Assembly: GCF_003583935.1 (NCBI RefSeq) | Contig: NZ_QYRN01000014.1 | Location: forward strand, 1-60,245 | Direction: 5' to 3' | Source: Aureimonas flava | GTDB taxonomy: Bacteria; Pseudomonadota; Alphaproteobacteria; Rhizobiales; Rhizobiaceae | Length of the DNA stretch: 60,245 nucleotides | Shown: in pieces, positions 1-60,245 of the stretch | Numbering within the stretch: position 1 is the stretch's first letter | Layout of the letters: each line of letters opens with the position of its first letter | Made by a program: the position numbers and the translations under genes | The notes under the pieces: model-generated | Databases searched by the model: none | Told to the model about the DNA's origin: nothing | The model's input: only the letters and a program-made list of their open reading frames with translations

Positions 1-136
1 AGAAGCGCCCGCTCTCCAGGTCGTCGAACTGCGCCGAATCGACGATGTTGCACCCCTTCCCAGACAGGTACGTCGAGATCGCCGCAACGATCCCGCGCGC
101 CGTCGGACAGGTCACCGTCAGGACAAACTGCTGCAT
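1..136 (-). CDS. purU: Formyltetrahydrofolate deformylase, N-terminal fragment (cut by window edge)
   Basis: Only the first 45 codons are inside the window. They start MQQFVLTVTCPTARGIVAAI and continue with GKGCNIVDSAQFDD, the N-terminal ACT domain typical of PurU. PurU hydrolyses 10-formyl-tetrahydrofolate to formate and tetrahydrofolate, balancing the one-carbon pool and feeding purine synthesis. The catalytic formyltransferase-like domain lies beyond the edge. The gene is on the same strand as lepA and 47 bp downstream of it, so they may be co-transcribed. The identification rests on the ACT domain alone, but the GKGCNIVDS-Q-FDD pattern is quite specific. Confidence 0.85.
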   Translation of the reverse strand, partial: MQQFVLTVTCPTARGIVAAISTYLSGKGCNIVDSAQFDDLESGRF

Positions 137-183
137 CGGAAGTCTCGTCGCTTGGCGTGTCGGGTCGCGGCCGGCGCTGCCGG

Positions 184-1998
184 TCAGCTGTCCATCTTCA
201 GGGCGGCGATGAAGGCTTCCTGCGGGATGTCCACCTTGCCGAACTGGCGCATGCGCTTCTTGCCCTCCTTCTGCTTGTCGAGGAGCTTGCGCTTGCGCGA
301 GGCGTCGCCGCCGTAGCACTTGGCGGTCACGTCCTTGCGCAGGGCCGAGATGGTCTCGCGGGCCACGACCTTTCCGCCGATCGCCGCCTGGATCGGGATC
401 TTGAAGAGGTGGTTGGGGATCAGCTCCTTCAGCTTCTCGCACATGGCCCGGCCGCGCTTCTCGGCCTGCGTGCGGTGGACCAGCATGGAGAGCGCGTCCA
501 CCGGCTCGGCGTTGACCAGGATCGACAGCTTCACGAGGTCGCCCTCGCGATAGTCGGCGAGCTGGTAGTCGAAGGAGGCGTAGCCCTTGGAGATCGACTT
601 CAGCCGGTCGTAGAAGTCGAAGACCACCTCGTTGAGCGGCAGCTCGTAGGTCACCATGGCGCGCTTGCCGACATAGGACAGGTCGACCTGGATGCCGCGC
701 CGCTCCTGGCACAGGGTCAGGATGTTGCCGAGATAGTCGTCCGGCGTCAGGATCGTCGCCTTGATCCAGGGCTCGTAGATCGCCTCGATCTGCATCGTGT
801 CCGGCATGTCGGCCGGGTTGTGCAGCATGGTCGTCTCGCCGTTGCGCATCCGCATCTCGTAGACCACGGACGGGGCGGTGGCGATCAGGTCGAGGTCGAA
901 CTCGCGGCTGAGCCGCTCCTGGATGATCTCGAGGTGCAGCAGCCCCAGGAAGCCGCAGCGGAAGCCGAAGCCGAGCGCGGCCGAGGATTCCATCTCGAAC
1001 GAGAACGAGGCGTCGTTGAGGCGAAGCTTGCCCATGGCCGCGCGCAGGTCGTCGAAGGCGGCGGCGTCGGTCGGGAACAGGCCGCAGAAGACCACGGGCT
1101 GGGCCGGCTGGAAGCCCGGCAGCATCTCGGCCGTCTGGCGCCGGTCCTCGGTGATCGTGTCGCCGACGCGCGTGTCGGCAACCTCCTTGATCGAGGCGGT
1201 GATGAAGCCGAGCTCGCCGGGGCCCAGCGCCTCGACATTGACCATCTTGGGCGTGAACACGCCGACCCGGTCCACCGGGTACTTGGCGTCCGTGCCCATC
1301 ATCCGGATGGTCTGGCCCTTCTTCAGCTCGCCGTCGATCACGCGCACCAGCACCACGACGCCGAGATAGGCGTCGTACCAGGAATCCACCAGCATCGCCT
1401 TCAGCGGTGCGTCGCGGTCGCCCGTCTTGGGCGGGGGCAGGCGCTTGACGATCGCCTCCAGCACGTCCTCGATGCCGAGGCCCGACTTGGCCGAGATCAG
1501 GACGGCCTCGGAGGCGTCGATGCCGATCACCTCCTCGATCTGCTCCCTGACCTTGTCGGGCTCGGCGGCCGGCAGGTCGATCTTGTTCAGGACGGGCACG
1601 ATCTCGAGGTCGTTGTCGAGCGCGAGATAGACGTTGGCGAGCGTCTGCGCCTCGACGCCCTGCGCGGCGTCCACCACCAGCAGCGCGCCCTCGCAGGCCG
1701 AGAGCGAGCGCGACACCTCGTAGGCGAAGTCGACGTGCCCCGGCGTGTCGATCAGGTTGAGGATGTAGGTCTGCCCGTCCTTGGCCGGATAGGCGAGGCG
1801 CACGGTCTGCGCCTTGATGGTGATCCCGCGCTCGCGCTCGATCTCCATGTTGTCGAGCACCTGCTCCTTGCCGGCCATCTCGCGCGCGTCGAGCCCGCCG
1901 GTGAGCTGGATCAGCCGGTCGGCGAGCGTCGATTTGCCATGGTCGATATGGGCGACGATGGAGAAGTTGCGGATGCGGGAAAGCGGCGTCTGGCTCAT
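184..1998 (-). CDS. lepA: Elongation factor 4 (LepA), ribosome-associated GTPase
   Basis: This 604-residue protein has the usual LepA length. It begins [20 protein letters not shown] with the G1 loop HIDHGKST at residues 17-24, followed by the G2/G3 region ([20 protein letters not shown]) and NKIDLP. EF-G-like domains II, III and V follow, then the LepA-specific C-terminal domain ([19 protein letters not shown]). LepA binds ribosomes and affects translocation and initiation under stress; it is cytosolic or membrane-associated. The ATG start matches the conserved family N-terminus. Nothing is missing or fused. Confidence 0.98.
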
Positions 1999-2075
1999 GG
2001 CAGACGCCTATAAGGCTTTGAGGGCCGGACGGGAATGGGGTTTCTCGAAGCGGCCCTTCGGGTGCCGGACGCTCG

Positions 2076-3299
2076 TCAGGCGCCGTCGCCGCGCGCGATC
2101 CGCCCGCCGGCCCGCTCGTCGAAGAAGAAGGGGCGCAGCCGCACCCCCACAGCGTTGCCCGCGAAGGCCGCCACGAGCCACAGCCAGCCGTGCAGCGATC
2201 CGCTCGCGATCCCGGAGAAATAGGCCCCGATGTTGCAGCCGTAGGCGATGCGCGCGCCGTAGCCGAGGAAGAGGCCGCCGATCACGGCCGCCGCGAGCGA
2301 GCGCGCCGGAATGCGCAGGTTGGGCGCGAAGCGGCCGGCAAGGCTCGCCGCCAGCATGGCGCCCGCGACGATCCCGAAGTTCATCACCGAGGTGACGTCG
2401 GCAAACACGCTGCCGGCAAGCGCGCGCGCGTTGGCCGGCGCCTGCCAGTAGGCCCAGGCGGCGGGGTCGACGCCGATCGCCTGGGCACCCTTGGCGCCCC
2501 AGAGCGCGAAGGCGGAGGTGATGCCCCAGGGCCGCCCGGCCAGCGCCAGCGTCGCGAAGTTGAGGACGGCCAGCGCCAGCGCGCCGGCCAGAAGCGGCCA
2601 GGGGCCGCGCGCCAGTCGGGCGAGACCGCGTGTCGCGGGCCGGCCCGCCGTCTCCAGCGCGCCGTGGCGACGACGCTCCGCCAGGACGGTGATCGCGGCG
2701 ATCGCGGCGAACAGGGCGAGCGACGCCGCGATGCCGGGCCCGACGCCGAGCGTCTCTACCAGCGACACCGGCGGCAGGGCGGGCAGCGATTGCCACCAGT
2801 CGAAATGGACGGTGGCGAGCACCGAGCCGACCACGAAGAACAGGAGCGTCACCAGCATGCGCGCGTTGCCGCCGCCGGCCGTGAACAGCGTGCCGGACGC
2901 GCAGCCGCCGCCCATCTGCATGCCGATGCCGAACAGGAAGGCGCCGACCACGACGCCGACCGACAGGGGCGAGACGAAGCCCGCGACCGGCTGGCCGAAC
3001 AGGCTGCCCGCGCCGAGGGCCGGGAAGAACAGCACCACGGCCAGCGCCAGCATCGCCATCTGCGCCCGCAAGCCCCGCCCGCGCCGCTCCAGGATGAAGA
3101 CGCGCCAGGCGGAGGTGAAGCCGAAGGCGGCATGGTAGAGCACCAGGCCCAGCGCGCCGCCGAGAAGCAGAAGGGCGCCCTGGCGGGGGCCTTGCGCAAG
3201 GCCGAGCGCGAGGGCGCCGAGCAGGAGGGCGGCTAGGGCCGCAAGGCCCGGGGGCCCGGACAGGGCGGCCGGAGCCGGGCGGAGGGTGGCGTCGGTCAT
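2076..3299 (-). CDS. YeeE/YedE family membrane transporter (TsuA-like, probable thiosulfate uptake)
   Basis: A 407-residue polytopic membrane protein with about ten hydrophobic segments. Two conserved cysteine motifs characteristic of the YeeE/YedE (sulf_transp) family are visible: GGGCASGTLFTAGGG in the first half and YGCNIGAYFSGIASG near the C terminus. In TsuA such cysteines relay thiosulfate across the membrane, so inorganic sulfur-compound uptake is the likely role; the substrate is inferred from the family. The ATG at 3299 was chosen because CGGAG sits at SD distance; an in-frame reading extends upstream to 3437 but lacks family character. No tusA/sirA-like partner is adjacent. Confidence 0.85.
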   Translation of the reverse strand: MTDATLRPAPAALSGPPGLAALAALLLGALALGLAQGPRQGALLLLGGALGLVLYHAAFGFTSAWRVFILERRGRGLRAQMAMLALAVVLFFPALGAGSLFGQPVAGFVSPLSVGVVVGAFLFGIGMQMGGGCASGTLFTAGGGNARMLVTLLFFVVGSVLATVHFDWWQSLPALPPVSLVETLGVGPGIAASLALFAAIAAITVLAERRRHGALETAGRPATRGLARLARGPWPLLAGALALAVLNFATLALAGRPWGITSAFALWGAKGAQAIGVDPAAWAYWQAPANARALAGSVFADVTSVMNFGIVAGAMLAASLAGRFAPNLRIPARSLAAAVIGGLFLGYGARIAYGCNIGAYFSGIASGSLHGWLWLVAAFAGNAVGVRLRPFFFDERAGGRIARGDGA

Positions 3300-3487
3300 C
3301 GGAAACACTCCGGGCGCGGCCGGTCGGCCGGCGGCGCTTCGTTCGCGGATGGATGCCGGGAATGTAAGTGCCCCATAGCATGCGGGCGAGCGATGGATGT
3401 GCGAATGCGCGGCGCGAGGCGGATCCGTTTTGCGCATGAGGGCTCATCGGCGCGTCGGCGATCCGCCGCGGGCGGCGCGCCGCCCTT

Positions 3488-4039
3488 TCAGCAGGGCGCG
3501 CTCGTCATCGAGGTGTTCTTCAGCGCGGCCGAGAAGCGCGGCCGGGCGGCCGAGAAGTTTGACAGCGTCGTGACCGGAAGCCCGACCGTGTTAAACAGCG
3601 GCGTGGACTGGACCGTGGTCTCCACGAAGATCACGGAGTCGCTATCGGCGACCACCGGCATGTCGGCCGTGGGGATCGTGGCGTCCGTCATTGCGACCAT
3701 GGGGGAGGGCGCGTAGGACCAGCACACCACGAACTTTCCGCTCTTGCGCATGACGCTGGAGACGCGGAAGGTGGTCTCGCCGACCGGATGTCCCGCCATC
3801 GCGACGAAGATGGCCCGGTTGACGTCGAGGTCGGCGGTGGTCGTCTCGGTCTTTCGCGACAGGATGTCGCCGATGGTGAAGGTCGATTTCTCCGCGGTCG
3901 CGGAGTCCCGGTAGAGACCGAACAGCGTCACCGTGCCGAGCAGCAGCGCGATCAGGACGGGCGCGATCAGGGCGAACTCGATGGCGGCGATGCCGCGCCG
4001 GTCGCGCGCGAGGCGGCGGAACGGGGAGATGCCGCTCAT
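3488..4039 (-). CDS. TadE-like minor pilin / pilus assembly protein (second copy)
   Basis: A 183-residue protein with the TadE-family N-terminus: a short basic stretch (FRRLARDRRG), then IAAIEFALIAPVLIALLLGTV as the single membrane helix, where the glutamate after the Gly-Ile-Ala-Ala run is the hallmark. The remainder would be periplasmic. TadE/TadF proteins are pseudopilins of the tight-adherence (Tad/Flp) secretion system. Its ATG overlaps the upstream TadE-like gene's stop as ATGA (4036-4039), implying translational coupling. Last gene of a three-gene group. It could be called TadE or TadF; the sequence does not settle which. Confidence 0.82.
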   Translation of the reverse strand: MSGISPFRRLARDRRGIAAIEFALIAPVLIALLLGTVTLFGLYRDSATAEKSTFTIGDILSRKTETTTADLDVNRAIFVAMAGHPVGETTFRVSSVMRKSGKFVVCWSYAPSPMVAMTDATIPTADMPVVADSDSVIFVETTVQSTPLFNTVGLPVTTLSNFSAARPRFSAALKNTSMTSAPC

Positions 4040-4560
4040 TGGCCCGACGGCTCGTTCATGAAGGCCGAACTCGACACGATGCTGTATCCCCCGAGGGAGT
4101 CCTTGGGTAGGCGGAGGGCGAGGCCCATGAGCGGGGTGATCGGATCGGCGACGAGGCAGGCCCGCACGAACAGGACCTGCGCCCGGTCTCCTGTGGTGAA
4201 GGTGACGGAGGGCTCGTAGCTGCTGCCGCGATCCAGGCACGTGGCGCTCGTGGTCGGGATGTCGGACGCGGTCTTGACCACCGACATCTCGACGATCATC
4301 GCCTTCTCGCAGACCGGCACCACCAGCCCCATGTTGGCGCAGATCGCCGTCTTCATCTGCGGTTGGCTGGCCGGGGCGTCGGCGGTGTTGATCCGCACCT
4401 TGCGCACCGCGAGGTCCAGCGCGCGGTCGAGCGAGATGCTGCGCACCATGATCCACCCGGCCTCGATCGTGGAGAAGACCAGGGCGAGGAAGATCGGCAC
4501 GACCAGCGCGAATTCCAGGGCGGCGACGCCCGATCGGTCCTGAGCGAAGCGCCGACGCAT
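4036..4560 (-). CDS. TadE-like minor pilin / pilus assembly protein (first copy)
   Basis: A 174-residue protein starting MRRRFAQDRSGVAALEFALV, again the TadE signature of a basic N-terminus followed by a hydrophobic helix with an internal glutamate, then a periplasmic domain with several cysteines (ICANMG, PVCEKA, ATCLDRG, RACLVAD). It lies 8 bp downstream of the TadG-like gene and overlaps the next TadE-like gene by 4 bp, so the three form an operon. The ATG at 4560 places the start immediately before the basic segment, as in the family. Confidence 0.82.
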   Translation of the reverse strand: MRRRFAQDRSGVAALEFALVVPIFLALVFSTIEAGWIMVRSISLDRALDLAVRKVRINTADAPASQPQMKTAICANMGLVVPVCEKAMIVEMSVVKTASDIPTTSATCLDRGSSYEPSVTFTTGDRAQVLFVRACLVADPITPLMGLALRLPKDSLGGYSIVSSSAFMNEPSGQ

Positions 4561-4568
4561 CCCGTCCC

Positions 4569-5975
4569 CTACTGCGTGATCCTGATCTTCTGCATGGAGG
4601 TCGCGATCGACTGGAACGCCTCCGTCATGTCCAGGCCGTCCACCTTGTAGGCGTAGGCCGGCTTGCTGGCGCATTCGGCGATATCGGCGGCGATGGCGGT
4701 GGACACCTTGAAGGCGATGGTGAAGATCGTGATCCCCTCCGCCTTCGTGTAGGCGCAGACCTGCTTGTAGAAGGCCTTGGCCTGCGCGTCGGTGAAGGCG
4801 TTGAAGCCGGCGGCGTAGTTGTTGGTCGTGGTCCCGTAGCTGCCGGTGATGTTGCGCGTGGTCACGACATAGCGGCTGTCCGGCTTGGTGTTGGCCGTGG
4901 TGGGACGGGGCTGGAAGCCGATCTGGCCGTCCGTCATCAGGACGATGAACTTCAGGGTGTCGGTGTCCGTGAAGTCGGCCGGGCGCGCCGAGAACGCGCT
5001 CGGGATCGTCGCGAGGTTCCGGGTGCGGATCGTCTGGAGCGCCGGGCGCATGGACGGGTTGAGCAGGAGCTCGGCCCATTTCATGCCGTAGGCCGTGCCG
5101 GTCCCGTCGTAGGGGGCGAGCGCGTCGATCTTCGCCTTCAGCGTCGTCAGGTCGTTGGTCATGTAGGTGACCGTGGGGACGGTCGGGCACCACCAGGGCT
5201 GCTTGCCCGAGGCGTTGATGTTGTAATAGCTGAAATGGGGTGCCTGGTCGCGATCGTAGAAGGACGGCTTGCCGGACGCGAAGTCGCCGGTCGTCATCTC
5301 CAGGCACCAGCTGTAGCTGTTGCCGGTCGCCCAGCGCGAGTAGGGGGCGGTGCGGCCGTTGTATTCGGCGCTGGTCAGATAGGTGAAGACCTTCTCGCCG
5401 AGGTTCACCTGGCCCGCGAAGGGGATCACGCTGACCGAGGTGGTCGGCGCCATGTCCTCCTTGAGGACGATGTCGAGGAAGCTCTTGGCCGCCGGACGCA
5501 GCTGCGTCATGCCGCCGTTGTCGAGCATCGATCCCGAGATGTCGAGGACCAGCGAGAGCTCGACGTTCTTGCGCGCCTCCTCGGCCGTCGAGGAGCCGAC
5601 GATGCCGAGATTGTCGATCTGGGCGAGCTGCAGGAACGTCGTCGGATAGTTGATCCTGGCGCTGGCGGAGACCTTGCGCCGGGTCAGCGTCTTTTCCTCG
5701 GTGACGGTCAGGGTCGCCGTGTCGCCGTTCGGCACGCTCTTCAGGAAGGAGCGCACCACCGTCTCGGCGTCCTCGGTCTGCGTCAGCGAGGCGGCGGCCA
5801 AGGTGCCGCGATCCAGGGCGTCCTGGAGCGCCAGCCGGCCGCGCTCGTGCACCACGAGATCCACCGCACCGCCCGCCGCCAGCACCATGGGCACGAGGAG
5901 AAGCGCCGTCATCACCGGGATGCTGCCCCGGCGGTTGCGCTTGAACGAGGATTCGGGCGGGGCGGCAGGGCGCAT
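4569..5975 (-). CDS. TadG-like pilus assembly protein with von Willebrand factor A domain
   Basis: A 468-residue protein. A basic N-terminus (SSFKRNRRG) and one membrane helix (VMTALLLVPMVLAAGGAVDL) are followed by a large extracytoplasmic part holding a vWA domain. The metal-site motif LVLDISGSM is at about residue 145, with a later FIVLMTDGQ strand. TadG-like proteins anchor or assemble Flp pili; the vWA domain is expected to bind metal and partner proteins. First gene of the three-gene Tad group. The ATG at 5975 is preferred; an in-frame GTG at 5987 would add four residues, and no clear ribosome binding site distinguishes them. No TadA ATPase, secretin or prepilin peptidase is present nearby. 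Confidence 0.85.
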   Translation of the reverse strand: MRPAAPPESSFKRNRRGSIPVMTALLLVPMVLAAGGAVDLVVHERGRLALQDALDRGTLAAASLTQTEDAETVVRSFLKSVPNGDTATLTVTEEKTLTRRKVSASARINYPTTFLQLAQIDNLGIVGSSTAEEARKNVELSLVLDISGSMLDNGGMTQLRPAAKSFLDIVLKEDMAPTTSVSVIPFAGQVNLGEKVFTYLTSAEYNGRTAPYSRWATGNSYSWCLEMTTGDFASGKPSFYDRDQAPHFSYYNINASGKQPWWCPTVPTVTYMTNDLTTLKAKIDALAPYDGTGTAYGMKWAELLLNPSMRPALQTIRTRNLATIPSAFSARPADFTDTDTLKFIVLMTDGQIGFQPRPTTANTKPDSRYVVTTRNITGSYGTTTNNYAAGFNAFTDAQAKAFYKQVCAYTKAEGITIFTIAFKVSTAIAADIAECASKPAYAYKVDGLDMTEAFQSIATSMQKIRITQ

Positions 5976-6200
5976 GACGACAACCACAGGATGTCAGATG
6001 CTTGTTGTCATACCGGGCGACTCCTTAAGACCGCATGACGATTTCCGCCGCGCTTTCACGGGGCTTCCGGCGGCGCCGCCGCGCGGCGAGGAAGGCCGCG
6101 GCGACAACGCCCGATAGTGCCGGGGGCGGCCGGGCGAGGACGGCGCGGCGCCTCGGCGCAAGGGGCCATCAGGGTGCCGGCGAAGCCCGCCGGCGCCGGC

Positions 6201-7358
6201 TCACGCTGTCCCGTGCCGGACCTCGCCGAGACCCAGCCAGCGCGCCATCAGGGCGAGTTCGGCCTCCAGCGCCTCGCGCGTGTCGGCAGGCGCGTCGGGT
6301 TCCAGATGGAGGGCGGGAACCAGGAGGCGCGAGCGCGCACGGTCGGCCTTGAGATCGACGCGCGCGGCGAGCCGGTCGCCGTGGAGGAAGGGCAGCACGT
6401 AGTAGCCGTGGCGGCGCAGCGCGGCCGGCACGTAGATCTCGATCCGGTAGCGGAATCCGAACAGTCGCTCGGCGCGCGCCCGCTCCCAGACCAGCGGGTC
6501 GAAGGGCGCCAGAAGCGCGGTGGCGGCGATGCGCCGTGGCGCTCGGGCCTGCGCATGGAGAAAGGCCACCGGCCAGCCGGGAACGGCGACGGGCTCGAGC
6601 GTCCCGGCCTCCACCAGATCGGCGAGGGCGGCCCGCGTTTCGGCCGGACCGAGCCGGAAATAGTCCTTCAGTTCGCCGAAAGTCGCGATTCCCAGCGCCC
6701 GGGCCGATCGCTCCACCAGCCGGCGGTGCGCCTCGGCCTCGTCCGGGGTCGGCAGTGCCAGCACCGCGCCGGGGATCACGCGCTCGGGCAGGTCGTAGAC
6801 GCGCTCGAAGCCGCGCCGGCGCGTGCGCGTCGTCAGGTGGCCGGCATAGAAGAGCCATTCCAGCATGCGCTTGGGCTCGGACCATTCCCACCATCCGGTG
6901 CGGCCCCGCTCGAGGTCCGAGGCGCCCATCGGCCCGTCCACCCGGATGCGCTCGAGAAGGGCCATCGCCTCGGCCCGGCGCGGCCCCGCGAAGGTGCGCA
7001 TGCCGGCGTATCCGGCCGTGCCCCGGTCCGCCCGCGCCATGCGCCAGCGCAAGGAAGGATGGAGGTCGAGCGGCAGGAGCGAGGCCTCGTGCGCCCAGTA
7101 TTCGAAGACGCGCCGCTCGCCCGGGCGACCCCAGGCGTCGCGGTCGAGCAGCGCGGTGTCGTAGGGGCCGAGGCGCGAGAAGGCGGGCAGGTAGTGCGCC
7201 CGCGCGACGACGTTGACGCTGTCGATCTGATGCAGCGCCAGCCGATCGAGGTTGCGGCGCAGGTGCAGGGCGCCGGCCCGATCCGGCCGCGCCCTCGCGA
7301 ACCCTTGCGCGGCGAGCGCGACGCGGCGCGCCTCGGCGGGCGACAGCGAGCGCGTCAC
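6201..7358 (-). CDS. ycaQ: YcaQ/AlkX-type winged-helix DNA glycosylase (HTH_42 family)
   Basis: A 385-residue member of the winged helix-turn-helix family that includes AlkZ and YcaQ/AlkX. The catalytic region reads LALHQIDSVNVVARAHY, with Gln44-Ile45-Asp46 matching the Q-x-D motif of the AlkX branch rather than the Q-x-Q of AlkZ. Further family landmarks are FEYWAHEASLLP, RTGWWEWS-PKRMLEWLFY and LLAPFDPLVWERAR. E. coli YcaQ excises bulky N-alkyl adducts and unhooks interstrand crosslinks; the same activity is inferred here. Its GTG start overlaps the upstream gene's stop as GTGA (7355-7358), so translation depends on the pseudouridine synthase gene. Confidence 0.85.
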   Translation of the reverse strand: MTRSLSPAEARRVALAAQGFARARPDRAGALHLRRNLDRLALHQIDSVNVVARAHYLPAFSRLGPYDTALLDRDAWGRPGERRVFEYWAHEASLLPLDLHPSLRWRMARADRGTAGYAGMRTFAGPRRAEAMALLERIRVDGPMGASDLERGRTGWWEWSEPKRMLEWLFYAGHLTTRTRRRGFERVYDLPERVIPGAVLALPTPDEAEAHRRLVERSARALGIATFGELKDYFRLGPAETRAALADLVEAGTLEPVAVPGWPVAFLHAQARAPRRIAATALLAPFDPLVWERARAERLFGFRYRIEIYVPAALRRHGYYVLPFLHGDRLAARVDLKADRARSRLLVPALHLEPDAPADTREALEAELALMARWLGLGEVRHGTA

Positions 7359-8137
7359 GGCGAAGGCTCCAGGCGGGCGCGCTCGGCGCGGGTGAGCGGG
7401 CGCACGGCGCCCTTCGGCAGGTCGCCGAGCGCGAGGTCCCCGATCCGGACGCGAACGAGGCGCAGCGTCTCGGTGCCGAGCGCGGCCAGCAGGCGGCGGA
7501 CGTGGCGGTTGCGCCCCTCGTCGAGCACGATCTCCAGCCAGGCGTTGCGGGCGCCCGCGCGCAGCAGCCGCGCCGACCGCACGCCGAGCCGCTCGCCCCG
7601 GTCCTCGACACCCGCGCGGATGCGCGCCAGCAGCGCCTCGTCGGCCGGCCGGTCGATCTGCACGTGGTAGGTCTTTGGAACGTGCGAGGCGGGATCGAGC
7701 AGGCGCTGCGCGAGCCCCGTGTCGTTGGTCAGGAGCAGCAGGCCCTCGCTCGCCTTGTCGAGCCGACCGACCGGCGAGACGTGCGGAAGCTCGAGGCCCT
7801 CGAGGCAGCGGTAGATGGTCTCGCGGCCGTCCGGGTCGTCGCGCGTCGTCACCAGGCCGCGCGGCTTGTTCAGCATCAGGACGATCGGCGCGGCGGCCGC
7901 CACCGCGTGGCCGTCCACCTCGATGCGCGCGGTGGAGGCGAAGGTGCGGTGTTCCGGGTCGCGCACGATGCGCCCGTCCAGCCGCACGCGCCCCTCGCGC
8001 ACCAGCGCCTCGCCCTGGGCGCGCGAGCAGTGGCCGAGCTTCGACAGGACGCGCGCCAGCCCGTGGCCGCGCTCTCCCGCCGCCGGAGGGGCGGGGGCGG
8101 CGGGCGCGCGGGAAGGGGGGCGGGTTCGGTGCGGCAT
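7355..8137 (-). CDS. rRNA pseudouridine synthase, RsuA/RluB family
   Basis: A 260-residue protein with an N-terminal S4 RNA-binding domain (GLARVLSKLGHCSRAQGEAL) and a RsuA/RluB/RluE catalytic domain. The catalytic motif is VGRLDKASEGLLLLTNDT, where the Asp after Arg-Leu attacks uridine C6; further on are PKTYHVQI and EGRNRHVRRLLAALG. It isomerises a uridine in ribosomal RNA. The start at 8137 (MPHRTRPPS) gives a short basic low-complexity leader before the S4 domain; a TTG further upstream at 8197 is less likely. The position modified (RluB, RluE or RsuA type) cannot be fixed from sequence. Operon with ycaQ. Confidence 0.92.
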   Translation of the reverse strand: MPHRTRPPSRAPAAPAPPAAGERGHGLARVLSKLGHCSRAQGEALVREGRVRLDGRIVRDPEHRTFASTARIEVDGHAVAAAAPIVLMLNKPRGLVTTRDDPDGRETIYRCLEGLELPHVSPVGRLDKASEGLLLLTNDTGLAQRLLDPASHVPKTYHVQIDRPADEALLARIRAGVEDRGERLGVRSARLLRAGARNAWLEIVLDEGRNRHVRRLLAALGTETLRLVRVRIGDLALGDLPKGAVRPLTRAERARLEPSP

Positions 8138-8201
8138 CGCGCTCGGGCGGCGGGTTGGCTTCCGGGGCTGATTGCGACGGGACGCCGCCGGACGCAAGTC
8201 C

Positions 8202-9140
8202 TCAGGGCGCGGCGGGCGCCGCCGGATCGGGCGCCTTGGCGGCGAGCTGCCACAGCCGGGCGATGCGCGCGGCGAAGGCGCCGGGCTTGTCGCTCAGGAG
8301 CCTGCCGCAGGTCTCGGCGGCCTCGGCGCGCAGCTCGGCCTGGTGGCGGTCGAGCAGCGCCAGCACCACGTCGAGATCGGCGCGCGCGCCGAAGGAGCGG
8401 GGATCGGCCAGCATCTCGGCATGGAGCACGGCATAGTCGTGGTCGCGGCCGAGCGCCTCGGCGGCCCGGTCGGCTTCCTCGCGCAGGGGCGCGAGCGCGG
8501 CGGGCCACAGGCCTTCCAGGAGCTTCAGGTGCATTCCGAGATACTTGATGCGCTTGCGCAGGTCGTGGAAGTCCTCCGCGCGGTTGCTGGCGCGCGCGGC
8601 CGCGAGGTCGCGGCGAGCCCGGCGGTAGTTCGCCTCGACGCCGGCGACCACGCGCACGCGGTTGCGGCGCCGGCCCTGCCCGAGCGCCAGCGCGTCGAGC
8701 CGCGAGCGGCCCGCTTCGAGGCTTCCCAGCGCCTCGGCGGCGACGTCGCGCGCGCTGCCCTGCGCCTCCACCGCCGCCTCGCGCTTGAGCTCCAGCGCCG
8801 TGCGCACCACCGCGAAGGACGGGCTGTCGACCTCGCCCGCGAAACGTCCTTCCAGTCCGTCCAGCGCCTCGATCAGCGCCGTGCGGTCGCGCACGCCCGA
8901 CAGGGTGCGGCCCGCCTCGCGGTAGCGGGCGTTCTCGGCACCCGCGAAGGACGGGTCCGCCTCGCGCAGGAGCCGCACCAGCCCCCGGAGCTTCTTGAGG
9001 CGCTTGCGCGCCTCGTGCACCGCCTCGTGCCGGCCCTCGTCCCCGCCCGAGAGGTCGCGGACGGCCTTGTCGATCTGCTTCTGCGCGGTGCGCCGGAGGG
9101 CGATGTCGACGGGAGCGCGGGGGTCGATGCGGTAAGCCAT
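8202..9140 (-). CDS. CHAD domain protein (probable polyphosphate-binding)
   Basis: A 312-residue, almost wholly helical protein with the two repeated CHAD signatures: HEAVHEARKRLKKLRGLVRL near residue 55 and EDFHDLRKRIKYLGMHLKLL near residue 205. The conserved histidines and Arg/Lys clusters of CHAD domains bind inorganic polyphosphate in characterised members. The ATG at 9140 follows an excellent AGAGGAG ribosome binding site, which excludes the longer upstream reading. A CYTH-domain gene lies 154 bp upstream on the same strand; CHAD and CYTH are often fused or neighbouring, supporting a role in polyphosphate or nucleotide-phosphate metabolism. No enzymatic activity is predicted for CHAD itself. 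Confidence 0.88.
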   Translation of the reverse strand: MAYRIDPRAPVDIALRRTAQKQIDKAVRDLSGGDEGRHEAVHEARKRLKKLRGLVRLLREADPSFAGAENARYREAGRTLSGVRDRTALIEALDGLEGRFAGEVDSPSFAVVRTALELKREAAVEAQGSARDVAAEALGSLEAGRSRLDALALGQGRRRNRVRVVAGVEANYRRARRDLAAARASNRAEDFHDLRKRIKYLGMHLKLLEGLWPAALAPLREEADRAAEALGRDHDYAVLHAEMLADPRSFGARADLDVVLALLDRHQAELRAEAAETCGRLLSDKPGAFAARIARLWQLAAKAPDPAAPAAP

Positions 9141-9294
9141 GATCTCCTCTGCGGCCGACGGGCCGAGCGTGCTGAACGGGCGTCGATCCTTCGGCGTTCC
9201 GCCCCGACGGATCGGGTGCCGCCCGCTCCGTCGCCGCATGGCGCGGCGGCGGAAGCCGGCAGAAGACGCCGTGGGGTGGCGGTTCGCCGCGCCG

Positions 9295-9771
9295 TCAGTC
9301 CGCTTCCCTCGCGTCCGGGCGGCCTTTCAGCGCCAGCGCGGCGTTGGCGTAGCGTCGGTCGGCGGTGACCTCCGTCCCGATCCAGTCCGGCAGCACGAGC
9401 GGGTGATCGGGGGAGGGCAGTTCGATCTCGGCCACCACCAGCGGCGCGAGGGCGCCCCCGAAGACGTCGATCTCCACGGTGAGCCCGCCCAGCGGCACGA
9501 GATGACGCCGCTTCTCCACCACGAGGCCGATGCGGGCGGCCTCTAGCTCGGCCGCGTCGGCGGGCGGGATCGGGTATTCGTATTCCCCGCGCGCGCTGCC
9601 GGCGCCGGTCTTCACGGTGATCATCGCGGGGCGCCCCTCGCGCAGGCGCACCCGGAGCGTCAGGCCCTCGCGGACCGCCAGATAGAACTGGCGGATCGCG
9701 GTTCCCCCGTCGGCGAGGCCACGCCAGCCGTCTCCCCGCAGCAGGAACTTGCGTTCGATCTCGGTCGCCAT
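9295..9771 (-). CDS. CYTH domain protein (triphosphate tunnel metalloenzyme)
   Basis: A 158-residue protein beginning MATEIERKFLL, the diagnostic EIERKF motif of CYTH/TTM enzymes. Alternating charged strands follow: LRVRLREG, MITVKTG, GEYEYPIP, VEIDVFGG and VAEIELPS. These line the tunnel that binds triphosphate and divalent metal. Family members are inorganic triphosphatases, thiamine triphosphatases or class IV adenylate cyclases; small bacterial ones like this are mostly triphosphatases, which is the inferred activity. The start is unambiguous because EIERKF must be at the N-terminus. The neighbouring CHAD gene suggests a polyphosphate link. Confidence 0.9.
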   Translation of the reverse strand: MATEIERKFLLRGDGWRGLADGGTAIRQFYLAVREGLTLRVRLREGRPAMITVKTGAGSARGEYEYPIPPADAAELEAARIGLVVEKRRHLVPLGGLTVEIDVFGGALAPLVVAEIELPSPDHPLVLPDWIGTEVTADRRYANAALALKGRPDAREAD

Positions 9772-9813
9772 GGCCGCGAGGATCGCACGCGGGGCCCGTC
9801 CGTCAAGCCGCGA

Positions 9814-11319
9814 TCAATCGTCCTCGACGAAGACCTCCTTGCGCTTGTTGCGGATGGCGGGCAGCAGCGCGAAGATCACGCAGGCGAGGCCGAGCGCCAG
9901 GAGGGTGGCCGAGATCGGCCGCTCCAGGAACACCATCGCGTTGCCGCGCGAGATGATCATGGCGCGGCGCAGGTGCTCCTCCAGAAGCGGGCCCAGCACG
10001 AAGCCGAGGAGCAGCGGCGCGGGCTCGCAGCCGAGGCGGATCAGCACGTAGCCGAGGATGCCGAACACCCCGATCGCGTAGACGTCGAACGGGTTGCTGT
10101 TGATCGAATAGCAGCCGATGGCGGCGAACAGCACGATGGCGGGAAAGAGGATGCGGTAGGGGATCGTCAGCATCTTCACCCAGATGCCGATCAGGGGCAG
10201 GTTCAGGATGACCAGCAGCACGTTGCCGATCCACATCGAGGCGATGATGCCCCAGAACAGCGCGGGCTGGGTGTTGATGACGTTGGGTCCCGGCGTGATC
10301 CCCTGGAGAATGAACGCGCCCACGATCAGCGCCATCACCGGATGGGCCGGGATGCCGAGCGTCAGGAGCGGGATGAACGAGGTCTGGGCCGCCGCGTTGT
10401 TGGCGCTTTCCGGCCCGGCGACGCCCTGGATGGCGCCCTGGCCGAACTCGGACTTGTCGGCGGCGAGGTTCTTCTCCATCGAGTAGGAGGCGAAGGAGGA
10501 CAGGACGTGGCCCCCGCCCGGCAGGACGCCGAGGATGGAGCCGAGCGCCGTGCCGCGCACGACCGGGCCGGCGATGCGCCGGAAGTCCTCCCGCGTCAGC
10601 CACAGGCTGTCCACCTTCTTGACGCCGACTTCACGGGTCGTCTCGTTCTCGAGGTTGCGGAAGATCTCCGCCAGACCGAACACGCCGACGGCGATCGAGA
10701 CGAAGTTGATGCCCTGGTAGAGCTCGAGCTGGCCGAAGGTGAAGCGCGGCGTGCCGGTGTAGATGTCCTGGCCGACCGTGCCGAGGAGCAGGCCGAGCAC
10801 GATCATGGCGAGCGCCTTGACGATGGAGCCGTGGGCGAGCGAGATCGAGACCAGGAGCCCGAGCACGATCAGGGCGAAGTATTCGGGCGCGCCGAACTGG
10901 AGTGCGACGCGGGCCAGCGGCGGGGCCGCGATGGCGAGGAGCAGGGTCGCCACCGAGCCGGCGAAGAAGGAGCCGAGCGCCGCCGTCGCGAGGGCCGCGC
11001 CCGCCCGCCCCTTGCGCGCCATCTGGTAGCCGTCGATGGCCGTCACCGCCGAGGAGCTCTCGCCCGGCAGGTTGATCAGGATCGCGGTGGTGGAGCCGCC
11101 GTACTGGGCGCCGTAGTAGATGCCCGAGAGCATGATCAGCGCGGTGACCGGCGAGAAGGAGAAGGTGATCGGCAGCAGCATGGCGATGGTCGCCGTGGGG
11201 CCGATGCCGGGCAACACGCCGACCAGCGTGCCGAGCAGCACCCCGATGAAGCACCAGAAGACGTTGATGGGGGTGAGCGCCGTCTCGAAGCCGAGGGCGA
11301 GATGGGACAGGAGTTCCAT
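9814..11319 (-). CDS. tctA: Tripartite tricarboxylate transporter permease, large membrane subunit
   Basis: A 501-residue polytopic membrane protein, the normal TctA length. It begins MELLSHLALGFETALTPINV and carries the TctA landmarks GVLPGIGPTATIAMLLPITF, YYGAQYGGSTTAILINLPGE and GLLLGTVGQD. TctA forms the transport channel of the three-component TTT system, working with small subunit TctB and periplasmic binding protein TctC, usually for carboxylates such as citrate or tricarballylate. The start is 13 bp downstream of tctB. The substrate cannot be read from the sequence. Confidence 0.96.
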   Translation of the reverse strand: MELLSHLALGFETALTPINVFWCFIGVLLGTLVGVLPGIGPTATIAMLLPITFSFSPVTALIMLSGIYYGAQYGGSTTAILINLPGESSSAVTAIDGYQMARKGRAGAALATAALGSFFAGSVATLLLAIAAPPLARVALQFGAPEYFALIVLGLLVSISLAHGSIVKALAMIVLGLLLGTVGQDIYTGTPRFTFGQLELYQGINFVSIAVGVFGLAEIFRNLENETTREVGVKKVDSLWLTREDFRRIAGPVVRGTALGSILGVLPGGGHVLSSFASYSMEKNLAADKSEFGQGAIQGVAGPESANNAAAQTSFIPLLTLGIPAHPVMALIVGAFILQGITPGPNVINTQPALFWGIIASMWIGNVLLVILNLPLIGIWVKMLTIPYRILFPAIVLFAAIGCYSINSNPFDVYAIGVFGILGYVLIRLGCEPAPLLLGFVLGPLLEEHLRRAMIISRGNAMVFLERPISATLLALGLACVIFALLPAIRNKRKEVFVEDD

Positions 11320-11332
11320 GGATCCGCGCGCC

Positions 11333-11806
11333 TCAGGAGAAGGTCAGGAGGGGGCCGAAGGTCGGCAGGGTGATGCCGAGCCCCACCTTGAAGACCAGCC
11401 AGCAAAGGGCCGACATGCTGACGGCGATGGTGAGCGACGAGAGGATGGAGTTGCGCGCCGAGGCGAGCGCCACGATCGCGGTTCCCAGGAACACCACGGG
11501 CACGAGGCCGAGGGCGGCGCCGAACTCGCCGAAGATCGCAAGGGCCGAAAGGATCAGGACGATCCCCTTCCACGGGATCGGCGTCTTCTCGACCTGCTCG
11601 TTCTTCTTCATGCCGGCCAGGATCACCAGGACGCCGAACAGGGCGAGGAGGATCGCCAGCGTCATCGGGATGAAGCCCGGTCCCATGCGGATCGCGCGGC
11701 CCATGTCGTAGTTCGACGCTTCCCAGCCGAAGCCCGCCGCGAGCGCGATGAAGATCAGCCCCGCCAGAAGGTCGCGGCGCGATTTCACGCCTTCGGATGC
11801 ATGCAT
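11333..11806 (-). CDS. tctB: Tripartite tricarboxylate transporter small membrane subunit
   Basis: A 157-residue protein with four hydrophobic segments, as expected for TctB: LLAGLIFIALAAGFGWEAS, FIPMTLAILLALFGVLVILAG, a middle pair around ALAIFGEFGAALGLVPVVFL, and a last helix near the C terminus. The GPGFIPM motif between the first two helices is typical. The ATG at 11806 (MHASEGVKSRRD) is chosen because it opens directly before the first helix; a GTG at 11833 would add nine residues. It sits between tctC (90 bp upstream) and tctA (13 bp downstream). Confidence 0.9.
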   Translation of the reverse strand: MHASEGVKSRRDLLAGLIFIALAAGFGWEASNYDMGRAIRMGPGFIPMTLAILLALFGVLVILAGMKKNEQVEKTPIPWKGIVLILSALAIFGEFGAALGLVPVVFLGTAIVALASARNSILSSLTIAVSMSALCWLVFKVGLGITLPTFGPLLTFS

Positions 11807-11896
11807 GTGGATTGGCCCCCAACCAACTGGCACTGGACGAACCGGCCGGAAGCGCGAGCCCCGGCCGGTCGATATCTCGTCAGGCGGATGCGACGG

Positions 11897-12877
11897 TCAG
11901 TCGGCGTAGGTGCCCGCCGCCTGGATGATCGGGCGCCAGAGCTCGATCTGGGAGGAAAGCTGCTGCTTGAGCGCCTCCGGGGTCGCCTCCTCGGCGGAGA
12001 CGGGGGCGGTGCCCAGCTCGGCGAAGCGCGCCTTCACCGTCTCGTCGGCGAGCGCCTTCTGCAGGGCGCCTTCCAGCTTGGCGATGATCGCCGGATCGGT
12101 GCCGGCGGGGGCGTAGAGCCCGTGCCAGACGCCGATCTCCATCTTGTCGAGGCCCACTTCCTTGGTGGTCGGAAGATCGGGCAGCGAGGTCACGCGCTCG
12201 GGCGTCGTCACGGCGTAGGCCTTCACTTCGCCGGCCTTGATCTGGTTGGTGGTGTTGGTGGTCTGGTCGCACAGGACGTCCACCTGGCCGCCGACGATGT
12301 CGGTCATGGCCGGCGCCGCGCCCTGGTAGGGCACGGTGATCATCTGCGTGCCGACGGCCTCCTGGAGCAGCATGCCGCACAGGTGCGAGGCGGAACCGAT
12401 GCCGGCATGGGCATAGGTGGTGTCCGCGCCGTTCTCCTTGAGATAGCTGATCAGCGCGGCCGCGTCGGCCGGCTCGAAGTCCTTGCGCGCGACGATGGTC
12501 ATCGGCACGGAGGTGACCAGCCCGATCGGGGCGAAGGCCGTCAGCGGGTCGAAGGCGAGCTGGCGGTAGAGCGTCGGGGCCGTCGACATGCCGATATGGT
12601 GCAGGAGCAGCGTGTAGCCGTCCGGCTTGGCCTGGGCCACCTGACCTGCGCCCAGCGTGCCGCCCGCGCCGCCGACGTTCTGCACCAGCACCTGCTGGCC
12701 GAGCTCGCTGGTCATGGTCTGCGCGATCAGGCGCGTGACGGTGTCGGTCGGGCCGCCGGCGGAGAAGGGAACGACCACCGTGATCGGCTGCGTCGGGTAG
12801 TCGACCTGCGCGGACGCGGAGGACGCGGCTGCGAGAACGGCGATCGAGGCCAGGAGCCCCTTCCAAATCGGCGACAT
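11897..12877 (-). CDS. tctC: Tripartite tricarboxylate transporter periplasmic substrate-binding protein
   Basis: A 326-residue protein with a cleavable signal peptide (KGLLASIAVLAAASSASA, cleavage probably before QVDYP). The mature part shows TctC/BUG features: YPTQPITVVVPFSAGGPTDT, NVGGAGGTLGAGQVAQAKPDGYTL and GTQMITVPYQGAAPAMTDIVGGQVDVL. It captures a carboxylated ligand in the periplasm and delivers it to TctA/TctB. The ATG at 12877 has a strong GGGAGGA site 4-5 bases upstream. First gene of tctCBA. Bacteria often carry many orphan BUG proteins, but this one belongs to a complete transporter. Confidence 0.94.
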   Translation of the reverse strand: MSPIWKGLLASIAVLAAASSASAQVDYPTQPITVVVPFSAGGPTDTVTRLIAQTMTSELGQQVLVQNVGGAGGTLGAGQVAQAKPDGYTLLLHHIGMSTAPTLYRQLAFDPLTAFAPIGLVTSVPMTIVARKDFEPADAAALISYLKENGADTTYAHAGIGSASHLCGMLLQEAVGTQMITVPYQGAAPAMTDIVGGQVDVLCDQTTNTTNQIKAGEVKAYAVTTPERVTSLPDLPTTKEVGLDKMEIGVWHGLYAPAGTDPAIIAKLEGALQKALADETVKARFAELGTAPVSAEEATPEALKQQLSSQIELWRPIIQAAGTYAD

Positions 12878-13163
12878 GATTCCTCCCAGAATGTCGGCGC
12901 CTCGTCGATTGTGGCGCCACGATGAGCAGCACATGATTCTGTTTGGTTGTCCAGCCTTTTGCCAGGACCGGTGCGGATGGTGCCCGCGTTGCTCGGGTCT
13001 TCGAGGGGAATACCGCTCGGGTATCGATCGCGGGGACGGTCGGCCCCGGTCTTGCCAGGATGAACGTCGCGCCGGCGATCGGATGCTGACGGGAAGGGAC
13101 TTCGCGGCAGGATCTCCAGAGGCGATCGGAGGGCGCGGGGCGATGCGCCGCGCGAGATGCCAT
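12878..13163. other. Intergenic region upstream of tctC
   Basis: This stretch holds the tctC ribosome binding site and presumably its promoter. The only structure I see is a perfect inverted repeat, ATACC-GCTCG-GGTAT, at 13010-13024, about 133 bp upstream of the tctC start. Its half-site resembles the GGTAT core of the apiose-locus repeat, but the arms are in the opposite order. No gene-like reading frame is convincing here. Confidence 0.4.
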
Positions 13164-13198
13164 AAAAAAACCCCACGGCCGGAAGGGCGCAGGGTTCT
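13164..13198 (-). terminator. Intrinsic terminator of the cold-shock gene
   Basis: Read on the minus strand, the stem AACCC...GGGTT encloses a GC-rich loop and runs straight into seven T residues. It lies about 160 bp downstream of the cold-shock gene's stop codon and upstream of tctC, so it would isolate tctC from read-through. Confidence 0.75.
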
Positions 13199-13357
13199 CT
13201 CATATCGGTTCTTGTCGCCCCGCCCCGCCAGTTCATCCGTGGTCGGACCGGAGCGACGGGTACGAGATTGACAGTCCAAGCCTGTGCGAGGCTGGACCCG
13301 CTCCCGGCGGGGAGGGTGGCCGGGCCGGCGCGACGCGCGCGCAGCCCGGACGAGGAC

Positions 13358-13567
13358 TCAGAGAGCCTTGAGGTTCTGAGCGGCGAGCTTGCCGGTCTTG
13401 CGGTCGGCGACGAGCTCGAAGCTGACCTTCTGGCCGTCGGCCAGGCCGTCCAGGCCCGAGCGCTGCACCGCCGTGATGTGGACGAAGGCGTCCTGACCGC
13501 CATCGTCGGGAGCGATGAAGCCGAAGCCCTTCTCGGAGTTAAACCATTTCACGGTTCCCGTAGCCAT
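13358..13567 (-). CDS. Cold-shock domain protein (CspA family)
   Basis: A 69-residue single cold-shock domain. [20 protein letters not shown] contains RNP1 (KGFGFI), and DAFVHITAV is RNP2. It binds single-stranded RNA and DNA and melts mRNA structure; alphaproteobacteria carry several paralogues, only some cold-induced. The ATG at 13567 follows AAAGG at good spacing and matches the universal family N-terminus. A minus-strand promoter candidate about 140-165 bp upstream would give the long structured 5' leader seen in many csp genes, and an intrinsic terminator follows the gene. Confidence 0.95.
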
Positions 13568-13703
13568 GGGACACCTTTCTACGCAAGCGTTCGTCGGCGG
13601 CCTTCCGGCGCGCTCCAGTTTCGAATATCGCGATGAAGCGGGATGAACTGGCACCGCGCGAGCGGCGCAGGGCCCAAGCGTCCGGCCATCTTTCGACCGC
13701 TTG

Positions 13704-13732
13704 GATATGCCCGTGCCGAACGGAAAAGGCAA
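13704..13732 (-). promoter_or_regulatory. Candidate promoter of the cold-shock gene
   Basis: On the minus strand, TTGCCT (-35) and CATATC (-10) are separated by 17 bp. Transcription from here would give a leader of about 130 nt before the csp ATG, like other csp mRNAs. The -10 match is only partial. I see nothing else in the remainder of the 395-bp gap to the GH15 gene (13568-13962). Confidence 0.35.
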
Positions 13733-13962
13733 GTCGGCGTGACATATTTCCCGCAGCGGCGCGCCGGCCCACCGCCACCGTGCGCCCGTGTGCCGCAGGA
13801 TCTTGTTTCGCCGCCCATGCATTTGCCCGGGATGTTGGATCTGTCTCGCTCCGTTCGCCTCCGGCGATCTCATCGAACCAGCTCCGGGCCCGTCGGCGCA
13901 CGCCGCGCCGTGGATCCGGTCGGGTCGACCCGCGTTCTCACATCTTCGCGATCGGAGGCGTC

Positions 13963-15780
13963 ATGCTGAATTGGGTGAGACCGGCACAGGATCCGGGTGT
14001 GGAACGGCCCGGACGGCCGAGCGCGCTGCCGCTCGAGTCCTATGCCGCGCTGGGCGACGGGCGCAGCGTCGCGCTGGTGGGGCTCGACGGGTCGATCGAC
14101 TGGTGGTGCGTCCCCAACATGAATTCGGCGCCGATGCTGGACCGTATCCTTGACGAGCGGCGCGGGGGCTTCTTCACGCTGACGCCCCGGGGCGAGTTCA
14201 CGTCGCACCGCGCCTACCGGCCCGGGTCCAACGTGCTGGAGACCGTGTTCGAGACGAGCACCGGCCGCGCGCGTCTGGTGGAGGCGCTGAACAGCGGCTC
14301 GGGCGGGCGCCTGCCCTGGTGCGAACTGGCGCGCCGGATCGAGGGGCTCGAGGGCGAGGTGACCTTCGAGATGCGCCTCGTGTTCGGCACCCAGGCCGAC
14401 ACGATCTGTCCGTTCCTCTACACCAACGCCAACGCCACGACCTTCCACGCCGGCTCGGTGATCGGCCTCCTGCGCTACAGCGACGGCGTGCGGATCGAGG
14501 AGGAGGGCGACGGCGAGATCCGAGGCGTGGTCGGCGTGCGGGCCGGCGGGCGCGAACTCGTCGCCATCCTGGCCGGCGAGAACGAGCCGCTGGTGGTGGA
14601 GTCCCCCGAGGTCATCGACGCACGCATCGACGTCACGCACGAGGAATGGCGCCAATGGTGCGCCGGGATCCGCTTCCAGGGATCCTATCGCGACGCGGTG
14701 ATCCGCAGCGCCCTGGCGCTGAAGCTCCTCCTGTACTCTCCGACGGGGGCGATCGCCGCCGCCGCGACCTGCTCGCTGCCCGAAGGCATCGGCGGCGAGA
14801 AGAACTACGACTACCGCTACGCATGGGTGCGCGACGCATCGTATACGATCAAGGCGTTCCTGCGCATCGGCGCGGCGGCCGAGGCGAAGGGCGCCTTCAC
14901 CTGGCTCATCAAGCGCCTTGCCGAGCACGGCGCCCTGGTCTGCTACACGCTGGAGGGCGGCGTGCTGGGCGAGGAGGTCGAGATCGACCTGCCGGGCTAT
15001 CGCGGCAGCCGTCCGGTGCGGCGCGGCAACCAGGCGGCCGGGCAGCACCAGCACGGGATCTACGGCGACATCTTCGAGACCGCGGCCCGCTTCGTCGCCG
15101 GCGGGAACGTCCTCGACCCGCACAGCGCCTCGGTCCTCGCGGCCGTCGCCGACCGCTGCGCGGAGACCTGGCGCCAGCCCGATTCCGGCATCTGGGAGCT
15201 GTCGGAGCGGGGCCACTACACGATGTCGAAGATCAGCGCGTGGCAGGCCCTGGCGCGGGCGGTGGAGCTGGCCGACGGCGGCCATGTGCCCGCCACCTGC
15301 CGGGACCGATGGGCACGCTCGCGCGACCGGATCGCCGAATGGGTCGACGCCAACTGCTGGTCCGAGGAGCAGCAGGCCTATGTCATGGTGCCGGGCGGCG
15401 ACAAGCTCGACGCCTCGCTTGCGCTCGCGGTTCGCTTCGGCTTCGACGGGCGCGATCGGCTGGAGAAGACGCTTCGCGCACTGGACGACCGGCTCGGGCG
15501 CGGCCTCTTCCACTATCGCTACCACGGGGTCGAGAACGACGAGGGCTGCTTCCTCGCCTGCACCTTCTGGATCATCGAGGGCCTGGCGCTGCTCGGCCAC
15601 CGCGACGAGGCGCGCCTGCGTTTCGACGAGGTGATGGCGGCGCTGGATACGCGGGGCGCCGGCATCCTCGCCGAGATGGTGGATCCGGACACCTTGGCGT
15701 TCCTGGGCAACATGCCGCAGGGCCTCAGCCATCTGGCGCTGATCCAGACCGCCGCCACCGTGGACGGATGCCCCTTGTAG
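13963..15780 (+). CDS. Glycoside hydrolase family 15 protein (glucoamylase/trehalase-like)
   Basis: A 605-residue cytosolic protein without a signal peptide. The N-terminal beta domain contains LESYAALGDGRSVALVGLDG and SIDWWCVP, typical of bacterial GH15. The (alpha/alpha)6 barrel follows, with GEKNYDYRYAWVRDAS at about residues 276-291, HQHGIYGDIFETA, SGIWELSERGHYTMSK (a candidate acid Glu) and DEGCFLACTFWIIEG. Such enzymes hydrolyse trehalose, or alpha-1,4/1,6-glucosidic bonds of maltodextrin, by inversion. The ATG at 13963 follows GGAGG; upstream in-frame sequence is not family-like. No trehalose synthesis genes adjoin, so the substrate remains open. Confidence 0.9.
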   Translation: MLNWVRPAQDPGVERPGRPSALPLESYAALGDGRSVALVGLDGSIDWWCVPNMNSAPMLDRILDERRGGFFTLTPRGEFTSHRAYRPGSNVLETVFETSTGRARLVEALNSGSGGRLPWCELARRIEGLEGEVTFEMRLVFGTQADTICPFLYTNANATTFHAGSVIGLLRYSDGVRIEEEGDGEIRGVVGVRAGGRELVAILAGENEPLVVESPEVIDARIDVTHEEWRQWCAGIRFQGSYRDAVIRSALALKLLLYSPTGAIAAAATCSLPEGIGGEKNYDYRYAWVRDASYTIKAFLRIGAAAEAKGAFTWLIKRLAEHGALVCYTLEGGVLGEEVEIDLPGYRGSRPVRRGNQAAGQHQHGIYGDIFETAARFVAGGNVLDPHSASVLAAVADRCAETWRQPDSGIWELSERGHYTMSKISAWQALARAVELADGGHVPATCRDRWARSRDRIAEWVDANCWSEEQQAYVMVPGGDKLDASLALAVRFGFDGRDRLEKTLRALDDRLGRGLFHYRYHGVENDEGCFLACTFWIIEGLALLGHRDEARLRFDEVMAALDTRGAGILAEMVDPDTLAFLGNMPQGLSHLALIQTAATVDGCPL

Positions 15781-15801
15781 CGCCCTGACCCCAACGGCGG
15801 C

Positions 15802-17127
15802 TCAGCCGCCGTCGCGAACGCGCGAAAAATAGTCGTCGTCGCCGACCTGCCCGCCCTTCAGCGCGATCTCCAGCCCGTCGAAGGCGGGATCGTCGCTGTG
15901 GGCGAGGGCCACGGGCGAGCCCGGCGTGTCCGGCAGCGGCAGGCGGGTGGTCAGCGCATGCACGGCGAGCTGGCGCAGCGCGTGGCTCGACGTGTCGCCG
16001 CCCGCGATCACCGCACGACCGAGCCCGAGGCGACGAACGAGCCCGGCCTGGAGGCGCCCGAGCCCCCGGCCGATCGCGTGGCGTGCCCCAGCCGTATCCG
16101 AAAGCGCGGCGCCGAGATCGCTGTCCGGCCCCATCGCCGTGTGCACGACGACCGAGCGTCCCGCGTGCAAGGCGGCCTCGGCTCGTGCCGAAACCGCCTC
16201 GGTCGCCGCCGTGTCGCCCGCGACGAGGGCCCGGGGATCGAGGGCGATCGTCTCGAATCCGTTCGCGCCGGCATGGCGGATCTGCCGCTCGGTGGTGGGC
16301 GAGCAGCTTCCCGACACCACGCTGATGCGGCCCGCCGCGGGAAGCGGCGCGAAGGCGGCGGGCGCGCCGATGCGCCCCGTCCGCGCCCAATGCGCCGTGA
16401 GGGCGTATTCGACGCCGGACGAGCCCACCGTGAAGCGGCAGCCGGCCTCGGCCAGCCGCTCCAGCTGCCGGCCGGCGGCCTCCTGCGTCTCCCCGTTCAG
16501 GACGTCGACGAGCACGAGGCCGGGATCGGCGGCCAGGATCGCGTCGAGCCGCGCGTCGGCATCCGGCGAACACAGCGCCAGTTGGTCGAGAAGCGCGACG
16601 TCGAGGGACGTCTGCCCGGCGAGGTGCAGGCGAAGGTCCGCCTCGCGCATCGGGGTCACGGGGTGGCGGCTCATCACCGGGTGGCGGTCGATCCGGAAGG
16701 TCTCGCCCCGGAACCGGGCGAACAGCGTTCCGAAGGCGGTCCAGCGGCCGAGCTGCGGCGCGCCGACCAGCAGCGGCACCGGGCGCTCGCCGAACACCGC
16801 CCGGCCGATCTCGGCGGCCCGCCCGATGGATCCGACGCCGGGGCTTGAATCGAAGGTCGAGCAGACCTTGTAGTGGGTGATCGCGGCGCCGCGTGCCGCC
16901 AGCCACCGGAACGCGTCGGGCAGGTTCCGGTCCATCCAGTCCGGCGTCTCGCTGCGGCTGGTGCCGGCAAGGCCGATCGCGGCCGCGCCGGCGAACCGCG
17001 CGAGTTGCGCGTCCGTCGGCACGTCGGTGAACAGCACCGTCTCGATGCCGCGCATGGCGAGGGATTCCATGACGTCGGTGGAGCCGGTGAGGTCGTCGCC
17101 GTAGAAGGCGAGAAGCGGCGTCGTCAT
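15802..17127 (-). CDS. oiaK: Four-carbon acid sugar kinase family protein, probable 3-oxo-isoapionate kinase
   Basis: A 441-residue DUF1537-family kinase. The N-terminal substrate domain starts MTTPLLAFYGDDLTGSTDVM, and the C-terminal nucleotide-binding domain has GGDTSSHALRQL and GLEIALKGGQVGDDDYF. In D-apiose degradation OiaK phosphorylates 3-oxo-isoapionate at O4. That specificity is inferred from the neighbours: it begins 4 bp after a RuBisCO-like protein gene in the same operon, and apsD, apnL and apnO lie just beyond the GntR gene. Other DUF1537 members act on erythronate, threonate or 3-oxo-tetronates. The stop codon lies inside a perfect 8-bp hairpin (15794-15812), with GH15 converging. 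Confidence 0.8.
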   Translation of the reverse strand: MTTPLLAFYGDDLTGSTDVMESLAMRGIETVLFTDVPTDAQLARFAGAAAIGLAGTSRSETPDWMDRNLPDAFRWLAARGAAITHYKVCSTFDSSPGVGSIGRAAEIGRAVFGERPVPLLVGAPQLGRWTAFGTLFARFRGETFRIDRHPVMSRHPVTPMREADLRLHLAGQTSLDVALLDQLALCSPDADARLDAILAADPGLVLVDVLNGETQEAAGRQLERLAEAGCRFTVGSSGVEYALTAHWARTGRIGAPAAFAPLPAAGRISVVSGSCSPTTERQIRHAGANGFETIALDPRALVAGDTAATEAVSARAEAALHAGRSVVVHTAMGPDSDLGAALSDTAGARHAIGRGLGRLQAGLVRRLGLGRAVIAGGDTSSHALRQLAVHALTTRLPLPDTPGSPVALAHSDDPAFDGLEIALKGGQVGDDDYFSRVRDGG

Positions 17128-17131
17128 CGGC

Positions 17132-18409
17132 TCAGGCTCCCTTGGCGTCCGCTCCGCCGAACGCTTCGAGCGAGGCGGCGAGTTCGGGATGGTCGGCGGC
17201 ATGGGCGGCGAGGTCGATGCCCGCGACCGCCGCCTCCCAGGCCTGCCGAACGGCGCGCACGCCGGCCGCCGGCCCCATCGGATGGCTGACCACCCCGCCG
17301 CCGCACAGGTACAGGAGGTCGGTGGATCGCACGGCGGCATAGGTCGCGGGCGCCTGTCCGCCCCATTGGCCGGAGCCGACCACCGGCAGGGGGCGGTCGT
17401 CCGGGCGGAACAGCGGCCGGCGCAAGGCGTGGTAGGAGCGCAGGAAGGACGCGTCCGGCTCCCAATATTTCGCCGCGATGCCGTTGATCTGGAACTGGTC
17501 GACGCCGAGCAGGCGCCAGAAGGTCTGGTAGACCGAGAAGTCGAGGCCCAGCGAGGGGTGCCGCGTGAGGATGTCCCAGCCGTTGCGGTGGGCGTGCAGC
17601 ACGAGGCCGGACCGGCGGCGCAGGAAGGCCATGGCGCCCATGCCGATCGAGTTGATGTTGACCACCGCCGCGTTGCCGCCCGCCGCCAGCACGAGGTCGT
17701 GGTTGCGCATCATCTCGTCGGGATCGGTGGCGGTGATGCCGAAGGCGACCATCACCTTCTTGCCGGTCCGCTGCTCGTGGTCCAGCACCACGGGCATGAT
17801 CGCCTTCACCCGCTCGGCGAGCGGCGAATAGGCCGGGCTCATCAGCTTCTCGTCGTCCTTGATGAAGTCGACGCCGGCCTCCACCAGCTCGCGCACCATC
17901 GCCGCGCTTTCGGGCGGGCGCAGGCCGAGCGCCGGCTTGACGATCGTGCCGACGATCGGCCGGCCGGACACCCCTGTGAGCCGCTTCGACCCCTCGATGC
18001 CGAACTGCGGGCCGGGCCAGGCCCTGCCGAAGGCGTCCGGCAGGGTCAGTCCGGTGACGCGGATGCCGCTGAAGCCCTTGATCGAGAACGTGCCGCCGAT
18101 GGCGATGGTCATCAGGGCGGCGAGGTCGGTGCCGACCGCCTCCATGGGAAAGGCGATGTCCGCCTCGCCGCAGTTGAACGAGCGGGGCTCGGCAAGGTCG
18201 TCGTGGGTGCGCCCGAAGGCGGGCTCGGCGACCGGCTCCAGCATGCGCACGTCGACGACGCGGGCGGCCACGCGCGCCTTGAGCTCCGGCGTCTCGCCGG
18301 GAAGCGGCACGAAGGTTCCGGTGGACTGATCGCTGGCGATCTTGCGGGCGAGCCCCTCGACGCTGCCCGGCGTCTCGATCCGATAGGTCAGGACGATGTC
18401 GTCGCTCAT
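17132..18409 (-). CDS. RuBisCO-like protein, probable 3-oxo-isoapionate-4-phosphate decarboxylase or transcarboxylase/hydrolase
   Basis: A 425-residue RuBisCO-superfamily protein. The metal-site motif is intact: DFIKDDEKL carries Lys184 (carbamylated in RuBisCO), Asp186 and Glu187. Also kept are Lys158 (TIVKPALGL), His272-His274-Arg275 (LHAHR), a loop-6-like Lys314 (IAAKYWEP), Ser346-Gly347 and the GGG phosphate loop at 370-372. The RuBisCO residues equivalent to Lys177 and His327 appear replaced, so carbon fixation is not expected. Co-occurrence with oiaK and apnO points to apiose catabolism. There OiaX decarboxylates 3-oxo-isoapionate 4-phosphate and OiaT cleaves it to 3-phosphoglycerate and glycolate; which applies here is unresolved. 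First gene of its operon. Confidence 0.86.
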   Translation of the reverse strand: MSDDIVLTYRIETPGSVEGLARKIASDQSTGTFVPLPGETPELKARVAARVVDVRMLEPVAEPAFGRTHDDLAEPRSFNCGEADIAFPMEAVGTDLAALMTIAIGGTFSIKGFSGIRVTGLTLPDAFGRAWPGPQFGIEGSKRLTGVSGRPIVGTIVKPALGLRPPESAAMVRELVEAGVDFIKDDEKLMSPAYSPLAERVKAIMPVVLDHEQRTGKKVMVAFGITATDPDEMMRNHDLVLAAGGNAAVVNINSIGMGAMAFLRRRSGLVLHAHRNGWDILTRHPSLGLDFSVYQTFWRLLGVDQFQINGIAAKYWEPDASFLRSYHALRRPLFRPDDRPLPVVGSGQWGGQAPATYAAVRSTDLLYLCGGGVVSHPMGPAAGVRAVRQAWEAAVAGIDLAAHAADHPELAASLEAFGGADAKGA

Positions 18410-18458
18410 GGGGGAGATGTCCTGCGAAGGCTGGAGAGAAGACGCGGGCGCCCGGCGT

Positions 18459-18481
18459 CTGGTATCGTCGCCATACCAGTT
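18459..18481. promoter_or_regulatory. Inverted-repeat operator between the RuBisCO-like gene and gntR
   Basis: A perfect 7-bp inverted repeat, CTGGTAT-N7-ATACCAG (18459-18479), lies between the divergent RuBisCO-like gene and the GntR gene. Read on the minus strand with flanking bases it contains AACTGGTATG, found again in front of apnO. The GGT...ACC symmetry fits GntR/FCD operators. It lies 50-72 bp from the RuBisCO-like start and 52-74 bp from gntR, so one repressor could control both directions. Confidence 0.6.
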
Positions 18482-18532
18482 CGGACGCGTCGGTTCCCCG
18501 ACGCGCGCCGTTCGCCAGCGGGAACGTCAGCC

Positions 18533-19246
18533 ATGGTGCAGCCGAGCGAGCCGATCGTCCGCCGCAAGCTCTCGACCGAGGTGTACGAGCGCCTCAAGGC
18601 GATGATCACCACGGGCGAGCTGCGGCCGGGCGACCAGATGCCCTCCGAGCGCGAGCTGATGGAGCGTTTCGGCGTCGGGCGGCCGGCGATCCGAGAGGCG
18701 ATGCAGGCGCTGGGCGGCATGGGGCTGCTCGCCATCTCGCACGGCGAGCGGGCCCGGGTGCTGAGCCTGACGCCCCGCTCGCTCTTCGGCCAGGTCGACC
18801 GGGCGGCCGAGATCATGCTCACCACCTCGCCCGGCGCCTTGGACCACCTCAAGGAGGCCCGCATCTTCTTCGAGCGGGGCATCGTGCGCCAGGCGGCCGA
18901 GCGGGCCGGGCCGGCCGACGTCGCGGCGCTCGGCGCGCTTCTGGCCGAGCAGCGTGCCGCGCTCGGCGACCCCGACCGCTTCATCCGCACCGACATGCGC
19001 TTCCACGCCCGCATCGCGGCGGTGCCGGGCAACCCGATCTTCGAGGCGGTGGCCGAATCCATGCTCGGCTGGCTGCGGCAGTACCACAACGAGCTGCTGA
19101 TCTGGAGCGGCAAGGAGAACGTCACGCTCCTGGAGCACGAGGAGATCCTCCAGTGCATCGCCGACCGCGATCCCGCTGCGGCGGAAGCGTCGATGGTGCG
19201 CCACCTGGAGCGCTCGCGCGAGCTCTACCGGCATCAGGGCGCCTGA
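18533..19246 (+). CDS. GntR family regulator, FadR/FCD subfamily (probable repressor of the apiose locus)
   Basis: A 237-residue regulator. The winged-helix domain (LSTEVYERLKAMITTGELRP, MPSERELMERFGVGRPAIRE) is followed by a helical FCD effector domain whose Asp and His metal or ligand positions are visible (TDMRFHARIA, EHEEILQCIA, MVRHLERS). It is divergent from the RuBisCO-like gene and converges on apnL, overlapping its end by 13 bp, so it sits between the two catabolic operons. Control of those operons, with a pathway acid as inducer, is inferred from location and from the shared CTGGTAT repeats. The ATG at 18533 gives a normal family N-terminus. Confidence 0.9.
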   Translation: MVQPSEPIVRRKLSTEVYERLKAMITTGELRPGDQMPSERELMERFGVGRPAIREAMQALGGMGLLAISHGERARVLSLTPRSLFGQVDRAAEIMLTTSPGALDHLKEARIFFERGIVRQAAERAGPADVAALGALLAEQRAALGDPDRFIRTDMRFHARIAAVPGNPIFEAVAESMLGWLRQYHNELLIWSGKENVTLLEHEEILQCIADRDPAAAEASMVRHLERSRELYRHQGA

Positions 19247-21165
19247 GGCGCGACGATCCGCGCCACCGCATGGGGCGGCAGCCGGAGCCGCTCGCCCGCC
19301 GGCCGCTCGGGCGGCAGGTTGCCGCCGGACGCCGCGTCGAAGGCCGCCTCGTCCAGAAGCGAGACGGTAGCGCCCGGTCCGACGCCTTCCACGGTCGCCT
19401 CCTGCGGCTCGGGCGTCAGGTTGGCGAGCCAGAGCTCCAGCCGCCCGTCGGCGCGCCGCACCGCGAACCCGTCCACCGCGCCCGGCCGCGCGGAGCGGAG
19501 CTCCAGGCGCCGGGCGCCGCCGAGCGCCGCCAGGCCCTTGGCCACGTGATAGGCCGGCGCCGTGCGCCCCTCGGCCGGCAGCAGGCCGCGCGGGCCGGCA
19601 AGGCTTGCGCCCGTCCAGGCCTCGACGCCCGAGCCCGCCAGCCGCGCGGCATAGCCCACGAGGAAGGCCGCGCCGAACAGGCCGCGCGCGCGCGGATCGT
19701 CGTGCGCCATGGGAACGCGCCGGCCGTCCGGGTTCGGCATGGTGCGCGAGCCGTAGGGGTTCTGCCGCATGCCGATCGTGGTGGGCCCGAGACGGTAAGG
19801 CTTGGCGCCCACGAAGGCGCGGGTGGAGCGCGTGATGAAGGGGATCGCCTCCAGCGTCTGCATCACCGACAGGTCGTCCGCCGCGTGGACGATGGGATTG
19901 GTGGCATGGGTGACGAAGTCGAGCCCGTCCAGCGGCACGCGCTTGCGGTTCAGCTCGGTGAAGTAGCTGAGCATGCCGCCGCCGAGCCGGGCGCGCGGAA
20001 AGGCTGCGCGCGCGGCGCGATAGACCTCCTCCAGCGGCGGACAGGCCGGCCAGGCGCTGCCCGGCGGGGTGGACCGGCGATCCGCGGCCGGGCCGACCAC
20101 CACGGTCTGTGGCGCGAGGCCCGAGGCCCGCACGAGGTGTGCCGCGCGCCCCGCCTCGTCGGCCGGCGCGTCCCGGTCGGGCAGAACGAGCTCCAGCGCG
20201 CGCTCGGCCTCCGGCAGCAGGGCGGCGACGCGCGCGAACGCGGCGAGCGCCGCCTCGCCGTGTCCGGCGAGCGGATCGAAATGGAACAGGAGGAAGGCCG
20301 GCGCGAGGTCGCGCAGGCGATCCGGCCGCGCCAGCGCCGCCTCGGTCTCCTCCGGCGCGACGGCGAGGCCGAAGCGCGGCATCGGGTCGGGCAGGGGCGC
20401 ACCGATGCGCAGCGCCACGGGGCCGTCCGCCCCGTCTGCGCGTCCGGTCGCGCGCGTCTTGGGCGGGGCGCCCTCCACCGTCAGCCTCACCGACTGTCGA
20501 TCCGGGGTGCCGGCTTCCATCCGGTAGGGCCAGGGGCGCGCCAGGGGGCGCACATAGGTCTTGAAGGACGCGTCGGACCAGGCGCGCTGGTCCTCCATCT
20601 CGAAGGCGTCGCCCTCCATGCGGCAGGTGGCGCGCAGGCCCGGCGCCGGCTCGTGGGCCAGCGCGCGGATGTCCTGGAAGGGCTGCCAGGGCTCGATCAG
20701 GTCGGGAAAGCGCGCGTCCTCCACGCGCCCGTCCGTGTGCTCGACGCGCAGCGGCGTGCCGGCGACGCCCCGGATCGGATGCAGGACGCAGAAGCCGCAG
20801 CGGTTGGTCTCGAACGCCCGGTCGGGCCGGGCCTCGACGGCGAAGGCGAGCGTGCCGTCCGCCGTGCCCTCGATCAGGGCGCTATAGGCCAGCCGCGCCC
20901 CGTCCGGCGCCTCGATCTCGGCCCGGTAGCGGACGCGGAACCGCTCGTCGTCCTCCTCGACCTGCAAGTCCCGGATCGGCGGGTCGCAGGTGCCCCAGTC
21001 GCGGTCGCGCACCACGTAGGCCACGGCGCGCAGGATCTCGACGCCGGCGAAGGCGACGGTGCGCAGGTTGCCCGACACGAGGTCCGCTTCCAGGCGCCCC
21101 GCCCGCAGGCGGCGCGAGGCGGCCGGTTCCTCTCGCGTGCCGAAGAGCTTCAGCGCGTCGGCCAC
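19234..21165 (-). CDS. apnL: D-apionate lactonase
   Basis: A 643-residue protein, last gene of the apnO-apsD-apnL operon. It resembles ApnL in length and position: an N-terminal beta-rich domain (GNLRTVAFAGVEILRAVAYV, RDRDWGTC, ETNRCGFCVLHPI, FQDIRALAH), then a barrel-like part (GGGMLSYFTELNR, DGLDFVTHATNPIVHA, GPTTIGMRQNPYG). ApnL opens D-apionolactone to D-apionate. The GTG at 21165 was chosen because it follows the apsD stop by 2 bp with GAGG upstream; no ATG is available near the family N-terminus. The identification relies partly on context. Its 3' end overlaps the convergent gntR gene by 13 bp. Confidence 0.8.
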   Translation of the reverse strand: MADALKLFGTREEPAASRRLRAGRLEADLVSGNLRTVAFAGVEILRAVAYVVRDRDWGTCDPPIRDLQVEEDDERFRVRYRAEIEAPDGARLAYSALIEGTADGTLAFAVEARPDRAFETNRCGFCVLHPIRGVAGTPLRVEHTDGRVEDARFPDLIEPWQPFQDIRALAHEPAPGLRATCRMEGDAFEMEDQRAWSDASFKTYVRPLARPWPYRMEAGTPDRQSVRLTVEGAPPKTRATGRADGADGPVALRIGAPLPDPMPRFGLAVAPEETEAALARPDRLRDLAPAFLLFHFDPLAGHGEAALAAFARVAALLPEAERALELVLPDRDAPADEAGRAAHLVRASGLAPQTVVVGPAADRRSTPPGSAWPACPPLEEVYRAARAAFPRARLGGGMLSYFTELNRKRVPLDGLDFVTHATNPIVHAADDLSVMQTLEAIPFITRSTRAFVGAKPYRLGPTTIGMRQNPYGSRTMPNPDGRRVPMAHDDPRARGLFGAAFLVGYAARLAGSGVEAWTGASLAGPRGLLPAEGRTAPAYHVAKGLAALGGARRLELRSARPGAVDGFAVRRADGRLELWLANLTPEPQEATVEGVGPGATVSLLDEAAFDAASGGNLPPERPAGERLRLPPHAVARIVAPQAP

Positions 21166-21167
21166 GA

Positions 21168-22196
21168 TCAGACCTCGCGCGGGTCGAGGCTCGACCCGGC
21201 GGCGGCGCTCAGATAGGCCGCCTCCACCAGGGCGAGCGTCTTGAGGTTGTCGCGGCCCGACGTGTCGGGCTCGGTTCCCGCGCGCAGCGCCTGCGCCCAA
21301 TGCGCCTGGATCAGCGCGACGCTCTCCTGGATGTTGTGCCAGGGGCGCGAGGCCCAGGGCAGGAGCGGCGGCGAGACGTCCTCGTGCCGCGTGCCGTCCG
21401 GTCCCGTCACGGTCAGCCGGTAGCCTTCGTCGAGGCGGATCGTTCCCTCGGACCCGTCGATCTCGATCAAGGTCTGCGGGAACCGCTCGGTCTCCAGCCG
21501 GGTGGCGTAGGAGCAGTCCACCACGCTGGCGAAACCCGCCTCGTGGTCCAGGAGCATGGTGGCGACGTCCTCGCCCCGGATGCGCGGGTTGACGCGCCGG
21601 GTGCGGGCCGTGATCCGCGTGACGTCGCCGAACAGGAAGCGGGCGATGTCGAGCGCGTGGATGCCGAGGTCCTCGACGATGAACCGCTCGCCCTCGGCGA
21701 GATAGGGCTGGCCGGCATAGACGTCGTAGGCGGAGCGGAAGGACACGCGCCCGAAGAAGGGGGCACCGATCTCGCCAGAGGCGAGGCACCGGCGCACCGC
21801 CCGGATCGGCGACTGCCAGCGGAAGTTCTCGTGGACCATCAGCGGCACGCCCGCCCGCTCGCAGGCCTCCACCATGGCGCGCGCGTCGTCCATCGTCGGT
21901 GCGAAGGGCTTCTGGCAGATCGCGGGGATCGCCAGCGAGGCCGCCAGCTCGACCAGCGCGCGGTGGCTGGGGGCGGTGGTGGCGATGTCCACGAAGTCCG
22001 GCCGCACCTCCCGGAGCATGGCGGCGGCGTCCGTGAAGCGCGCGGCGACGGCGAAGCTCTCGCCCATGTCGTCGAGCCGCGCCGCGTCGCGGTCGCACAG
22101 GGCGACGATGGAGACGCCCGGAATGCCCGCCCAGGCATGCATCTGGTTGCGGGCGAAGAAGCCGCAGCCGATCAGGGCGCCGCGTAGCTCGCGCAT
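21168..22196 (-). CDS. apsD: D-apiose dehydrogenase (Gfo/Idh/MocA family)
   Basis: A 342-residue oxidoreductase. The N-terminal Rossmann fold begins MRELRGALIGCGFFARNQMH. The Gfo/Idh/MocA catalytic lysine is Lys96 in ICQKPFAP, and Asp176/His180 lie in VEDLGIHALDI. In the apiose pathway ApsD oxidises D-apiose to D-apionolactone with NAD+. The substrate is inferred from the neighbours, since this superfamily is broad. It lies 13 bp after apnO and 2 bp before apnL, so the three are translated from one message. Confidence 0.83.
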   Translation of the reverse strand: MRELRGALIGCGFFARNQMHAWAGIPGVSIVALCDRDAARLDDMGESFAVAARFTDAAAMLREVRPDFVDIATTAPSHRALVELAASLAIPAICQKPFAPTMDDARAMVEACERAGVPLMVHENFRWQSPIRAVRRCLASGEIGAPFFGRVSFRSAYDVYAGQPYLAEGERFIVEDLGIHALDIARFLFGDVTRITARTRRVNPRIRGEDVATMLLDHEAGFASVVDCSYATRLETERFPQTLIEIDGSEGTIRLDEGYRLTVTGPDGTRHEDVSPPLLPWASRPWHNIQESVALIQAHWAQALRAGTEPDTSGRDNLKTLALVEAAYLSAAAGSSLDPREV

Positions 22197-22209
22197 CTCG
22201 GCCCCCGCG

Positions 22210-23037
22210 TCAGGTGATGCGGCGGATGGAGGCCATCAGCTCGTCCGGCTCGAAGATGCGCTTCCAGTCGTCGCGCATCAGCGCCGGCTTGCCGAACTCG
22301 ATGGCCTTGTTGCACGCGTCCGAGAACACGCCGGGCGTCTCCTCGAAGATCACGGCGCCGAGGACGTTCATGTGGCCGAGCAGGAAGTCGCGCGCCGCCT
22401 CCCGCGGCACCCCCCGCGCCACGACCTCCTCCATCGCCTCGCGCATCACCACCAGGAGGCTCGCCGTCACCGTCTCCGAAAGGCCCGGCTCGAGCAGCGC
22501 CATCTGCTCCACCGTGATGCGGTGCGAGCGCATCACCGGCGCCCAGATCGCCCGCGCGATCTCCTCGCCCAGCGCGTAGTGCGCCTCCGGCCCTTGCATC
22601 AGGGCGGAGACGATGTGCTGCTTGGCGGCGACGCCGCCGAAGAAGTCGCGCTTGGCGGCAGGCTCGGTCTCGTCGTTGAAGATCGGCGGATGGCAGGGGT
22701 GGGTGACGAAGTAGGTGAGGTCTTCGCGCGCGGGCAGATGGCCGGCGAAGGGCGCGGCGGCGTCGAGGATCATCACCATCGTGCCCGGCCGCAGGCGCGC
22801 CTCGATGCCGGACAGGACCCGGCCGATCAGGGTGTCGGGCACGGCGAGGACGACCACTGCGGCGCCGTCCAGCGCGGCGTCCTCGTCCAGGCAGTCGACG
22901 CCGAGCTGCGCCTTCAGGCGCTCGCGGCCCGGCTCGGACCGCTCCACGTGGCGCACGTCGAAGCGCGACCCCTTGAGATTGCCGGCGAGGCGGGTGCCCA
23001 TCTTTCCGCCGGCCCCGAACAGGGCGATCGATGTCAT
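22210..23037 (-). CDS. apnO: D-apionate oxidoisomerase
   Basis: A 275-residue NAD-binding protein starting MTSIALFGAGGKMGTRLA, with a Rossmann glycine motif at residues 8-14. It has an all-helical C-terminal domain like 6-phosphogluconate dehydrogenase/ketol-acid reductoisomerase relatives (VTHPCHPPIFNDE, RSHRITVEQMALLEPGLSET). ApnO oxidises and rearranges D-apionate to 3-oxo-isoapionate. Recognition combines fold, length and synteny with apsD, apnL, a DUF1537 kinase and a RuBisCO-like protein. The ATG at 23037 has AAGGA at good distance. First gene of its operon; the operator candidate is 57 bp upstream. Confidence 0.83.
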   Translation of the reverse strand: MTSIALFGAGGKMGTRLAGNLKGSRFDVRHVERSEPGRERLKAQLGVDCLDEDAALDGAAVVVLAVPDTLIGRVLSGIEARLRPGTMVMILDAAAPFAGHLPAREDLTYFVTHPCHPPIFNDETEPAAKRDFFGGVAAKQHIVSALMQGPEAHYALGEEIARAIWAPVMRSHRITVEQMALLEPGLSETVTASLLVVMREAMEEVVARGVPREAARDFLLGHMNVLGAVIFEETPGVFSDACNKAIEFGKPALMRDDWKRIFEPDELMASIRRIT

Positions 23038-23093
23038 GGAGAATCCTTCGCGACTGGAGCCTCCATGGCGTCGCACGATCACGGCATCTCGTC

Positions 23094-23114
23094 AACTGGT
23101 ATGACGAGTACCCG
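23094..23114. promoter_or_regulatory. Operator-like imperfect inverted repeat upstream of apnO
   Basis: AACTGGTATG followed by ACGAGTACCCG forms an imperfect inverted repeat (GGTA-N7-TACC) in the 82-bp gap between the dodecin stop and the apnO start. The first ten bases are identical to those in the repeat upstream of the RuBisCO-like gene (18472-18481, minus strand), suggesting one regulator for both operons. Confidence 0.5.
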
Positions 23115-23119
23115 TCCGG

Positions 23120-23332
23120 TCAGGGCTGGTCGAGCGTGAAGCCGATCCGCAGACTGACCTGGTAGTGTGCCACCCGGCCGCCCTCGACATGGCCGCGCGT
23201 CTCGGTGACCTCGAACCAGCGGATGTTGCGCAGCGTGGCGGCGGCGTCGGCCAGGGCGTTCTCGATCGCCTTCTCGATCGAGTCGGGCGAGGAGCCGACG
23301 ATCTCGATGATCTTGTAGGTGTGCTCGGACAT
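23120..23332 (-). CDS. Dodecin family flavin-binding protein
   Basis: A 70-residue protein beginning [20 protein letters not shown] with [20 protein letters not shown], the full dodecin pattern. The Trp in the RWFEV strand stacks on flavin in the dodecamer. Dodecins store or buffer riboflavin, FMN or FAD (CoA in some) in the cytosol. The gene is complete and single-domain. It is upstream of apnO on the same strand, but the operator-like repeat in the gap suggests apnO has its own promoter. Confidence 0.95.
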
Positions 23333-23425
23333 GGGGACGCGCTCCGGGTTGCTCGCCGGTCGACCCGCTCGGCGACCGTCCCCTGTCGTTCTAGCGGCCC
23401 GGGGGCGGGCGCACAGGGCGGCGCC

Positions 23426-24070
23426 TCACTGGCTGACCCAGAGAATGCGCGCGATCCACTCGATCTCGGCCAGCGGGAACTGCCGGTCCGGGAAGTCCGG
23501 GTTGACGGAGGCGAGCTCGATCGTGCGGGCCGTCTGGCGCTGGAGCACCTTGACCATGACCTCGCCCTCCTTGGTGCGCACCACGACGCGGTCGCCCCGT
23601 CGCACGGGCGCGCCGGGCTTCACCACCACCACGTCGCCGTCGCGATAGAGCGGCATCATGGACTGGCCGGAAACCTCCAGCGCGTAGAGCGAATCGTCGG
23701 CGCCCGGCAGCTCGACCTCCTCCCAGCCCTGGCCGGCGGGAAAGCCGGCATCGTCGAAATAGCCGCCGGCGCCGGCCTCGGCGCTGCCGAGCAGCGGCAC
23801 CGAGGTGCGGGGCGCCGGCACCGGGCGCAGCGAGTGCAGCGGTTCGTCGGGCGCGGCGAAGAAGGCTTCCGAACTCGTGCCCGTCGCCTCCAGCACCTTG
23901 GCGATCGATTCCGTGGAGGGCCAGCGCGGGCGCCCGTCCGAGGCCATGCGCTTGGACTTGTTGAACGTCGTCGGGTCGAGGCCCGCCCGGCGCGCGAGGC
24001 CCGAGGGCGACATCTTCAGCCGGGCGGCGAGGCCGTCGATCGCGGCCCAGATCCTGTCGTGCGACAGCAT
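23426..24070 (-). CDS. HTH transcriptional regulator with S24 (LexA/CI-like) peptidase domain
   Basis: A 214-residue protein. The N-terminal XRE-type helix-turn-helix (LKMSPSGLARRAGLDPTTFN) is followed by a linker and a LexA-type C-terminal domain. The serine nucleophile is Ser137 (EVSGQSMMPLYRDGD) and the general-base lysine is Lys174 (GEVMVKVLQR). Possible autocleavage bonds are Ala99-Gly100 or Ala101-Gly102 in SAEAGAGGYF. It is not LexA itself, whose DNA-binding domain is a winged helix. The ATG at 24070 has AGAGG upstream. A perfect palindrome overlaps its promoter, pointing to autoregulation. No phage genes adjoin, so it appears to be a chromosomal regulator with unknown targets. Confidence 0.9.
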   Translation of the reverse strand: MLSHDRIWAAIDGLAARLKMSPSGLARRAGLDPTTFNKSKRMASDGRPRWPSTESIAKVLEATGTSSEAFFAAPDEPLHSLRPVPAPRTSVPLLGSAEAGAGGYFDDAGFPAGQGWEEVELPGADDSLYALEVSGQSMMPLYRDGDVVVVKPGAPVRRGDRVVVRTKEGEVMVKVLQRQTARTIELASVNPDFPDRQFPLAEIEWIARILWVSQ

Positions 24071-24114
24071 GCGGCAAACCTCTCGGGTCGAAGGCGCGGG
24101 GCGACGCCGTTGGC

Positions 24115-24147
24115 CGAGGAATATAGTCCTCGACCCATTCTGTCTAA
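24115..24147 (-). promoter_or_regulatory. Promoter and overlapping palindromic operator of the S24 regulator
   Basis: On the minus strand, TTAGAC (24142-24147) and TATATT (24120-24125) are separated by 16 bp. The -10 lies inside the perfect palindrome CGAGGA-N6-TCCTCG (24115-24132). A repressor dimer on the palindrome would block polymerase directly, the expected arrangement for an autoregulated CI/S24-type repressor. Confidence 0.6.
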
Positions 24148-24373
24148 GATGTGACTCGCGTCCTGTCGACAATCGGTGCGCGGATTCGGACTTCGGGGCG
24201 CCGAAAATCCCGTGTTTTCCACCGCTTCGGCGAAAGCCCCGACGACGTTTTTCGCGCGATCTTCCCTCGACAGGGGGGAACCCGAGTCCCAAATGCGGCA
24301 TTTCGATGGATGGATCGTGGCCGCCGCCCGGGCGCCGGTCCGCTCGCGCCCCGCGTCGCGTGGAAGGGTCAGG

Positions 24374-25402
24374 ATGAGTACGGTCGGCTTCCGCTTCGCC
24401 CCCAACACCACCGAGGAAACCCGCATGCGCGCCAGCGAGCCGGGGCGCGGGCGCGACGCGACGGGGCCGCTCGGCATTCCGTTGCGCGGCTGGAAGGACA
24501 TCGTCTGGCGGCTCTACTACTCGTTCTTCGAGGACCGCGTCATGCTGATCGCGGCCGGCGCCACGTTCTACCTGCTGCTGGCGCTGTTTCCCGCCTTCGC
24601 GGTGTTCGTATCGTTCTACGGCATCGTCGCCAACCCGACCACGATCGCCGACCACATCGCCTTCATCGGCCGCTTCCTGCCGCAGGCCGGGACCGACATC
24701 CTCACCTCGCAGCTCGAACAGCTCGTCTCTCGCGATCCCGCCTCGCTGTCGGCGAGCTTCGTGACCAGCCTCCTGTTCTCGCTGTGGAGCGCCAACAACG
24801 GCATCAAGACACTGTTCGAGGCGATGAACGTCGCCTATGGCGAGCACGAGCAGCGCTCGTTCCTGAAGCTCAACGCGGTCGCCTTCTGCTTCACGATCGG
24901 CGCCTTCTTCATCGCCACCGTGCTGTTCGTCTCGGTGGGCGTGGTGCCGGCCGTGATGGCGATCGTGGGCGCCCAGAGCTATACGGACGGGCTCATCGCA
25001 GCCGCGCGCTGGCCGGTGGTCTTCGTGCTGATCGTCGGCGCCATCAGCATGGTCTACCGCTACGGTCCGAGCCGCAACCGGGCGCGCTGGTCGTGGGTGC
25101 TGTTCGGCGCGATCCTGACCGCCAGCGTCTGGCTCGCCGCCTCGATCGGCTTCTCCTGGTACCTGCGCTCCTTCGCCAACTACAGCGTGACCTACGGCTC
25201 GCTGGGGGCCGTGATCGGCTTCATGATGTGGGTGTGGATCTCGTCCATCATCTTCATCGTCGGCGCCGAGGTGAACGCCGAGATGGAGCACCAGACGGCG
25301 ATGGACACGACGGACGAGCCGGACAAGCCGCTCGGCGAGCGCGGCGCGCGCGTCGCCGACACGATCGGCCGCTCGCTCTGGCGCGAGAAGCGCGAGGGCT
25401 GA
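24374..25402 (+). CDS. YihY/BrkB family inner-membrane protein
   Basis: A 342-residue membrane protein with about six hydrophobic segments: AAGATFYLLLALFPAFAVFV, FVTSLLFSLWSANNGIKTLF, FCFTIGAFFIATVLFVSVGV, FVLIVGAISMVYRYGP, GAILTASVWLAASIGF and VIGFMMWVWISSIIFIVGAE. The motifs FYLLLALFPAF and GAEVNAEMEHQT are characteristic of YihY/BrkB. Function is not firmly established; family members have been linked to envelope integrity and serum resistance. The ATG at 24374 is preferred, with AAGGG upstream; later in-frame ATGs at 24425 and beyond are possible, because the N-terminal region is not conserved. Confidence 0.88.
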   Translation: MSTVGFRFAPNTTEETRMRASEPGRGRDATGPLGIPLRGWKDIVWRLYYSFFEDRVMLIAAGATFYLLLALFPAFAVFVSFYGIVANPTTIADHIAFIGRFLPQAGTDILTSQLEQLVSRDPASLSASFVTSLLFSLWSANNGIKTLFEAMNVAYGEHEQRSFLKLNAVAFCFTIGAFFIATVLFVSVGVVPAVMAIVGAQSYTDGLIAAARWPVVFVLIVGAISMVYRYGPSRNRARWSWVLFGAILTASVWLAASIGFSWYLRSFANYSVTYGSLGAVIGFMMWVWISSIIFIVGAEVNAEMEHQTAMDTTDEPDKPLGERGARVADTIGRSLWREKREG

Positions 25403-25427
25403 GCGCCCCCGCGCCGTCTCCCGTGGT

Positions 25428-27629
25428 TCAGGCCGCGGCCTTGGCCGGGGCGAAGCGCCCGTAGAACGTCTCGCCGCGCGTCGCCATCTCCCGAAGGAGC
25501 GGCGTCGGGCGGAAGCGTTCGCCGTGCTTGGCGGCGAGCGTTTCGCACAGCGCCACGAAGGCCTGCACACCCATCCCGTCGATGTAGCTGAGCGTGCCGC
25601 CGGTATAGGGCGCGTATCCGAAGCCGAGGATGGAGCCGACATCGGCCTCGCGCGGGTCGGTGACGACGCCTTCCTCCACCGTGCGCGCCGCCTCCAGCGC
25701 CATGGTCACCAGGAAGCGCTGCTTGAGCTCGGCGAAGTCGATCTCGTCGGCCTTGCGCTGCGGGAACCTGTCCTTCAGCCCCGGCCAGAGATGCTTCTTC
25801 GCCGGCTTGGCGGGGTAGTCGTAGAAGCCCTTGCCCGCCTTGCGGCCGAGCCGGCCCTCGCCGTCCACCATGTCGTTGACCAGCGCGAAGTGACGCGGGT
25901 CCACCGCACCCTCGCCCATGTCGCGGATCGTCGCCTTCATGATCCGCTGCGACAGGTCCACCGCCGTCTCGTCGTTGAGCGCCAGCGGGCCGACCGGCAT
26001 GCCGGCGAACTTGGCCGCGTTCTCGATCATCGCCGGGGGCACGCCCTCGACCAGCATGTCGTAGGCCTCGGTCATGTAGCGCAGCACGCAGCGGTTGGCG
26101 AAGAAGCCGCGCGTGTCGTTGACCACGATCGGCGTCTTCCGGATGGCGCGCACGAAGTCGAGCGCGACGGCCAGCGCCCGGTCGCCCGTCTCCTTGCCGA
26201 GGATCACCTCGGTCAGCATCATCCGGTCCACCGGCGAGAAGAAGTGGATGCCGACGAAGCGCGCCGGGTCGGGGAAGGCCTCGGCGAGGCTGGTGATCGG
26301 CAGGGTGGAGGTGTTGGAGGCGAAGATCGCGTCGGGCTTCAGCACGGCGGCGACCTGCCGGCTGACCTCCGCCTTCACCTCGCGGTCCTCGAACACGGCC
26401 TCGATCACGAGGTCGGCGTCGGCGAGGGCCTCGTAGTCGGGCGTCGCCGAGATGCGGGCGAGCAAGGCCTCAGCCTCCTCGGGCTTCGCGCGGCCCTTCT
26501 TGACGAGGCCCTCCATCAGGCTCGCCGAATGGGCCTTGCCCTTGTCGGCGGCCGCCTGGTCCCGGTCCACCAGCACCACGTCGATGCCGGCCTTGGCCGC
26601 GACATAGGCGATGCCGGCGCCCATGAAGCCCGCGCCCACGACGCCGACCTTGCCGATCCGCTGCTCGGGCACGCCGGCGGGCCGGCGGGCGCCCTTGTTC
26701 AGCGCCTGCATCGAGACGAAGAGCGAGCGGATCATCATCGCCGCCTCCGTGGTCTGGAGGACCTGCGTGAAATAGCGCTGTTCGATCCGCAGCGCCGTGT
26801 CGATCGGCACGAGCAGGCCTTCGTAGACGCATTTCACGATGGCGCGGGCGCCGGGGTAGTTGTCGGCCGTCTCCTTGCGGTAGAGCGAGGCGACCGCGGG
26901 CCAGACCTGCGCGCCGGCGGGCGAGTAGACCGGCCCGGACGGCAGCTTGAAGCCCTTCTCGTCCCAGGCCTTCACCGGCTTCAGGCCCGCCCGCAGCATG
27001 GCCTTGGCCGCCTCGATCAACTGGTCGTCCGGCACGACCTCGTCGACGAGCTTCATGCCCTTCGCCTTGGCGGCGCTCAAGGTCTCGCCCTTGAGCAGCA
27101 TCTGCAGCGCGCTCTGCGTGTCGGCGAGGCGCGGCACGCGCTGCGTGCCCCCGGCGCCGGGGAAGATGCCGACCTTGACCTCCGGCAGGCCCATCTTCGC
27201 GCTCTGCGCGGCCACGCGCCCGTGGCAGGCCAGCGCCAGCTCGAAGCCGCCGCCCATGCAGGTGCCGTTGATCGCGCAGACATAGGGCTTGCCCGAGGTC
27301 TCGAGCTTGCGCCAGATCCGGCCCATCTCGCCGCAGCGCCGGAACAGCTCGGCCACCGCCCCGTCGGGGTCGCTCTCGCGCTGCGCCTGGAAGGCGGCGA
27401 ACATGGCGCCCAGCATGTTGAGGTCGGCGCCGCCGGTGAAGGAGCCCGCCTTGCCGGAGGCGAGCACCACGCCCTTCACGGCCGGATCGGCGGCGAACGC
27501 GTCCACCAGGGTCTCGATCTCCCGCAGCACCTCCTCGGTGAAGACGTTCATCGAGCGGTCCGGCATGTCCCAGGTGACCAGCGCCAGCCCGTCCGCGTCG
27601 CGGTCGACGGTGAAGTTGCGAAGATCCAT
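25428..27629 (-). CDS. fadB: Fatty acid oxidation multifunctional protein: enoyl-CoA hydratase / 3-hydroxyacyl-CoA dehydrogenase
   Basis: A 733-residue FadB/FadJ-like protein. The N-terminal crotonase domain (about 1-190) has the oxyanion region GSFTGGADLNML and both catalytic glutamates (GGGFELALACHG; GLPEVKVGIFPGAGGTQR). The 3-hydroxyacyl-CoA dehydrogenase part has the NAD motif GVVGAGFMGAGIAYVAAKAG, SNTSTLPIT, GIHFFSPVDRM and DTRGFFANR. It hydrates trans-2-enoyl-CoA and oxidises the L-3-hydroxyacyl-CoA. The ATG at 27629 has GGGAG upstream. The fadA-type thiolase lies on the same strand but is separated by a divergent EAL gene, so this gene probably has its own promoter. The choice between FadB and FadJ names is arbitrary here. 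Confidence 0.94.
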   Translation of the reverse strand: MDLRNFTVDRDADGLALVTWDMPDRSMNVFTEEVLREIETLVDAFAADPAVKGVVLASGKAGSFTGGADLNMLGAMFAAFQAQRESDPDGAVAELFRRCGEMGRIWRKLETSGKPYVCAINGTCMGGGFELALACHGRVAAQSAKMGLPEVKVGIFPGAGGTQRVPRLADTQSALQMLLKGETLSAAKAKGMKLVDEVVPDDQLIEAAKAMLRAGLKPVKAWDEKGFKLPSGPVYSPAGAQVWPAVASLYRKETADNYPGARAIVKCVYEGLLVPIDTALRIEQRYFTQVLQTTEAAMMIRSLFVSMQALNKGARRPAGVPEQRIGKVGVVGAGFMGAGIAYVAAKAGIDVVLVDRDQAAADKGKAHSASLMEGLVKKGRAKPEEAEALLARISATPDYEALADADLVIEAVFEDREVKAEVSRQVAAVLKPDAIFASNTSTLPITSLAEAFPDPARFVGIHFFSPVDRMMLTEVILGKETGDRALAVALDFVRAIRKTPIVVNDTRGFFANRCVLRYMTEAYDMLVEGVPPAMIENAAKFAGMPVGPLALNDETAVDLSQRIMKATIRDMGEGAVDPRHFALVNDMVDGEGRLGRKAGKGFYDYPAKPAKKHLWPGLKDRFPQRKADEIDFAELKQRFLVTMALEAARTVEEGVVTDPREADVGSILGFGYAPYTGGTLSYIDGMGVQAFVALCETLAAKHGERFRPTPLLREMATRGETFYGRFAPAKAAA

Positions 27630-27778
27630 GCGGTGTTCTCCCGATCGTTCGATCCGCCGGGCGCGTGGCGCGGGCGGGCATTGGTGGGTCAGGCCGGCGA
27701 ACGTCGCCGGGCCTTCAGGGTTTTCAAAGACCTGTCCGGTAGAATCGGTCCCGACGAAACGGGAACGGGACGGGGACG

Positions 27779-28564
27779 ATGACGACGGACTGCGAGGGCT
27801 GCCGCTCGGGCAGGCGCCTGGACTTCGACTTCTCCATGGCCTTCCAGCCGATCTTCGACATCGCCGCCGGCAGCGTCTGGGGCTACGAGGCCCTGATCCG
27901 CGGACTGTCGGGGGAGGGCGCCCACGCCATCCTCTCCATGGTCTCGCCGGACCAGCGATACCAGTTCGACCAGGCATGCCGGATCAAGGCCCTGGAGCTC
28001 GCCGCCCGGCTGTTCCCGCGCGGCGAGAACACGCGCCTGTCCATCAACTTCCTGCCCAACGCCGTGTACGAGCCGGCGGCCTGCCTGCGCGCGACGCTCG
28101 CCGCCGCGCGTCGCCACGACTTTCCGCTCCAGTCGCTGATGTTCGAGTTCACCGAGAACGAGGAGATCGTCGACACCGGCCACCTCCAGACCATCCTCGC
28201 CGAATATCGCCGCCAGGGCTTCATCACGGCGCTGGACGACTTCGGCGCCGGCTATGCGGGCCTCAGCCTCCTGGCCGACTTCCAGCCCGACCTCATCAAG
28301 CTCGACATGAAGCTCGTCCGCGGCATCGAGGTGAGCCGGCCGCGCCAGATCATCGTGGCGACGATCGCAACCGCCGCGCGCGAGCTCGGCATCCAGATCC
28401 TGGCCGAGGGCGTCGAGACCGAGGACGAGTTCACCGTGCTGAAGGCGGCCGGCATCACGCTGTTCCAGGGCTACTGGTTCGCCAAGCCCGCCTTCGAGGC
28501 CTTGCCGCCGCTCGACATGTCGATCCGCGCCACGCACCGCCCGAGCCGCAGCCTGGTGGCCTGA
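27779..28564 (+). CDS. EAL domain protein, probable cyclic-di-GMP phosphodiesterase
   Basis: A 261-residue stand-alone EAL domain. All catalytic landmarks are visible: Glu37 in YEALIRG, the Asn strand LSINFLPNA, FEFTENEEI, TALDDFGAGYAGLSLL, LIKLDMKLVRG, AEGVETEDEF and FQGYWFAKP. It should hydrolyse c-di-GMP to pGpG. The short N-terminus carries a CxxC pair (Cys5, Cys8) that might bind metal or respond to redox. No transmembrane, GGDEF or sensory domain is attached. The ATG at 27779 has GGGGAC upstream. It lies on the plus strand between fadB and fadA of the beta-oxidation set. Confidence 0.94.
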   Translation: MTTDCEGCRSGRRLDFDFSMAFQPIFDIAAGSVWGYEALIRGLSGEGAHAILSMVSPDQRYQFDQACRIKALELAARLFPRGENTRLSINFLPNAVYEPAACLRATLAAARRHDFPLQSLMFEFTENEEIVDTGHLQTILAEYRRQGFITALDDFGAGYAGLSLLADFQPDLIKLDMKLVRGIEVSRPRQIIVATIATAARELGIQILAEGVETEDEFTVLKAAGITLFQGYWFAKPAFEALPPLDMSIRATHRPSRSLVA

Positions 28565-28572
28565 GGCCGGCA

Positions 28573-29781
28573 TCACACCCGCTCGATGATCGTCGCCGTG
28601 CCCATGCCGGCGCCGATGCACAGCGTGACCAGCGCGGTCTGCCGGTCCTGGCGCTCCAGTTCGTCGAGGACGGTGCCGAGGATCATCGCGCCCGTCGCGC
28701 CAAGCGGATGGCCCATGGCGATCGCGCCGCCGTTGACGTTTATCGCGGCCGGATCGATCTCGAACGCCTGCATGTAGCGCAGCACGACGGCGGCGAAGGC
28801 CTCGTTCAGCTCGAACAAGTCGATGTCGGACAGAGACATGCGGGAGCGCTTCAGGAGCTTTTCCGTCACGTCCACCGGGCCTGTCAGCATCAGAGCGGGG
28901 TCGGAGCCGATCGAGGCGAAGGCACGGATGCGCGCGCGGGGCTTCAGCCCGAGCGCCTCGCCGCCGGCCTTGGAGCCCACGAGAACCGCTGCGGCCCCGT
29001 CCACGATGCCCGACGAGTTGCCGGCATGGTGGACGTGCTCGACGGCCTCCACTTCGGGATGCGCCTGGATGGCGACCGCGTCGTAGCCGCCCATCTCGCC
29101 CATCATCGCGAAGGACGCGTTGAGCGAGCCCAGCGACTGCATGTCGGTGCCGGGGCGCATGTGCTCGTCGCGGTCGAGGATCAGGAGCCCGTTCTGGTCC
29201 CGCACCGGCACGACCGAGCGCGCGAAGCGCCCCTCCGACCAGGCGGCGGCCGCGCGCTTCTGCGATTCCACCGCGTAGGCGTCCACGTCGTCGCGGGTGA
29301 AGCCGTACTTGGTGGCGATCAGGTCGGCCGAGACGCCCTGCGGCATGAAATAGGCCGGGATGCCGACCGACGGATCCATGATCCAGGCGCCGCCCGACAT
29401 GCCCATGCCGACGCGCGACATGGATTCGACGCCGCCCGCGATCACGAGGTCGTCCGCGCCCGCCGCGACCTTGGCGGCCGCGAGGTTCACCGCGTCGAGC
29501 CCCGAGGCGCAGAAGCGCGAGATCTGCATGCCGGGCGCGGCGAAGTCGTAGCCGGCCTCGAAGGCCGAGGCCTTCGGGATCACCGATCCGGCCTCGCCGA
29601 CCGGGTCGACGCAGCCGAAGATGATGTCGTCCACCTCGGCCGTCGGCAGCCCGTTGCGCTCGCGCAGGGCTTCCAGAACCTTGGCGCCGAGCCGCACGGC
29701 CGGCACCTCGTGGAGCGATCCGTCCCGCTTGCCGCGGCCGCGCGGGGTGCGCACGTGGTCGTAGATGAAAGCGTCGGTCAT
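28573..29781 (-). CDS. fadA: Acetyl-CoA acyltransferase (thiolase)
   Basis: A 402-residue thiolase. The nucleophile is Cys91 ([16 protein letters not shown]), and the C-terminal catalytic residues are in [18 protein letters not shown] and TLCIGAGMG. It cleaves 3-ketoacyl-CoA with CoA to release acetyl-CoA in beta-oxidation. It lies 42 bp after the acyl-CoA dehydrogenase gene and is probably in its operon. The ATG at 29781 fits the family N-terminus ([14 protein letters not shown]). Thiolases of this kind can also act biosynthetically, but the dehydrogenase and FadB-like neighbours favour degradation. Confidence 0.95.
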
Positions 29782-29823
29782 GAGAGATTCGTCTTTCCTG
29801 TCCGGCCTGCCTGTGCGGCTTGT

Positions 29824-31620
29824 TCAGAAGGCGTCGGCGTCGAGCGCCATCATCGAGTCGGCGCCCGACGAGATGCGGGCGAGGTGGGCCGCCGTCTCGG
29901 GCATCAGGCGGTCCATGAAGAAGCGCGCGGTGACGAGCTTGTTCTCCAGGAACGATGTATCGTCGCCCGCACCGGCCGCCAGCTTTTCCTGCGCCGCGTG
30001 CGCCATGCGGCCCCACATGTAGCCGAGCGCGACGAGCCCGAAGAGATGCATGTAGTCGGTGGAGGCGGCGCCCGCGTTGTCGGGCTTCTGCATGGCGTTG
30101 GTCATCAGCCACATCGTGGCCGACTGGAGATCGTTGAGGCCCTTCTTCAGCGACTTGGTGAAGGGCGCCATCGCCTCGTTCGAGCGGTGCTCCTCGCAGA
30201 AGGCGCCGACCTCCTTGAAGAAGGCCTGGATCGCGCGACCGCCATTGAGGGCGAGCTTGCGCCCGACGAGGTCGAGCGCCTGGATGCCGTTGGCGCCCTC
30301 GTAGATCTGGGCGATCCGCGCGTCGCGCACGAACTGCTCCATGCCCCATTCCCGGACGTAGCCGTGGCCGCCGTAGACCTGCTGGGCCATCACGGCGTTC
30401 TCGAAGCCCTTGTCGGTGAGGACGCCCTTGATGACCGGGGTGAGGAGGCCCATCCAGTCGTCCGCGGCCTCGCGGACCTTCGGGTCCTCGGCGCGGTGCG
30501 CGAGGTCGCCCCGCAGCGCCGTCCAGAGGATCAGCGCGCGGCCGGCCTCGTTGACGGCGCGGATTGTCATCAGCATGCGCCGCACGTCGGGATGCACGAT
30601 GATCGGATCGGCGGCCTTCTCGCCGTGCTTCGAGCCCGCGAGCGCGCGCCCCTGGAGCCGGTCGCGGGCATAGGCGACGGCGTTCTGGTAGGCGATCTCG
30701 GAGATCGCCAGGCCCTGGACGCCGACGCCGAGCCGCGCCTCGTTCATCATCGTGAACATGGCACGCAGGCCCTTGTGCGCCTCGCCGACCAGCCAGCCCG
30801 TCGCCCCGTCGTAGTTCATCACGCAGGTGGCGTTGCCGTGGATGCCCATCTTCTCCTCGAGCGAGCCGCAGGACACGCCGTTGCGCGCGCCCGGCCGGCC
30901 GTCCTCTTCCGGCAGGAACTTCGGCACGATGAAGAGCGAGATGCCCTTCACGCCCTCCGGCGCGCCCTCGATGCGGGCGAGCACCAGGTGGACGATGTTC
31001 TCCGACAGGTCGTGCTCGCCGGCCGAAATGAAGATCTTCTGGCCCGAGATGGCGAAGGAGCCGTCGGCGTTCGGCACCGCGCGCGTGCGCAGGAGGCCGA
31101 GGTCCGTGCCGCAATGGGGCTCGGTGAGGTTCATGGTGCCGGTCCAGATGCCGTCCACCATCTTGGGAAGGTACAGAGCCTTCTGCTCGGGCGCGCCGTG
31201 GTGCTCGATCGCCGCGATCGCGCCGCGCGTCAGGCCGGGATACATGGCGAAGGCCATGTTGCTCGAGGACAGGAACTCGTTCACGGCGGCGGCCAGCGTG
31301 TGCGGCAGGCCCTGGCCGCCGAACTCGGGATCGGCCGACAGCCCGCCCCAGCCCGCCTCGCGGAACTGCGCATAGGCTTCGCGGAAACCCTTGGGCGTGG
31401 TGACCGAGCCGTCCGCCGCCCGGTGGCAACCCTCGAGGTCGCCCGACTGGTTGAGCGGCAGGAAGACGTCGGCGGCGAACCGGCCGGCCTCGCCGAGGAT
31501 CGCCTCCACGACGTCGGGCGTGGCGTCCGAGAAGCCGGGCAGGTTGCCGTGGCGCTCCCAGCCGAGGATGTCGTTGAGGACGAAGAGCGTGTCGGCGACG
31601 GGGGCCTGGTAGACCGGCAT
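29824..31620 (-). CDS. Acyl-CoA dehydrogenase with C-terminal extension domain
   Basis: A 598-residue FAD enzyme, the long form with an extra C-terminal domain as in DmdC and some FadE-like proteins. Landmarks: [69 protein letters not shown] and [20 protein letters not shown]. It introduces the first double bond of beta-oxidation and passes electrons to ETF. The ATG at 31620 ([19 protein letters not shown]) is the typical start. A perfect 8-bp inverted repeat 26-45 bp upstream is a probable operator. First gene of an operon with the thiolase. DmdC-type substrates (methylmercaptopropionyl-CoA) cannot be excluded. Confidence 0.93.
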
Positions 31621-31645
31621 GACGAGAACTCCCAGCGTCAATCTT

Positions 31646-31665
31646 TGACGTTTGCGTAAACGTCA
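31646..31665. promoter_or_regulatory. Palindromic operator upstream of the acyl-CoA dehydrogenase operon
   Basis: TGACGTTT-GCGT-AAACGTCA is a perfect 8-bp inverted repeat 26-45 bp upstream of the start codon. It resembles the TTTACG/CGTAAA-type sites of regulators of fatty-acid and branched-chain acyl-CoA degradation (PsrA, LiuR and relatives). The regulator is not in this window. Confidence 0.6.
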
Positions 31666-31813
31666 CTCAGCGATGTCTACCGCCGTTCCGCGCCGGGATC
31701 AAGCCGAACGGGGCCTGCGGGCCCAAGCCACGGACGAAGCACCCCGTGGGTCTTGAGATCGCCGTCCGAGACTGAAACAGAGGAGGGCGACAGCACAAGG
31801 CAGGGCAGGCTCC

Positions 31814-33643
31814 ATGTTCCAGAACTTCGACGAGGCGTCCGATTCCTCCCAGAGCGCCTCGCGCGTCGAGCGCCTGCGCGCCAGCCTCGCGGAAGCGGGC
31901 GTCGACGGGTTCGTGGTGCCGCGCGCCGACGAGCACCAGGGCGAGTACATCCCCCCGTCCGCCGACCGGCTGCGCTGGATCACCGGTTTCACCGGCTCCG
32001 CCGGCACCGCGCTCGTGCTGCCCGGCCGCGCCGCGATCTTCGTGGACGGGCGCTACACGGTGCAGGTGCGCGCGCAGGTGGACGGCGCGGTGTTCGCCAT
32101 CGAAAGCTCCGTGGACACGCCGCTCGGCACCTATCTGCGCCGCAACGCCGAGGGGCTGCGCATCGGCGTCGACCCCTGGCTGCACACGGTGGGCGAGGTG
32201 GCCTCGCTGCGCGCGGCCATGGCGGAGGCCGGCGGCGAGCTCGTCGCCCTGCGGCACAATCCGCTCGACCGCGTGTGGCAGGACCGCCCGCAGCCGCCCA
32301 AGGGCGCCGTGGCGCCCCATCCGCTGCGCCACGCAGGGCGATCGGGCGCCGAGAAGCTCGACCAGATCCGCGAGGCGCTGGCCAAGGCCGACGCCGCCGC
32401 CACCGTGCTCACCGACCCGTCGTCGGTCGCCTGGACCTTCAACATCCGCGGCTCCGACGTGCCCCATACGCCGCTGCCCCTCTGCTTCGCCCTGATCCGG
32501 CGCGACGGACGGCCGACGGTCTTCATTGACGGCGACAAGCTCGGGCCGGAGGCGGCGGAGGCCCTGGGCGCGCTCGCCGAGATCGCGGCGCCGGCCCTCC
32601 TGGAGCCGGCGCTGGCCGAGGCCGCGCGGGCGGCGCGCGTGATGCTGGACCCGGCGCTCGCCGCCGACCGGCTGCGCGAGGTGGTGGAGGAGGCCGGCGG
32701 CACGGTGGTGCCGGGCGTCGATCCGGCCCGGCTGCCCCGCGCGCGCAAGAACGCGGCCGAGATCGCCGGCGCGCGCCGGGCGCACCTGCGCGACGGGGCG
32801 GCGGTCTCGGCGTTTCTTGCCTGGCTGGACGCGCAGGACCCCGGCACCGTGGACGAGATCGGCGCGGCCGAGGCGCTGGAGGGCTTTCGTGCCCGCTTCG
32901 CCGAGGCCGACGGGCAGCCGCTGCGCGACCTGTCCTTCGACACGATCTCGGCGGCCGGCCCCAACGCCGCCTTGCCGCACTACCGGGTGAACCGGCAGTC
33001 CAACCGCCCGCTCGCGGCCGGCGAGGTGTTCCTGGTGGATTCGGGCGCGCAGTACGAGGACGGCACCACCGACATCACGCGCACGGTGGCCGTCGGCGCC
33101 GTGTCGGACGAGGCGCGTCTCAAGTTCACGCTGGTGCTGAAGGGCATGATCGCCGTCAGCCGGGCGCGCTTTCCGGTCGGGACGCGCGGCATCGACCTCG
33201 ATCCCCTGGCGCGCGTCGCGCTGTGGCGGGCGGGCTCCGACTACGCCCACGGCACGGGCCATGGGATCGGCTCCTACCTCGCGGTCCACGAGGGGCCGCA
33301 GTCGATCTCCCGGCGCGGCATGGCGGTGCTGGAGGAGGGCATGATTGTGTCCAACGAGCCCGGCTACTACCGCGAGGGCGCCTTCGGAATCCGCATCGAG
33401 AACCTGATCCTGGTCCGGCCGGCCGAGCGCGTGGCGGGCGGCGATCTCGACACCCACGACTTCGAGACGCTGACCTTCGTGCCGATCGACCGGCGGATGA
33501 TCGCGGTCGACCGCCTGGACGCGGAGGAGCGCGACTGGCTCGACGCCTATCATCGCGCGGTGCGCGAGCGGATCGGCCCGCGCCTCGAGGGGGATGCGAG
33601 GGTCTGGCTGGAGGCCGCGACCCGGCCGCTCGGCGAAGATTGA
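31814..33643 (+). CDS. pepP: Xaa-Pro aminopeptidase (M24B family)
   Basis: A 609-residue three-domain M24 peptidase of the long, eukaryote-like type. Two creatinase-like N-terminal domains (GFVVPRADEHQGEYIPPSAD, WITGFTGSAGTAL) precede the pita-bread catalytic domain. The dinuclear metal ligands are visible: LVDSGAQYEDGTTDIT (two Asp near residues 409 and 420), HGTGHGIGSYLAVHEGP (His), SNEPGYY (Glu) and IRIENLI (Glu). It removes N-terminal residues preceding proline from peptides in the cytosol. The ATG at 31814 starts MFQNFDEASD. It stands alone, converging on the first BA14K gene with a 7-bp gap. Confidence 0.95.
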   Translation: MFQNFDEASDSSQSASRVERLRASLAEAGVDGFVVPRADEHQGEYIPPSADRLRWITGFTGSAGTALVLPGRAAIFVDGRYTVQVRAQVDGAVFAIESSVDTPLGTYLRRNAEGLRIGVDPWLHTVGEVASLRAAMAEAGGELVALRHNPLDRVWQDRPQPPKGAVAPHPLRHAGRSGAEKLDQIREALAKADAAATVLTDPSSVAWTFNIRGSDVPHTPLPLCFALIRRDGRPTVFIDGDKLGPEAAEALGALAEIAAPALLEPALAEAARAARVMLDPALAADRLREVVEEAGGTVVPGVDPARLPRARKNAAEIAGARRAHLRDGAAVSAFLAWLDAQDPGTVDEIGAAEALEGFRARFAEADGQPLRDLSFDTISAAGPNAALPHYRVNRQSNRPLAAGEVFLVDSGAQYEDGTTDITRTVAVGAVSDEARLKFTLVLKGMIAVSRARFPVGTRGIDLDPLARVALWRAGSDYAHGTGHGIGSYLAVHEGPQSISRRGMAVLEEGMIVSNEPGYYREGAFGIRIENLILVRPAERVAGGDLDTHDFETLTFVPIDRRMIAVDRLDAEERDWLDAYHRAVRERIGPRLEGDARVWLEAATRPLGED

Positions 33644-33650
33644 GCCGCGG

Positions 33651-34133
33651 TCAGCGGCAGAGGCGGCGCGGGCCCGACGCGGGCTGAAACGTGCCGGTCT
33701 CGGCGTCGAACGAACGGTATCGGCTCTCGCAATAGCGGTACCACGGGCCGGTGAAGGGAGCGGGACGGGCCTGTCCCGCGTCCATCGCGACGCCGCGCGA
33801 CGCCTCCGCCTCGACCAGCGCCGCATCGAGGTCGAAGGCCAGGACGGCCCCCGCCGCCAAGGCGGGATTGTCGCGGTACACGCCCGGTGCCGGGGGCGCA
33901 GGACGGGCGTAGTAGAGCGGACCCGCGACGAGCGGGCCGCCGATCGTGCCGGGACCTCGCTTGTAGACGGGCGGAGCGACCTCGAGGGGAACGACGGGGA
34001 TGGGGCCGGGCCGCACGAAGACCGGGCGATTGTAGGGATCGAGGCCGACATAGTCGCCGGCCCGGGCCACCTCGGCACCCCCGGCGCCCAACAGGGTCAG
34101 CGCCGCCATCGCGGTCCGCCACCAGCCAGCCAT
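33651..34133 (-). CDS. BA14K family protein (first copy), secreted
   Basis: A 160-residue protein with a signal peptide (WRTAMAALTLLGAGGAEVARA), a proline-rich middle and the BA14K C-terminus: WYRYCESRYRSFDAETGTFQ followed by GPRRLC. The family is named for an immunoreactive Brucella protein and is nearly confined to Hyphomicrobiales; lectin-like or envelope roles have been proposed but are not firm. The ATG at 34133 is preferred because AGGAGG lies 5 bp upstream; a GTG at 34136 is too close to it. A second BA14K gene lies 123 bp upstream on the same strand, so these are tandem paralogues. Confidence 0.85.
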   Translation of the reverse strand: MAGWWRTAMAALTLLGAGGAEVARAGDYVGLDPYNRPVFVRPGPIPVVPLEVAPPVYKRGPGTIGGPLVAGPLYYARPAPPAPGVYRDNPALAAGAVLAFDLDAALVEAEASRGVAMDAGQARPAPFTGPWYRYCESRYRSFDAETGTFQPASGPRRLCR

Positions 34134-34256
34134 CACACCCTCCTTCTGCCGATCATCCCGTTCGGATAAGGCCGAGCGCGAGGGCTTGGTTCCCGCATAT
34201 GCGAACGGCCGCCCCCAAGGGGCGGCCGTCGTTCCGTCGTGCGCTGCGCCGAGCCG

Positions 34257-34727
34257 TCAGCGGCAGAACTGACGCGGGCCGTGGTAGGGCTGGAAGGTGC
34301 CCGAGCGCGGATCGAAGGACCGGTAGCGCTGCGAGCAGTAGCGATACCACTCGCGGCTCCAGGGTTCGGCCCGGTAGGCCGGGGCGGCGTAGTAGCGCGG
34401 CGCGCGCTCGACGTAGCGCGGCTGCGCCGAGCTGGCGATGGCCGCGCCCACGCCCAGGCCGACGATCGCGCCGGCCAGGGCCGCGCCGCCGTTGTGGCGT
34501 CGATAGTGGCGATGGCCGTAGCCGTAGCGCGGGCCGCCGTAGTAGCGGTGGCCGCCGCGCCAGCCATGGCCGCCACGGAAGCCGCCGGGGCCGTAGCGGT
34601 AGTACGGGTCCGCCTTCGCGGCGGTGACGCCGACCAGCGGGGTGGTGGAGGGCAGGGCCGCCGGCACCATGGTCAGCGCGAGCGCCACGGCCAGCGAACG
34701 CCCGGCGAGCCACTTGGGAATGCGCAT
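34257..34727 (-). CDS. BA14K family protein (second copy), secreted, Gly/His/Tyr-rich
   Basis: A 156-residue protein with an N-terminal signal (WLAGRSLAVALALTMVPAAL), a Gly/Arg/His/Tyr-rich low-complexity region (GGFRGGHGWRGGHRYYGG), a short glycine-zipper-like hydrophobic segment (LAGAIVGLGVGAAIASS) and the BA14K end WYRYCSQRYRSFDPRSGTFQ plus GPRQFC. The zipper segment suggests membrane association. The ATG at 34727 follows GGAGG. The last 30 residues closely match the downstream BA14K gene; the N-terminal halves do not. Confidence 0.85.
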   Translation of the reverse strand: MRIPKWLAGRSLAVALALTMVPAALPSTTPLVGVTAAKADPYYRYGPGGFRGGHGWRGGHRYYGGPRYGYGHRHYRRHNGGAALAGAIVGLGVGAAIASSAQPRYVERAPRYYAAPAYRAEPWSREWYRYCSQRYRSFDPRSGTFQPYHGPRQFCR

Positions 34728-34860
34728 GGGAAACCTCCGGGAACGAATGCGATCATTCCCGTTGAACCGCTTTCCGCCTGAACGGTTCCTGAACGCGGGT
34801 TCGCGCCGTGATTGCACGCCCTACCGGTGTGACACGTCCGCACTCATCTGGATAAATTGA

Positions 34861-34875
34861 TTAATATTTCGTAAA
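34861..34875. promoter_or_regulatory. CtrA-like box upstream of the coiled-coil operon
   Basis: TTAA-N7-TAAA (TTAA at 34861-34864, TAAA at 34872-34875) differs by one base from the CtrA consensus TTAA-N7-TTAA. It lies in an unusually AT-rich patch 70-84 bp upstream of the 511-residue coiled-coil gene. CtrA is the master cell-cycle regulator of alphaproteobacteria. One site with a mismatch is only suggestive. Confidence 0.35.
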
Positions 34876-34944
34876 GCATGTTGCTTAGGCCTCGGGTCGT
34901 CGGCAAGACCGCAGGGCGATCGGACCCCGAAGGAGTCGATAGGG

Positions 34945-36480
34945 ATGAGCTCACCGCTGTCGTTCTTCTTCCGCCGTGACGGCCAGCGGCCGAGCGAGGG
35001 CACCGTGGAGCGGACGGATTTCGGAAAGGTGATCGAGCCCGCGCCGCCGCGCGCTCCGGTCGCGCCCCCGGTGACGTCCCATCCGGGCTTCGTGCCGCCG
35101 CTGGACAATATCGGCCAGCGCAACGAGCTCCTGAAGGTGCGCATCGGCGAGATGGCCGAGCGCCTCGGCGACCTGCGCACCCTGACCGACGACTTCTCGC
35201 AGCTCATCGGCCCGATCGAGACCATTGCCGAGGAGTTGCCGCGCTCCAAGGCGCGCATCCTGGAGCTCGAGGCGTTGCTGCAGCAGGAGATGGAGAGCGG
35301 GCAGGCGCTGCGCCGCGAGGTGGATTCGCTGCTCGGACGCTATTCCACCGCCTCCAGCGAACTGTCCACGGCGGTGGCGCGGGCGACGCGCCTCGAGAAC
35401 ACGATGCGCGAGCAGGAAACCGCCTTCGACGAGCAGCGCCTGACGCTGCGCGAGAAGACCACCCATGCCAACGCCCTGGAGCGCCAGCTCCTGGCGGAGG
35501 TGGAGCAGAACCAGTCGCTGGCGCTGGAGGTGAAGACCCTTCGGGCCGAGGCGCAGGTCTCCGACCAGGCGCTGGCGGACGCCGAGCGGATGCTGGGCGA
35601 GGTGTCCGAGCGCCGGCAGATCCTGGAACAGGAGAACCGCCGCTTCCAGAACCTTGCCGGCGAGCAGGCCGCCGAGCTCGTGTCGTCGGGCACGCGGATC
35701 GACGAGCTCGAAGCCCAGGGCGAGGCGCATCTGCAGACGATCGCGCTTCAGGAAACCCAGATCGCCGCCGAGCAGGCCGGGCGCCAGCGGGCGGTGGCCC
35801 AGCTCGAGGCCGAGCTCTCGGCCATGAAGACCGAACGCTCCAGCGCGTCGATGAAGATCGAGGCGCTGTCGGCGCGGCTGATGGCGACGGACCAGATCCT
35901 CGCCCAGGTGCGTGGCCAGCTTCGCGAGCGCGAGGAGGCCATGCGCGCGGCGGAGCGGGCCAACAAGGAGGCGATCGCCGAGCGCACCACGTTCGACCGC
36001 CGCCTGGAGGCCAGCAAGACCGAGGCCGGCCGCCTTATGGCCCATCTCCAGGACGCCCAGAAGGGGCGCACGGAACTGGAGGCGCGCGCCGACATGCTGG
36101 TCAAGGCGCTGGCCGCCAAGGACGCGGCGCTGGAGGGCGTCACCACGCGCGCCAACAATCTGTCCGACCGCGTGGAGGCGCTCACCCTGCGCTTCGAGCA
36201 GGAGCGCCAGACGCTGGAATCGGCCAACCGCCGCCTGATCGAGGAACTGCAGAACGAGAAGGCCGAGCGGACCCTGGCCCAGGGCGCGCTCGACATCGCC
36301 CGCGAGAACCGCTCGGCGCTCCAGCGCCAGAACGAGACGCTGAAGCGCGCGACCCGCTCACGCGGCGGCGAGAGCGGGTTTTCGGTCGAAGGCGGCGCGG
36401 AAGGGCACGGCGGCACGGCGCCGGGCGGCGAGTCCAGCTCCAACGTGCGCCCGTTCATGATGCCCGAAAAGGGCGACTGA
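34945..36480 (+). CDS. Large coiled-coil protein of unknown function
   Basis: A 511-residue protein. The N-terminus (MSSPLSFFFRRDGQRPSEGT) and a Pro-rich linker to about residue 50 are followed by about 410 residues of nearly unbroken heptad-rich coiled coil, from NELLKVRIGEMAERLGDLRT to REERS-free stretches ending near QNETLKRATRSR. A Gly/Ser-rich tail ends in RPFMMPEKGD. No catalytic domain, signal peptide or membrane helix is seen. Such proteins are sometimes labelled chromosome partitioning or crescentin-like, but no Walker motif is present and the filament role is unproven. First of three coiled-coil genes; the ATG at 34945 has AAGGAG upstream. Function unknown; a cytoskeletal or polar scaffold role is a guess. 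Confidence 0.85.
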   Translation: MSSPLSFFFRRDGQRPSEGTVERTDFGKVIEPAPPRAPVAPPVTSHPGFVPPLDNIGQRNELLKVRIGEMAERLGDLRTLTDDFSQLIGPIETIAEELPRSKARILELEALLQQEMESGQALRREVDSLLGRYSTASSELSTAVARATRLENTMREQETAFDEQRLTLREKTTHANALERQLLAEVEQNQSLALEVKTLRAEAQVSDQALADAERMLGEVSERRQILEQENRRFQNLAGEQAAELVSSGTRIDELEAQGEAHLQTIALQETQIAAEQAGRQRAVAQLEAELSAMKTERSSASMKIEALSARLMATDQILAQVRGQLREREEAMRAAERANKEAIAERTTFDRRLEASKTEAGRLMAHLQDAQKGRTELEARADMLVKALAAKDAALEGVTTRANNLSDRVEALTLRFEQERQTLESANRRLIEELQNEKAERTLAQGALDIARENRSALQRQNETLKRATRSRGGESGFSVEGGAEGHGGTAPGGESSSNVRPFMMPEKGD

Positions 36481-36643
36481 GCGCTGGGGACGGCCGGCTC
36501 GGCGGGCATGGCGCCGGGCACCCCGTCGGAGGCGCGCAACAGGAAATGCCCCGCAACCTATTGAACGGAAGCAGGGAAATGTCCGAAGGTCGGGATGGAG
36601 GCCCTCGGAGGCGATACGCGAGCGGCGGCAAAGGATCGGCAAG

Positions 36644-37117
36644 ATGGCGAATGGTGCGAGCGAGGAGATCGGCGTGGGCCTCCGGCAGAGCGTGACGGAG
36701 CATTCCGGCATCGGGCGGGGCGACAGCGGTTTCGTGCTGGTCTCGACCAACGACAGGTCGGGCGCCGCGCGCGACTGGTCGGCGGCGCTGGACCTGGTGC
36801 GCGAGGCCAGCGAGGCGATCCGCATCCGCGACGAGCGCGCCACCGAGATGGAGATCGAGCACCGGCTCGACGCCGAGCGGGCGAGCGAGGAGATCCGCTC
36901 GCTGCAGGAACAGCTCGACGAGGCCGAGGTGCGCCTGGCCGAGACGGAAGCGCGCGTGCGCCTGGCCGAGGGCCGCGCCGCCGAGGCCGAGGCCTGGCTC
37001 GCCAAGATGCACGACGCGATCGTCGGCAGCTTCGGCCAGGTGCTGAGCGGCGACGACAGCGCCGAGGCCGAGCTTCGCGCGGCGCTCGCCAGCGGGCGCC
37101 TCGGGGACGACGAATGA
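36644..37117 (+). CDS. Small coiled-coil protein of unknown function, paralogue of the next gene
   Basis: A 157-residue acidic protein. After a polar N-terminus comes RDWSAALDLVREASEAIRIR, then a coiled coil of about 80 residues, ending in EAEAWLAKMHDAIVGSF and an acidic tail. The following gene shows the same order: DW, a hydrophobic LV segment with IR, a coiled coil, then EAYLRRVHELL. The two therefore look like diverged duplicates. The ATG at 36644 follows AAGGA. Its stop overlaps the next start as ATGA. No enzymatic domain is visible. Confidence 0.8.
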   Translation: MANGASEEIGVGLRQSVTEHSGIGRGDSGFVLVSTNDRSGAARDWSAALDLVREASEAIRIRDERATEMEIEHRLDAERASEEIRSLQEQLDEAEVRLAETEARVRLAEGRAAEAEAWLAKMHDAIVGSFGQVLSGDDSAEAELRAALASGRLGDDE

Positions 37118-37677
37118 GCGCCGTCCGAGAAACCACCTCCTTTCCCGAGGTCGAGACCATGGCGCAGACCGATCCGGGACGCGTGGCCGAGGTCACGAGC
37201 CTTTTCTCCGCGCCCGAGACGGGCGAGGCCGAGCCGATCCGGTCGGAGCTGGCGCCGGCCGAGCCGGCGGTGCCCGCCAAGGCGATCGCCCTGGCGGTGG
37301 GCCAGCTCACCATCGAGCCCTCGCCGACCGACTGGACGCGCACGCTGACCCTGGTGGAGCGCACGGCCGCGACGATCCGGGCCTACGAGAAGCGCTTCGT
37401 GCAGCTCGATAAGCAGTCCAAGGCGCTGGCCGACCGCGCGGCCGAGGACCAGCACCGGCTGCAGACCCATATCCACTCGCTGGAGGAGCGGCTGCGCCAG
37501 GCCGAGGAGCGGGTGATCGCGGCCGAGACCGCGCTGCGCGACGCCGAATACCACGAGTGGGAAGCCGACATGCGCTCCAAGCGCGCCGAACAGCGCGCGG
37601 GCGAGGCCGAGGCCAAGTGCCGGCAGACCGAGGCCTATCTGCGCCGCGTCCACGAGCTCCTCGCCGGCGTGACCTGA
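37114..37677 (+). CDS. Coiled-coil protein of unknown function, third gene of the coiled-coil operon
   Basis: A 187-residue protein. A disordered N-terminal 65 residues precede TDWTRTLTLVERTAATIRAY, a coiled coil from about residue 90 to 170 (RAAEDQHRLQTHIHSLEERL onward), and a C-terminal QTEAYLRRVHELLAG helix. It is translationally coupled to the preceding gene by a 4-bp ATGA overlap and shares its architecture. Coupled paralogues with matching coils often form a hetero-oligomer; partnering with each other and with the 511-residue protein is an inference. Confidence 0.8.
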   Translation: MSAVRETTSFPEVETMAQTDPGRVAEVTSLFSAPETGEAEPIRSELAPAEPAVPAKAIALAVGQLTIEPSPTDWTRTLTLVERTAATIRAYEKRFVQLDKQSKALADRAAEDQHRLQTHIHSLEERLRQAEERVIAAETALRDAEYHEWEADMRSKRAEQRAGEAEAKCRQTEAYLRRVHELLAGVT

Positions 37678-37791
37678 CCGATCCGGCGCGGCGGAACCTG
37701 CCGCCTCGTCACCGGCGATCCGGTCTCCCGGCGGTAGGATGCCTGCGAAAGCGGCTAGCCCTCGAACCGATCCGGCTCGATCGACCCAGGC

Positions 37792-40455
37792 TCAGGCCGG
37801 CTCCACGAACCCGTCGAGCACGCGCTTCTGGCCGGCGCGGTCGAAATCCACGGTCAGCTTGTTGCCCTCCACCACGGCCACCGTGCCCGTGCCGAACTTG
37901 ATGTGGAACACGCGGTCGCCGGCCGAGAACCGGCTCGGCTCGTCGGCCACCGATTTCGCCACCAGCGTGCCCTCGATCTCCCGCGGGCCCCCGGCGCGCG
38001 CCGAGGAATAGAGCCCGCCGCCCTTGCGCGGCGGCTGGTTGGCCCCGCGCGAGCGGTTGTCCGAGAAGGGATCGCTCAGGCGACCGGCGAAGCCGGCGCG
38101 ATCGGGCCCCGCCCTCGCCGCCGCGTCCGGGCGGCCCGAGCCGCCGGCCGCGCCGTCGCGCGCGATGTACTTGTCGGCCGTGGCGGATGCGCGCGAGCGC
38201 GCGTCCGAGCCGGACACGCCGCCCTCGCCGTATTCGATCGCCCGGCCGCGCCCGCCCGCATAGCCGCCCGAGCCCCCCGCCGCCTGCGCGCGGCGCCAGC
38301 CCGGCGTGCCGTAGGAGGAGGTCGAGAACGCGTTGCCGTCCCAGCGCGAGGCACCGTAGCCGCCCATGCCGCCGGCGCCGTAGCCGCCGTAGGAGGTGGA
38401 AGGCTCCAGGACGTCGACATGGTCCTCGGGCAGCTCGTCCAGGAAGCGCGAGGGAATGGTGGACTGCCACATGCCGTGGATGCGCCGGTTCGAGACGAAC
38501 CAGATCTTGACCCGCCGCTTGCCGCGCGTGATCCCGACATAGGCGAGGCGGCGCTCCTCCTCCAGCCCGGAGCGGCCGCCCTCGTCCAGCGATCGCTGAT
38601 GCGGGAAGAGGCCTTCCTCCCACCCCGGCAGGAACACGGTCTCGAACTCCAGCCCCTTGGCCGAGTGGAGCGTCATGATGGAGACGGCGTCGGTCTCCGC
38701 GTTCTGCTCGGTGTCCATCACGAGCGCGATGTGCTCCAGAAAGCCCGGCAGGCTCTCGTAGTCGTCCATGGAGCGGATCAGCTCCTTGAGGTTCTCGAGC
38801 CGCCCCGGCGCCTCGGCCGAGCGGTCGGCCTGCCACATCTCGGTGTAGCCGGATTCGTCGAGGATCATCTCGCCGAGATCGGTGTGGCGCATGGTCGACA
38901 GGAGGCCCGACCAGCGTTCGAAGTTGCGCACCACCTCGGCGAGCGCGGCGCGCGGGCGCGCCTTCAGCTCGTCGCCCCCGACGAGGTCGGCGGCCGCCGC
39001 CAGGAGCGGCAGGCCCTTGGCGCGGGCGTAGTCGTGCAGGAGGCGGATCGCGGCATCGCCGAGCCCCCGCTTCGGCGTGTTGACGATGCGCTCGAAGGCG
39101 AGATCGTCGGCCGGCTGGCAGACGCAGCGGAAATAGGCGAGCGCGTCGCGGATCTCCTGCCGCTCGTAGAAGCGCGGCCCGCCGATCACGCGATAGTTCA
39201 GGCCGAGCGTGACGAACCGGTCCTCGAACTCGCGCATCTGGAACGAGGCGCGCACCAGGATCGCCATGTCGTTGAGCTTGGCGCCCTTGCGCTGGAGCTG
39301 CTCGATCTCCTCGCCGATGGCGCGGGCCTCCTCCTCCGAGTCCCAGCCCGCCGACACGGTCACCTTCTCGTGCTCGGGATCGTGGAGGTCGGTGTAGAGC
39401 GTCTTGCCGAGACGGTCCTGGTTCACCGAGATCAGCCCGGCCGCCGCGCCCAGGATATGGGCGGTGGAGCGGTAGTTGCGCTCCAGCCGGATCACCGTGG
39501 CGCCCGGAAAGTCGCGCTCGAAGCGCAGGATGTTGTCCACCTCCGCGCCGCGCCAGCCGTAGATCGACTGGTCGTCGTCGCCCACGCAGCACACGTTGAC
39601 TCCCTCCTGGCCGTTCTGCGCGCGCTCGGGCGAATGCTGGGCGAGAAGGCGCAGCCAGAGGTACTGGGCGACGTTGGTGTCCTGGTACTCGTCCACCAGG
39701 ATGTAGCGGAAGCGGCGATGATAGTCGGCCAGCACGTCCGGGTGGTCGCGGAAGATCGCGATCGGGTGCATCAGGAGGTCGCCGAAGTCGGCGGCGTTGA
39801 GGCTGACGAGACGATCCTGGTAGGCGCGATACAGGGTGCGCCCCCGACCCTCGGCGAAGGCGCGCGCGTCGCCTTCGGGGATCTTGTCCGGTGTCAGGCC
39901 CTTGTTCTTCCAGCCGTCCATCAGGTTGGCGAAGGTGCGGGCGGGCCAGCGCTTGTCGTCGAGGTTCTCGGCCTGGATCAACTGCTTGATGAGGCGGATC
40001 TGGTCGTCCGTGTCGAGGATGGTGAAGTTCGACTTGAGCCCGACCAGTTCGGCATGGCGGCGCAGGATCTTCACGCCGATGGAGTGGAACGTGCCGAGCC
40101 AGGGCATGCCCTCGACCTCTCCGCCCACCAGATGGCCGATGCGCGTCTTCATCTCGCGCGCGGCCTTGTTGGTGAAGGTGACCGCCAGGATCTGCGAGGG
40201 AAAGGCGCGGCGCGTCGCCAGGATATGGGCGATCCGGGTGGTGAGCACCCGCGTCTTGCCCGTTCCCGCGCCCGCCAGCACCAGGACCGGCCCTTCCGTG
40301 GTCTCCACCGCGGCGCGCTGCTCGGGGTTGAGCCCGGCGAGATAGTCGGCGGCGGGCGGGGCGACGGGGCCCCCGCGCGCGGCCAGTGCGCGCGCGGCGA
40401 TGCCGCCCTGCGGCCGGCCCGCGGGGGCGGCGTTCTGGTCTCGGGTCTCGTCCAT
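37792..40455 (-). CDS. uvrD: UvrD/PcrA family 3'-5' DNA helicase
   Basis: An 887-residue superfamily 1A helicase. Walker A AGAGTGKT is at residues 61-68, motif Ia AVTFTNKAAREM follows, Walker B is LVDEYQDTN near residue 250, motif III is DDQSIYGWRGAE, motif IV RLERNYRST, and motif V/VI regions are MTLHSAKGLEFE and VGITRGKRR. A Gly/Ser/Arg-rich linker leads to a C-terminal Tudor-like domain (GDRVFHIKFGTGTVAVVEGN) that in PcrA/UvrD binds RNA polymerase. Roles: nucleotide excision and mismatch repair and clearing of stalled polymerase. A LexA-type box lies 27-41 bp upstream, so it should be SOS-induced. The ATG at 40455 has AGAGG. Confidence 0.97.
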   Translation of the reverse strand: MDETRDQNAAPAGRPQGGIAARALAARGGPVAPPAADYLAGLNPEQRAAVETTEGPVLVLAGAGTGKTRVLTTRIAHILATRRAFPSQILAVTFTNKAAREMKTRIGHLVGGEVEGMPWLGTFHSIGVKILRRHAELVGLKSNFTILDTDDQIRLIKQLIQAENLDDKRWPARTFANLMDGWKNKGLTPDKIPEGDARAFAEGRGRTLYRAYQDRLVSLNAADFGDLLMHPIAIFRDHPDVLADYHRRFRYILVDEYQDTNVAQYLWLRLLAQHSPERAQNGQEGVNVCCVGDDDQSIYGWRGAEVDNILRFERDFPGATVIRLERNYRSTAHILGAAAGLISVNQDRLGKTLYTDLHDPEHEKVTVSAGWDSEEEARAIGEEIEQLQRKGAKLNDMAILVRASFQMREFEDRFVTLGLNYRVIGGPRFYERQEIRDALAYFRCVCQPADDLAFERIVNTPKRGLGDAAIRLLHDYARAKGLPLLAAAADLVGGDELKARPRAALAEVVRNFERWSGLLSTMRHTDLGEMILDESGYTEMWQADRSAEAPGRLENLKELIRSMDDYESLPGFLEHIALVMDTEQNAETDAVSIMTLHSAKGLEFETVFLPGWEEGLFPHQRSLDEGGRSGLEEERRLAYVGITRGKRRVKIWFVSNRRIHGMWQSTIPSRFLDELPEDHVDVLEPSTSYGGYGAGGMGGYGASRWDGNAFSTSSYGTPGWRRAQAAGGSGGYAGGRGRAIEYGEGGVSGSDARSRASATADKYIARDGAAGGSGRPDAAARAGPDRAGFAGRLSDPFSDNRSRGANQPPRKGGGLYSSARAGGPREIEGTLVAKSVADEPSRFSAGDRVFHIKFGTGTVAVVEGNKLTVDFDRAGQKRVLDGFVEPA

Positions 40456-40481
40456 CGCCTCTACTTAATCGATTCCGCGCG

Positions 40482-40496
40482 GAACACTAGGGGAAC
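40482..40496. promoter_or_regulatory. LexA (SOS) box of uvrD
   Basis: GAAC-N7-GAAC on the plus strand reads GTTC-N7-GTTC on the minus strand, the alphaproteobacterial LexA site. It lies 27-41 bp upstream of the uvrD start codon, within its expected promoter, and 136 bp from the divergent AsmA gene. Direct-repeat form and spacing match the consensus exactly. Confidence 0.75.
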
Positions 40497-40631
40497 ACCC
40501 CAAGCGGTCGCCGGCCGGCTTTCGCCCTCGCTGTGGCCTCCGCCGCCTTGCCCTCCTCGGGTCTTATGCCGCAAGAAAAGACAGGCGCTCCGGGCGGAGC
40601 GGAACGGCGGGCCGGAAGGGAGGCAGGACGC

Positions 40632-43600
40632 ATGAAGCTCTTCATCGCACTGGGCGGCCTCCTGGTGCTGGCGCTCCTTGCGCTTCTGGTGGGGCCGGCC
40701 TTCGTGGACTGGACGAGCTACCGCGCCAGCTTCGAGGCGGAGGCCTCGCGCATCCTCGGCCAGCGGGTGGAGGTGCGCGGCATCGCCTCGGCGCGCCTCC
40801 TGCCGTTTCCCTCCCTGTCGTTCACCGACGTGGTGGTGGGCGACGATCCGGCCGATCCGGTGCTCACGGTGCGCGCCTTCCGCATGGATGCCGAACTCGC
40901 CCCCTACCTGTCGGGCGAGATCCGCATCTTCGACATGCGCCTCGACGGCCCGGCGCTCAGCATCCCTGTGGAGGCCGACGGCGCGATCCGCTGGCCGGTG
41001 GGCGCGCGTGCCGCCCCGCCCGGCGAGACGGTGGTTCTGGAGCGTATCGAGGTGGCGGACGGCTCGGCCGTCCTGGCGGACAGGCGCTCGGCGCGGCGCA
41101 TCGCGCTGTCGCGCATCCACGGCACGCTCTCGGCCCAGTCGCTGCGGGGGCCCTTCGCGGGGACCGCGACGCTGCTGCTCGACGGCGAGCCGCTCGCCGC
41201 CTCCTTCTCCACCGGCACCGGGGCGGGCGACGGCCATCTGCCCGTGCGCCTGACGCTGGATTCGCAGCGCCTCGACGCGCGCGCCACCTTCGACGCGGTG
41301 GCGTCCGACCAGCCCGGCGAGCCCCTGGCGGAGGGCACGCTGACCCTTGCGAGCCCGATCGATCCGGCGGCCGAGCGACCGGCCGAGGCCGCGCCGCGCC
41401 TGCTGCCGCCGACGCGCCTCGTCACCCGCCTCGCCCTGACGCCGACCTCCTTGCGCGCGTCGGACCTGCGCGCCGAGGTCGGCGACCCGCAGCAGCCCTA
41501 TGTCGCGACCGGTTCGGCGCTGGTCGACCTCGGCTCGATTCCGCGGTTCGACCTGCAGCTGGATGGTCAGGCGATCGACGTCGACCGCCTGGCTCCGCCC
41601 GCGGTCGAGGCCGGTCAGTCGCCGGGCCTTGCCGCCCGCGTCGAGGCGCTGCGCGCCGCGCTGGAACGGCTGCCGACGCCCGGCATGCCGGGGCGCGTGC
41701 GCCTCGCCCTGCCGCTCGTCACCGTGGGCGACACGACGATCCGCGACGTCGCGCTGGCCGGCTCGCCCGCCAGCGACGGTTGGTCGCTCCAGTCCTTCTC
41801 GGCCGAGCTGCCCGGCCGAACGCGGATCGAGGCCTCGGGCGTGCTGCGCACCGACGACGAGCCGGGCTTCCGGGGCAACCTCCTGCTGGCGGCGCGCCAG
41901 CCGGCCGCGTTTCTCGGCTGGGCGGCCGGCGCGAGCGACCCCGCGCTGGTGCGGCTCCAGCGCGCCGGCTTCTCGGCCGAGGTGGCGCTGTCGCCCACCG
42001 ACCAACGCTTCGACGGGCTGGAGGTCGACCTCGACGGGCGCACCCTCCGGGGCTCGATCCGGCGCGCCGTGCGACCGGAAGGCAGCAGCACCGCGATCGA
42101 CCTCGGCGGCGAGGCGATCGATCTCGAGCCCGTCGCCGCCCTGGCGCGGCTTCTCGCGCTCCGCGACGGAGCGCCGCGCCCCGGCGAGCGCTTCGAGGTG
42201 CAGTTCTCGGCGGCGCCGGCGCGCTTCGGCGACTTCCAGGCCGCCGGACTGGAGGCCGACCTGTCGCTCGATCGCGGGCTGATGGACATCGCCAGCCTCG
42301 ACGCGCGGGACTTCGCCGGCGCCGACCTCCATGCCGAGGGGACGCTGGCGGATCCGTTCGGCACGCCCCGGCCCGATCTCAGCCTCGATATCGCGGCCGG
42401 CGATCCGGCCCGTGTGGCGGAGTTCCTGCGCCGTCGCCTGCCGGGCAGCCCGCTGGCCGACGTGATCGCGCGGCGCGCGCCCACGCTCGGCCCGCTGGCG
42501 TTGAGCGGCACGGCGACATCGCAGGGCGCCGGCCGGACAGACCTTGCGGTCGCCCTCGCAGGCACGGCCGCGGGCACGGACGTGACGCTTCGCCTCGCCC
42601 TGGAGAACGGCCTCGGCGCCACGGAGCGCAACGGACGCTTCGGGCTGGACCTCGCGCTCGCCCAGCAGGACGCCGCGGTGCTTCTGGCGCAGGCCGGCCT
42701 TCCCGTGCTGCCGATCGGCGATGCCGTGCCGCTCGACGCCGCGCTGACCGCGTCCGGCGCGCCGGGCCAGCCGGCGGAGGTGTCGCTGCGCCTGCGCTCG
42801 CGCGGCACGGAGCTGTCGGCGGACGGCTCGGCGACGCTCGGCGCCGACGGCCTCAAGGCGGCGGGGCTCGCCCTGCGCCTCGGCAGCGACGATCTCGCGC
42901 CCTGGCTCACGCGGCTGGCCCTCGCCTACGGCCAGCCGCTCGCGGGGCTCCCGGTCTCCGGCGCGGCGCGTCTGTCGTGGACGGACGGAAGCTGGACGCT
43001 GGACGGGCTGTCCGGCACGCTCGGCGACACGCGTCTGTCCGGTGCCCTGACCGCGCCCGCCGGCGAGCCGGTGTCCGGGCGACTGGCGCTGTCCTCGCTC
43101 TCCCTCGACTGGCTCGGCACGGTGGTTGCGGGCGCCGATGCGGCCGGCGCGATCGGGACGGGCGGCGCGACGCCGACGCCCTTCGCCGCGCCGCTCCTTC
43201 CCGGACGCGCGTTCCGCCTCGCGCTGGCCGCCGAGCGGGCGACGGGTCTCGGCTTGGATCTCTCCGGGCTCGCGACGGAGATCGCCGGCGACGGCGGCCG
43301 GCTCGCGGTCTCCGGCCTGTCCGCCGCCACGGCCTCGGGCGGTCGGCTGGCGGGAGGCGGCGAAGTGCGCAACGCCGCCGGCATCCTGTCGGCGAGCCTC
43401 GACATGAGCCTTCGCGGGCAGCCGGTCGCGACCGACGGCGCTCTGTTCTCCGGCCGGCTCGACATGGCCGGAACGCTTGCGGGCGGCGGCGAGACCTGGC
43501 CGGCGCTCCTGTCGTCGCTGAACGGGCGGGGGCGGCTCGCGATCGCGGACGCGGTGCTGCGCGACGTGCGGCCGGACCTTCTCGCGCCCGTTCTCGAAGC

Positions 43601-44402
43601 CGCCGGGACGGACGGTTTCGAGACCGGGATCCCCGCCGTGTCGGCGCTGGTGGAGCGCCTCTCTGCAGGCGCGCGGGCGCCGCTCGGCACGCTCGCGGCG
43701 GACTGGACGCTGGGTGCGGGCACGCTGCGCACCGGACCGCTGCGCCACGACTTCGCCGACGCGGCGCTGGAAGGGGAGGCGGCGTTCGACATGCGGTCCG
43801 GCCAGGTGGAGGCCGAACTTGCGCTTCGCCTCGCGCCTCCGGCCGACGAGGCGGTGGAGGACGCGCCGCCCGCCGTGTCCTACCGGATCGCCGGGCCGTG
43901 GACGGCGCCCGTGCTCCAGACCGCGGTGCAGCCGCTCGCGACCTATCTGTCGGCGCTCAGCGCCCGGCGCGAGGAGGAGCGGATCGAGGCGATCGAGGAC
44001 GACCTGCGCGAAACGGTGCGGCTGCGCCGCGAGGCGCGCCTGTATCGCGAGCGCGAACGGTTGCGCGAGCAGTTTCGGCAGGAGCGGGAGACGCGCGAGG
44101 CGCAAGCGCGCGAGGAAGCGGCGCGCGCAGAGGCGGAGCGGCAGGCGCGCGAGCGCGCGGAGGCCGAACGGCGAGAGGCGGAAGCGCGGCAGGCACGCGA
44201 GGCGGAGGCCGCGCGGGAAACCGCCGCGCGAGAGGCCGCCGCAAGGGCCGCCGCCGCGCAGGCCGAGGCGGCCGCACGCACCGCGCCCGCGCAACGCCCG
44301 CCGCCTTCCGATTTCGAGTTGCAGCCGCTTCCCCCGCCGGGCGCCCCGCCGGCCTCCGGCTTCGGCGGCCTTCCCGGCGTCAGCGATCCCAACCGGCTCT
44401 GA
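40632..44402 (+). CDS. AsmA family protein, inner-membrane anchored, with charged C-terminal coil
   Basis: A 1256-residue protein. One N-terminal membrane helix (LFIALGGLLVLALLALLVGP) leads into the AsmA N-domain (FVDWTSYRASFEAEASRILG, VEVRGIASARLLPFPSLSFT), a long beta-rich periplasmic region built of repeated strands, and an AsmA-type C-domain around residues 900-1050. AsmA-family proteins bridge the periplasm and are thought to carry phospholipids to the outer membrane. Unusually, residues about 1112-1216 form an Arg/Glu/Ala-rich continuous helix, followed by a proline-rich tail. The ATG at 40632 follows GGAGG. Divergent from uvrD. A very long antisense frame across it is a GC artefact. 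Confidence 0.9.
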   Translation: MKLFIALGGLLVLALLALLVGPAFVDWTSYRASFEAEASRILGQRVEVRGIASARLLPFPSLSFTDVVVGDDPADPVLTVRAFRMDAELAPYLSGEIRIFDMRLDGPALSIPVEADGAIRWPVGARAAPPGETVVLERIEVADGSAVLADRRSARRIALSRIHGTLSAQSLRGPFAGTATLLLDGEPLAASFSTGTGAGDGHLPVRLTLDSQRLDARATFDAVASDQPGEPLAEGTLTLASPIDPAAERPAEAAPRLLPPTRLVTRLALTPTSLRASDLRAEVGDPQQPYVATGSALVDLGSIPRFDLQLDGQAIDVDRLAPPAVEAGQSPGLAARVEALRAALERLPTPGMPGRVRLALPLVTVGDTTIRDVALAGSPASDGWSLQSFSAELPGRTRIEASGVLRTDDEPGFRGNLLLAARQPAAFLGWAAGASDPALVRLQRAGFSAEVALSPTDQRFDGLEVDLDGRTLRGSIRRAVRPEGSSTAIDLGGEAIDLEPVAALARLLALRDGAPRPGERFEVQFSAAPARFGDFQAAGLEADLSLDRGLMDIASLDARDFAGADLHAEGTLADPFGTPRPDLSLDIAAGDPARVAEFLRRRLPGSPLADVIARRAPTLGPLALSGTATSQGAGRTDLAVALAGTAAGTDVTLRLALENGLGATERNGRFGLDLALAQQDAAVLLAQAGLPVLPIGDAVPLDAALTASGAPGQPAEVSLRLRSRGTELSADGSATLGADGLKAAGLALRLGSDDLAPWLTRLALAYGQPLAGLPVSGAARLSWTDGSWTLDGLSGTLGDTRLSGALTAPAGEPVSGRLALSSLSLDWLGTVVAGADAAGAIGTGGATPTPFAAPLLPGRAFRLALAAERATGLGLDLSGLATEIAGDGGRLAVSGLSAATASGGRLAGGGEVRNAAGILSASLDMSLRGQPVATDGALFSGRLDMAGTLAGGGETWPALLSSLNGRGRLAIADAVLRDVRPDLLAPVLEAAGTDGFETGIPAVSALVERLSAGARAPLGTLAADWTLGAGTLRTGPLRHDFADAALEGEAAFDMRSGQVEAELALRLAPPADEAVEDAPPAVSYRIAGPWTAPVLQTAVQPLATYLSALSARREEERIEAIEDDLRETVRLRREARLYRERERLREQFRQERETREAQAREEAARAEAERQARERAEAERREAEARQAREAEAARETAAREAAARAAAAQAEAAARTAPAQRPPPSDFELQPLPPPGAPPASGFGGLPGVSDPNRL

Positions 44403-44459
44403 GCGGAAGCGGCAGCCGCGCAGGGATGCACGGCGCGCAAGGCGGGTGCGCGGGGTCCG

Positions 44460-44684
44460 TCAGGTGCCGTCCGGTGCGCGGGCGAGGGCGTCCGCCAGCA
44501 CGCGGAGACGGATCGCGGAGGACAGGTTGGTGCCGGGCGCGCGTTCGGCGTCGATCTCGGCGATCAGCGCCGCGAGGCTCGTATGCCGACGCGCGGCGAT
44601 GCGGCGCAGCTCCCGCCAGAAGGCGTCCTCCAGGCTGATCGAGGTTCGGTGCCCCCGGATCGACAGGGAGCGCTTCTCGGTCAT
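44460..44684 (-). CDS. Ribbon-helix-helix domain protein
   Basis: A 74-residue protein of the RHH_4 type: SIRGHRTSISLEDAFWRELR, then RRHTSLAALIAEIDAERAP and LSSAIRLRVLADAL. The beta strand (HRTSISLE) plus two helices form a ribbon-helix-helix DNA-binding fold. Targets are unknown. Its ATG overlaps the DUF4169 stop as ATGA (44681-44684). It is the last gene of the sspB-DUF4169-RHH cluster common in Hyphomicrobiales. Confidence 0.85.
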   Translation of the reverse strand: MTEKRSLSIRGHRTSISLEDAFWRELRRIAARRHTSLAALIAEIDAERAPGTNLSSAIRLRVLADALARAPDGT

Positions 44685-44896
44685 GCCTCGGGATCGTCGG
44701 CGGAGCTTTTCGAGGAGACCGCGCCGTCGAGCCGGGCGCCGTCGAGCCGGCGGTCCGCTCGCTCGGCCTCTAGCCGCGCTCCGTCGCGCTCGGCCTTGGT
44801 GCGCCCGTGCGCGGCGCGGTTGCGCGCGGCCGCGTCCTCGCCCGCGGCGCGCGCGGCACGCTTGCGGGCCAAGCGGAGGTTGACCACCTCGCCCAA
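44681..44896 (-). CDS. DUF4169 family protein
   Basis: A 71-residue highly charged protein beginning MGEVVNLRLARKRAARA with AAHGRTKAERD, the DUF4169 pattern. The function is unknown. The start is a TTG at 44896, 4 bp after the sspB stop; it is chosen because the family N-terminus is M-G-x-VVNLRxARK. A GTG three codons in (44887) is the alternative. Probably translated by coupling to sspB, because no good ribosome binding site is visible. It overlaps the RHH gene by 4 bp. Confidence 0.8.
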   Translation of the reverse strand: MGEVVNLRLARKRAARAAGEDAAARNRAAHGRTKAERDGARLEAERADRRLDGARLDGAVSSKSSADDPEA

Positions 44897-44900
44897 CGCG

Positions 44901-45491
44901 TCAGGGCTTCTTGCGGAAGGCGTCCAGCGACACGACGTCGGCCGAGGACTTCTCGGCCTGCGCCTTCTCGTCGGCCGGTTCGGGCTTGGCGTCCGGCGCC
45001 GCCTTGCCCGCCGACTTGGCGGCCGGGGCTCCGGACTTCGCGGCCACCGGCTTCACGGCGGTCGCGGTCGGCGAGACGGGCGCGAGCGCGGTGGGCGCGG
45101 GGGCGTCCTCGTCCTGCGAATTGGCCGCGTCCATGTCGCGCACGTCGAACTCGAGCTCGAAGTTCACGGCCGGGTCGTAGAAGCCGCGGATCGCGGAATA
45201 GGGAATCAGCAGGCGCTCGGGGATGTCGGAGAAGGACAGGCCGACCTCGAAGGCCGTGTCGTTCACCGAAAGATCCCAGTACTGGTGCTGGATGACGATG
45301 GTCATTAGCTCGGGATACTTCTCGCGCAGGCGCGACGACAGGCGCACGCCGGGGGCCGAGGTCAGGAAGGTGATGAAGAAGTGGTGCTCGCCGGGCAGGC
45401 CAGTCTTGACCACCTCGCCCAGCACCTTGCGGATCACGCCGCGCAGGGCGTCCTGCGCCAGAACATCGTATCGGATAAGGTCCTGGCCCAT
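44901..45491 (-). CDS. sspB: SspB family ClpXP adaptor protein
   Basis: A 196-residue alphaproteobacterial SspB. The folded domain (LIRYDVLAQDALRGVIRKVL, HHFFITFLTSAPGVRLSSRL, LMTIVIQHQYWDLSV, FEVGLSFSDIPERLLIPY) is followed by a flexible Ala/Pro/Lys-rich linker. The C-terminal ClpX-binding tail is ADVVSLDAFRKKP. SspB binds ssrA-tagged proteins and delivers them to ClpXP. The gene for the tag itself, ssrA, ends about 48 bp upstream on the same strand. The ATG at 45491 (MGQDLIRYD) has AGGA upstream. DUF4169 and RHH genes follow. Confidence 0.94.
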   Translation of the reverse strand: MGQDLIRYDVLAQDALRGVIRKVLGEVVKTGLPGEHHFFITFLTSAPGVRLSSRLREKYPELMTIVIQHQYWDLSVNDTAFEVGLSFSDIPERLLIPYSAIRGFYDPAVNFELEFDVRDMDAANSQDEDAPAPTALAPVSPTATAVKPVAAKSGAPAAKSAGKAAPDAKPEPADEKAQAEKSSADVVSLDAFRKKP

Positions 45492-45538
45492 CGGTGGTCC
45501 TGAATTCGCAACGCCTGACTGCGGGCGACGGGGCCCGG

Positions 45539-45865
45539 AAAACGAGTGGAGGTTTCTGTTGCCAGGCACCTCCGAGCCCCGCCTGAAAGTGCGAACCCTC
45601 AGGGCTTGATTCGAAGCTATCGCACCGCGTTAAGCGGCGAGACGGGCTTCCGCATAGTTGTCGTTGGCAACTACTTTTTCAGCCCGATAACGGTGGTACC
45701 ATGCCGAGCGAAAGAACGATCTTTACACCCTCGTCGATCCTATTTCGCCCCCGCCTCAACCCAGCGGCGAGGCTGGGCTCAGGTGGAGGCGCCGGGTACC
45801 GCCCCCGGGTCCGAAAGGTTTATTCCATCGGCCGTTTATCGCCATAGCCGGAGCAAGCCCCGGCC
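45539..45865 (-). ncRNA. ssrA: Transfer-messenger RNA, circularly permuted two-piece form
   Basis: The tag frame reads GCC AAC GAC AAC TAT GCG GAA GCC CGT CTC GCC GCT TAA (45668 down to 45630), giving ANDNYAEARLAA. The transcript is permuted: the acceptor half comes first, ending in CGCCTCC-A-CC (45791-45782), then a spacer of about 29 nt with its own hairpin, then the coding half starting GGGGGCG (45752-45746). These 7-mers pair as an acceptor stem with G3-U70, the alanyl-tRNA synthetase identity pair. After the tag come stem GTGCG/CGCAC and hairpin GGAGGT/ACCTCC followed by T residues. tmRNA rescues stalled ribosomes and tags their products for ClpXP. The ends are approximate. Confidence 0.93.
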
Positions 45866-45870
45866 GGGCG

Positions 45871-45899
45871 AATATAGGGTTTCGGCGCGCCCCTGAAAA
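45871..45899 (-). promoter_or_regulatory. Promoter of ssrA
   Basis: On the minus strand, TTTTCA (-35) and TATATT (-10) are spaced 17 bp apart, placing the start near 45865, just before the permuted acceptor half. The -10 is near perfect. Confidence 0.6.
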
Positions 45900-46009
45900 G
45901 ACGGCAAAATGGTTTTGATGGGCCGCCCCGGCGCGGGGGCGGCCGCGGGACTCGACTCCGCGCCCCAAAGGCGCGATCCATCCCCCGACACGCCCACCGC
46001 GGAGCCGCC

Positions 46010-46804
46010 ATGCGCGCCTATCTCGACCTTCTCGCCCGCGCCCTCGACCAAGGCACCGACCGGGGCGACCGCACCGGGACGGGCACGCGCGGCGTGTTCG
46101 GGCACCAGATGCGCTTCGACCTGTCGGAGGGGTTCCCGCTGGTCACCACCAAGCGGCTGCACCTGCGCTCGATCGTCCACGAGCTGCTGTGGTTCCTGCG
46201 GGGCGAGACCAACGTGGCGTATCTGCGCCAGAACGGCGTGCGCATCTGGGACGAATGGGCCGACGAGAACGGCGACCTCGGCCCGGTCTACGGCTCGCAG
46301 TGGCGATCCTGGCCGGACGGCAAGGGCGGCCACATCGACCAAATCGCGCGGGTCGTCGAGGAGATCCGGTCCAACCCGAACTCGCGCCGCCTCGTCGTCT
46401 CGGCCTGGAACCCGGCCATGGTGGACGAGATGGCCCTGCCGCCCTGCCACTGCCTCTTCCAGTTCTACGTCTCCGACGGGCGCCTGTCCTGCCAGCTCTA
46501 CCAGCGCTCGGGCGACATCTTCCTCGGCGTGCCCTTCAACATCGCCTCCTATGCGCTGCTGACGCACATGGTGGCGCACGTCACGGGCCTCCTGCCGGGC
46601 GACTTCGTCCACACGCTCGGCGACGCCCATCTCTACCACAACCATCTCGATCAGGCCCGGCTGCAGCTCGCGCGCGAGCCTCTGCCGCTGCCGCGCCTGC
46701 GGCTCAATCCGGCGGTGAGCGACCTCTTCGCCTTCCGGTTCGAGGACATCGCGATCGAGGACTACGAGGCCCACGGCCACATCGCGGCCCCGGTGGCGGT
46801 CTGA
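46010..46804 (+). CDS. thyA: Thymidylate synthase
   Basis: A 264-residue protein, the same length as E. coli ThyA. It has [37 protein letters not shown], the catalytic Cys146 in [10 protein letters not shown], and [20 protein letters not shown]. It methylates dUMP to dTMP using methylene-tetrahydrofolate, producing dihydrofolate. folA begins 4 bp after the stop, so the enzyme that recycles dihydrofolate is co-expressed. The ATG at 46010 has GGAG upstream. It is divergent from ssrA. Confidence 0.98.
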
Positions 46805-46808
46805 GCGG

Positions 46809-47333
46809 ATGACGCGCGCGCTTCCCCTGGTCGCGGTGGTCGCGGTGGTCGCGACAGCCGCCAACGGCGTGATCGGCCTTCGGGGCGCGATGCCGTGGTC
46901 GATCCCCTCCGACCTCAAGCGCTACCGGGCGCTCACCATGGGCAAGCCGATGATCATGGGGCGCCGCACGCTGGAATCGATCGGCCGCGTCCTCGACGGG
47001 CGCGACACGATCGTGCTGACGCGCGCCGCGAGCCTGCCCTTCGAGGGGGCGATCCCGGCGCGCTCGCCCGCCGAGGCGCTGGCGCTGGCCGCCCGGGCGG
47101 CGGATCGCCGCGGCGCGAACGAAATCGTGATCGCCGGCGGGGCGCAGATCTACCGCGAATTCCTGCCGTCGACCGACCGCGTCGAGCGCACGGTGATCGA
47201 CGCCTCGCCCGACGGCGACGCCTTCTTTCCCGACCTGGAGGCCGCCGGCTTCGCGCTCGCGGCCCGGGAGCCCGGCCCCGGCGGCCCGCGCGACAGCGCG
47301 CCGACGTGGTACGAGCGGTGGGAGCGCACGTGA
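46809..47333 (+). CDS. folA: Dihydrofolate reductase
   Basis: A 174-residue DHFR. After an Ala/Val-rich start it shows NGVIGLRGAMPWSIPSDLKR (substrate site with Asp), MGKPMIMGRRTLESIG (NADPH site), IVLTR and IVIAGGAQIYREFLP. It reduces dihydrofolate to tetrahydrofolate with NADPH. It follows thyA by 4 bp, the usual thyA-folA pair. The N-terminus contains the repeated VAVVAVVATAA run, slightly longer than usual but still one beta strand. Confidence 0.96.
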   Translation: MTRALPLVAVVAVVATAANGVIGLRGAMPWSIPSDLKRYRALTMGKPMIMGRRTLESIGRVLDGRDTIVLTRAASLPFEGAIPARSPAEALALAARAADRRGANEIVIAGGAQIYREFLPSTDRVERTVIDASPDGDAFFPDLEAAGFALAAREPGPGGPRDSAPTWYERWERT

Positions 47334-47386
47334 CCGCCGCGCTAACCATGGCGGGAAGGCGCCCGATCATTCGCTCGTGACGCGCG

Positions 47387-47415
47387 TTGAAACGCGATTT
47401 TGCGGTTCCTATAAG
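47387..47415 (+). promoter_or_regulatory. Promoter of hflK-hflC
   Basis: TTGAAA (47387-47392), 17 bp, TATAAG (47410-47415): one mismatch per hexamer from the sigma-70 consensus. The overlapping GTTGAA-N16-CCTATA also resembles rhizobial RpoH heat-shock promoters, which would suit an envelope-protease operon. It lies about 67 bp upstream of the hflK start. Confidence 0.6.
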
Positions 47416-47481
47416 GGGTTGATGACGCGGCGGGGCGGATAGGCCTCCGCGCGCGCCTCGGGTTTTGACGGAAGGACATCC

Positions 47482-48711
47482 ATGCCCTGGAGCAATCAGA
47501 CGGGGAACGGCGGCTGGAAAGGCGGCGGTGGCGGCGGGCCCTGGGGACAGGGACCGCAGGGGCCGCGCCCCGGCGGCAACAACAACTCGCCTGATCTCGA
47601 GGACATCCTCCGACGCGGCCAGGATCGCCTGCGCCGCGCCATGCCGGGCGGCGGCGGCGGTCGCGGGGCGGGTTCGGGCGGCGGTGCCGCGATCGCAGGC
47701 CTCGCGGTGGCCGGCCTCGCGGTGGTCTGGCTCCTGAACGCGGTCTACACGGTGCAGCCCGACGAGGTCGGCGTCGAGCTCCTGTTCGGCAAGCCCAACG
47801 AGCAGCTGTCCGAGCCGGGTCTCCACTTCGTGCTGTGGCCGTTCGAGACGGTCGAGACCGTCTCCACCGCCGAAAGCCAGATGGTGATCGGCTCCTCGCA
47901 GGGCGGCGAGGGCTCGGGCCTGATGCTGTCGGGCGACCAGAACATCGTCGATACCCAGTTCACCGTGAACTACCAGGTGGCCAACCCGGACAACTACCTG
48001 TTCAACGTGCAAGACCCGCCGGCGCTGCTGCGCCAGGTGGCCGAGAGCGCGATGCGCGAGGTGGTCGGCCGGCGTCCGGTCGAGGACGTGTTCCGCGACG
48101 ACCGCGCCGGGATCGCCGAGCAGGTGCGCGCCATCACGCAGGACACGCTCGACAACTACGGCGCGGGCCTCCGGGTCAACGCCATCACGATCCAGGACGC
48201 CGCGCCCCCGTCCGACGTCGCCGACGCCTTCGAGGAGGTGCAGCGCGCCGAGCAGAACGAGGCGCAGTTCGTGGACGAGGCCCGCCGCTACCAGAACGAG
48301 CAGCTCGGCCGCGCCCAGGGCGAGGCGGTGCAGATCCGCGAGGACGCCGCCGCCTACAAGAACCGCGTCGTGCAGGAGGCGCAGGGCGAATCGCAGCGCT
48401 TCAGCGCGATCCTCGGCGAATACGAGAAGGCGCCCGAGATCACCCGCCAGCGCCTCTACTTCGAGACCATGGAGGGCGTTCTCGGCAATTCCTCCAAGGT
48501 CATCATGGACCCGGCCGCCGCCGGCGGCCAGGGCGTGGTGCCCTACCTGCCGCTGAACGAGCTGTCGCGCCCGAGCGCGCAGGGGCCCGGCGCCGTGGGC
48601 GGCACGCGCACCATCCAGCCGAGCGGCACGACGCCGGACTCGGTGGCGCCCTCGCAGGGCAACGGCAGCCAGGGCACCAACCTGTCCAGCATCCAGGGGG
48701 CCGCCCGATGA
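47482..48711 (+). CDS. hflK: FtsH protease activity modulator HflK
   Basis: A 409-residue SPFH/prohibitin-family protein. A Gly/Pro/Trp-rich cytoplasmic N-terminus (MPWSNQTGNGGWKGGGGGG) precedes one membrane helix (GLAVAGLAVVWLLNAVYTV), then the periplasmic SPFH domain (VQPDEVGVELLFGKPNEQLS, EPGLHFVLWPFETVETV) and a long coiled coil (QRAEQNEAQFVDEARRYQNE). With HflC it forms a large cage around FtsH and restrains its proteolysis of membrane proteins. Its stop overlaps the hflC start as ATGA. The consensus-like promoter is just upstream. Confidence 0.96.
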   Translation: MPWSNQTGNGGWKGGGGGGPWGQGPQGPRPGGNNNSPDLEDILRRGQDRLRRAMPGGGGGRGAGSGGGAAIAGLAVAGLAVVWLLNAVYTVQPDEVGVELLFGKPNEQLSEPGLHFVLWPFETVETVSTAESQMVIGSSQGGEGSGLMLSGDQNIVDTQFTVNYQVANPDNYLFNVQDPPALLRQVAESAMREVVGRRPVEDVFRDDRAGIAEQVRAITQDTLDNYGAGLRVNAITIQDAAPPSDVADAFEEVQRAEQNEAQFVDEARRYQNEQLGRAQGEAVQIREDAAAYKNRVVQEAQGESQRFSAILGEYEKAPEITRQRLYFETMEGVLGNSSKVIMDPAAAGGQGVVPYLPLNELSRPSAQGPGAVGGTRTIQPSGTTPDSVAPSQGNGSQGTNLSSIQGAAR

Positions 48712-49694
48712 GCAGCCGCGTCTACGCCCTTCTCGCGGTCGTCCTCGCCGCGCTCTTCGTGCTCTACAATTCGGTGTTCATCGTGCGCGAGGGCAACCAG
48801 GCGGTGGTGACCCGCTTCGGCCAGATCCAGCGCGTGGTCACCGAGCCGGGCCTCAACTTCAAGCTGCCCTTCAGCTTCGCCGGCGCGGACAACATCCAGG
48901 TCCTTCCGAACCGCCTCCTGCGCCTCGACCTCGACAACATGCGCGTCCAGGTCTCGGGCGGCGCCTTCTACATCGTGGACGCCTTCCTGGTGTACCGCAT
49001 CAACAACGCGGCGCGCTTCCGCCAGGCCGTGTCGGGCTCGGTGGACCAGGCCGAACAGCGCCTGCGCAACCGCTTCGACGCCGCCGTGCGCCGGGTCTAC
49101 GGTCTGCGCAACTTCGAATCGGCCCTGTCGGAGGAGCGCTCGCAGATGATGGTCGAGGTGCGCGACCAGATCCGCCCCGACGCCACGCAGCTCGGCATCG
49201 ACCTCGTGGATGTGCGCATCCGCCGCACCGACCTCACGGACGACGTCTCGCAGCAGACCTATGCGCGCATGCGCGCCGAGCGTCTGGCCGAGGCGGAGCG
49301 GGTGCGCGCGCGCGGCCGCGTGTCGGCCCGCGAGATCCGCGCGGCCACCGACCGGTCCGTTTCGGAGACGGTGGCGGGCGCGCGGCGCGACGCGGAGGTC
49401 CTGCAGGGCGAGGGCGAGGCGGAGCGCAGCTCCATCTTCGCCAACGCCTACCAGCGGGACCCGGAATTCTTCCAGTTCTACCGCGCCATGCAGGCCTATC
49501 GCACGGCGTTGGAGAACGGCGGCACCACCATGCTGCTGCGGCCGGATTCCGAGTTCTTCCGCTACTTCGACAATGCCGGCGGACCCGGCACGGGCGCGGT
49601 GGCGAACCGGGTGCCCCCGGCGGTGGCGCCGTCCGCGGCCCCGGCAGCGCCGCCCGCCGCCGCCGCCGAGCCGGCGCCCGCGCCGGCCAACTGA
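48708..49694 (+). CDS. hflC: FtsH protease modulator HflC
   Basis: A 328-residue SPFH protein starting MSSRVYALLAVVLAALFVLY (membrane helix), then IVREGNQAVVTRFGQIQRVV, EPGLNFKLPF, the SPFH core (VYGLRNFESALSEERSQMMV) and a coiled coil (RMRAERLAEAERVRARGRVS). It closes with EFFQFYRAMQAYRTAL and an Ala/Pro-rich tail. It pairs with HflK in the FtsH-HflKC complex. Translationally coupled to hflK by a 4-bp overlap, and followed by an intrinsic terminator before degP. Confidence 0.96.
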   Translation: MSSRVYALLAVVLAALFVLYNSVFIVREGNQAVVTRFGQIQRVVTEPGLNFKLPFSFAGADNIQVLPNRLLRLDLDNMRVQVSGGAFYIVDAFLVYRINNAARFRQAVSGSVDQAEQRLRNRFDAAVRRVYGLRNFESALSEERSQMMVEVRDQIRPDATQLGIDLVDVRIRRTDLTDDVSQQTYARMRAERLAEAERVRARGRVSAREIRAATDRSVSETVAGARRDAEVLQGEGEAERSSIFANAYQRDPEFFQFYRAMQAYRTALENGGTTMLLRPDSEFFRYFDNAGGPGTGAVANRVPPAVAPSAAPAAPPAAAAEPAPAPAN

Positions 49695-49710
49695 CGACCC
49701 GGCCTTTCGA

Positions 49711-49744
49711 GCCCGCCGCTCCCCACGAGCGGCGGGCTTCTTGA
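49711..49744 (+). terminator. Intrinsic terminator after hflC
   Basis: A perfect 10-bp stem, GCCCGCCGCT / AGCGGCGGGC, with loop CCCCACG, followed by TTCTTGATT. The U tract is imperfect. It separates hflKC from degP. Confidence 0.75.
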
Positions 49745-49815
49745 TTCCAACGTTTTTATCGGCTTGCCTCCATCGCGCGGTCCGCCGCGACCACGCTCCC
49801 GGCCGAGGATTCCCG

Positions 49816-51426
49816 ATGCCCACCACGATTGCCCGCCTCGCTTCCCCGCTCGCCGGAGCGGCGCTCGCGCTTCTTGCGGTCCAGGCCGGCCCGGCGCGCG
49901 CGCAAGGGGTGATCGCGCCGCCGTCCGAGGGCCAGCCGATCGCGCCGCAGCCGCCCACCGCCGCGACGGTCGATCCGGCGGCGCCCGGCGTGCCGGCGCA
50001 GCCGGGTTCGGCCCAGCCGCGCATGGTCGGGCCGGCTTCGGTCGCCGATCTCGCGGACCGGCTGCTCGGCGCCGTGGTCAACATCTCGACCTCGCAGAAG
50101 GTCGAGGGCGGGCCGGCGCGTCCCGCTCCGCCGCTGGCCGCGCCCGACGGCTCGCCGCTGCAGGACTTCTTCAACGACCTCCTCAACGGCCGGGAGGGTG
50201 ACGGGGAGAACCGCGTCCAGTCGCTCGGCTCCGGCTTCGTGCTCGATCCGTCCGGCGTCGTGGTCACCAACAACCACGTCATCGCAGACGCCGACGAGAT
50301 CACGGTGAACTTCGCCGACGGGCGCCAGCTCGACGCGCGGGTCCTCGGCGTCGATCCCAAGACCGACCTCGCCGTTCTGAAGGTGGAGTCCGACACGCCG
50401 CTCGCCGCCGTCCGGTTCGGCGACAGCGACGCGGTGCGCATCGGCGACTGGGTGATGGCGATCGGCAACCCGTTCGGCCTCGGCGGCTCCGTGACCGTCG
50501 GCATCGTGTCGGCGCGCGGGCGCAACATCCAGGCCGGCCCCTACGACAACTTCATCCAGACCGACGCCGCCATCAACCGGGGCAATTCGGGCGGCCCCCT
50601 GTTCGACATGTACGGCAACGTCATCGGCATCAACACGGCGATCATCTCGCCGACCGGCGGCTCGATCGGCATCGGCTTCGCCATCCCCTCGCTGCTGGCG
50701 CAGAACGTCGTGGACCAGCTCCGCGAGTTCGGCGAGACGCGGCGCGGCTGGCTCGGCATCCGCCTGCAGGAGGTGACCGACGAGATTGCCGAGGGGCTCG
50801 GACTGCCGAACGCGCGGGGCGCCCTGGTCATGGGCATCATCCCGGAAGGGCCCGCCGACAACGGCCAGATCGAGATCGGCGACGTGGTGACCCGCTTCGA
50901 CGGCCGCGACATCGCGACCTCGCGGGACCTGCCGCGCATCGTGGCCGAGACCGAGATCGGCAAGACGGTGACGCTCGACCTCCTGCGCAAGGAAAGCCTC
51001 GACGCGCCGGCCCGGCCCGTCAGCGTAGAGGTCACGCTCGGGCGCCTCGAGGACGCCGACGAGACGGACGCGGGCGAGGACGACGCGCCGGCGGACAACG
51101 ATCCGGCCGCGCCCGACGTCGCCTCGCCGAGCGCGACGCTCGGTCTCCAGCTCTCGGACGTCAGCGACGAGCTCAAGTCCCGCTTCGACCTCGCGGACGA
51201 CCTGTCGGGCGTCGTGGTCACCGAGGTGGCGCCGAACTCGGCGGCCGGCGAGAAGGGGATCGTCCCCGGCACGGTGATCCGGGAGATCGGCCAGGAGGTG
51301 GTGAAGGACGCCGCCGACGCCCGCGAGAAGCTCGCCAAGCTCAAGGCGGACGGACGCCGCAACGCCCTGCTTCTCCTGGCCGACCGCTCGGGCGACCTGC
51401 GCTTCGCGGTGGTGCCGATCGACTAG
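49816..51426 (+). CDS. degP: Do family periplasmic serine protease (DegP/HtrA)
   Basis: A 536-residue protein with a signal peptide (LASPLAGAALALLAVQAGPA, cleaved near ARAQG). The trypsin-like domain has His154 (NNHVIAD), Asp184 (PKTDLAVLKV) and Ser258 (NRGNSGGPLF), a complete catalytic triad. Two PDZ domains follow (GWLGIRLQEVTDEIAEGLGL; LGLQLSDVSDELKSRF), joined by an acidic Asp/Glu/Ala linker. It degrades and chaperones misfolded envelope proteins. It lies downstream of hflK-hflC, the usual alphaproteobacterial order, but behind a terminator, so it may have its own promoter. Confidence 0.97.
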   Translation: MPTTIARLASPLAGAALALLAVQAGPARAQGVIAPPSEGQPIAPQPPTAATVDPAAPGVPAQPGSAQPRMVGPASVADLADRLLGAVVNISTSQKVEGGPARPAPPLAAPDGSPLQDFFNDLLNGREGDGENRVQSLGSGFVLDPSGVVVTNNHVIADADEITVNFADGRQLDARVLGVDPKTDLAVLKVESDTPLAAVRFGDSDAVRIGDWVMAIGNPFGLGGSVTVGIVSARGRNIQAGPYDNFIQTDAAINRGNSGGPLFDMYGNVIGINTAIISPTGGSIGIGFAIPSLLAQNVVDQLREFGETRRGWLGIRLQEVTDEIAEGLGLPNARGALVMGIIPEGPADNGQIEIGDVVTRFDGRDIATSRDLPRIVAETEIGKTVTLDLLRKESLDAPARPVSVEVTLGRLEDADETDAGEDDAPADNDPAAPDVASPSATLGLQLSDVSDELKSRFDLADDLSGVVVTEVAPNSAAGEKGIVPGTVIREIGQEVVKDAADAREKLAKLKADGRRNALLLLADRSGDLRFAVVPID

Positions 51427-51490
51427 CGCGCATGCGCAACGCCGCGCCGTCCTGGCGCCCCCTCCCGCGCGGCGGACGCGGCGCCCGGCG

Positions 51491-52072
51491 CTAGAGGGGG
51501 CCTGAACCGTCCGCTCGCCCGGCGGCGCGCCAGTCCGCCGCCCGCAGCGCGAAGAGGCTGTGGCGCCGGAGGTGGGGATGGGTCTCCGCCGATATCTTCG
51601 GATGGTCGAACGTGCCCCGCGCGCGCATGCCGAGGCGCCGCATCACCGCCTCCGAGGCCCGGTTCTCGACCACGCACTGCGCGACGATCACGGGCAGGGC
51701 GAGGGTTCGGAAGCCGTAGGCGAGGCAGGCGAGCGCCCCCTCCGTGGCATAGCCCTGCCCCTCCGCCTCCGGCAGGAGGCGCCAGCCGATCTGCACGGTC
51801 GGCGCGAAGGCGTAGATGTCCTCGGTGACCGGCGCGAGACCGATCGTGCCGACCACCGCGCCGTCTCGGCGGCGCTCGGCGGCGAGGAAGCTCATGCGGT
51901 TCCGGTCGAGGCCGGCGTTCCAGCGGTCCATCGTGGCGTCGGCTTCCTCGCGCGTCAGGCGCCTGTCGAAGAAGCGCATCACGGCGGGGTCGGCGTTGAG
52001 GCGATGGAACACCGGGCGGTCCGCCTCGCGCCAGCGCCGCAAGGTGAGCCGCTCGGTCGCCAGCCCGTCCAT
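51491..52072 (-). CDS. GNAT family N-acetyltransferase (RimJ/RimL-like)
   Basis: A 193-residue protein: ATERLTLRRWREADRPVFHR opens the fold, GWRLLPEAEGQGYATEGALA is the acetyl-CoA pyrophosphate loop, and VVENRASEAVMRRLGMRARG is the RimL-type substrate helix. It probably acetylates an N-terminal or small-molecule amine; the substrate is unknown. The start shares one base with the serB stop (TGATG at 52070-52074), so it is translationally coupled to serB. Confidence 0.88.
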   Translation of the reverse strand: MDGLATERLTLRRWREADRPVFHRLNADPAVMRFFDRRLTREEADATMDRWNAGLDRNRMSFLAAERRRDGAVVGTIGLAPVTEDIYAFAPTVQIGWRLLPEAEGQGYATEGALACLAYGFRTLALPVIVAQCVVENRASEAVMRRLGMRARGTFDHPKISAETHPHLRRHSLFALRAADWRAAGRADGSGPL

Positions 52073-52953
52073 CAGGACACGAAGTCGTCCGCGCGATAGC
52101 CCTGGAGGAACAGGAGCGCCGTCAGGTCGCCATGGTCGATCCGGTGCGGCGCCTTGGCCGCCACCGCCGGCTTGGCATGGATCGCGACGCCGGTGCCCGC
52201 CGCCAGGATCATCGGCAGGTCGTTCGCCCCGTCGCCCACCGCGATGGCGTCGGCCGGCGTCGTGCCGAGACGAAGCGAGATGTCCCGCAGGGCCGCGAGC
52301 TTGGCTTCGGCGCCGAGGATCGGCTCGGCCACGGTGCCGCTCAGGGTGTCGCCCGAGATCTCCAGCACGTTGGCGCGGTTCTCGGCGAAGCCGAGGCGCT
52401 CGGCGATCACCTGCGTGAAGGCGGTGAAGCCGCCCGACACGAGCGCCGTGTGCGCCCCGCTCGCGTTCATGGTGCGCACCAGGGTCGCGCCGCCCTCGGC
52501 CAGGGTGATGTGGCCGGCGATCACGTCGGCGATGGTCGAGACGGGCAGGCCGCGAAGAAGTGCGACACGCTCGCGCAGGGCCGGCTCGAAAGCGATCTCG
52601 CCGTTCATCGCGCGCGCGGTGATCGCGGCGACCTGGTCCTTGATGCCGATCGCGGCGGCCAGCTCGTCGATGCATTCCTGGTCGATCATGGTCGAGTCCA
52701 TGTCGGCCAGGAGAATCCGCTTGCGGCGGCCCGCCGCCTCCTGCACCACGCAGTCGACGCCTTCGTCCAGCGCGAGGCGGCGCAGCCGCTCGGCGGTCGC
52801 CGCGTCCGGGCGGTGGAGGGTGACGAGGTCGCAGGCGACGTCCGGCTCCAGCCAGCGCGGCTCCGCCTCGCCGATCTCGCCGCGTGCCGTCTCCACCAGG
52901 GTGCGGGAGACGCGGGGATCCCGCCGCGCCGACAGGAGGGTGACGACAAACAT
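52072..52953 (-). CDS. serB: Phosphoserine phosphatase
   Basis: A 293-residue HAD phosphatase with a SerB N-terminal regulatory domain (MFVVTLLSARRDPRVSRTLV). The catalytic aspartates are Asp84 and Asp86 in LLADMDSTMIDQECIDEL. Later motifs are VSGGFTAFTQVIAERLGF and AVGDGANDLPMILAAG. It performs the last step of serine synthesis. Divergent from miaA, with only 18 bp between the start codons, so the two promoters must overlap neighbouring coding sequence or each other. The GNAT gene follows in the same operon. Confidence 0.96.
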   Translation of the reverse strand: MFVVTLLSARRDPRVSRTLVETARGEIGEAEPRWLEPDVACDLVTLHRPDAATAERLRRLALDEGVDCVVQEAAGRRKRILLADMDSTMIDQECIDELAAAIGIKDQVAAITARAMNGEIAFEPALRERVALLRGLPVSTIADVIAGHITLAEGGATLVRTMNASGAHTALVSGGFTAFTQVIAERLGFAENRANVLEISGDTLSGTVAEPILGAEAKLAALRDISLRLGTTPADAIAVGDGANDLPMILAAGTGVAIHAKPAVAAKAPHRIDHGDLTALLFLQGYRADDFVS

Positions 52954-52971
52954 GAAAGGACCGACCTGAGC

Positions 52972-53880
52972 ATGGAACGACCGAAGGCGATCCTGATAGC
53001 CGGGCCCACCGCCAGCGGCAAGTCGGCCCTGGCGCTGCGGCTGGCGCGGCGCTTCGCCGGCACGGTCGTCAACGCCGATTCCATGCAGGTCTATGCGGGC
53101 CTGCGCATTCTCAGTGCGCGGCCCTCGGAGGCGGAGATGGGCGAGGTCGAGCATCGGCTCTACGGCCACGCCGACCCCGCCGCGCCCTATTCGGCCGGCC
53201 ACTGGCTGCGCGAGATGGGGCCGCTGCTCGCCGAACTGGCCGGGCGCGGCCGCGTGCCGGTCGTGTGCGGGGGCACGGGGCTCTACTTCAAGGCGCTGCT
53301 CGGCGGCCTCGACGACCTGCCGCCGGTGCCGGACGCGATCCGCGCCCATTGGCGCGCACGGGCCGAGCGGGAAGCGCCGGAGGCCCTGCACGCCGAGCTC
53401 GCGCGACGCGATCGCGCGGCGGCCGCCGCGGTCCGCCCGAGCGATCCGGCCCGCATCGTGCGGGCGCTGGAGCTCTCGGAGGCGACGGGGCGCCCGCTGG
53501 CCGAGCTGCGGCGAGGCGGCGGCGCCCCTCTGATCGCGCCGGAGGGCGTCCTCCGGCTGGTCCTTGCGCCCGACCGCGCGCTCCTGCGGGAGCGCATCGC
53601 CGCCCGCTTCGACGCGATGCTGGCCGAGGGGGCGCTGGACGAGGCGCTGGCCTTCCGCGCACGCGGCCCGGCCGCCCGGGAGGGGCTCGCGGGGCAGGCG
53701 ATCGGGCTGCGCGAGCTCGTCGGCCATGCCGACGGGACCCTGTCTCTGGCGCAGGCCCGCGAGCGGGCGGTGACGCGCACCCGCCAATACGCCAAGCGGC
53801 AGGACACGTGGTTCCGCAACCAGTTCGGCGCCGAGTGGCGACGGCTCGGCGACGGCGCCGCGTTCGATCCGGGGGGCTGA
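52972..53880 (+). CDS. miaA: tRNA dimethylallyltransferase
   Basis: A 302-residue protein: ILIAGPTASGKSALALRLAR (P loop, residues 11-18), VVNADSMQVYAGLRILSARP, VVCGGTGLYFKALLGGLDDL and TRTRQYAKRQDTWFRNQ near the end. It adds an isopentenyl group to A37 of tRNAs that read UNN codons. The start is 18 bp from the divergent serB start. Slightly shorter than E. coli MiaA (316), as is common in alphaproteobacteria. Confidence 0.96.
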   Translation: MERPKAILIAGPTASGKSALALRLARRFAGTVVNADSMQVYAGLRILSARPSEAEMGEVEHRLYGHADPAAPYSAGHWLREMGPLLAELAGRGRVPVVCGGTGLYFKALLGGLDDLPPVPDAIRAHWRARAEREAPEALHAELARRDRAAAAAVRPSDPARIVRALELSEATGRPLAELRRGGGAPLIAPEGVLRLVLAPDRALLRERIAARFDAMLAEGALDEALAFRARGPAAREGLAGQAIGLRELVGHADGTLSLAQARERAVTRTRQYAKRQDTWFRNQFGAEWRRLGDGAAFDPGG

Positions 53881-53932
53881 TCGGGGAACCGCGCGGGAAG
53901 GCGTCCGTTTCCGGCCGGTCAGGAGGTTCCCC

Positions 53933-54778
53933 ATGTCGTCCAGTTCCATGCCCGTGCGCGACCACCGCGACGCGATCGAGAAGGCGGCCCGGCTCGGCTA
54001 CCTGGCGCGGGCGGCGGTGTTCGTGGTGATCGGCACCTTCGCCTTCCTGACGGCCTTCGCCGCGGGCGAGGCCATGAGCCAGGAGGACGCGATCGGTCGG
54101 ATCGTCGCCTCGCCCTTCGGCGGCGTTCTCCTGGTGCTCCTGGCCGTGGCACTGCCCTGCTTCTCGCTCTGGCGCTTCGTGCAGGCGATCTTCGATGCCG
54201 ACGGCTACGGCACCTCGCCCAAGGGGCTCGCCACCCGCCTCGGCCGCTTCGTCTCGGGCCTCGCCTATCTGTTCCTGTCGATCTACGCCGCCTCGCTCCT
54301 GTTCGGCCTGTCCACCGGCGGGGACGGGGACGGGGGCGGGGGCCTTCTGAACCAGTGGGCGCCGCTGTTCGGGCCCTGGTTCACCATTCCGGCCGGGCTC
54401 CTGATGCTCGGGGTCGCCGGGGCGCAGGTGAAGAAGGCCTGGAGCGGCTCGTTCCTGCGCTTCCTGCGCCTGCCGCAGGCCCACGCGCGCTGGATGACCG
54501 CGGTCTGCCGCTTCGGCATCGCGGCGCGCGCCGTGGTCTTCCTGGCGCTCGCGGTCCTGTTCTTCACCGGCGCCTCGCGCTGGTCGCCCGACCACATGCC
54601 GGGCCTGGAGGACGCGCTCGTGGCCATCGGGTCCTGGCCGCATGGCGCGCTGCTCCTTTCGGGCACCGGGCTCGGCCTCGTCGCCTTCGGCGCCTATGCG
54701 CTGATCCTGTCGTGCTACGGCCGCATCCGATCGCCCGACCTCGACCCGTCGGACGCCCTGCGCCGCATGGGCGCCTGA
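53933..54778 (+). CDS. DUF1206 family membrane protein
   Basis: A 281-residue membrane protein with six hydrophobic segments arranged as three repeats of the DUF1206 module: RLGYLARAAVFVVIGTFAFL, GRFVSGLAYLFLSIYAASLL and RFGIAARAVVFLALAVLFF. Each module starts with a Gly/Arg-containing helix and ends in a loop plus second helix. The function is unknown. The ATG at 53933 follows a perfect AGGAGG. It sits between miaA and the ilv leader without an obvious functional link. Confidence 0.88.
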   Translation: MSSSSMPVRDHRDAIEKAARLGYLARAAVFVVIGTFAFLTAFAAGEAMSQEDAIGRIVASPFGGVLLVLLAVALPCFSLWRFVQAIFDADGYGTSPKGLATRLGRFVSGLAYLFLSIYAASLLFGLSTGGDGDGGGGLLNQWAPLFGPWFTIPAGLLMLGVAGAQVKKAWSGSFLRFLRLPQAHARWMTAVCRFGIAARAVVFLALAVLFFTGASRWSPDHMPGLEDALVAIGSWPHGALLLSGTGLGLVAFGAYALILSCYGRIRSPDLDPSDALRRMGA

Positions 54779-54798
54779 GCGAAAGTGCCGGGCGCGGC

Positions 54799-54827
54799 TT
54801 GACGGCCGCGTGAACTGCCCATAGGGT
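54799..54827 (+). promoter_or_regulatory. Candidate promoter of the ilv leader
   Basis: TTGACG (54799-54804) and TAGGGT (54822-54827) with 17 bp between. The -35 is good and the -10 poor. It would place the transcript start within a few bases of the leader ATG, so the leader peptide could be nearly leaderless, or the true promoter lies further upstream. Confidence 0.3.
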
Positions 54828-54835
54828 CTCGCCCC

Positions 54836-54889
54836 ATGCAGACGATCACGCTCATTCTCGTAGGAAAGCGCACACGCGAGGCGGTCTAG
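54836..54889 (+). CDS. Branched-chain amino acid attenuation leader peptide
   Basis: A 17-codon frame encoding MQTITLILVGKRTREAV, with Ile-Thr-Leu-Ile-Leu-Val consecutively. It is followed within 35 bp by an intrinsic terminator and then ilvB, the classic arrangement for transcription attenuation by charged tRNA-Ile/Leu/Val. Just after the Ile/Leu/Val codons, GCGCACACG (54868-54876) is perfectly complementary to CGTGTGCGC (54910-54918), immediately before the terminator stem, so ribosome position can reshape the RNA. AGGG lies 9 bp upstream of the ATG. Confidence 0.8.
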   Translation: MQTITLILVGKRTREAV

Positions 54890-54923
54890 GGACCGTCCGG
54901 CTCCTGCCACGTGTGCGCACCCC

Positions 54924-54949
54924 AAGGCCCCTCGAAGGGCCTTTTTTAT
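54924..54949 (+). terminator. Attenuator terminator of ilvB-ilvN
   Basis: A 7-bp stem, AAGGCCC / GGGCCTT, with loop CTCGAA and a run of T residues (54942-54947). It lies between the leader peptide and ilvB, 70 bp before the ilvB start, and should stop transcription when branched-chain aminoacyl-tRNAs are plentiful. Confidence 0.85.
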
Positions 54950-55018
54950 TGCCTGAATTTCCCGGAAACGACGCGCCGCAGCCAGACGAGCCGGCACCCA
55001 AACCCAGCAGGCCGAGCC

Positions 55019-56812
55019 ATGAACCAGATGACGATCGACACTTCCGTCCGCCAGATGACCGGAGCCCAGATGGTGGTCCAGGCGATGAAGGACCACGGCG
55101 TCGAGCATCTCTTCGGCTATCCCGGCGGCGCCGTGCTGCCGATCTACGACGCGCTGTTCCAGCAGTCCGATGTCAAGCACATCCTGGTGCGCCACGAGCA
55201 GGGCGCCGGCCATGCGGCCGAGGGCTACGCCCGCTCCACCGGCAAGCCGGGCGTCATGCTGGTGACCTCGGGGCCCGGTGCCACCAACGCCGTCACCCCG
55301 CTGCAGGACGCGCTGATGGATTCCATCCCGCTCGTCTGCATCACCGGCCAGGTCCCCACCACGCTGATCGGCTCCGACGCGTTCCAGGAATGCGACACGG
55401 TCGGCATCACGCGCCCCTGCACCAAGCACAACTGGCTGGTTAAGAGCGTCGAGGACCTCGCCGAGATCCTGCACGAGGCTTTCCACGTCGCGACCTCGGG
55501 CCGGCCCGGTCCCGTCGTCGTCGACATCCCGAAGGACGTCCAGTTCGCGACCGGCACCTACACGCCGCCGTCGCTCTCGCGCGCCACGCAGCGCTATCAG
55601 CCGAAGCTCGCCGCCGATGACGGACGCATCCGCGCCGCCGTCGAGATGATGAAGGGTGCCAAGCGCCCGATCCTCTACACGGGCGGCGGCGTCATCAATT
55701 CGGGGCCGGAGGCCTCGCGTCTCCTGCGCGAGCTGGTCGCCATGACCGGGTTCCCGATCACCTCGACCCTGATGGGCCTCGGCGCCTATCCGGCGTCGGG
55801 CGAGAACTGGCTCGGCATGCTCGGCATGCACGGCACCTACGAGGCCAACCTCGCCATGCACGGCTGCGACGTCATGGTCTGCATCGGCGCGCGGTTCGAC
55901 GACCGGATCACCGGCCGCCTCGACGCGTTCTCGCCGGGCTCCAAGAAGATCCACATCGACATCGACCCCTCGTCCATCAACAAGAACGTGCGCGTCGATC
56001 TGCCCGTCATCGGCGACGTCGCGCACGTCCTGGAGGCATTGATCGGCGTCTGGCGCGAGACGGGCGCCACGGTCGACCAGGCGGCGCTGGGCGAGTGGAA
56101 GGACAAGATCGCCGGATGGAAGGCGCGCGACTGCCTCGCGTTCCGCCAGGAGGGCGACCTCATCCTGCCGCAGCACGCCATCAAGCGCCTCTACGAGCTG
56201 ACCCGGGACCGCAAGACCTTCATCACCACGGAGGTCGGGCAGCACCAGATGTGGGCCGCGCAGTTCTACGGCTTCGAGGAGCCCAACCGCTGGATGACCT
56301 CGGGCGGGCTCGGCACGATGGGCTACGGCCTGCCGGCCGCGGTCGGCGTCCAGATCGCGCATCCGGACGCGCTCGTCATCGACATCGCGGGCGACGCCTC
56401 GATCCAGATGATGACGCAGGAGCTCTCCACCGCCGTCCAGCACGGCGCGCCCGTCAAGGTGTTCATCCTGAACAACCAGTACATGGGCATGGTGCGCCAG
56501 TGGCAGCAGCTCCTGCACGGCAACCGGCTGTCGAACTCCTATTCCGAGGCGATGCCGGACTTCGTGAAGCTCGCCGAGGCCTATGGCGGCAAGGGCATCC
56601 GCATCGAGACGGCGGGCGACCTCGACGCCGGCATCCAGGCGATGATCGACACCGACGGTCCGGTGATCGTCGACTGCTGCGTCGCCAACCTGACCAACTG
56701 CTTCCCGATGATCCCGTCCGGCAAGGCGCACAACGAGATCCTCCTGCCCGACGAGGCGAGCGACGACGCGGTCGCCAACGCCATCGACGCCAAGGGCAAG
56801 GCGCTGGTGTAA
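55019..56812 (+). CDS. ilvB: Acetolactate synthase large (catalytic) subunit
   Basis: A 597-residue ThDP enzyme: TGAQMVVQAMKDHGVEHLFG, YPGGAVLPIYDALF, VRHEQGAGHAAEGYARSTGK (with the catalytic Glu), LVTSGPGATNAVTPLQDALM, and the ThDP/Mg site IDIAGDASIQMMTQELSTAV followed by NNQYMGMVRQW. It condenses two pyruvates, or pyruvate with 2-oxobutyrate, in the first step common to valine, leucine and isoleucine synthesis. The ATG at 55019 follows a weak CAGG. It is controlled by the upstream leader and terminator and forms an operon with ilvN. Confidence 0.97.
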   Translation: MNQMTIDTSVRQMTGAQMVVQAMKDHGVEHLFGYPGGAVLPIYDALFQQSDVKHILVRHEQGAGHAAEGYARSTGKPGVMLVTSGPGATNAVTPLQDALMDSIPLVCITGQVPTTLIGSDAFQECDTVGITRPCTKHNWLVKSVEDLAEILHEAFHVATSGRPGPVVVDIPKDVQFATGTYTPPSLSRATQRYQPKLAADDGRIRAAVEMMKGAKRPILYTGGGVINSGPEASRLLRELVAMTGFPITSTLMGLGAYPASGENWLGMLGMHGTYEANLAMHGCDVMVCIGARFDDRITGRLDAFSPGSKKIHIDIDPSSINKNVRVDLPVIGDVAHVLEALIGVWRETGATVDQAALGEWKDKIAGWKARDCLAFRQEGDLILPQHAIKRLYELTRDRKTFITTEVGQHQMWAAQFYGFEEPNRWMTSGGLGTMGYGLPAAVGVQIAHPDALVIDIAGDASIQMMTQELSTAVQHGAPVKVFILNNQYMGMVRQWQQLLHGNRLSNSYSEAMPDFVKLAEAYGGKGIRIETAGDLDAGIQAMIDTDGPVIVDCCVANLTNCFPMIPSGKAHNEILLPDEASDDAVANAIDAKGKALV

Positions 56813-56885
56813 GCAGTAGCGGCGGGGCATGCGCCCCGCCGTCCCATCCGTTTCGCCGCCGCGCCGCCCTCTTCGGGAAAGACCC

Positions 56886-57467
56886 ATGAACCTTCCGCTA
56901 CAGCCGCCCGCCTCCGCCTACTTCATCACCGACGACAAGCCGCCGGTCGTCGCGCGCACCCTGTCGATCGTGGTGGACAACGAGCCGGGCGTCCTCGCCC
57001 GGGTGATCGGCCTGTTCTCCGGGCGCGGCTACAACATCGAGAGCCTGACCGTCTCGGAGACCGACCACAACAAGCATCTGTCGCGCATCACCGTGGTGAC
57101 GCGCGGCGCGCCGGGCGTGATCGAGCAGGTGAAGAGCCAGCTCGACCGGATCGTGCCCGTGCACAAGGTGGTGGACCTCACCGGGACGGCGACGGGGCAG
57201 GGCGAGGACGGGCCGATCGAGCGCGAGCTGGCGCTGGTCAAGGTCGCGGGCGCCGGCGACGACCGCGTCGAGGCGCTCCGGCTCGCCGACGTGTTCCGCG
57301 CCAAGGTGGTGGATTCCACCACCGACCACTTCGTCTTCGAGATCACCGGCAAGACCTCGAAGATCGAGAAGTTCATTCAGATCATGGCGCCGCTCGGGCT
57401 GGTCGAGGTGTGCCGCACGGGCGTCGCCGCGATGAGCCGCGGCAAGGACCCGATCATCGAGGGCTGA
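56886..57467 (+). CDS. ilvN: Acetolactate synthase small (regulatory) subunit
   Basis: A 193-residue protein: the N-terminal ACT domain (RTLSIVVDNEPGVLARVIGL, SGRGYNIESLTVSETD) and the C-terminal IlvN/H domain (RELALVKVAG, DVFRAKVVDSTTDHFVFEIT, KIEKFIQIMAPLGLVEVCRT). It activates IlvB and gives valine feedback inhibition. The ATG at 56886 gives MNLPLQPPASAYF, a slightly extended N-terminus usual in alphaproteobacteria. 73 bp after ilvB. Confidence 0.96.
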   Translation: MNLPLQPPASAYFITDDKPPVVARTLSIVVDNEPGVLARVIGLFSGRGYNIESLTVSETDHNKHLSRITVVTRGAPGVIEQVKSQLDRIVPVHKVVDLTGTATGQGEDGPIERELALVKVAGAGDDRVEALRLADVFRAKVVDSTTDHFVFEITGKTSKIEKFIQIMAPLGLVEVCRTGVAAMSRGKDPIIEG

Positions 57468-57572
57468 CCGTTCGGCGGCGCCGGTGCCGACGATCCCCCG
57501 TTCCCCCATCGTTCCGGCCGGGCCGTCGGTCTGGACGATGCCGCGCGCCAACGACCTTCGGACGCAAAGACG

Positions 57573-58169
57573 ATGAGCCTCGATGTTCTCCTCGGCCTGT
57601 TCATCTTCGCGGCCGCCACCTCGGTCACGCCCGGTCCGAACAACATCATGCTGATGACCTCGGGCGTGAACTTCGGATTGCGGCGCACCATTCCACATAT
57701 CCTGGGCATCGAGCTCGGCTTCGGGCTCCTGCTTCTGGCGGTCGGCCTCGGGCTCGGCGCCCTTCTCCATTCGATGCCCGGCCTGCAGCTCGCCATGAAG
57801 GTCTCGAGCGCCGCCTATCTCCTCTGGCTCGCCTGGAAGATCGCCTTCTCCCGGGCGTCGGCCGAGCCCTCCGCCGGCGCCGAGAGGCCGATCACCTTTC
57901 CGCAGGCCGCCCTGTTCCAGGTGGTGAACCCCAAGGCCTGGGCGATGGCCTTCGTCGCCATGGGCGCCAATGTCAGCGCCGAGGCGCCCGTTCTGTCGAT
58001 GCTGGCGGTGGTGGCCGCGTTCCTCGTCGTCGGCATCCCGACCGCCCTGATCTGGACCGGGTTCGGCATGGGGCTGCGCAACCTCCTGTCGGACCCCAGA
58101 AGTCTTCGTCTCTTCAACCTCGCGATGGGCCTCGCACTCGTGGCCACGCTCTGGCCGCTCCTGCGCTGA
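57573..58169 (+). CDS. LysE/RhtB family amino acid exporter
   Basis: A 198-residue membrane protein with six helices and the family motif at its start: IFAAATSVTPGPNNIMLMTS, then GLRRTIPHILGIELGFGLLL and the mid-protein FQVVNPKAWAMAFVAMGA. It probably exports an amino acid or a metabolite analogue. The position after ilvBN is suggestive of amino-acid overflow, but a 105-bp gap leaves co-transcription uncertain. The substrate is unknown. Confidence 0.9.
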   Translation: MSLDVLLGLFIFAAATSVTPGPNNIMLMTSGVNFGLRRTIPHILGIELGFGLLLLAVGLGLGALLHSMPGLQLAMKVSSAAYLLWLAWKIAFSRASAEPSAGAERPITFPQAALFQVVNPKAWAMAFVAMGANVSAEAPVLSMLAVVAAFLVVGIPTALIWTGFGMGLRNLLSDPRSLRLFNLAMGLALVATLWPLLR

Positions 58170-58209
58170 CCGCTTGCCGCCGGGCCAAAATTCTGCGACG
58201 CCGGGCGCC

Positions 58210-59337
58210 ATGAAGTTCTCTCCCCAGCAGGACGAGGCCCTGACGCGCGTCGCCGACTGGCTCCGGCGCGGCGACCAGCCGATCTTCCGCCTCTTCGGCT
58301 ACGCCGGAACGGGCAAGACGACGCTCGCGCGCCATTTCGCCGAAGGCGTCGAAGGCGGCGTGCAGTTCGCCGCCTTCACCGGCAAGGCGGCGCAGGTCCT
58401 GCGCTCCAAGGGCGCCAAGTCCGCCAAGACGATCCACTCGCTGATCTACCGCCCGCGCGGCGAGGAATCGGCCGAAGACGAGACGACCGGCACGGCGCGC
58501 GTCTCGCCGACCTTCTCGCTCAACCGCCAGAGCCCCGTCGCCAAGGCCAAGCTCGTGGTGGTGGACGAATGCTCCATGGTGGACGAGGCGCTGGGGCGGG
58601 ACCTCCTGTCGTTCGGCACGCCGATCCTGGTGCTCGGCGATCCCGGCCAGCTTCCGCCCGTGTCGGGCGGTGGATTCTTCACCGAGGCCGAGCCCGACTT
58701 CCTGCTGACCGAAATCCACCGGCAGGCCCGCGACAACCCGATCCTGTCGCTCGCGCTCGACGCGCGCGAGGGCCGCGCGCTGGCGCTCGGCGACCAGGGC
58801 GCGGCCAAGGTCATCTCGCGGCGCGAGGTGGACCGCGACGAGGTGATCGCCGCCGATCAGGTGCTGGTCGGCACCAACCGGACGCGGCGGCTTTACAACA
58901 ACCGCCTGCGCGAGCTCAAGGGTTTCACCGGGCCTCTGCCGCAGTCGGGCGACAAGCTCGTGTGCCTGCGCAACGACCCCGCAAAGGGCCTGCTCAACGG
59001 CTCGCTCTGGCAGGTGATGACCGCCTCGCCGGAAAAGACCAAGCCGGGTACCAATCTCATCGTGAAGCCGGACGACGACGACATCGACCGGGGCGCCGCC
59101 AAGATCAAGCTCCTCCGGGAAGCCTTCGAGAACCCGAGCGCCGAGGTGCCCTGGGCGACCAAGAAGCGCTACGACGACTTCGACTACGGCTACGCGCTCA
59201 CCGTCCATAAGGCGCAAGGCTCGCAGTGGGACCACGTGATGCTGTTCGACGAGAGCTGGGCCTTCAAGGACACGCGCGAGCGCTGGCTCTACACGGCCAT
59301 CACCCGCGCCGCCGAGCGTCTGACCATCGTGAAGTGA
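58210..59337 (+). CDS. RecD-like SF1B DNA helicase (ATP-dependent RecD/Dda type)
   Basis: A 375-residue small helicase: Walker [12 protein letters not shown] (residues 30-37 core), [20 protein letters not shown] (motif Ia region), Walker [34 protein letters not shown] (motif III), [12 protein letters not shown], and the UvrD_C_2 segment [20 protein letters not shown] with [14 protein letters not shown]. It is likely a 5'-3' helicase of the RecD/Pif1/Dda group working in recombination or repair. No RecB/RecC partners are present. The ATG at 58210 is set by the family start [10 protein letters not shown]. Confidence 0.9.
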
Positions 59338-59371
59338 GCCGAGCGCGCTCGAAAACTGCGGAGACGACCCG

Positions 59372-60115
59372 ATGCCCTGCGAACTCTCCGTCAATCTCAA
59401 CGCGGTCGCCATGCTGCGCAACCGCCGCGACCTGCCCTGGCCGAGCGTCGAGGGTTTCGGCCGGATCGCGCTGGCGGCGGGCGCGCACGGGCTCACCGTG
59501 CATCCGCGCCCCGACCAGCGCCATGTCCGCTTCTCGGACCTTCCCGTGCTCCGCGGCCTGATCGACCGGGAGTTTCCCGGCGCCGAGTTCAACATCGAAG
59601 GCTATCCCAGCGAGGACTTCCTCCAGCTTGTCCTCGCCAACCGGCCCGAGCAGGTGACGCTGGTTCCCGACGATCCCTCGCAGCCGACCTCGGACCACGG
59701 ATGGGACTTCGCCGCCCATGCCGCGCTGCTCCGGGGCGTGGTGGCGCGGCTGAAGGGGGAGGGGATGCGCGTGTCGCTGTTCGCCGACGCCGATCCCGCG
59801 ATCATGGAGCGTGCCGCCGAGACCGGCTGCGACCGAGTGGAGCTCTATACCGGGCCCTACGGCGGCACGCATTCCGACCCGCTGGCGGCCGAGGCCTGGC
59901 TGGAGCGGCTGGGCGCGACGGGCGACGCCGCGCAGGCGGCCGGCCTCGGCCTCAATGCCGGCCACGATCTGACGGTGGCCAACCTGCCGCCGCTCGTGCG
60001 CCGCCTGCCGCAGCTCGCGGAGGTCTCGATCGGGCATGGCCTGACGGCCGACGCGCTGGAGCACGGCATGGCCGGATCGGTGCGCCGCTTCGTGTCCGCC
60101 TGCCGGGGCGACTAG
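59372..60115 (+). CDS. pdxJ: Pyridoxine 5'-phosphate synthase
   Basis: A 247-residue TIM-barrel enzyme: [68 protein letters not shown] and [16 protein letters not shown] are all PdxJ strand-loop signatures. It condenses deoxyxylulose 5-phosphate with 1-amino-propan-2-one 3-phosphate to form pyridoxine 5'-phosphate in the DXP-dependent vitamin B6 route. The ATG at 59372 fits the family. It is 34 bp after the helicase gene on the same strand. Confidence 0.96.
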
Positions 60116-60129
60116 GCCCCGAAACGCGT

Positions 60130-60160
60130 CGCCCGCCGCGCCGCTTCGGGGCGGCGGGCG
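60130..60160. terminator. Strong hairpin between convergent pdxJ and chemoreceptor genes
   Basis: A perfect 10-bp stem, CGCCCGCCGC / GCGGCGGGCG, with an 11-nt loop. It lies between two convergent genes, where a bidirectional terminator would be expected, but neither side has a proper U tract. Confidence 0.4.
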
Positions 60161-60211
60161 GGCGGCGGTCGGTCTCGTGCCGCCGGCGTCGGGGCCGGCG
60201 CGCCGTGCGGC

Positions 60212-60245
60212 TCAGAACTCTTCCCAGCTGTCGTCGGCCGGTGCC
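60212..60245 (-). CDS. C-terminal end of a probable methyl-accepting chemotaxis protein (cut by window edge)
   Basis: The last ten codons and stop of a minus-strand gene read APADDSWEEF. A C-terminal acidic W-E-E-F pentapeptide-like tail on a flexible linker is the CheR/CheB docking motif at the end of many alphaproteobacterial chemoreceptors (NWETF in E. coli). The rest of the gene lies outside the window, so the call rests on this tail only. Confidence 0.6.
   Translation of the reverse strand, partial: APADDSWEEF

Follow-up and report, generated by a model that had tools for sequence, protein, structure and literature searches.

The window analysed here, a stretch of 60,245 nucleotides from Aureimonas flava (contig NZ_QYRN01000014.1), contains six open reading frames between positions 15,802 and 23,037, all of which match the families expected: apnO- and apsD-like genes, apnL, and genes for a RuBisCO-like protein (RLP), a kinase and a GntR regulator. 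The initial annotation had read these six as an apiose/apionate catabolic locus, and the family matches support both the gene set and that reading. On the minus strand, apnO, encoding a D-apionate oxidoisomerase-like protein (22,210–23,037; PGDH_C, 249.7 bits), lies 13 bp upstream of apsD, encoding a D-apiose dehydrogenase-like protein of the GFO/IDH/MocA family (21,168–22,196; Pfam match). Searches of NCBIfam gave no specific model match for apnO and no ApsD-specific match for apsD; apnO is 72–91% identical (best tblastn piece) to its counterparts in the OiaX loci L007 to L086, where these were found, and apsD is 67% identical to the homologue adjoining OiaX in R. leguminosarum WSM1325. The D-apionolactonase gene apnL (19,234 to about 21,165, minus strand) exceeds the cut-off of the NCBIfam ApnL model (853.4 bits, cut-off 750), and its start is probably a GTG at position 21,165, 2 bp beyond the apsD stop. 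The remaining minus-strand pair consists of the RLP gene (17,132–18,409), annotated here as a putative oiaX (3-oxo-isoapionate-4-phosphate decarboxylase), and an oiaK-type DUF1537 kinase gene (15,802–17,127) that starts 4 bp beyond the RLP stop; the GntR/FCD regulator gene (18,533–19,246, plus strand) is divergent from this pair.

The same set of six genes occurs in other OiaX loci. The cluster is an ordinary apiose-breakdown locus of an already known kind and, judged from its sequence, very probably serves D-apiose catabolism by way of the decarboxylating OiaX enzyme. Apiose is a plant sugar, and the genes are probably used by a plant-associated bacterium to feed on it. In the predicted route, ApsD would oxidize apiose and ApnL would then open the lactone, after which ApnO would convert apionate to 3-oxo-isoapionate and OiaK would phosphorylate it. 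Decarboxylation of the phosphorylated 3-oxo-isoapionate by the RLP would release CO2 and an erythrulose phosphate. These catalytic steps, as well as the regulation proposed below, are predictions from gene content, phylogeny, a residue signature, co-occurrence across genomes and operator conservation.

Affiliation of the RuBisCO-like protein

The RLP is the only RuBisCO-family match in the whole genome. It scored 751.2 bits (750.9 in the genome search) against the OiaX equivalog model NF042437, above the cut-off of 700, and 248 bits against RuBisCO_large. With the OiaX model, three other RLPs of the OiaX clade scored 759–790 and seven RLPs outside that clade 353–501. Among the best 120 proteins listed for the RLP, 17 carry the NCBI OiaX name, 13 a JGI decarboxylase name and none a transcarboxylase name, all such names being transferred by homology. 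That the protein is instead an MtnW-type methionine-salvage enzyme or a true RubisCO, with which it has the common family and the metal-site residues, is improbable to the point of being negligible: its neighbours are apiose genes, and its model scores fell far below the cut-offs for MtnW (135.9 vs 409 and 91.8 vs 513.6) and for form III RubisCO (214.7 vs 497.45), on which both identities were rejected.

According to the passage of PMC6302742 that cites Carter et al. 2018, an OiaX decarboxylase has been assayed from A. radiobacter K84. This strain is filed by NCBI as R. rhizogenes K84, and the R. rhizogenes proteins compared are approximately 72% identical to the window RLP. The alternative enzyme, OiaT, is the 3-oxo-isoapionate-4-phosphate transcarboxylase/hydrolase of Xanthobacter autotrophicus. 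No X. autotrophicus OiaT sequence was found among the protein matches listed (best 120 per query) or the plasmid rows listed (60, 40 and 40). For the K84 and Xanthobacter enzymes, proteins from the same species or the same family, together with database names, served as reference points. Tree rows were selected by hand from several hundred proteins and loci, and five of the nine proteins named transcarboxylase/hydrolase were included. In a 48-row tree, which has very long outgroup branches and carries a long-branch warning, an OiaX clade of 18 rows, including two Rhizobium rhizogenes proteins, was recovered with support of 100/100 and a stem of 1.3. The clade was kept when form I RubisCO and the Thiodictyon RLP were left out of a second, 56-row tree (again 100/100; stem 1.4). 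In both trees, neither of which has an MtnW row, the window RLP groups within the OiaX clade, apart from proteins named transcarboxylase/hydrolase, and it lies outside the 11-row clade of Xanthobacteraceae and named transcarboxylase proteins (87/90 and 83/97). The placement of the RLP, which the initial annotation had left to phylogeny, accordingly falls with OiaX and not with another RLP clade.

Gene neighbourhoods are similar on the two sides: an OiaT-type locus of Microvirga (L100) has, like the window, an RLP beside apsD, apnL, apnO and a DUF1537 kinase. The Microvirga RLP shares 45% identity with that of the window, within the 38–47% range of the non-OiaX RLPs compared, form I RubisCO and the Thiodictyon RLP being lower. 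As the initial annotation had stated, the window RLP keeps the carbamate-type lysine (K184), metal-site residues (D186/E187) and a loop-6-like lysine (K314); it also has K158 and H274/R275. All of these are common to the OiaX, OiaT-side and 3nwr-type rows inspected and are not decisive for the reaction. Four other alignment columns do separate the groups. D27, G106, Q305 and Q307 (numbering of the window RLP) are present in all 18 OiaX rows, the window RLP included, whereas E, N, H and H occupy the same columns in 11 of 11 OiaT-core rows and 12 of 12 sister rows, as well as in RubisCO, where we take them to be E60, N123, H325 and H327 (spinach numbering). This contrast was drawn in the present analysis and is no published criterion; it suggests a simple sequence test for telling OiaT from OiaX. 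The replacement would fit an OiaX chemistry with no need to re-carboxylate or hydrate the enediolate. In model score, clade, signature residues and kinds of neighbours, the window RLP resembles OiaX, and its product is most likely an erythrulose phosphate together with CO2.

Kinase, transport and the substrate of the locus

The kinase carries the SBD_N and NBD_C domains, in agreement with its initial assignment as a DUF1537 kinase; the more specific name oiaK did not reach model support, the score against the OiaK equivalog model NF042436 being 442.9 bits vs a cut-off of 700. Ten RLP-linked kinases, including that of the window, all fell short of this cut-off (range, 197–575); the test included the apiose-type clusters L087, L090, L096, L100 and L104 and left out the L103 kinase, which is named OiaK in its record. 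The OiaK function of the window kinase is thus assigned from gene context.

No ABC transporter of the apiose type turned up in the cluster; the window genes form two groups without an adjoining ABC transporter, whereas R. leguminosarum WSM1325 has one. When the WSM1325 binding protein was used as the query, its best homologue (about 51–52% identity) was located on contig C4, adjoining DUF2291-like and ABC matches, a SorC-type regulator and an FGGY kinase. Genes matching TctA and TctB models lie near the cluster. TctA was found at 89–96% identity in only three of 80 loci (L010, L011 and L016), and no link between the Tct genes and the cluster is claimed.

The sub-threshold kinase and the missing transporter would also fit a reading in which the RLP decarboxylates another substrate and the locus is used for a related branched sugar acid instead of D-apiose. 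Two OiaX-named RLPs of the OiaX clade (L094 and L095) lie in loci without apiose genes, and the clade may therefore not have a single function. Nevertheless, ApnL exceeds its equivalog cut-off, the gene set is that of other OiaX loci, and the kinases of apiose-type clusters likewise fail the OiaK cut-off, such that this alternative is extremely unlikely. PMC11747546, in the passage concerning this strain, describes growth on D-apiose of a Rhodobacteraceae strain whose cluster bears these five enzyme names in its annotation.

Isomerases on a second contig

Because the locus contains no lerI or derI, the initial annotation had preferred a variant route or an OiaT-like reaction, in which a transcarboxylase/hydrolase yields 3-phosphoglycerate and glycolate and isomerases are unneeded. 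The absence holds for the window but not for the genome: whole-genome TIM and RpiB searches gave matches on contigs C20 and C21 only, and none on C5. The DerI on C20 (NF051858, 266.9 bits, above the cut-off of 240) is located 3.4 kb from a second TIM, in a neighbourhood that also contains a SorC-type regulator, a transketolase-like frame and a class II aldolase. The C20 TIM matched triose-phosphate isomerase models only, with no LerI-specific NCBIfam match; it is 54.5–64% identical to 10 of 11 TIMs from OiaX loci, to which ten the C21 TIM is 33–39% identical. The eleventh, from locus L038, is ambiguous (37% to the C20 TIM and 40% to the C21 TIM). The TIMs of 81 genomes separate into a class at 54% or above and another at 44% or below, and the C20 protein is predicted to be of the LerI type.

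In this sample of 81 related genomes, DerI and a LerI-type TIM were both present in all 15 genomes with OiaX vs 10 of the 66 others (Fisher test, 4e-10). The eight of these 81 genomes that carry a sub-cut-off RLP and served as contrast are a mixed group rather than OiaT genomes throughout: the trees show 3nwr-type and other RLPs among them, and a single one (G024) has an apnO homologue beside an RLP in the stretch examined. The isomerases lie within 10 kb of OiaX in only three of the 15 OiaX genomes; their absence from the locus, as in the other 12, is therefore normal and says nothing in favour of OiaT. Thus, in the genomes examined, OiaX is accompanied by the LerI/DerI pair at the level of the genome, mostly outside shared operons, and the lack of isomerase genes in an apiose cluster does not reveal which reaction its RLP carries out.

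A glycolate-producing route could draw on a GlcD-like gene on contig C19 (531.7 bits, below the cut-off of 567.9), which makes glycolate use probably possible; this gene does not discriminate between OiaX and OiaT. Given the tree, the residues and the genome content, the OiaT-like reaction is very unlikely and was rejected. With OiaX as the preferred assignment, the LerI-type TIM and DerI on C20 would convert the erythrulose phosphate formed to D-erythrose 4-phosphate, which would enter the pentose-phosphate pathway through the C20 transketolase-like and aldolase genes. The occurrence of both isomerases in 10 genomes without OiaX suggests that the C20 region may serve tetritols too.

Regulation and a possible two-module pathway

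The GntR/FCD regulator is of the NanR type (NF003011, 326.7 bits, cut-off 260), and a GntR gene is located directly upstream of and divergent from the RLP gene in 78 of 80 genome_contigs loci (exceptions, L020 and L022). Within the 123-bp RLP/GntR intergenic region, a candidate operator, CTGGTAT-N7-ATACCAG, spans positions 18,459–18,479, the sole exact match in 4.09 Mb. Of 15 Aureimonas-titled loci, 10 contain its exact 12-base core, in every case at most about 200 bp upstream of the RLP gene. The NanR-type regulator probably controls OiaX and OiaK through this site. The core has no match with up to three mismatches in the C20 isomerase region, and it was found nowhere else in the window, including before apnO; for this reason no shared regulon is claimed.

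Tentatively, and with slightly less than even confidence, we propose that this Aureimonas-like lineage divides apiose use between two modules that are unlinked and under separate control. The upper module would be under the NanR-type regulator and the candidate operator. The lower, tetrulose-phosphate module (genes for DerI and the SorC-type regulator, oriented divergently from those for transketolase, LerI and fructose-bisphosphate aldolase) would sense a tetrulose phosphate and assimilate erythrose 4-phosphate via transketolase and sedoheptulose bisphosphate. A comparable arrangement involves the Brucella isomerases EryH and EryI, presumably of the TIM and RpiB types, respectively. Passages on Brucella in PMC11508834 and PMC10190533 describe these two isomerases as leading to D-erythrose 4-phosphate, followed by transketolase and Fba. 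The predicted role of C20 is similar, in that its two isomerases would supply D-erythrose 4-phosphate to the products of the transketolase-like and aldolase genes; unlike in the Brucella erythritol module, the isomerases here accompany a SorC-type regulator and a class II aldolase on C20.

Phylogenetic and residue-level assignment of the RuBisCO-like protein

The genome of A. flava (4.09 Mb, 26 contigs) carries the window on contig C5. The minus strand encodes apnO-like (22210-23037), apsD-like (21168-22196), and apnL (19234 to about 21165; NCBIfam equivalog score of 853, cut-off 750) genes, as well as the RuBisCO-like protein (RLP; 17132-18409) and a DUF1537 kinase (15802-17127). These two minus-strand gene groups are separated by a plus-strand GntR/FCD regulator gene (18533-19246), which is divergent from the RLP gene. 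The RLP, 92% identical to that of Aureimonas sp. Leaf324, scored 751 with the NCBIfam equivalog for OiaX, the 3-oxo-isoapionate-4-phosphate decarboxylase (cut-off 700). The kinase is assigned to the OiaK step by genomic context: it scored 443 with the OiaK equivalog, below the cut-off of 700, which was reached by none of the ten RLP-linked kinases scanned (the window's included, and that of Paraburkholderia locus L103, whose record carries the OiaK name, left out). The ten include kinases of the apiose-type clusters in R. leguminosarum WSM1325 (484) and Microvirga (575).

The RLP of A. radiobacter K84 is reported to catalyse decarboxylation and that of X. autotrophicus transcarboxylation/hydrolysis, if the two pairs named in the source are read as respective (PMC6302742); K84 is catalogued as Rhizobium rhizogenes K84. 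Placement of the window RLP against proteins of the OiaX and OiaT sides, a check proposed in the initial annotation, grouped it with OiaX at 100/100 support in two trees. In a maximum-likelihood tree of 48 hand-selected RLPs, the OiaX clade comprised 18 rows, namely the window RLP, Aureimonas, two R. rhizogenes, and other mostly rhizobial proteins; the same clade was recovered in a 56-row tree, from which the two longest outgroups were dropped and to which ten RLPs were added. The JGI name 3-oxoisoapionate-4-phosphate transcarboxylase/hydrolase is borne by nine RLPs among the 120 matches listed, five of which entered the trees. They fell with Ancylobacter and a Xanthobacteraceae isolate, family-level relatives standing in for the assayed Xanthobacter enzyme, in a separate 11-row group (support of 87/90 and 83/97, both unstarred) nested within a 16-row group (100/96 in the 48-row tree). 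No NCBIfam OiaT model matched the scanned RLPs; with the OiaX model, three RLPs of the OiaX clade scored 759-790 bits, and seven outside it scored 353-501, under the cut-off.

Forty alignment columns are fixed in the 18 OiaX rows and fixed but different in the 11 OiaT-core rows; the window RLP is one of the 18 and thus necessarily shows the OiaX letter in each. Comparison with the 17 remaining OiaX rows alone served as an independent check: among the columns fixed in those rows, the window RLP deviates just once (V153 for I). Four of the 40 columns correspond to E63, N126, H327, and H329 of C. necator form I RubisCO, which we take to be spinach E60, N123, H325, and H327; spinach E60, N123, and H327 take part in catalysis. 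These columns read D, G, Q, and Q in OiaX, and E, N, H, and H in all 11 OiaT-core and all 12 sister rows, suggesting that the latter residues may be dispensable if the enzyme only removes CO2, and perhaps not if it re-carboxylates and hydrolyses. The lysine and metal-ligand residues listed in the initial annotation are indeed present, but they are common to the OiaX and OiaT sides and hence do not discriminate between them.

Isomerases encoded outside the locus

An OiaT-like reaction had been favoured because the erythrulose-phosphate isomerases LerI and DerI are absent from the locus; a genome search located both types on contig C20. The single RpiB-family match (C20:39944-40366) is DerI by its model (266.9, cut-off 240). 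Two triose-phosphate-isomerase-family (TIM) proteins, 41% identical to each other, are encoded on C20 and C21. The C21 gene directly precedes a 542-aa frame, presumably pyrG from its length and the usual gene order. The C20 protein is 54.5-64% identical to 10 of 11 TIMs from fetched OiaX loci, the eleventh (L038) being equivocal (37% to the C20 vs. 40% to the C21 TIM).

In the C20 module, DerI and a SorC-type regulator are divergent from a series of three genes: a transketolase-like frame (identified by inspecting its translation rather than with a model), the TIM, and a class II fructose-bisphosphate aldolase (593.9 bits, cut-off 496.35). This order is conserved in another genome of the genus (DerI, TIM, and aldolase 89%, 93%, and 97% identical). 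In Brucella, the isomerases EryH and EryI lead from erythritol to erythrose 4-phosphate, followed by transketolase, transaldolase, and Fba (PMC11508834); the C20 neighbours would fit this route, and a second role of the module in tetritol use is possible.

Among the best 80 of 484 OiaX-like loci, TIM occurred in 11, DerI in 13, both in 8, and either in 16, counted within the stretches fetched (some contigs being short); neither was present in the fetched stretches of the 15 Aureimonas-titled loci. Across 81 genomes from 80 genera, OiaX exceeded its cut-off in 15 and DerI in 26, and LerI-type TIMs occurred in 26. Both isomerases were encoded in 15/15 OiaX genomes vs. 10/66 others (Fisher 4e-10, relatedness being limited only by about one genome per genus). 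OiaX lay within 10 kb of DerI in three of the 15 and on a different contig in ten (draft assemblies), and the LerI-type TIM and DerI lay at most 10 kb apart in 23 of the 25 genomes carrying both. Thus, isomerase absence from the locus is uninformative on the reaction. Eight genomes without OiaX, whose best RLPs scored 388-437 bits and are of mixed types rather than OiaT alone, included DerI in one and a LerI-type TIM in none.

Candidate operator and transporters

The candidate operator CTGGTAT-N7-ATACCAG (18459-18479) is located in the stretch that separates the RLP gene from the divergent GntR gene. It has a single exact match in the genome and two further places at two mismatches (reversed control pattern, one place); with as many as three mismatches allowed, nothing else in the window matches, where shuffles average 0.33. 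In 10/15 Aureimonas-titled loci, its 12-base core is found upstream of the RLP at a distance of no more than about 200 bp. The core was sought near the C20 module and not found there, which gives no indication of joint control of the two modules.

Near the apiose cluster are TctA and TctB transporter genes (9814-11833), with a TctC-like frame next to them by eye, and a plus-strand glycosyl hydrolase family 15 gene (13633-15780) lies in between. Contig C4 (L137) encodes a SorC-type regulator and an FGGY kinase, along with a DUF2291-like match (33%). Its ribose-type ABC system, which shares about 50% identity with the one adjoining OiaX in R. leguminosarum, is a candidate apiose or tetritol transporter.

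Relation to known and other RLP loci

The A. flava locus is an ordinary further example, since its pathway and enzyme types have been described before and growth on D-apiose is on record for a Rhodobacteraceae strain whose annotated cluster is of the same kind (PMC11747546). Within the literature collection searched, no paper named both Aureimonas and apiose, and the four papers listed on apiose with catabolism or RLPs do not mention this lineage in their titles or abstract openings.

In other Rhizobiaceae, plasmids of Agrobacterium salinitolerans (L094) and Rhizobium phaseoli (L095) encode RLPs named OiaX in their records and placed within the OiaX clade (L095, 759 bits; cut-off 700). Their 17-kb stretches gave no apnO, apsD, or apnL matches; the kinase encoded there is distant (35-36%), and aldo/keto reductases, a lactonase-like protein, and a protein of the 3-keto-5-aminohexanoate-cleavage type are also present; these RLPs perhaps act on a different substrate. 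RLP and DUF1537 kinase pairs at seven plasmid loci (L088, L089, L091, L092, L093, L099, and L102) of Azospirillum, Chimaeribacter, Rhizobium, Rhodococcus, Natronosalvus, and Croceibacterium, with no apnO, apsD, or apnL matches within the 17 kb fetched, likely represent RLP pathways. Finally, a second RLP in a genome of the same genus (L114 in G079), 42% identical to the window's, adjoins an apnO homologue (52%), and that genome's own OiaX is on a different contig.
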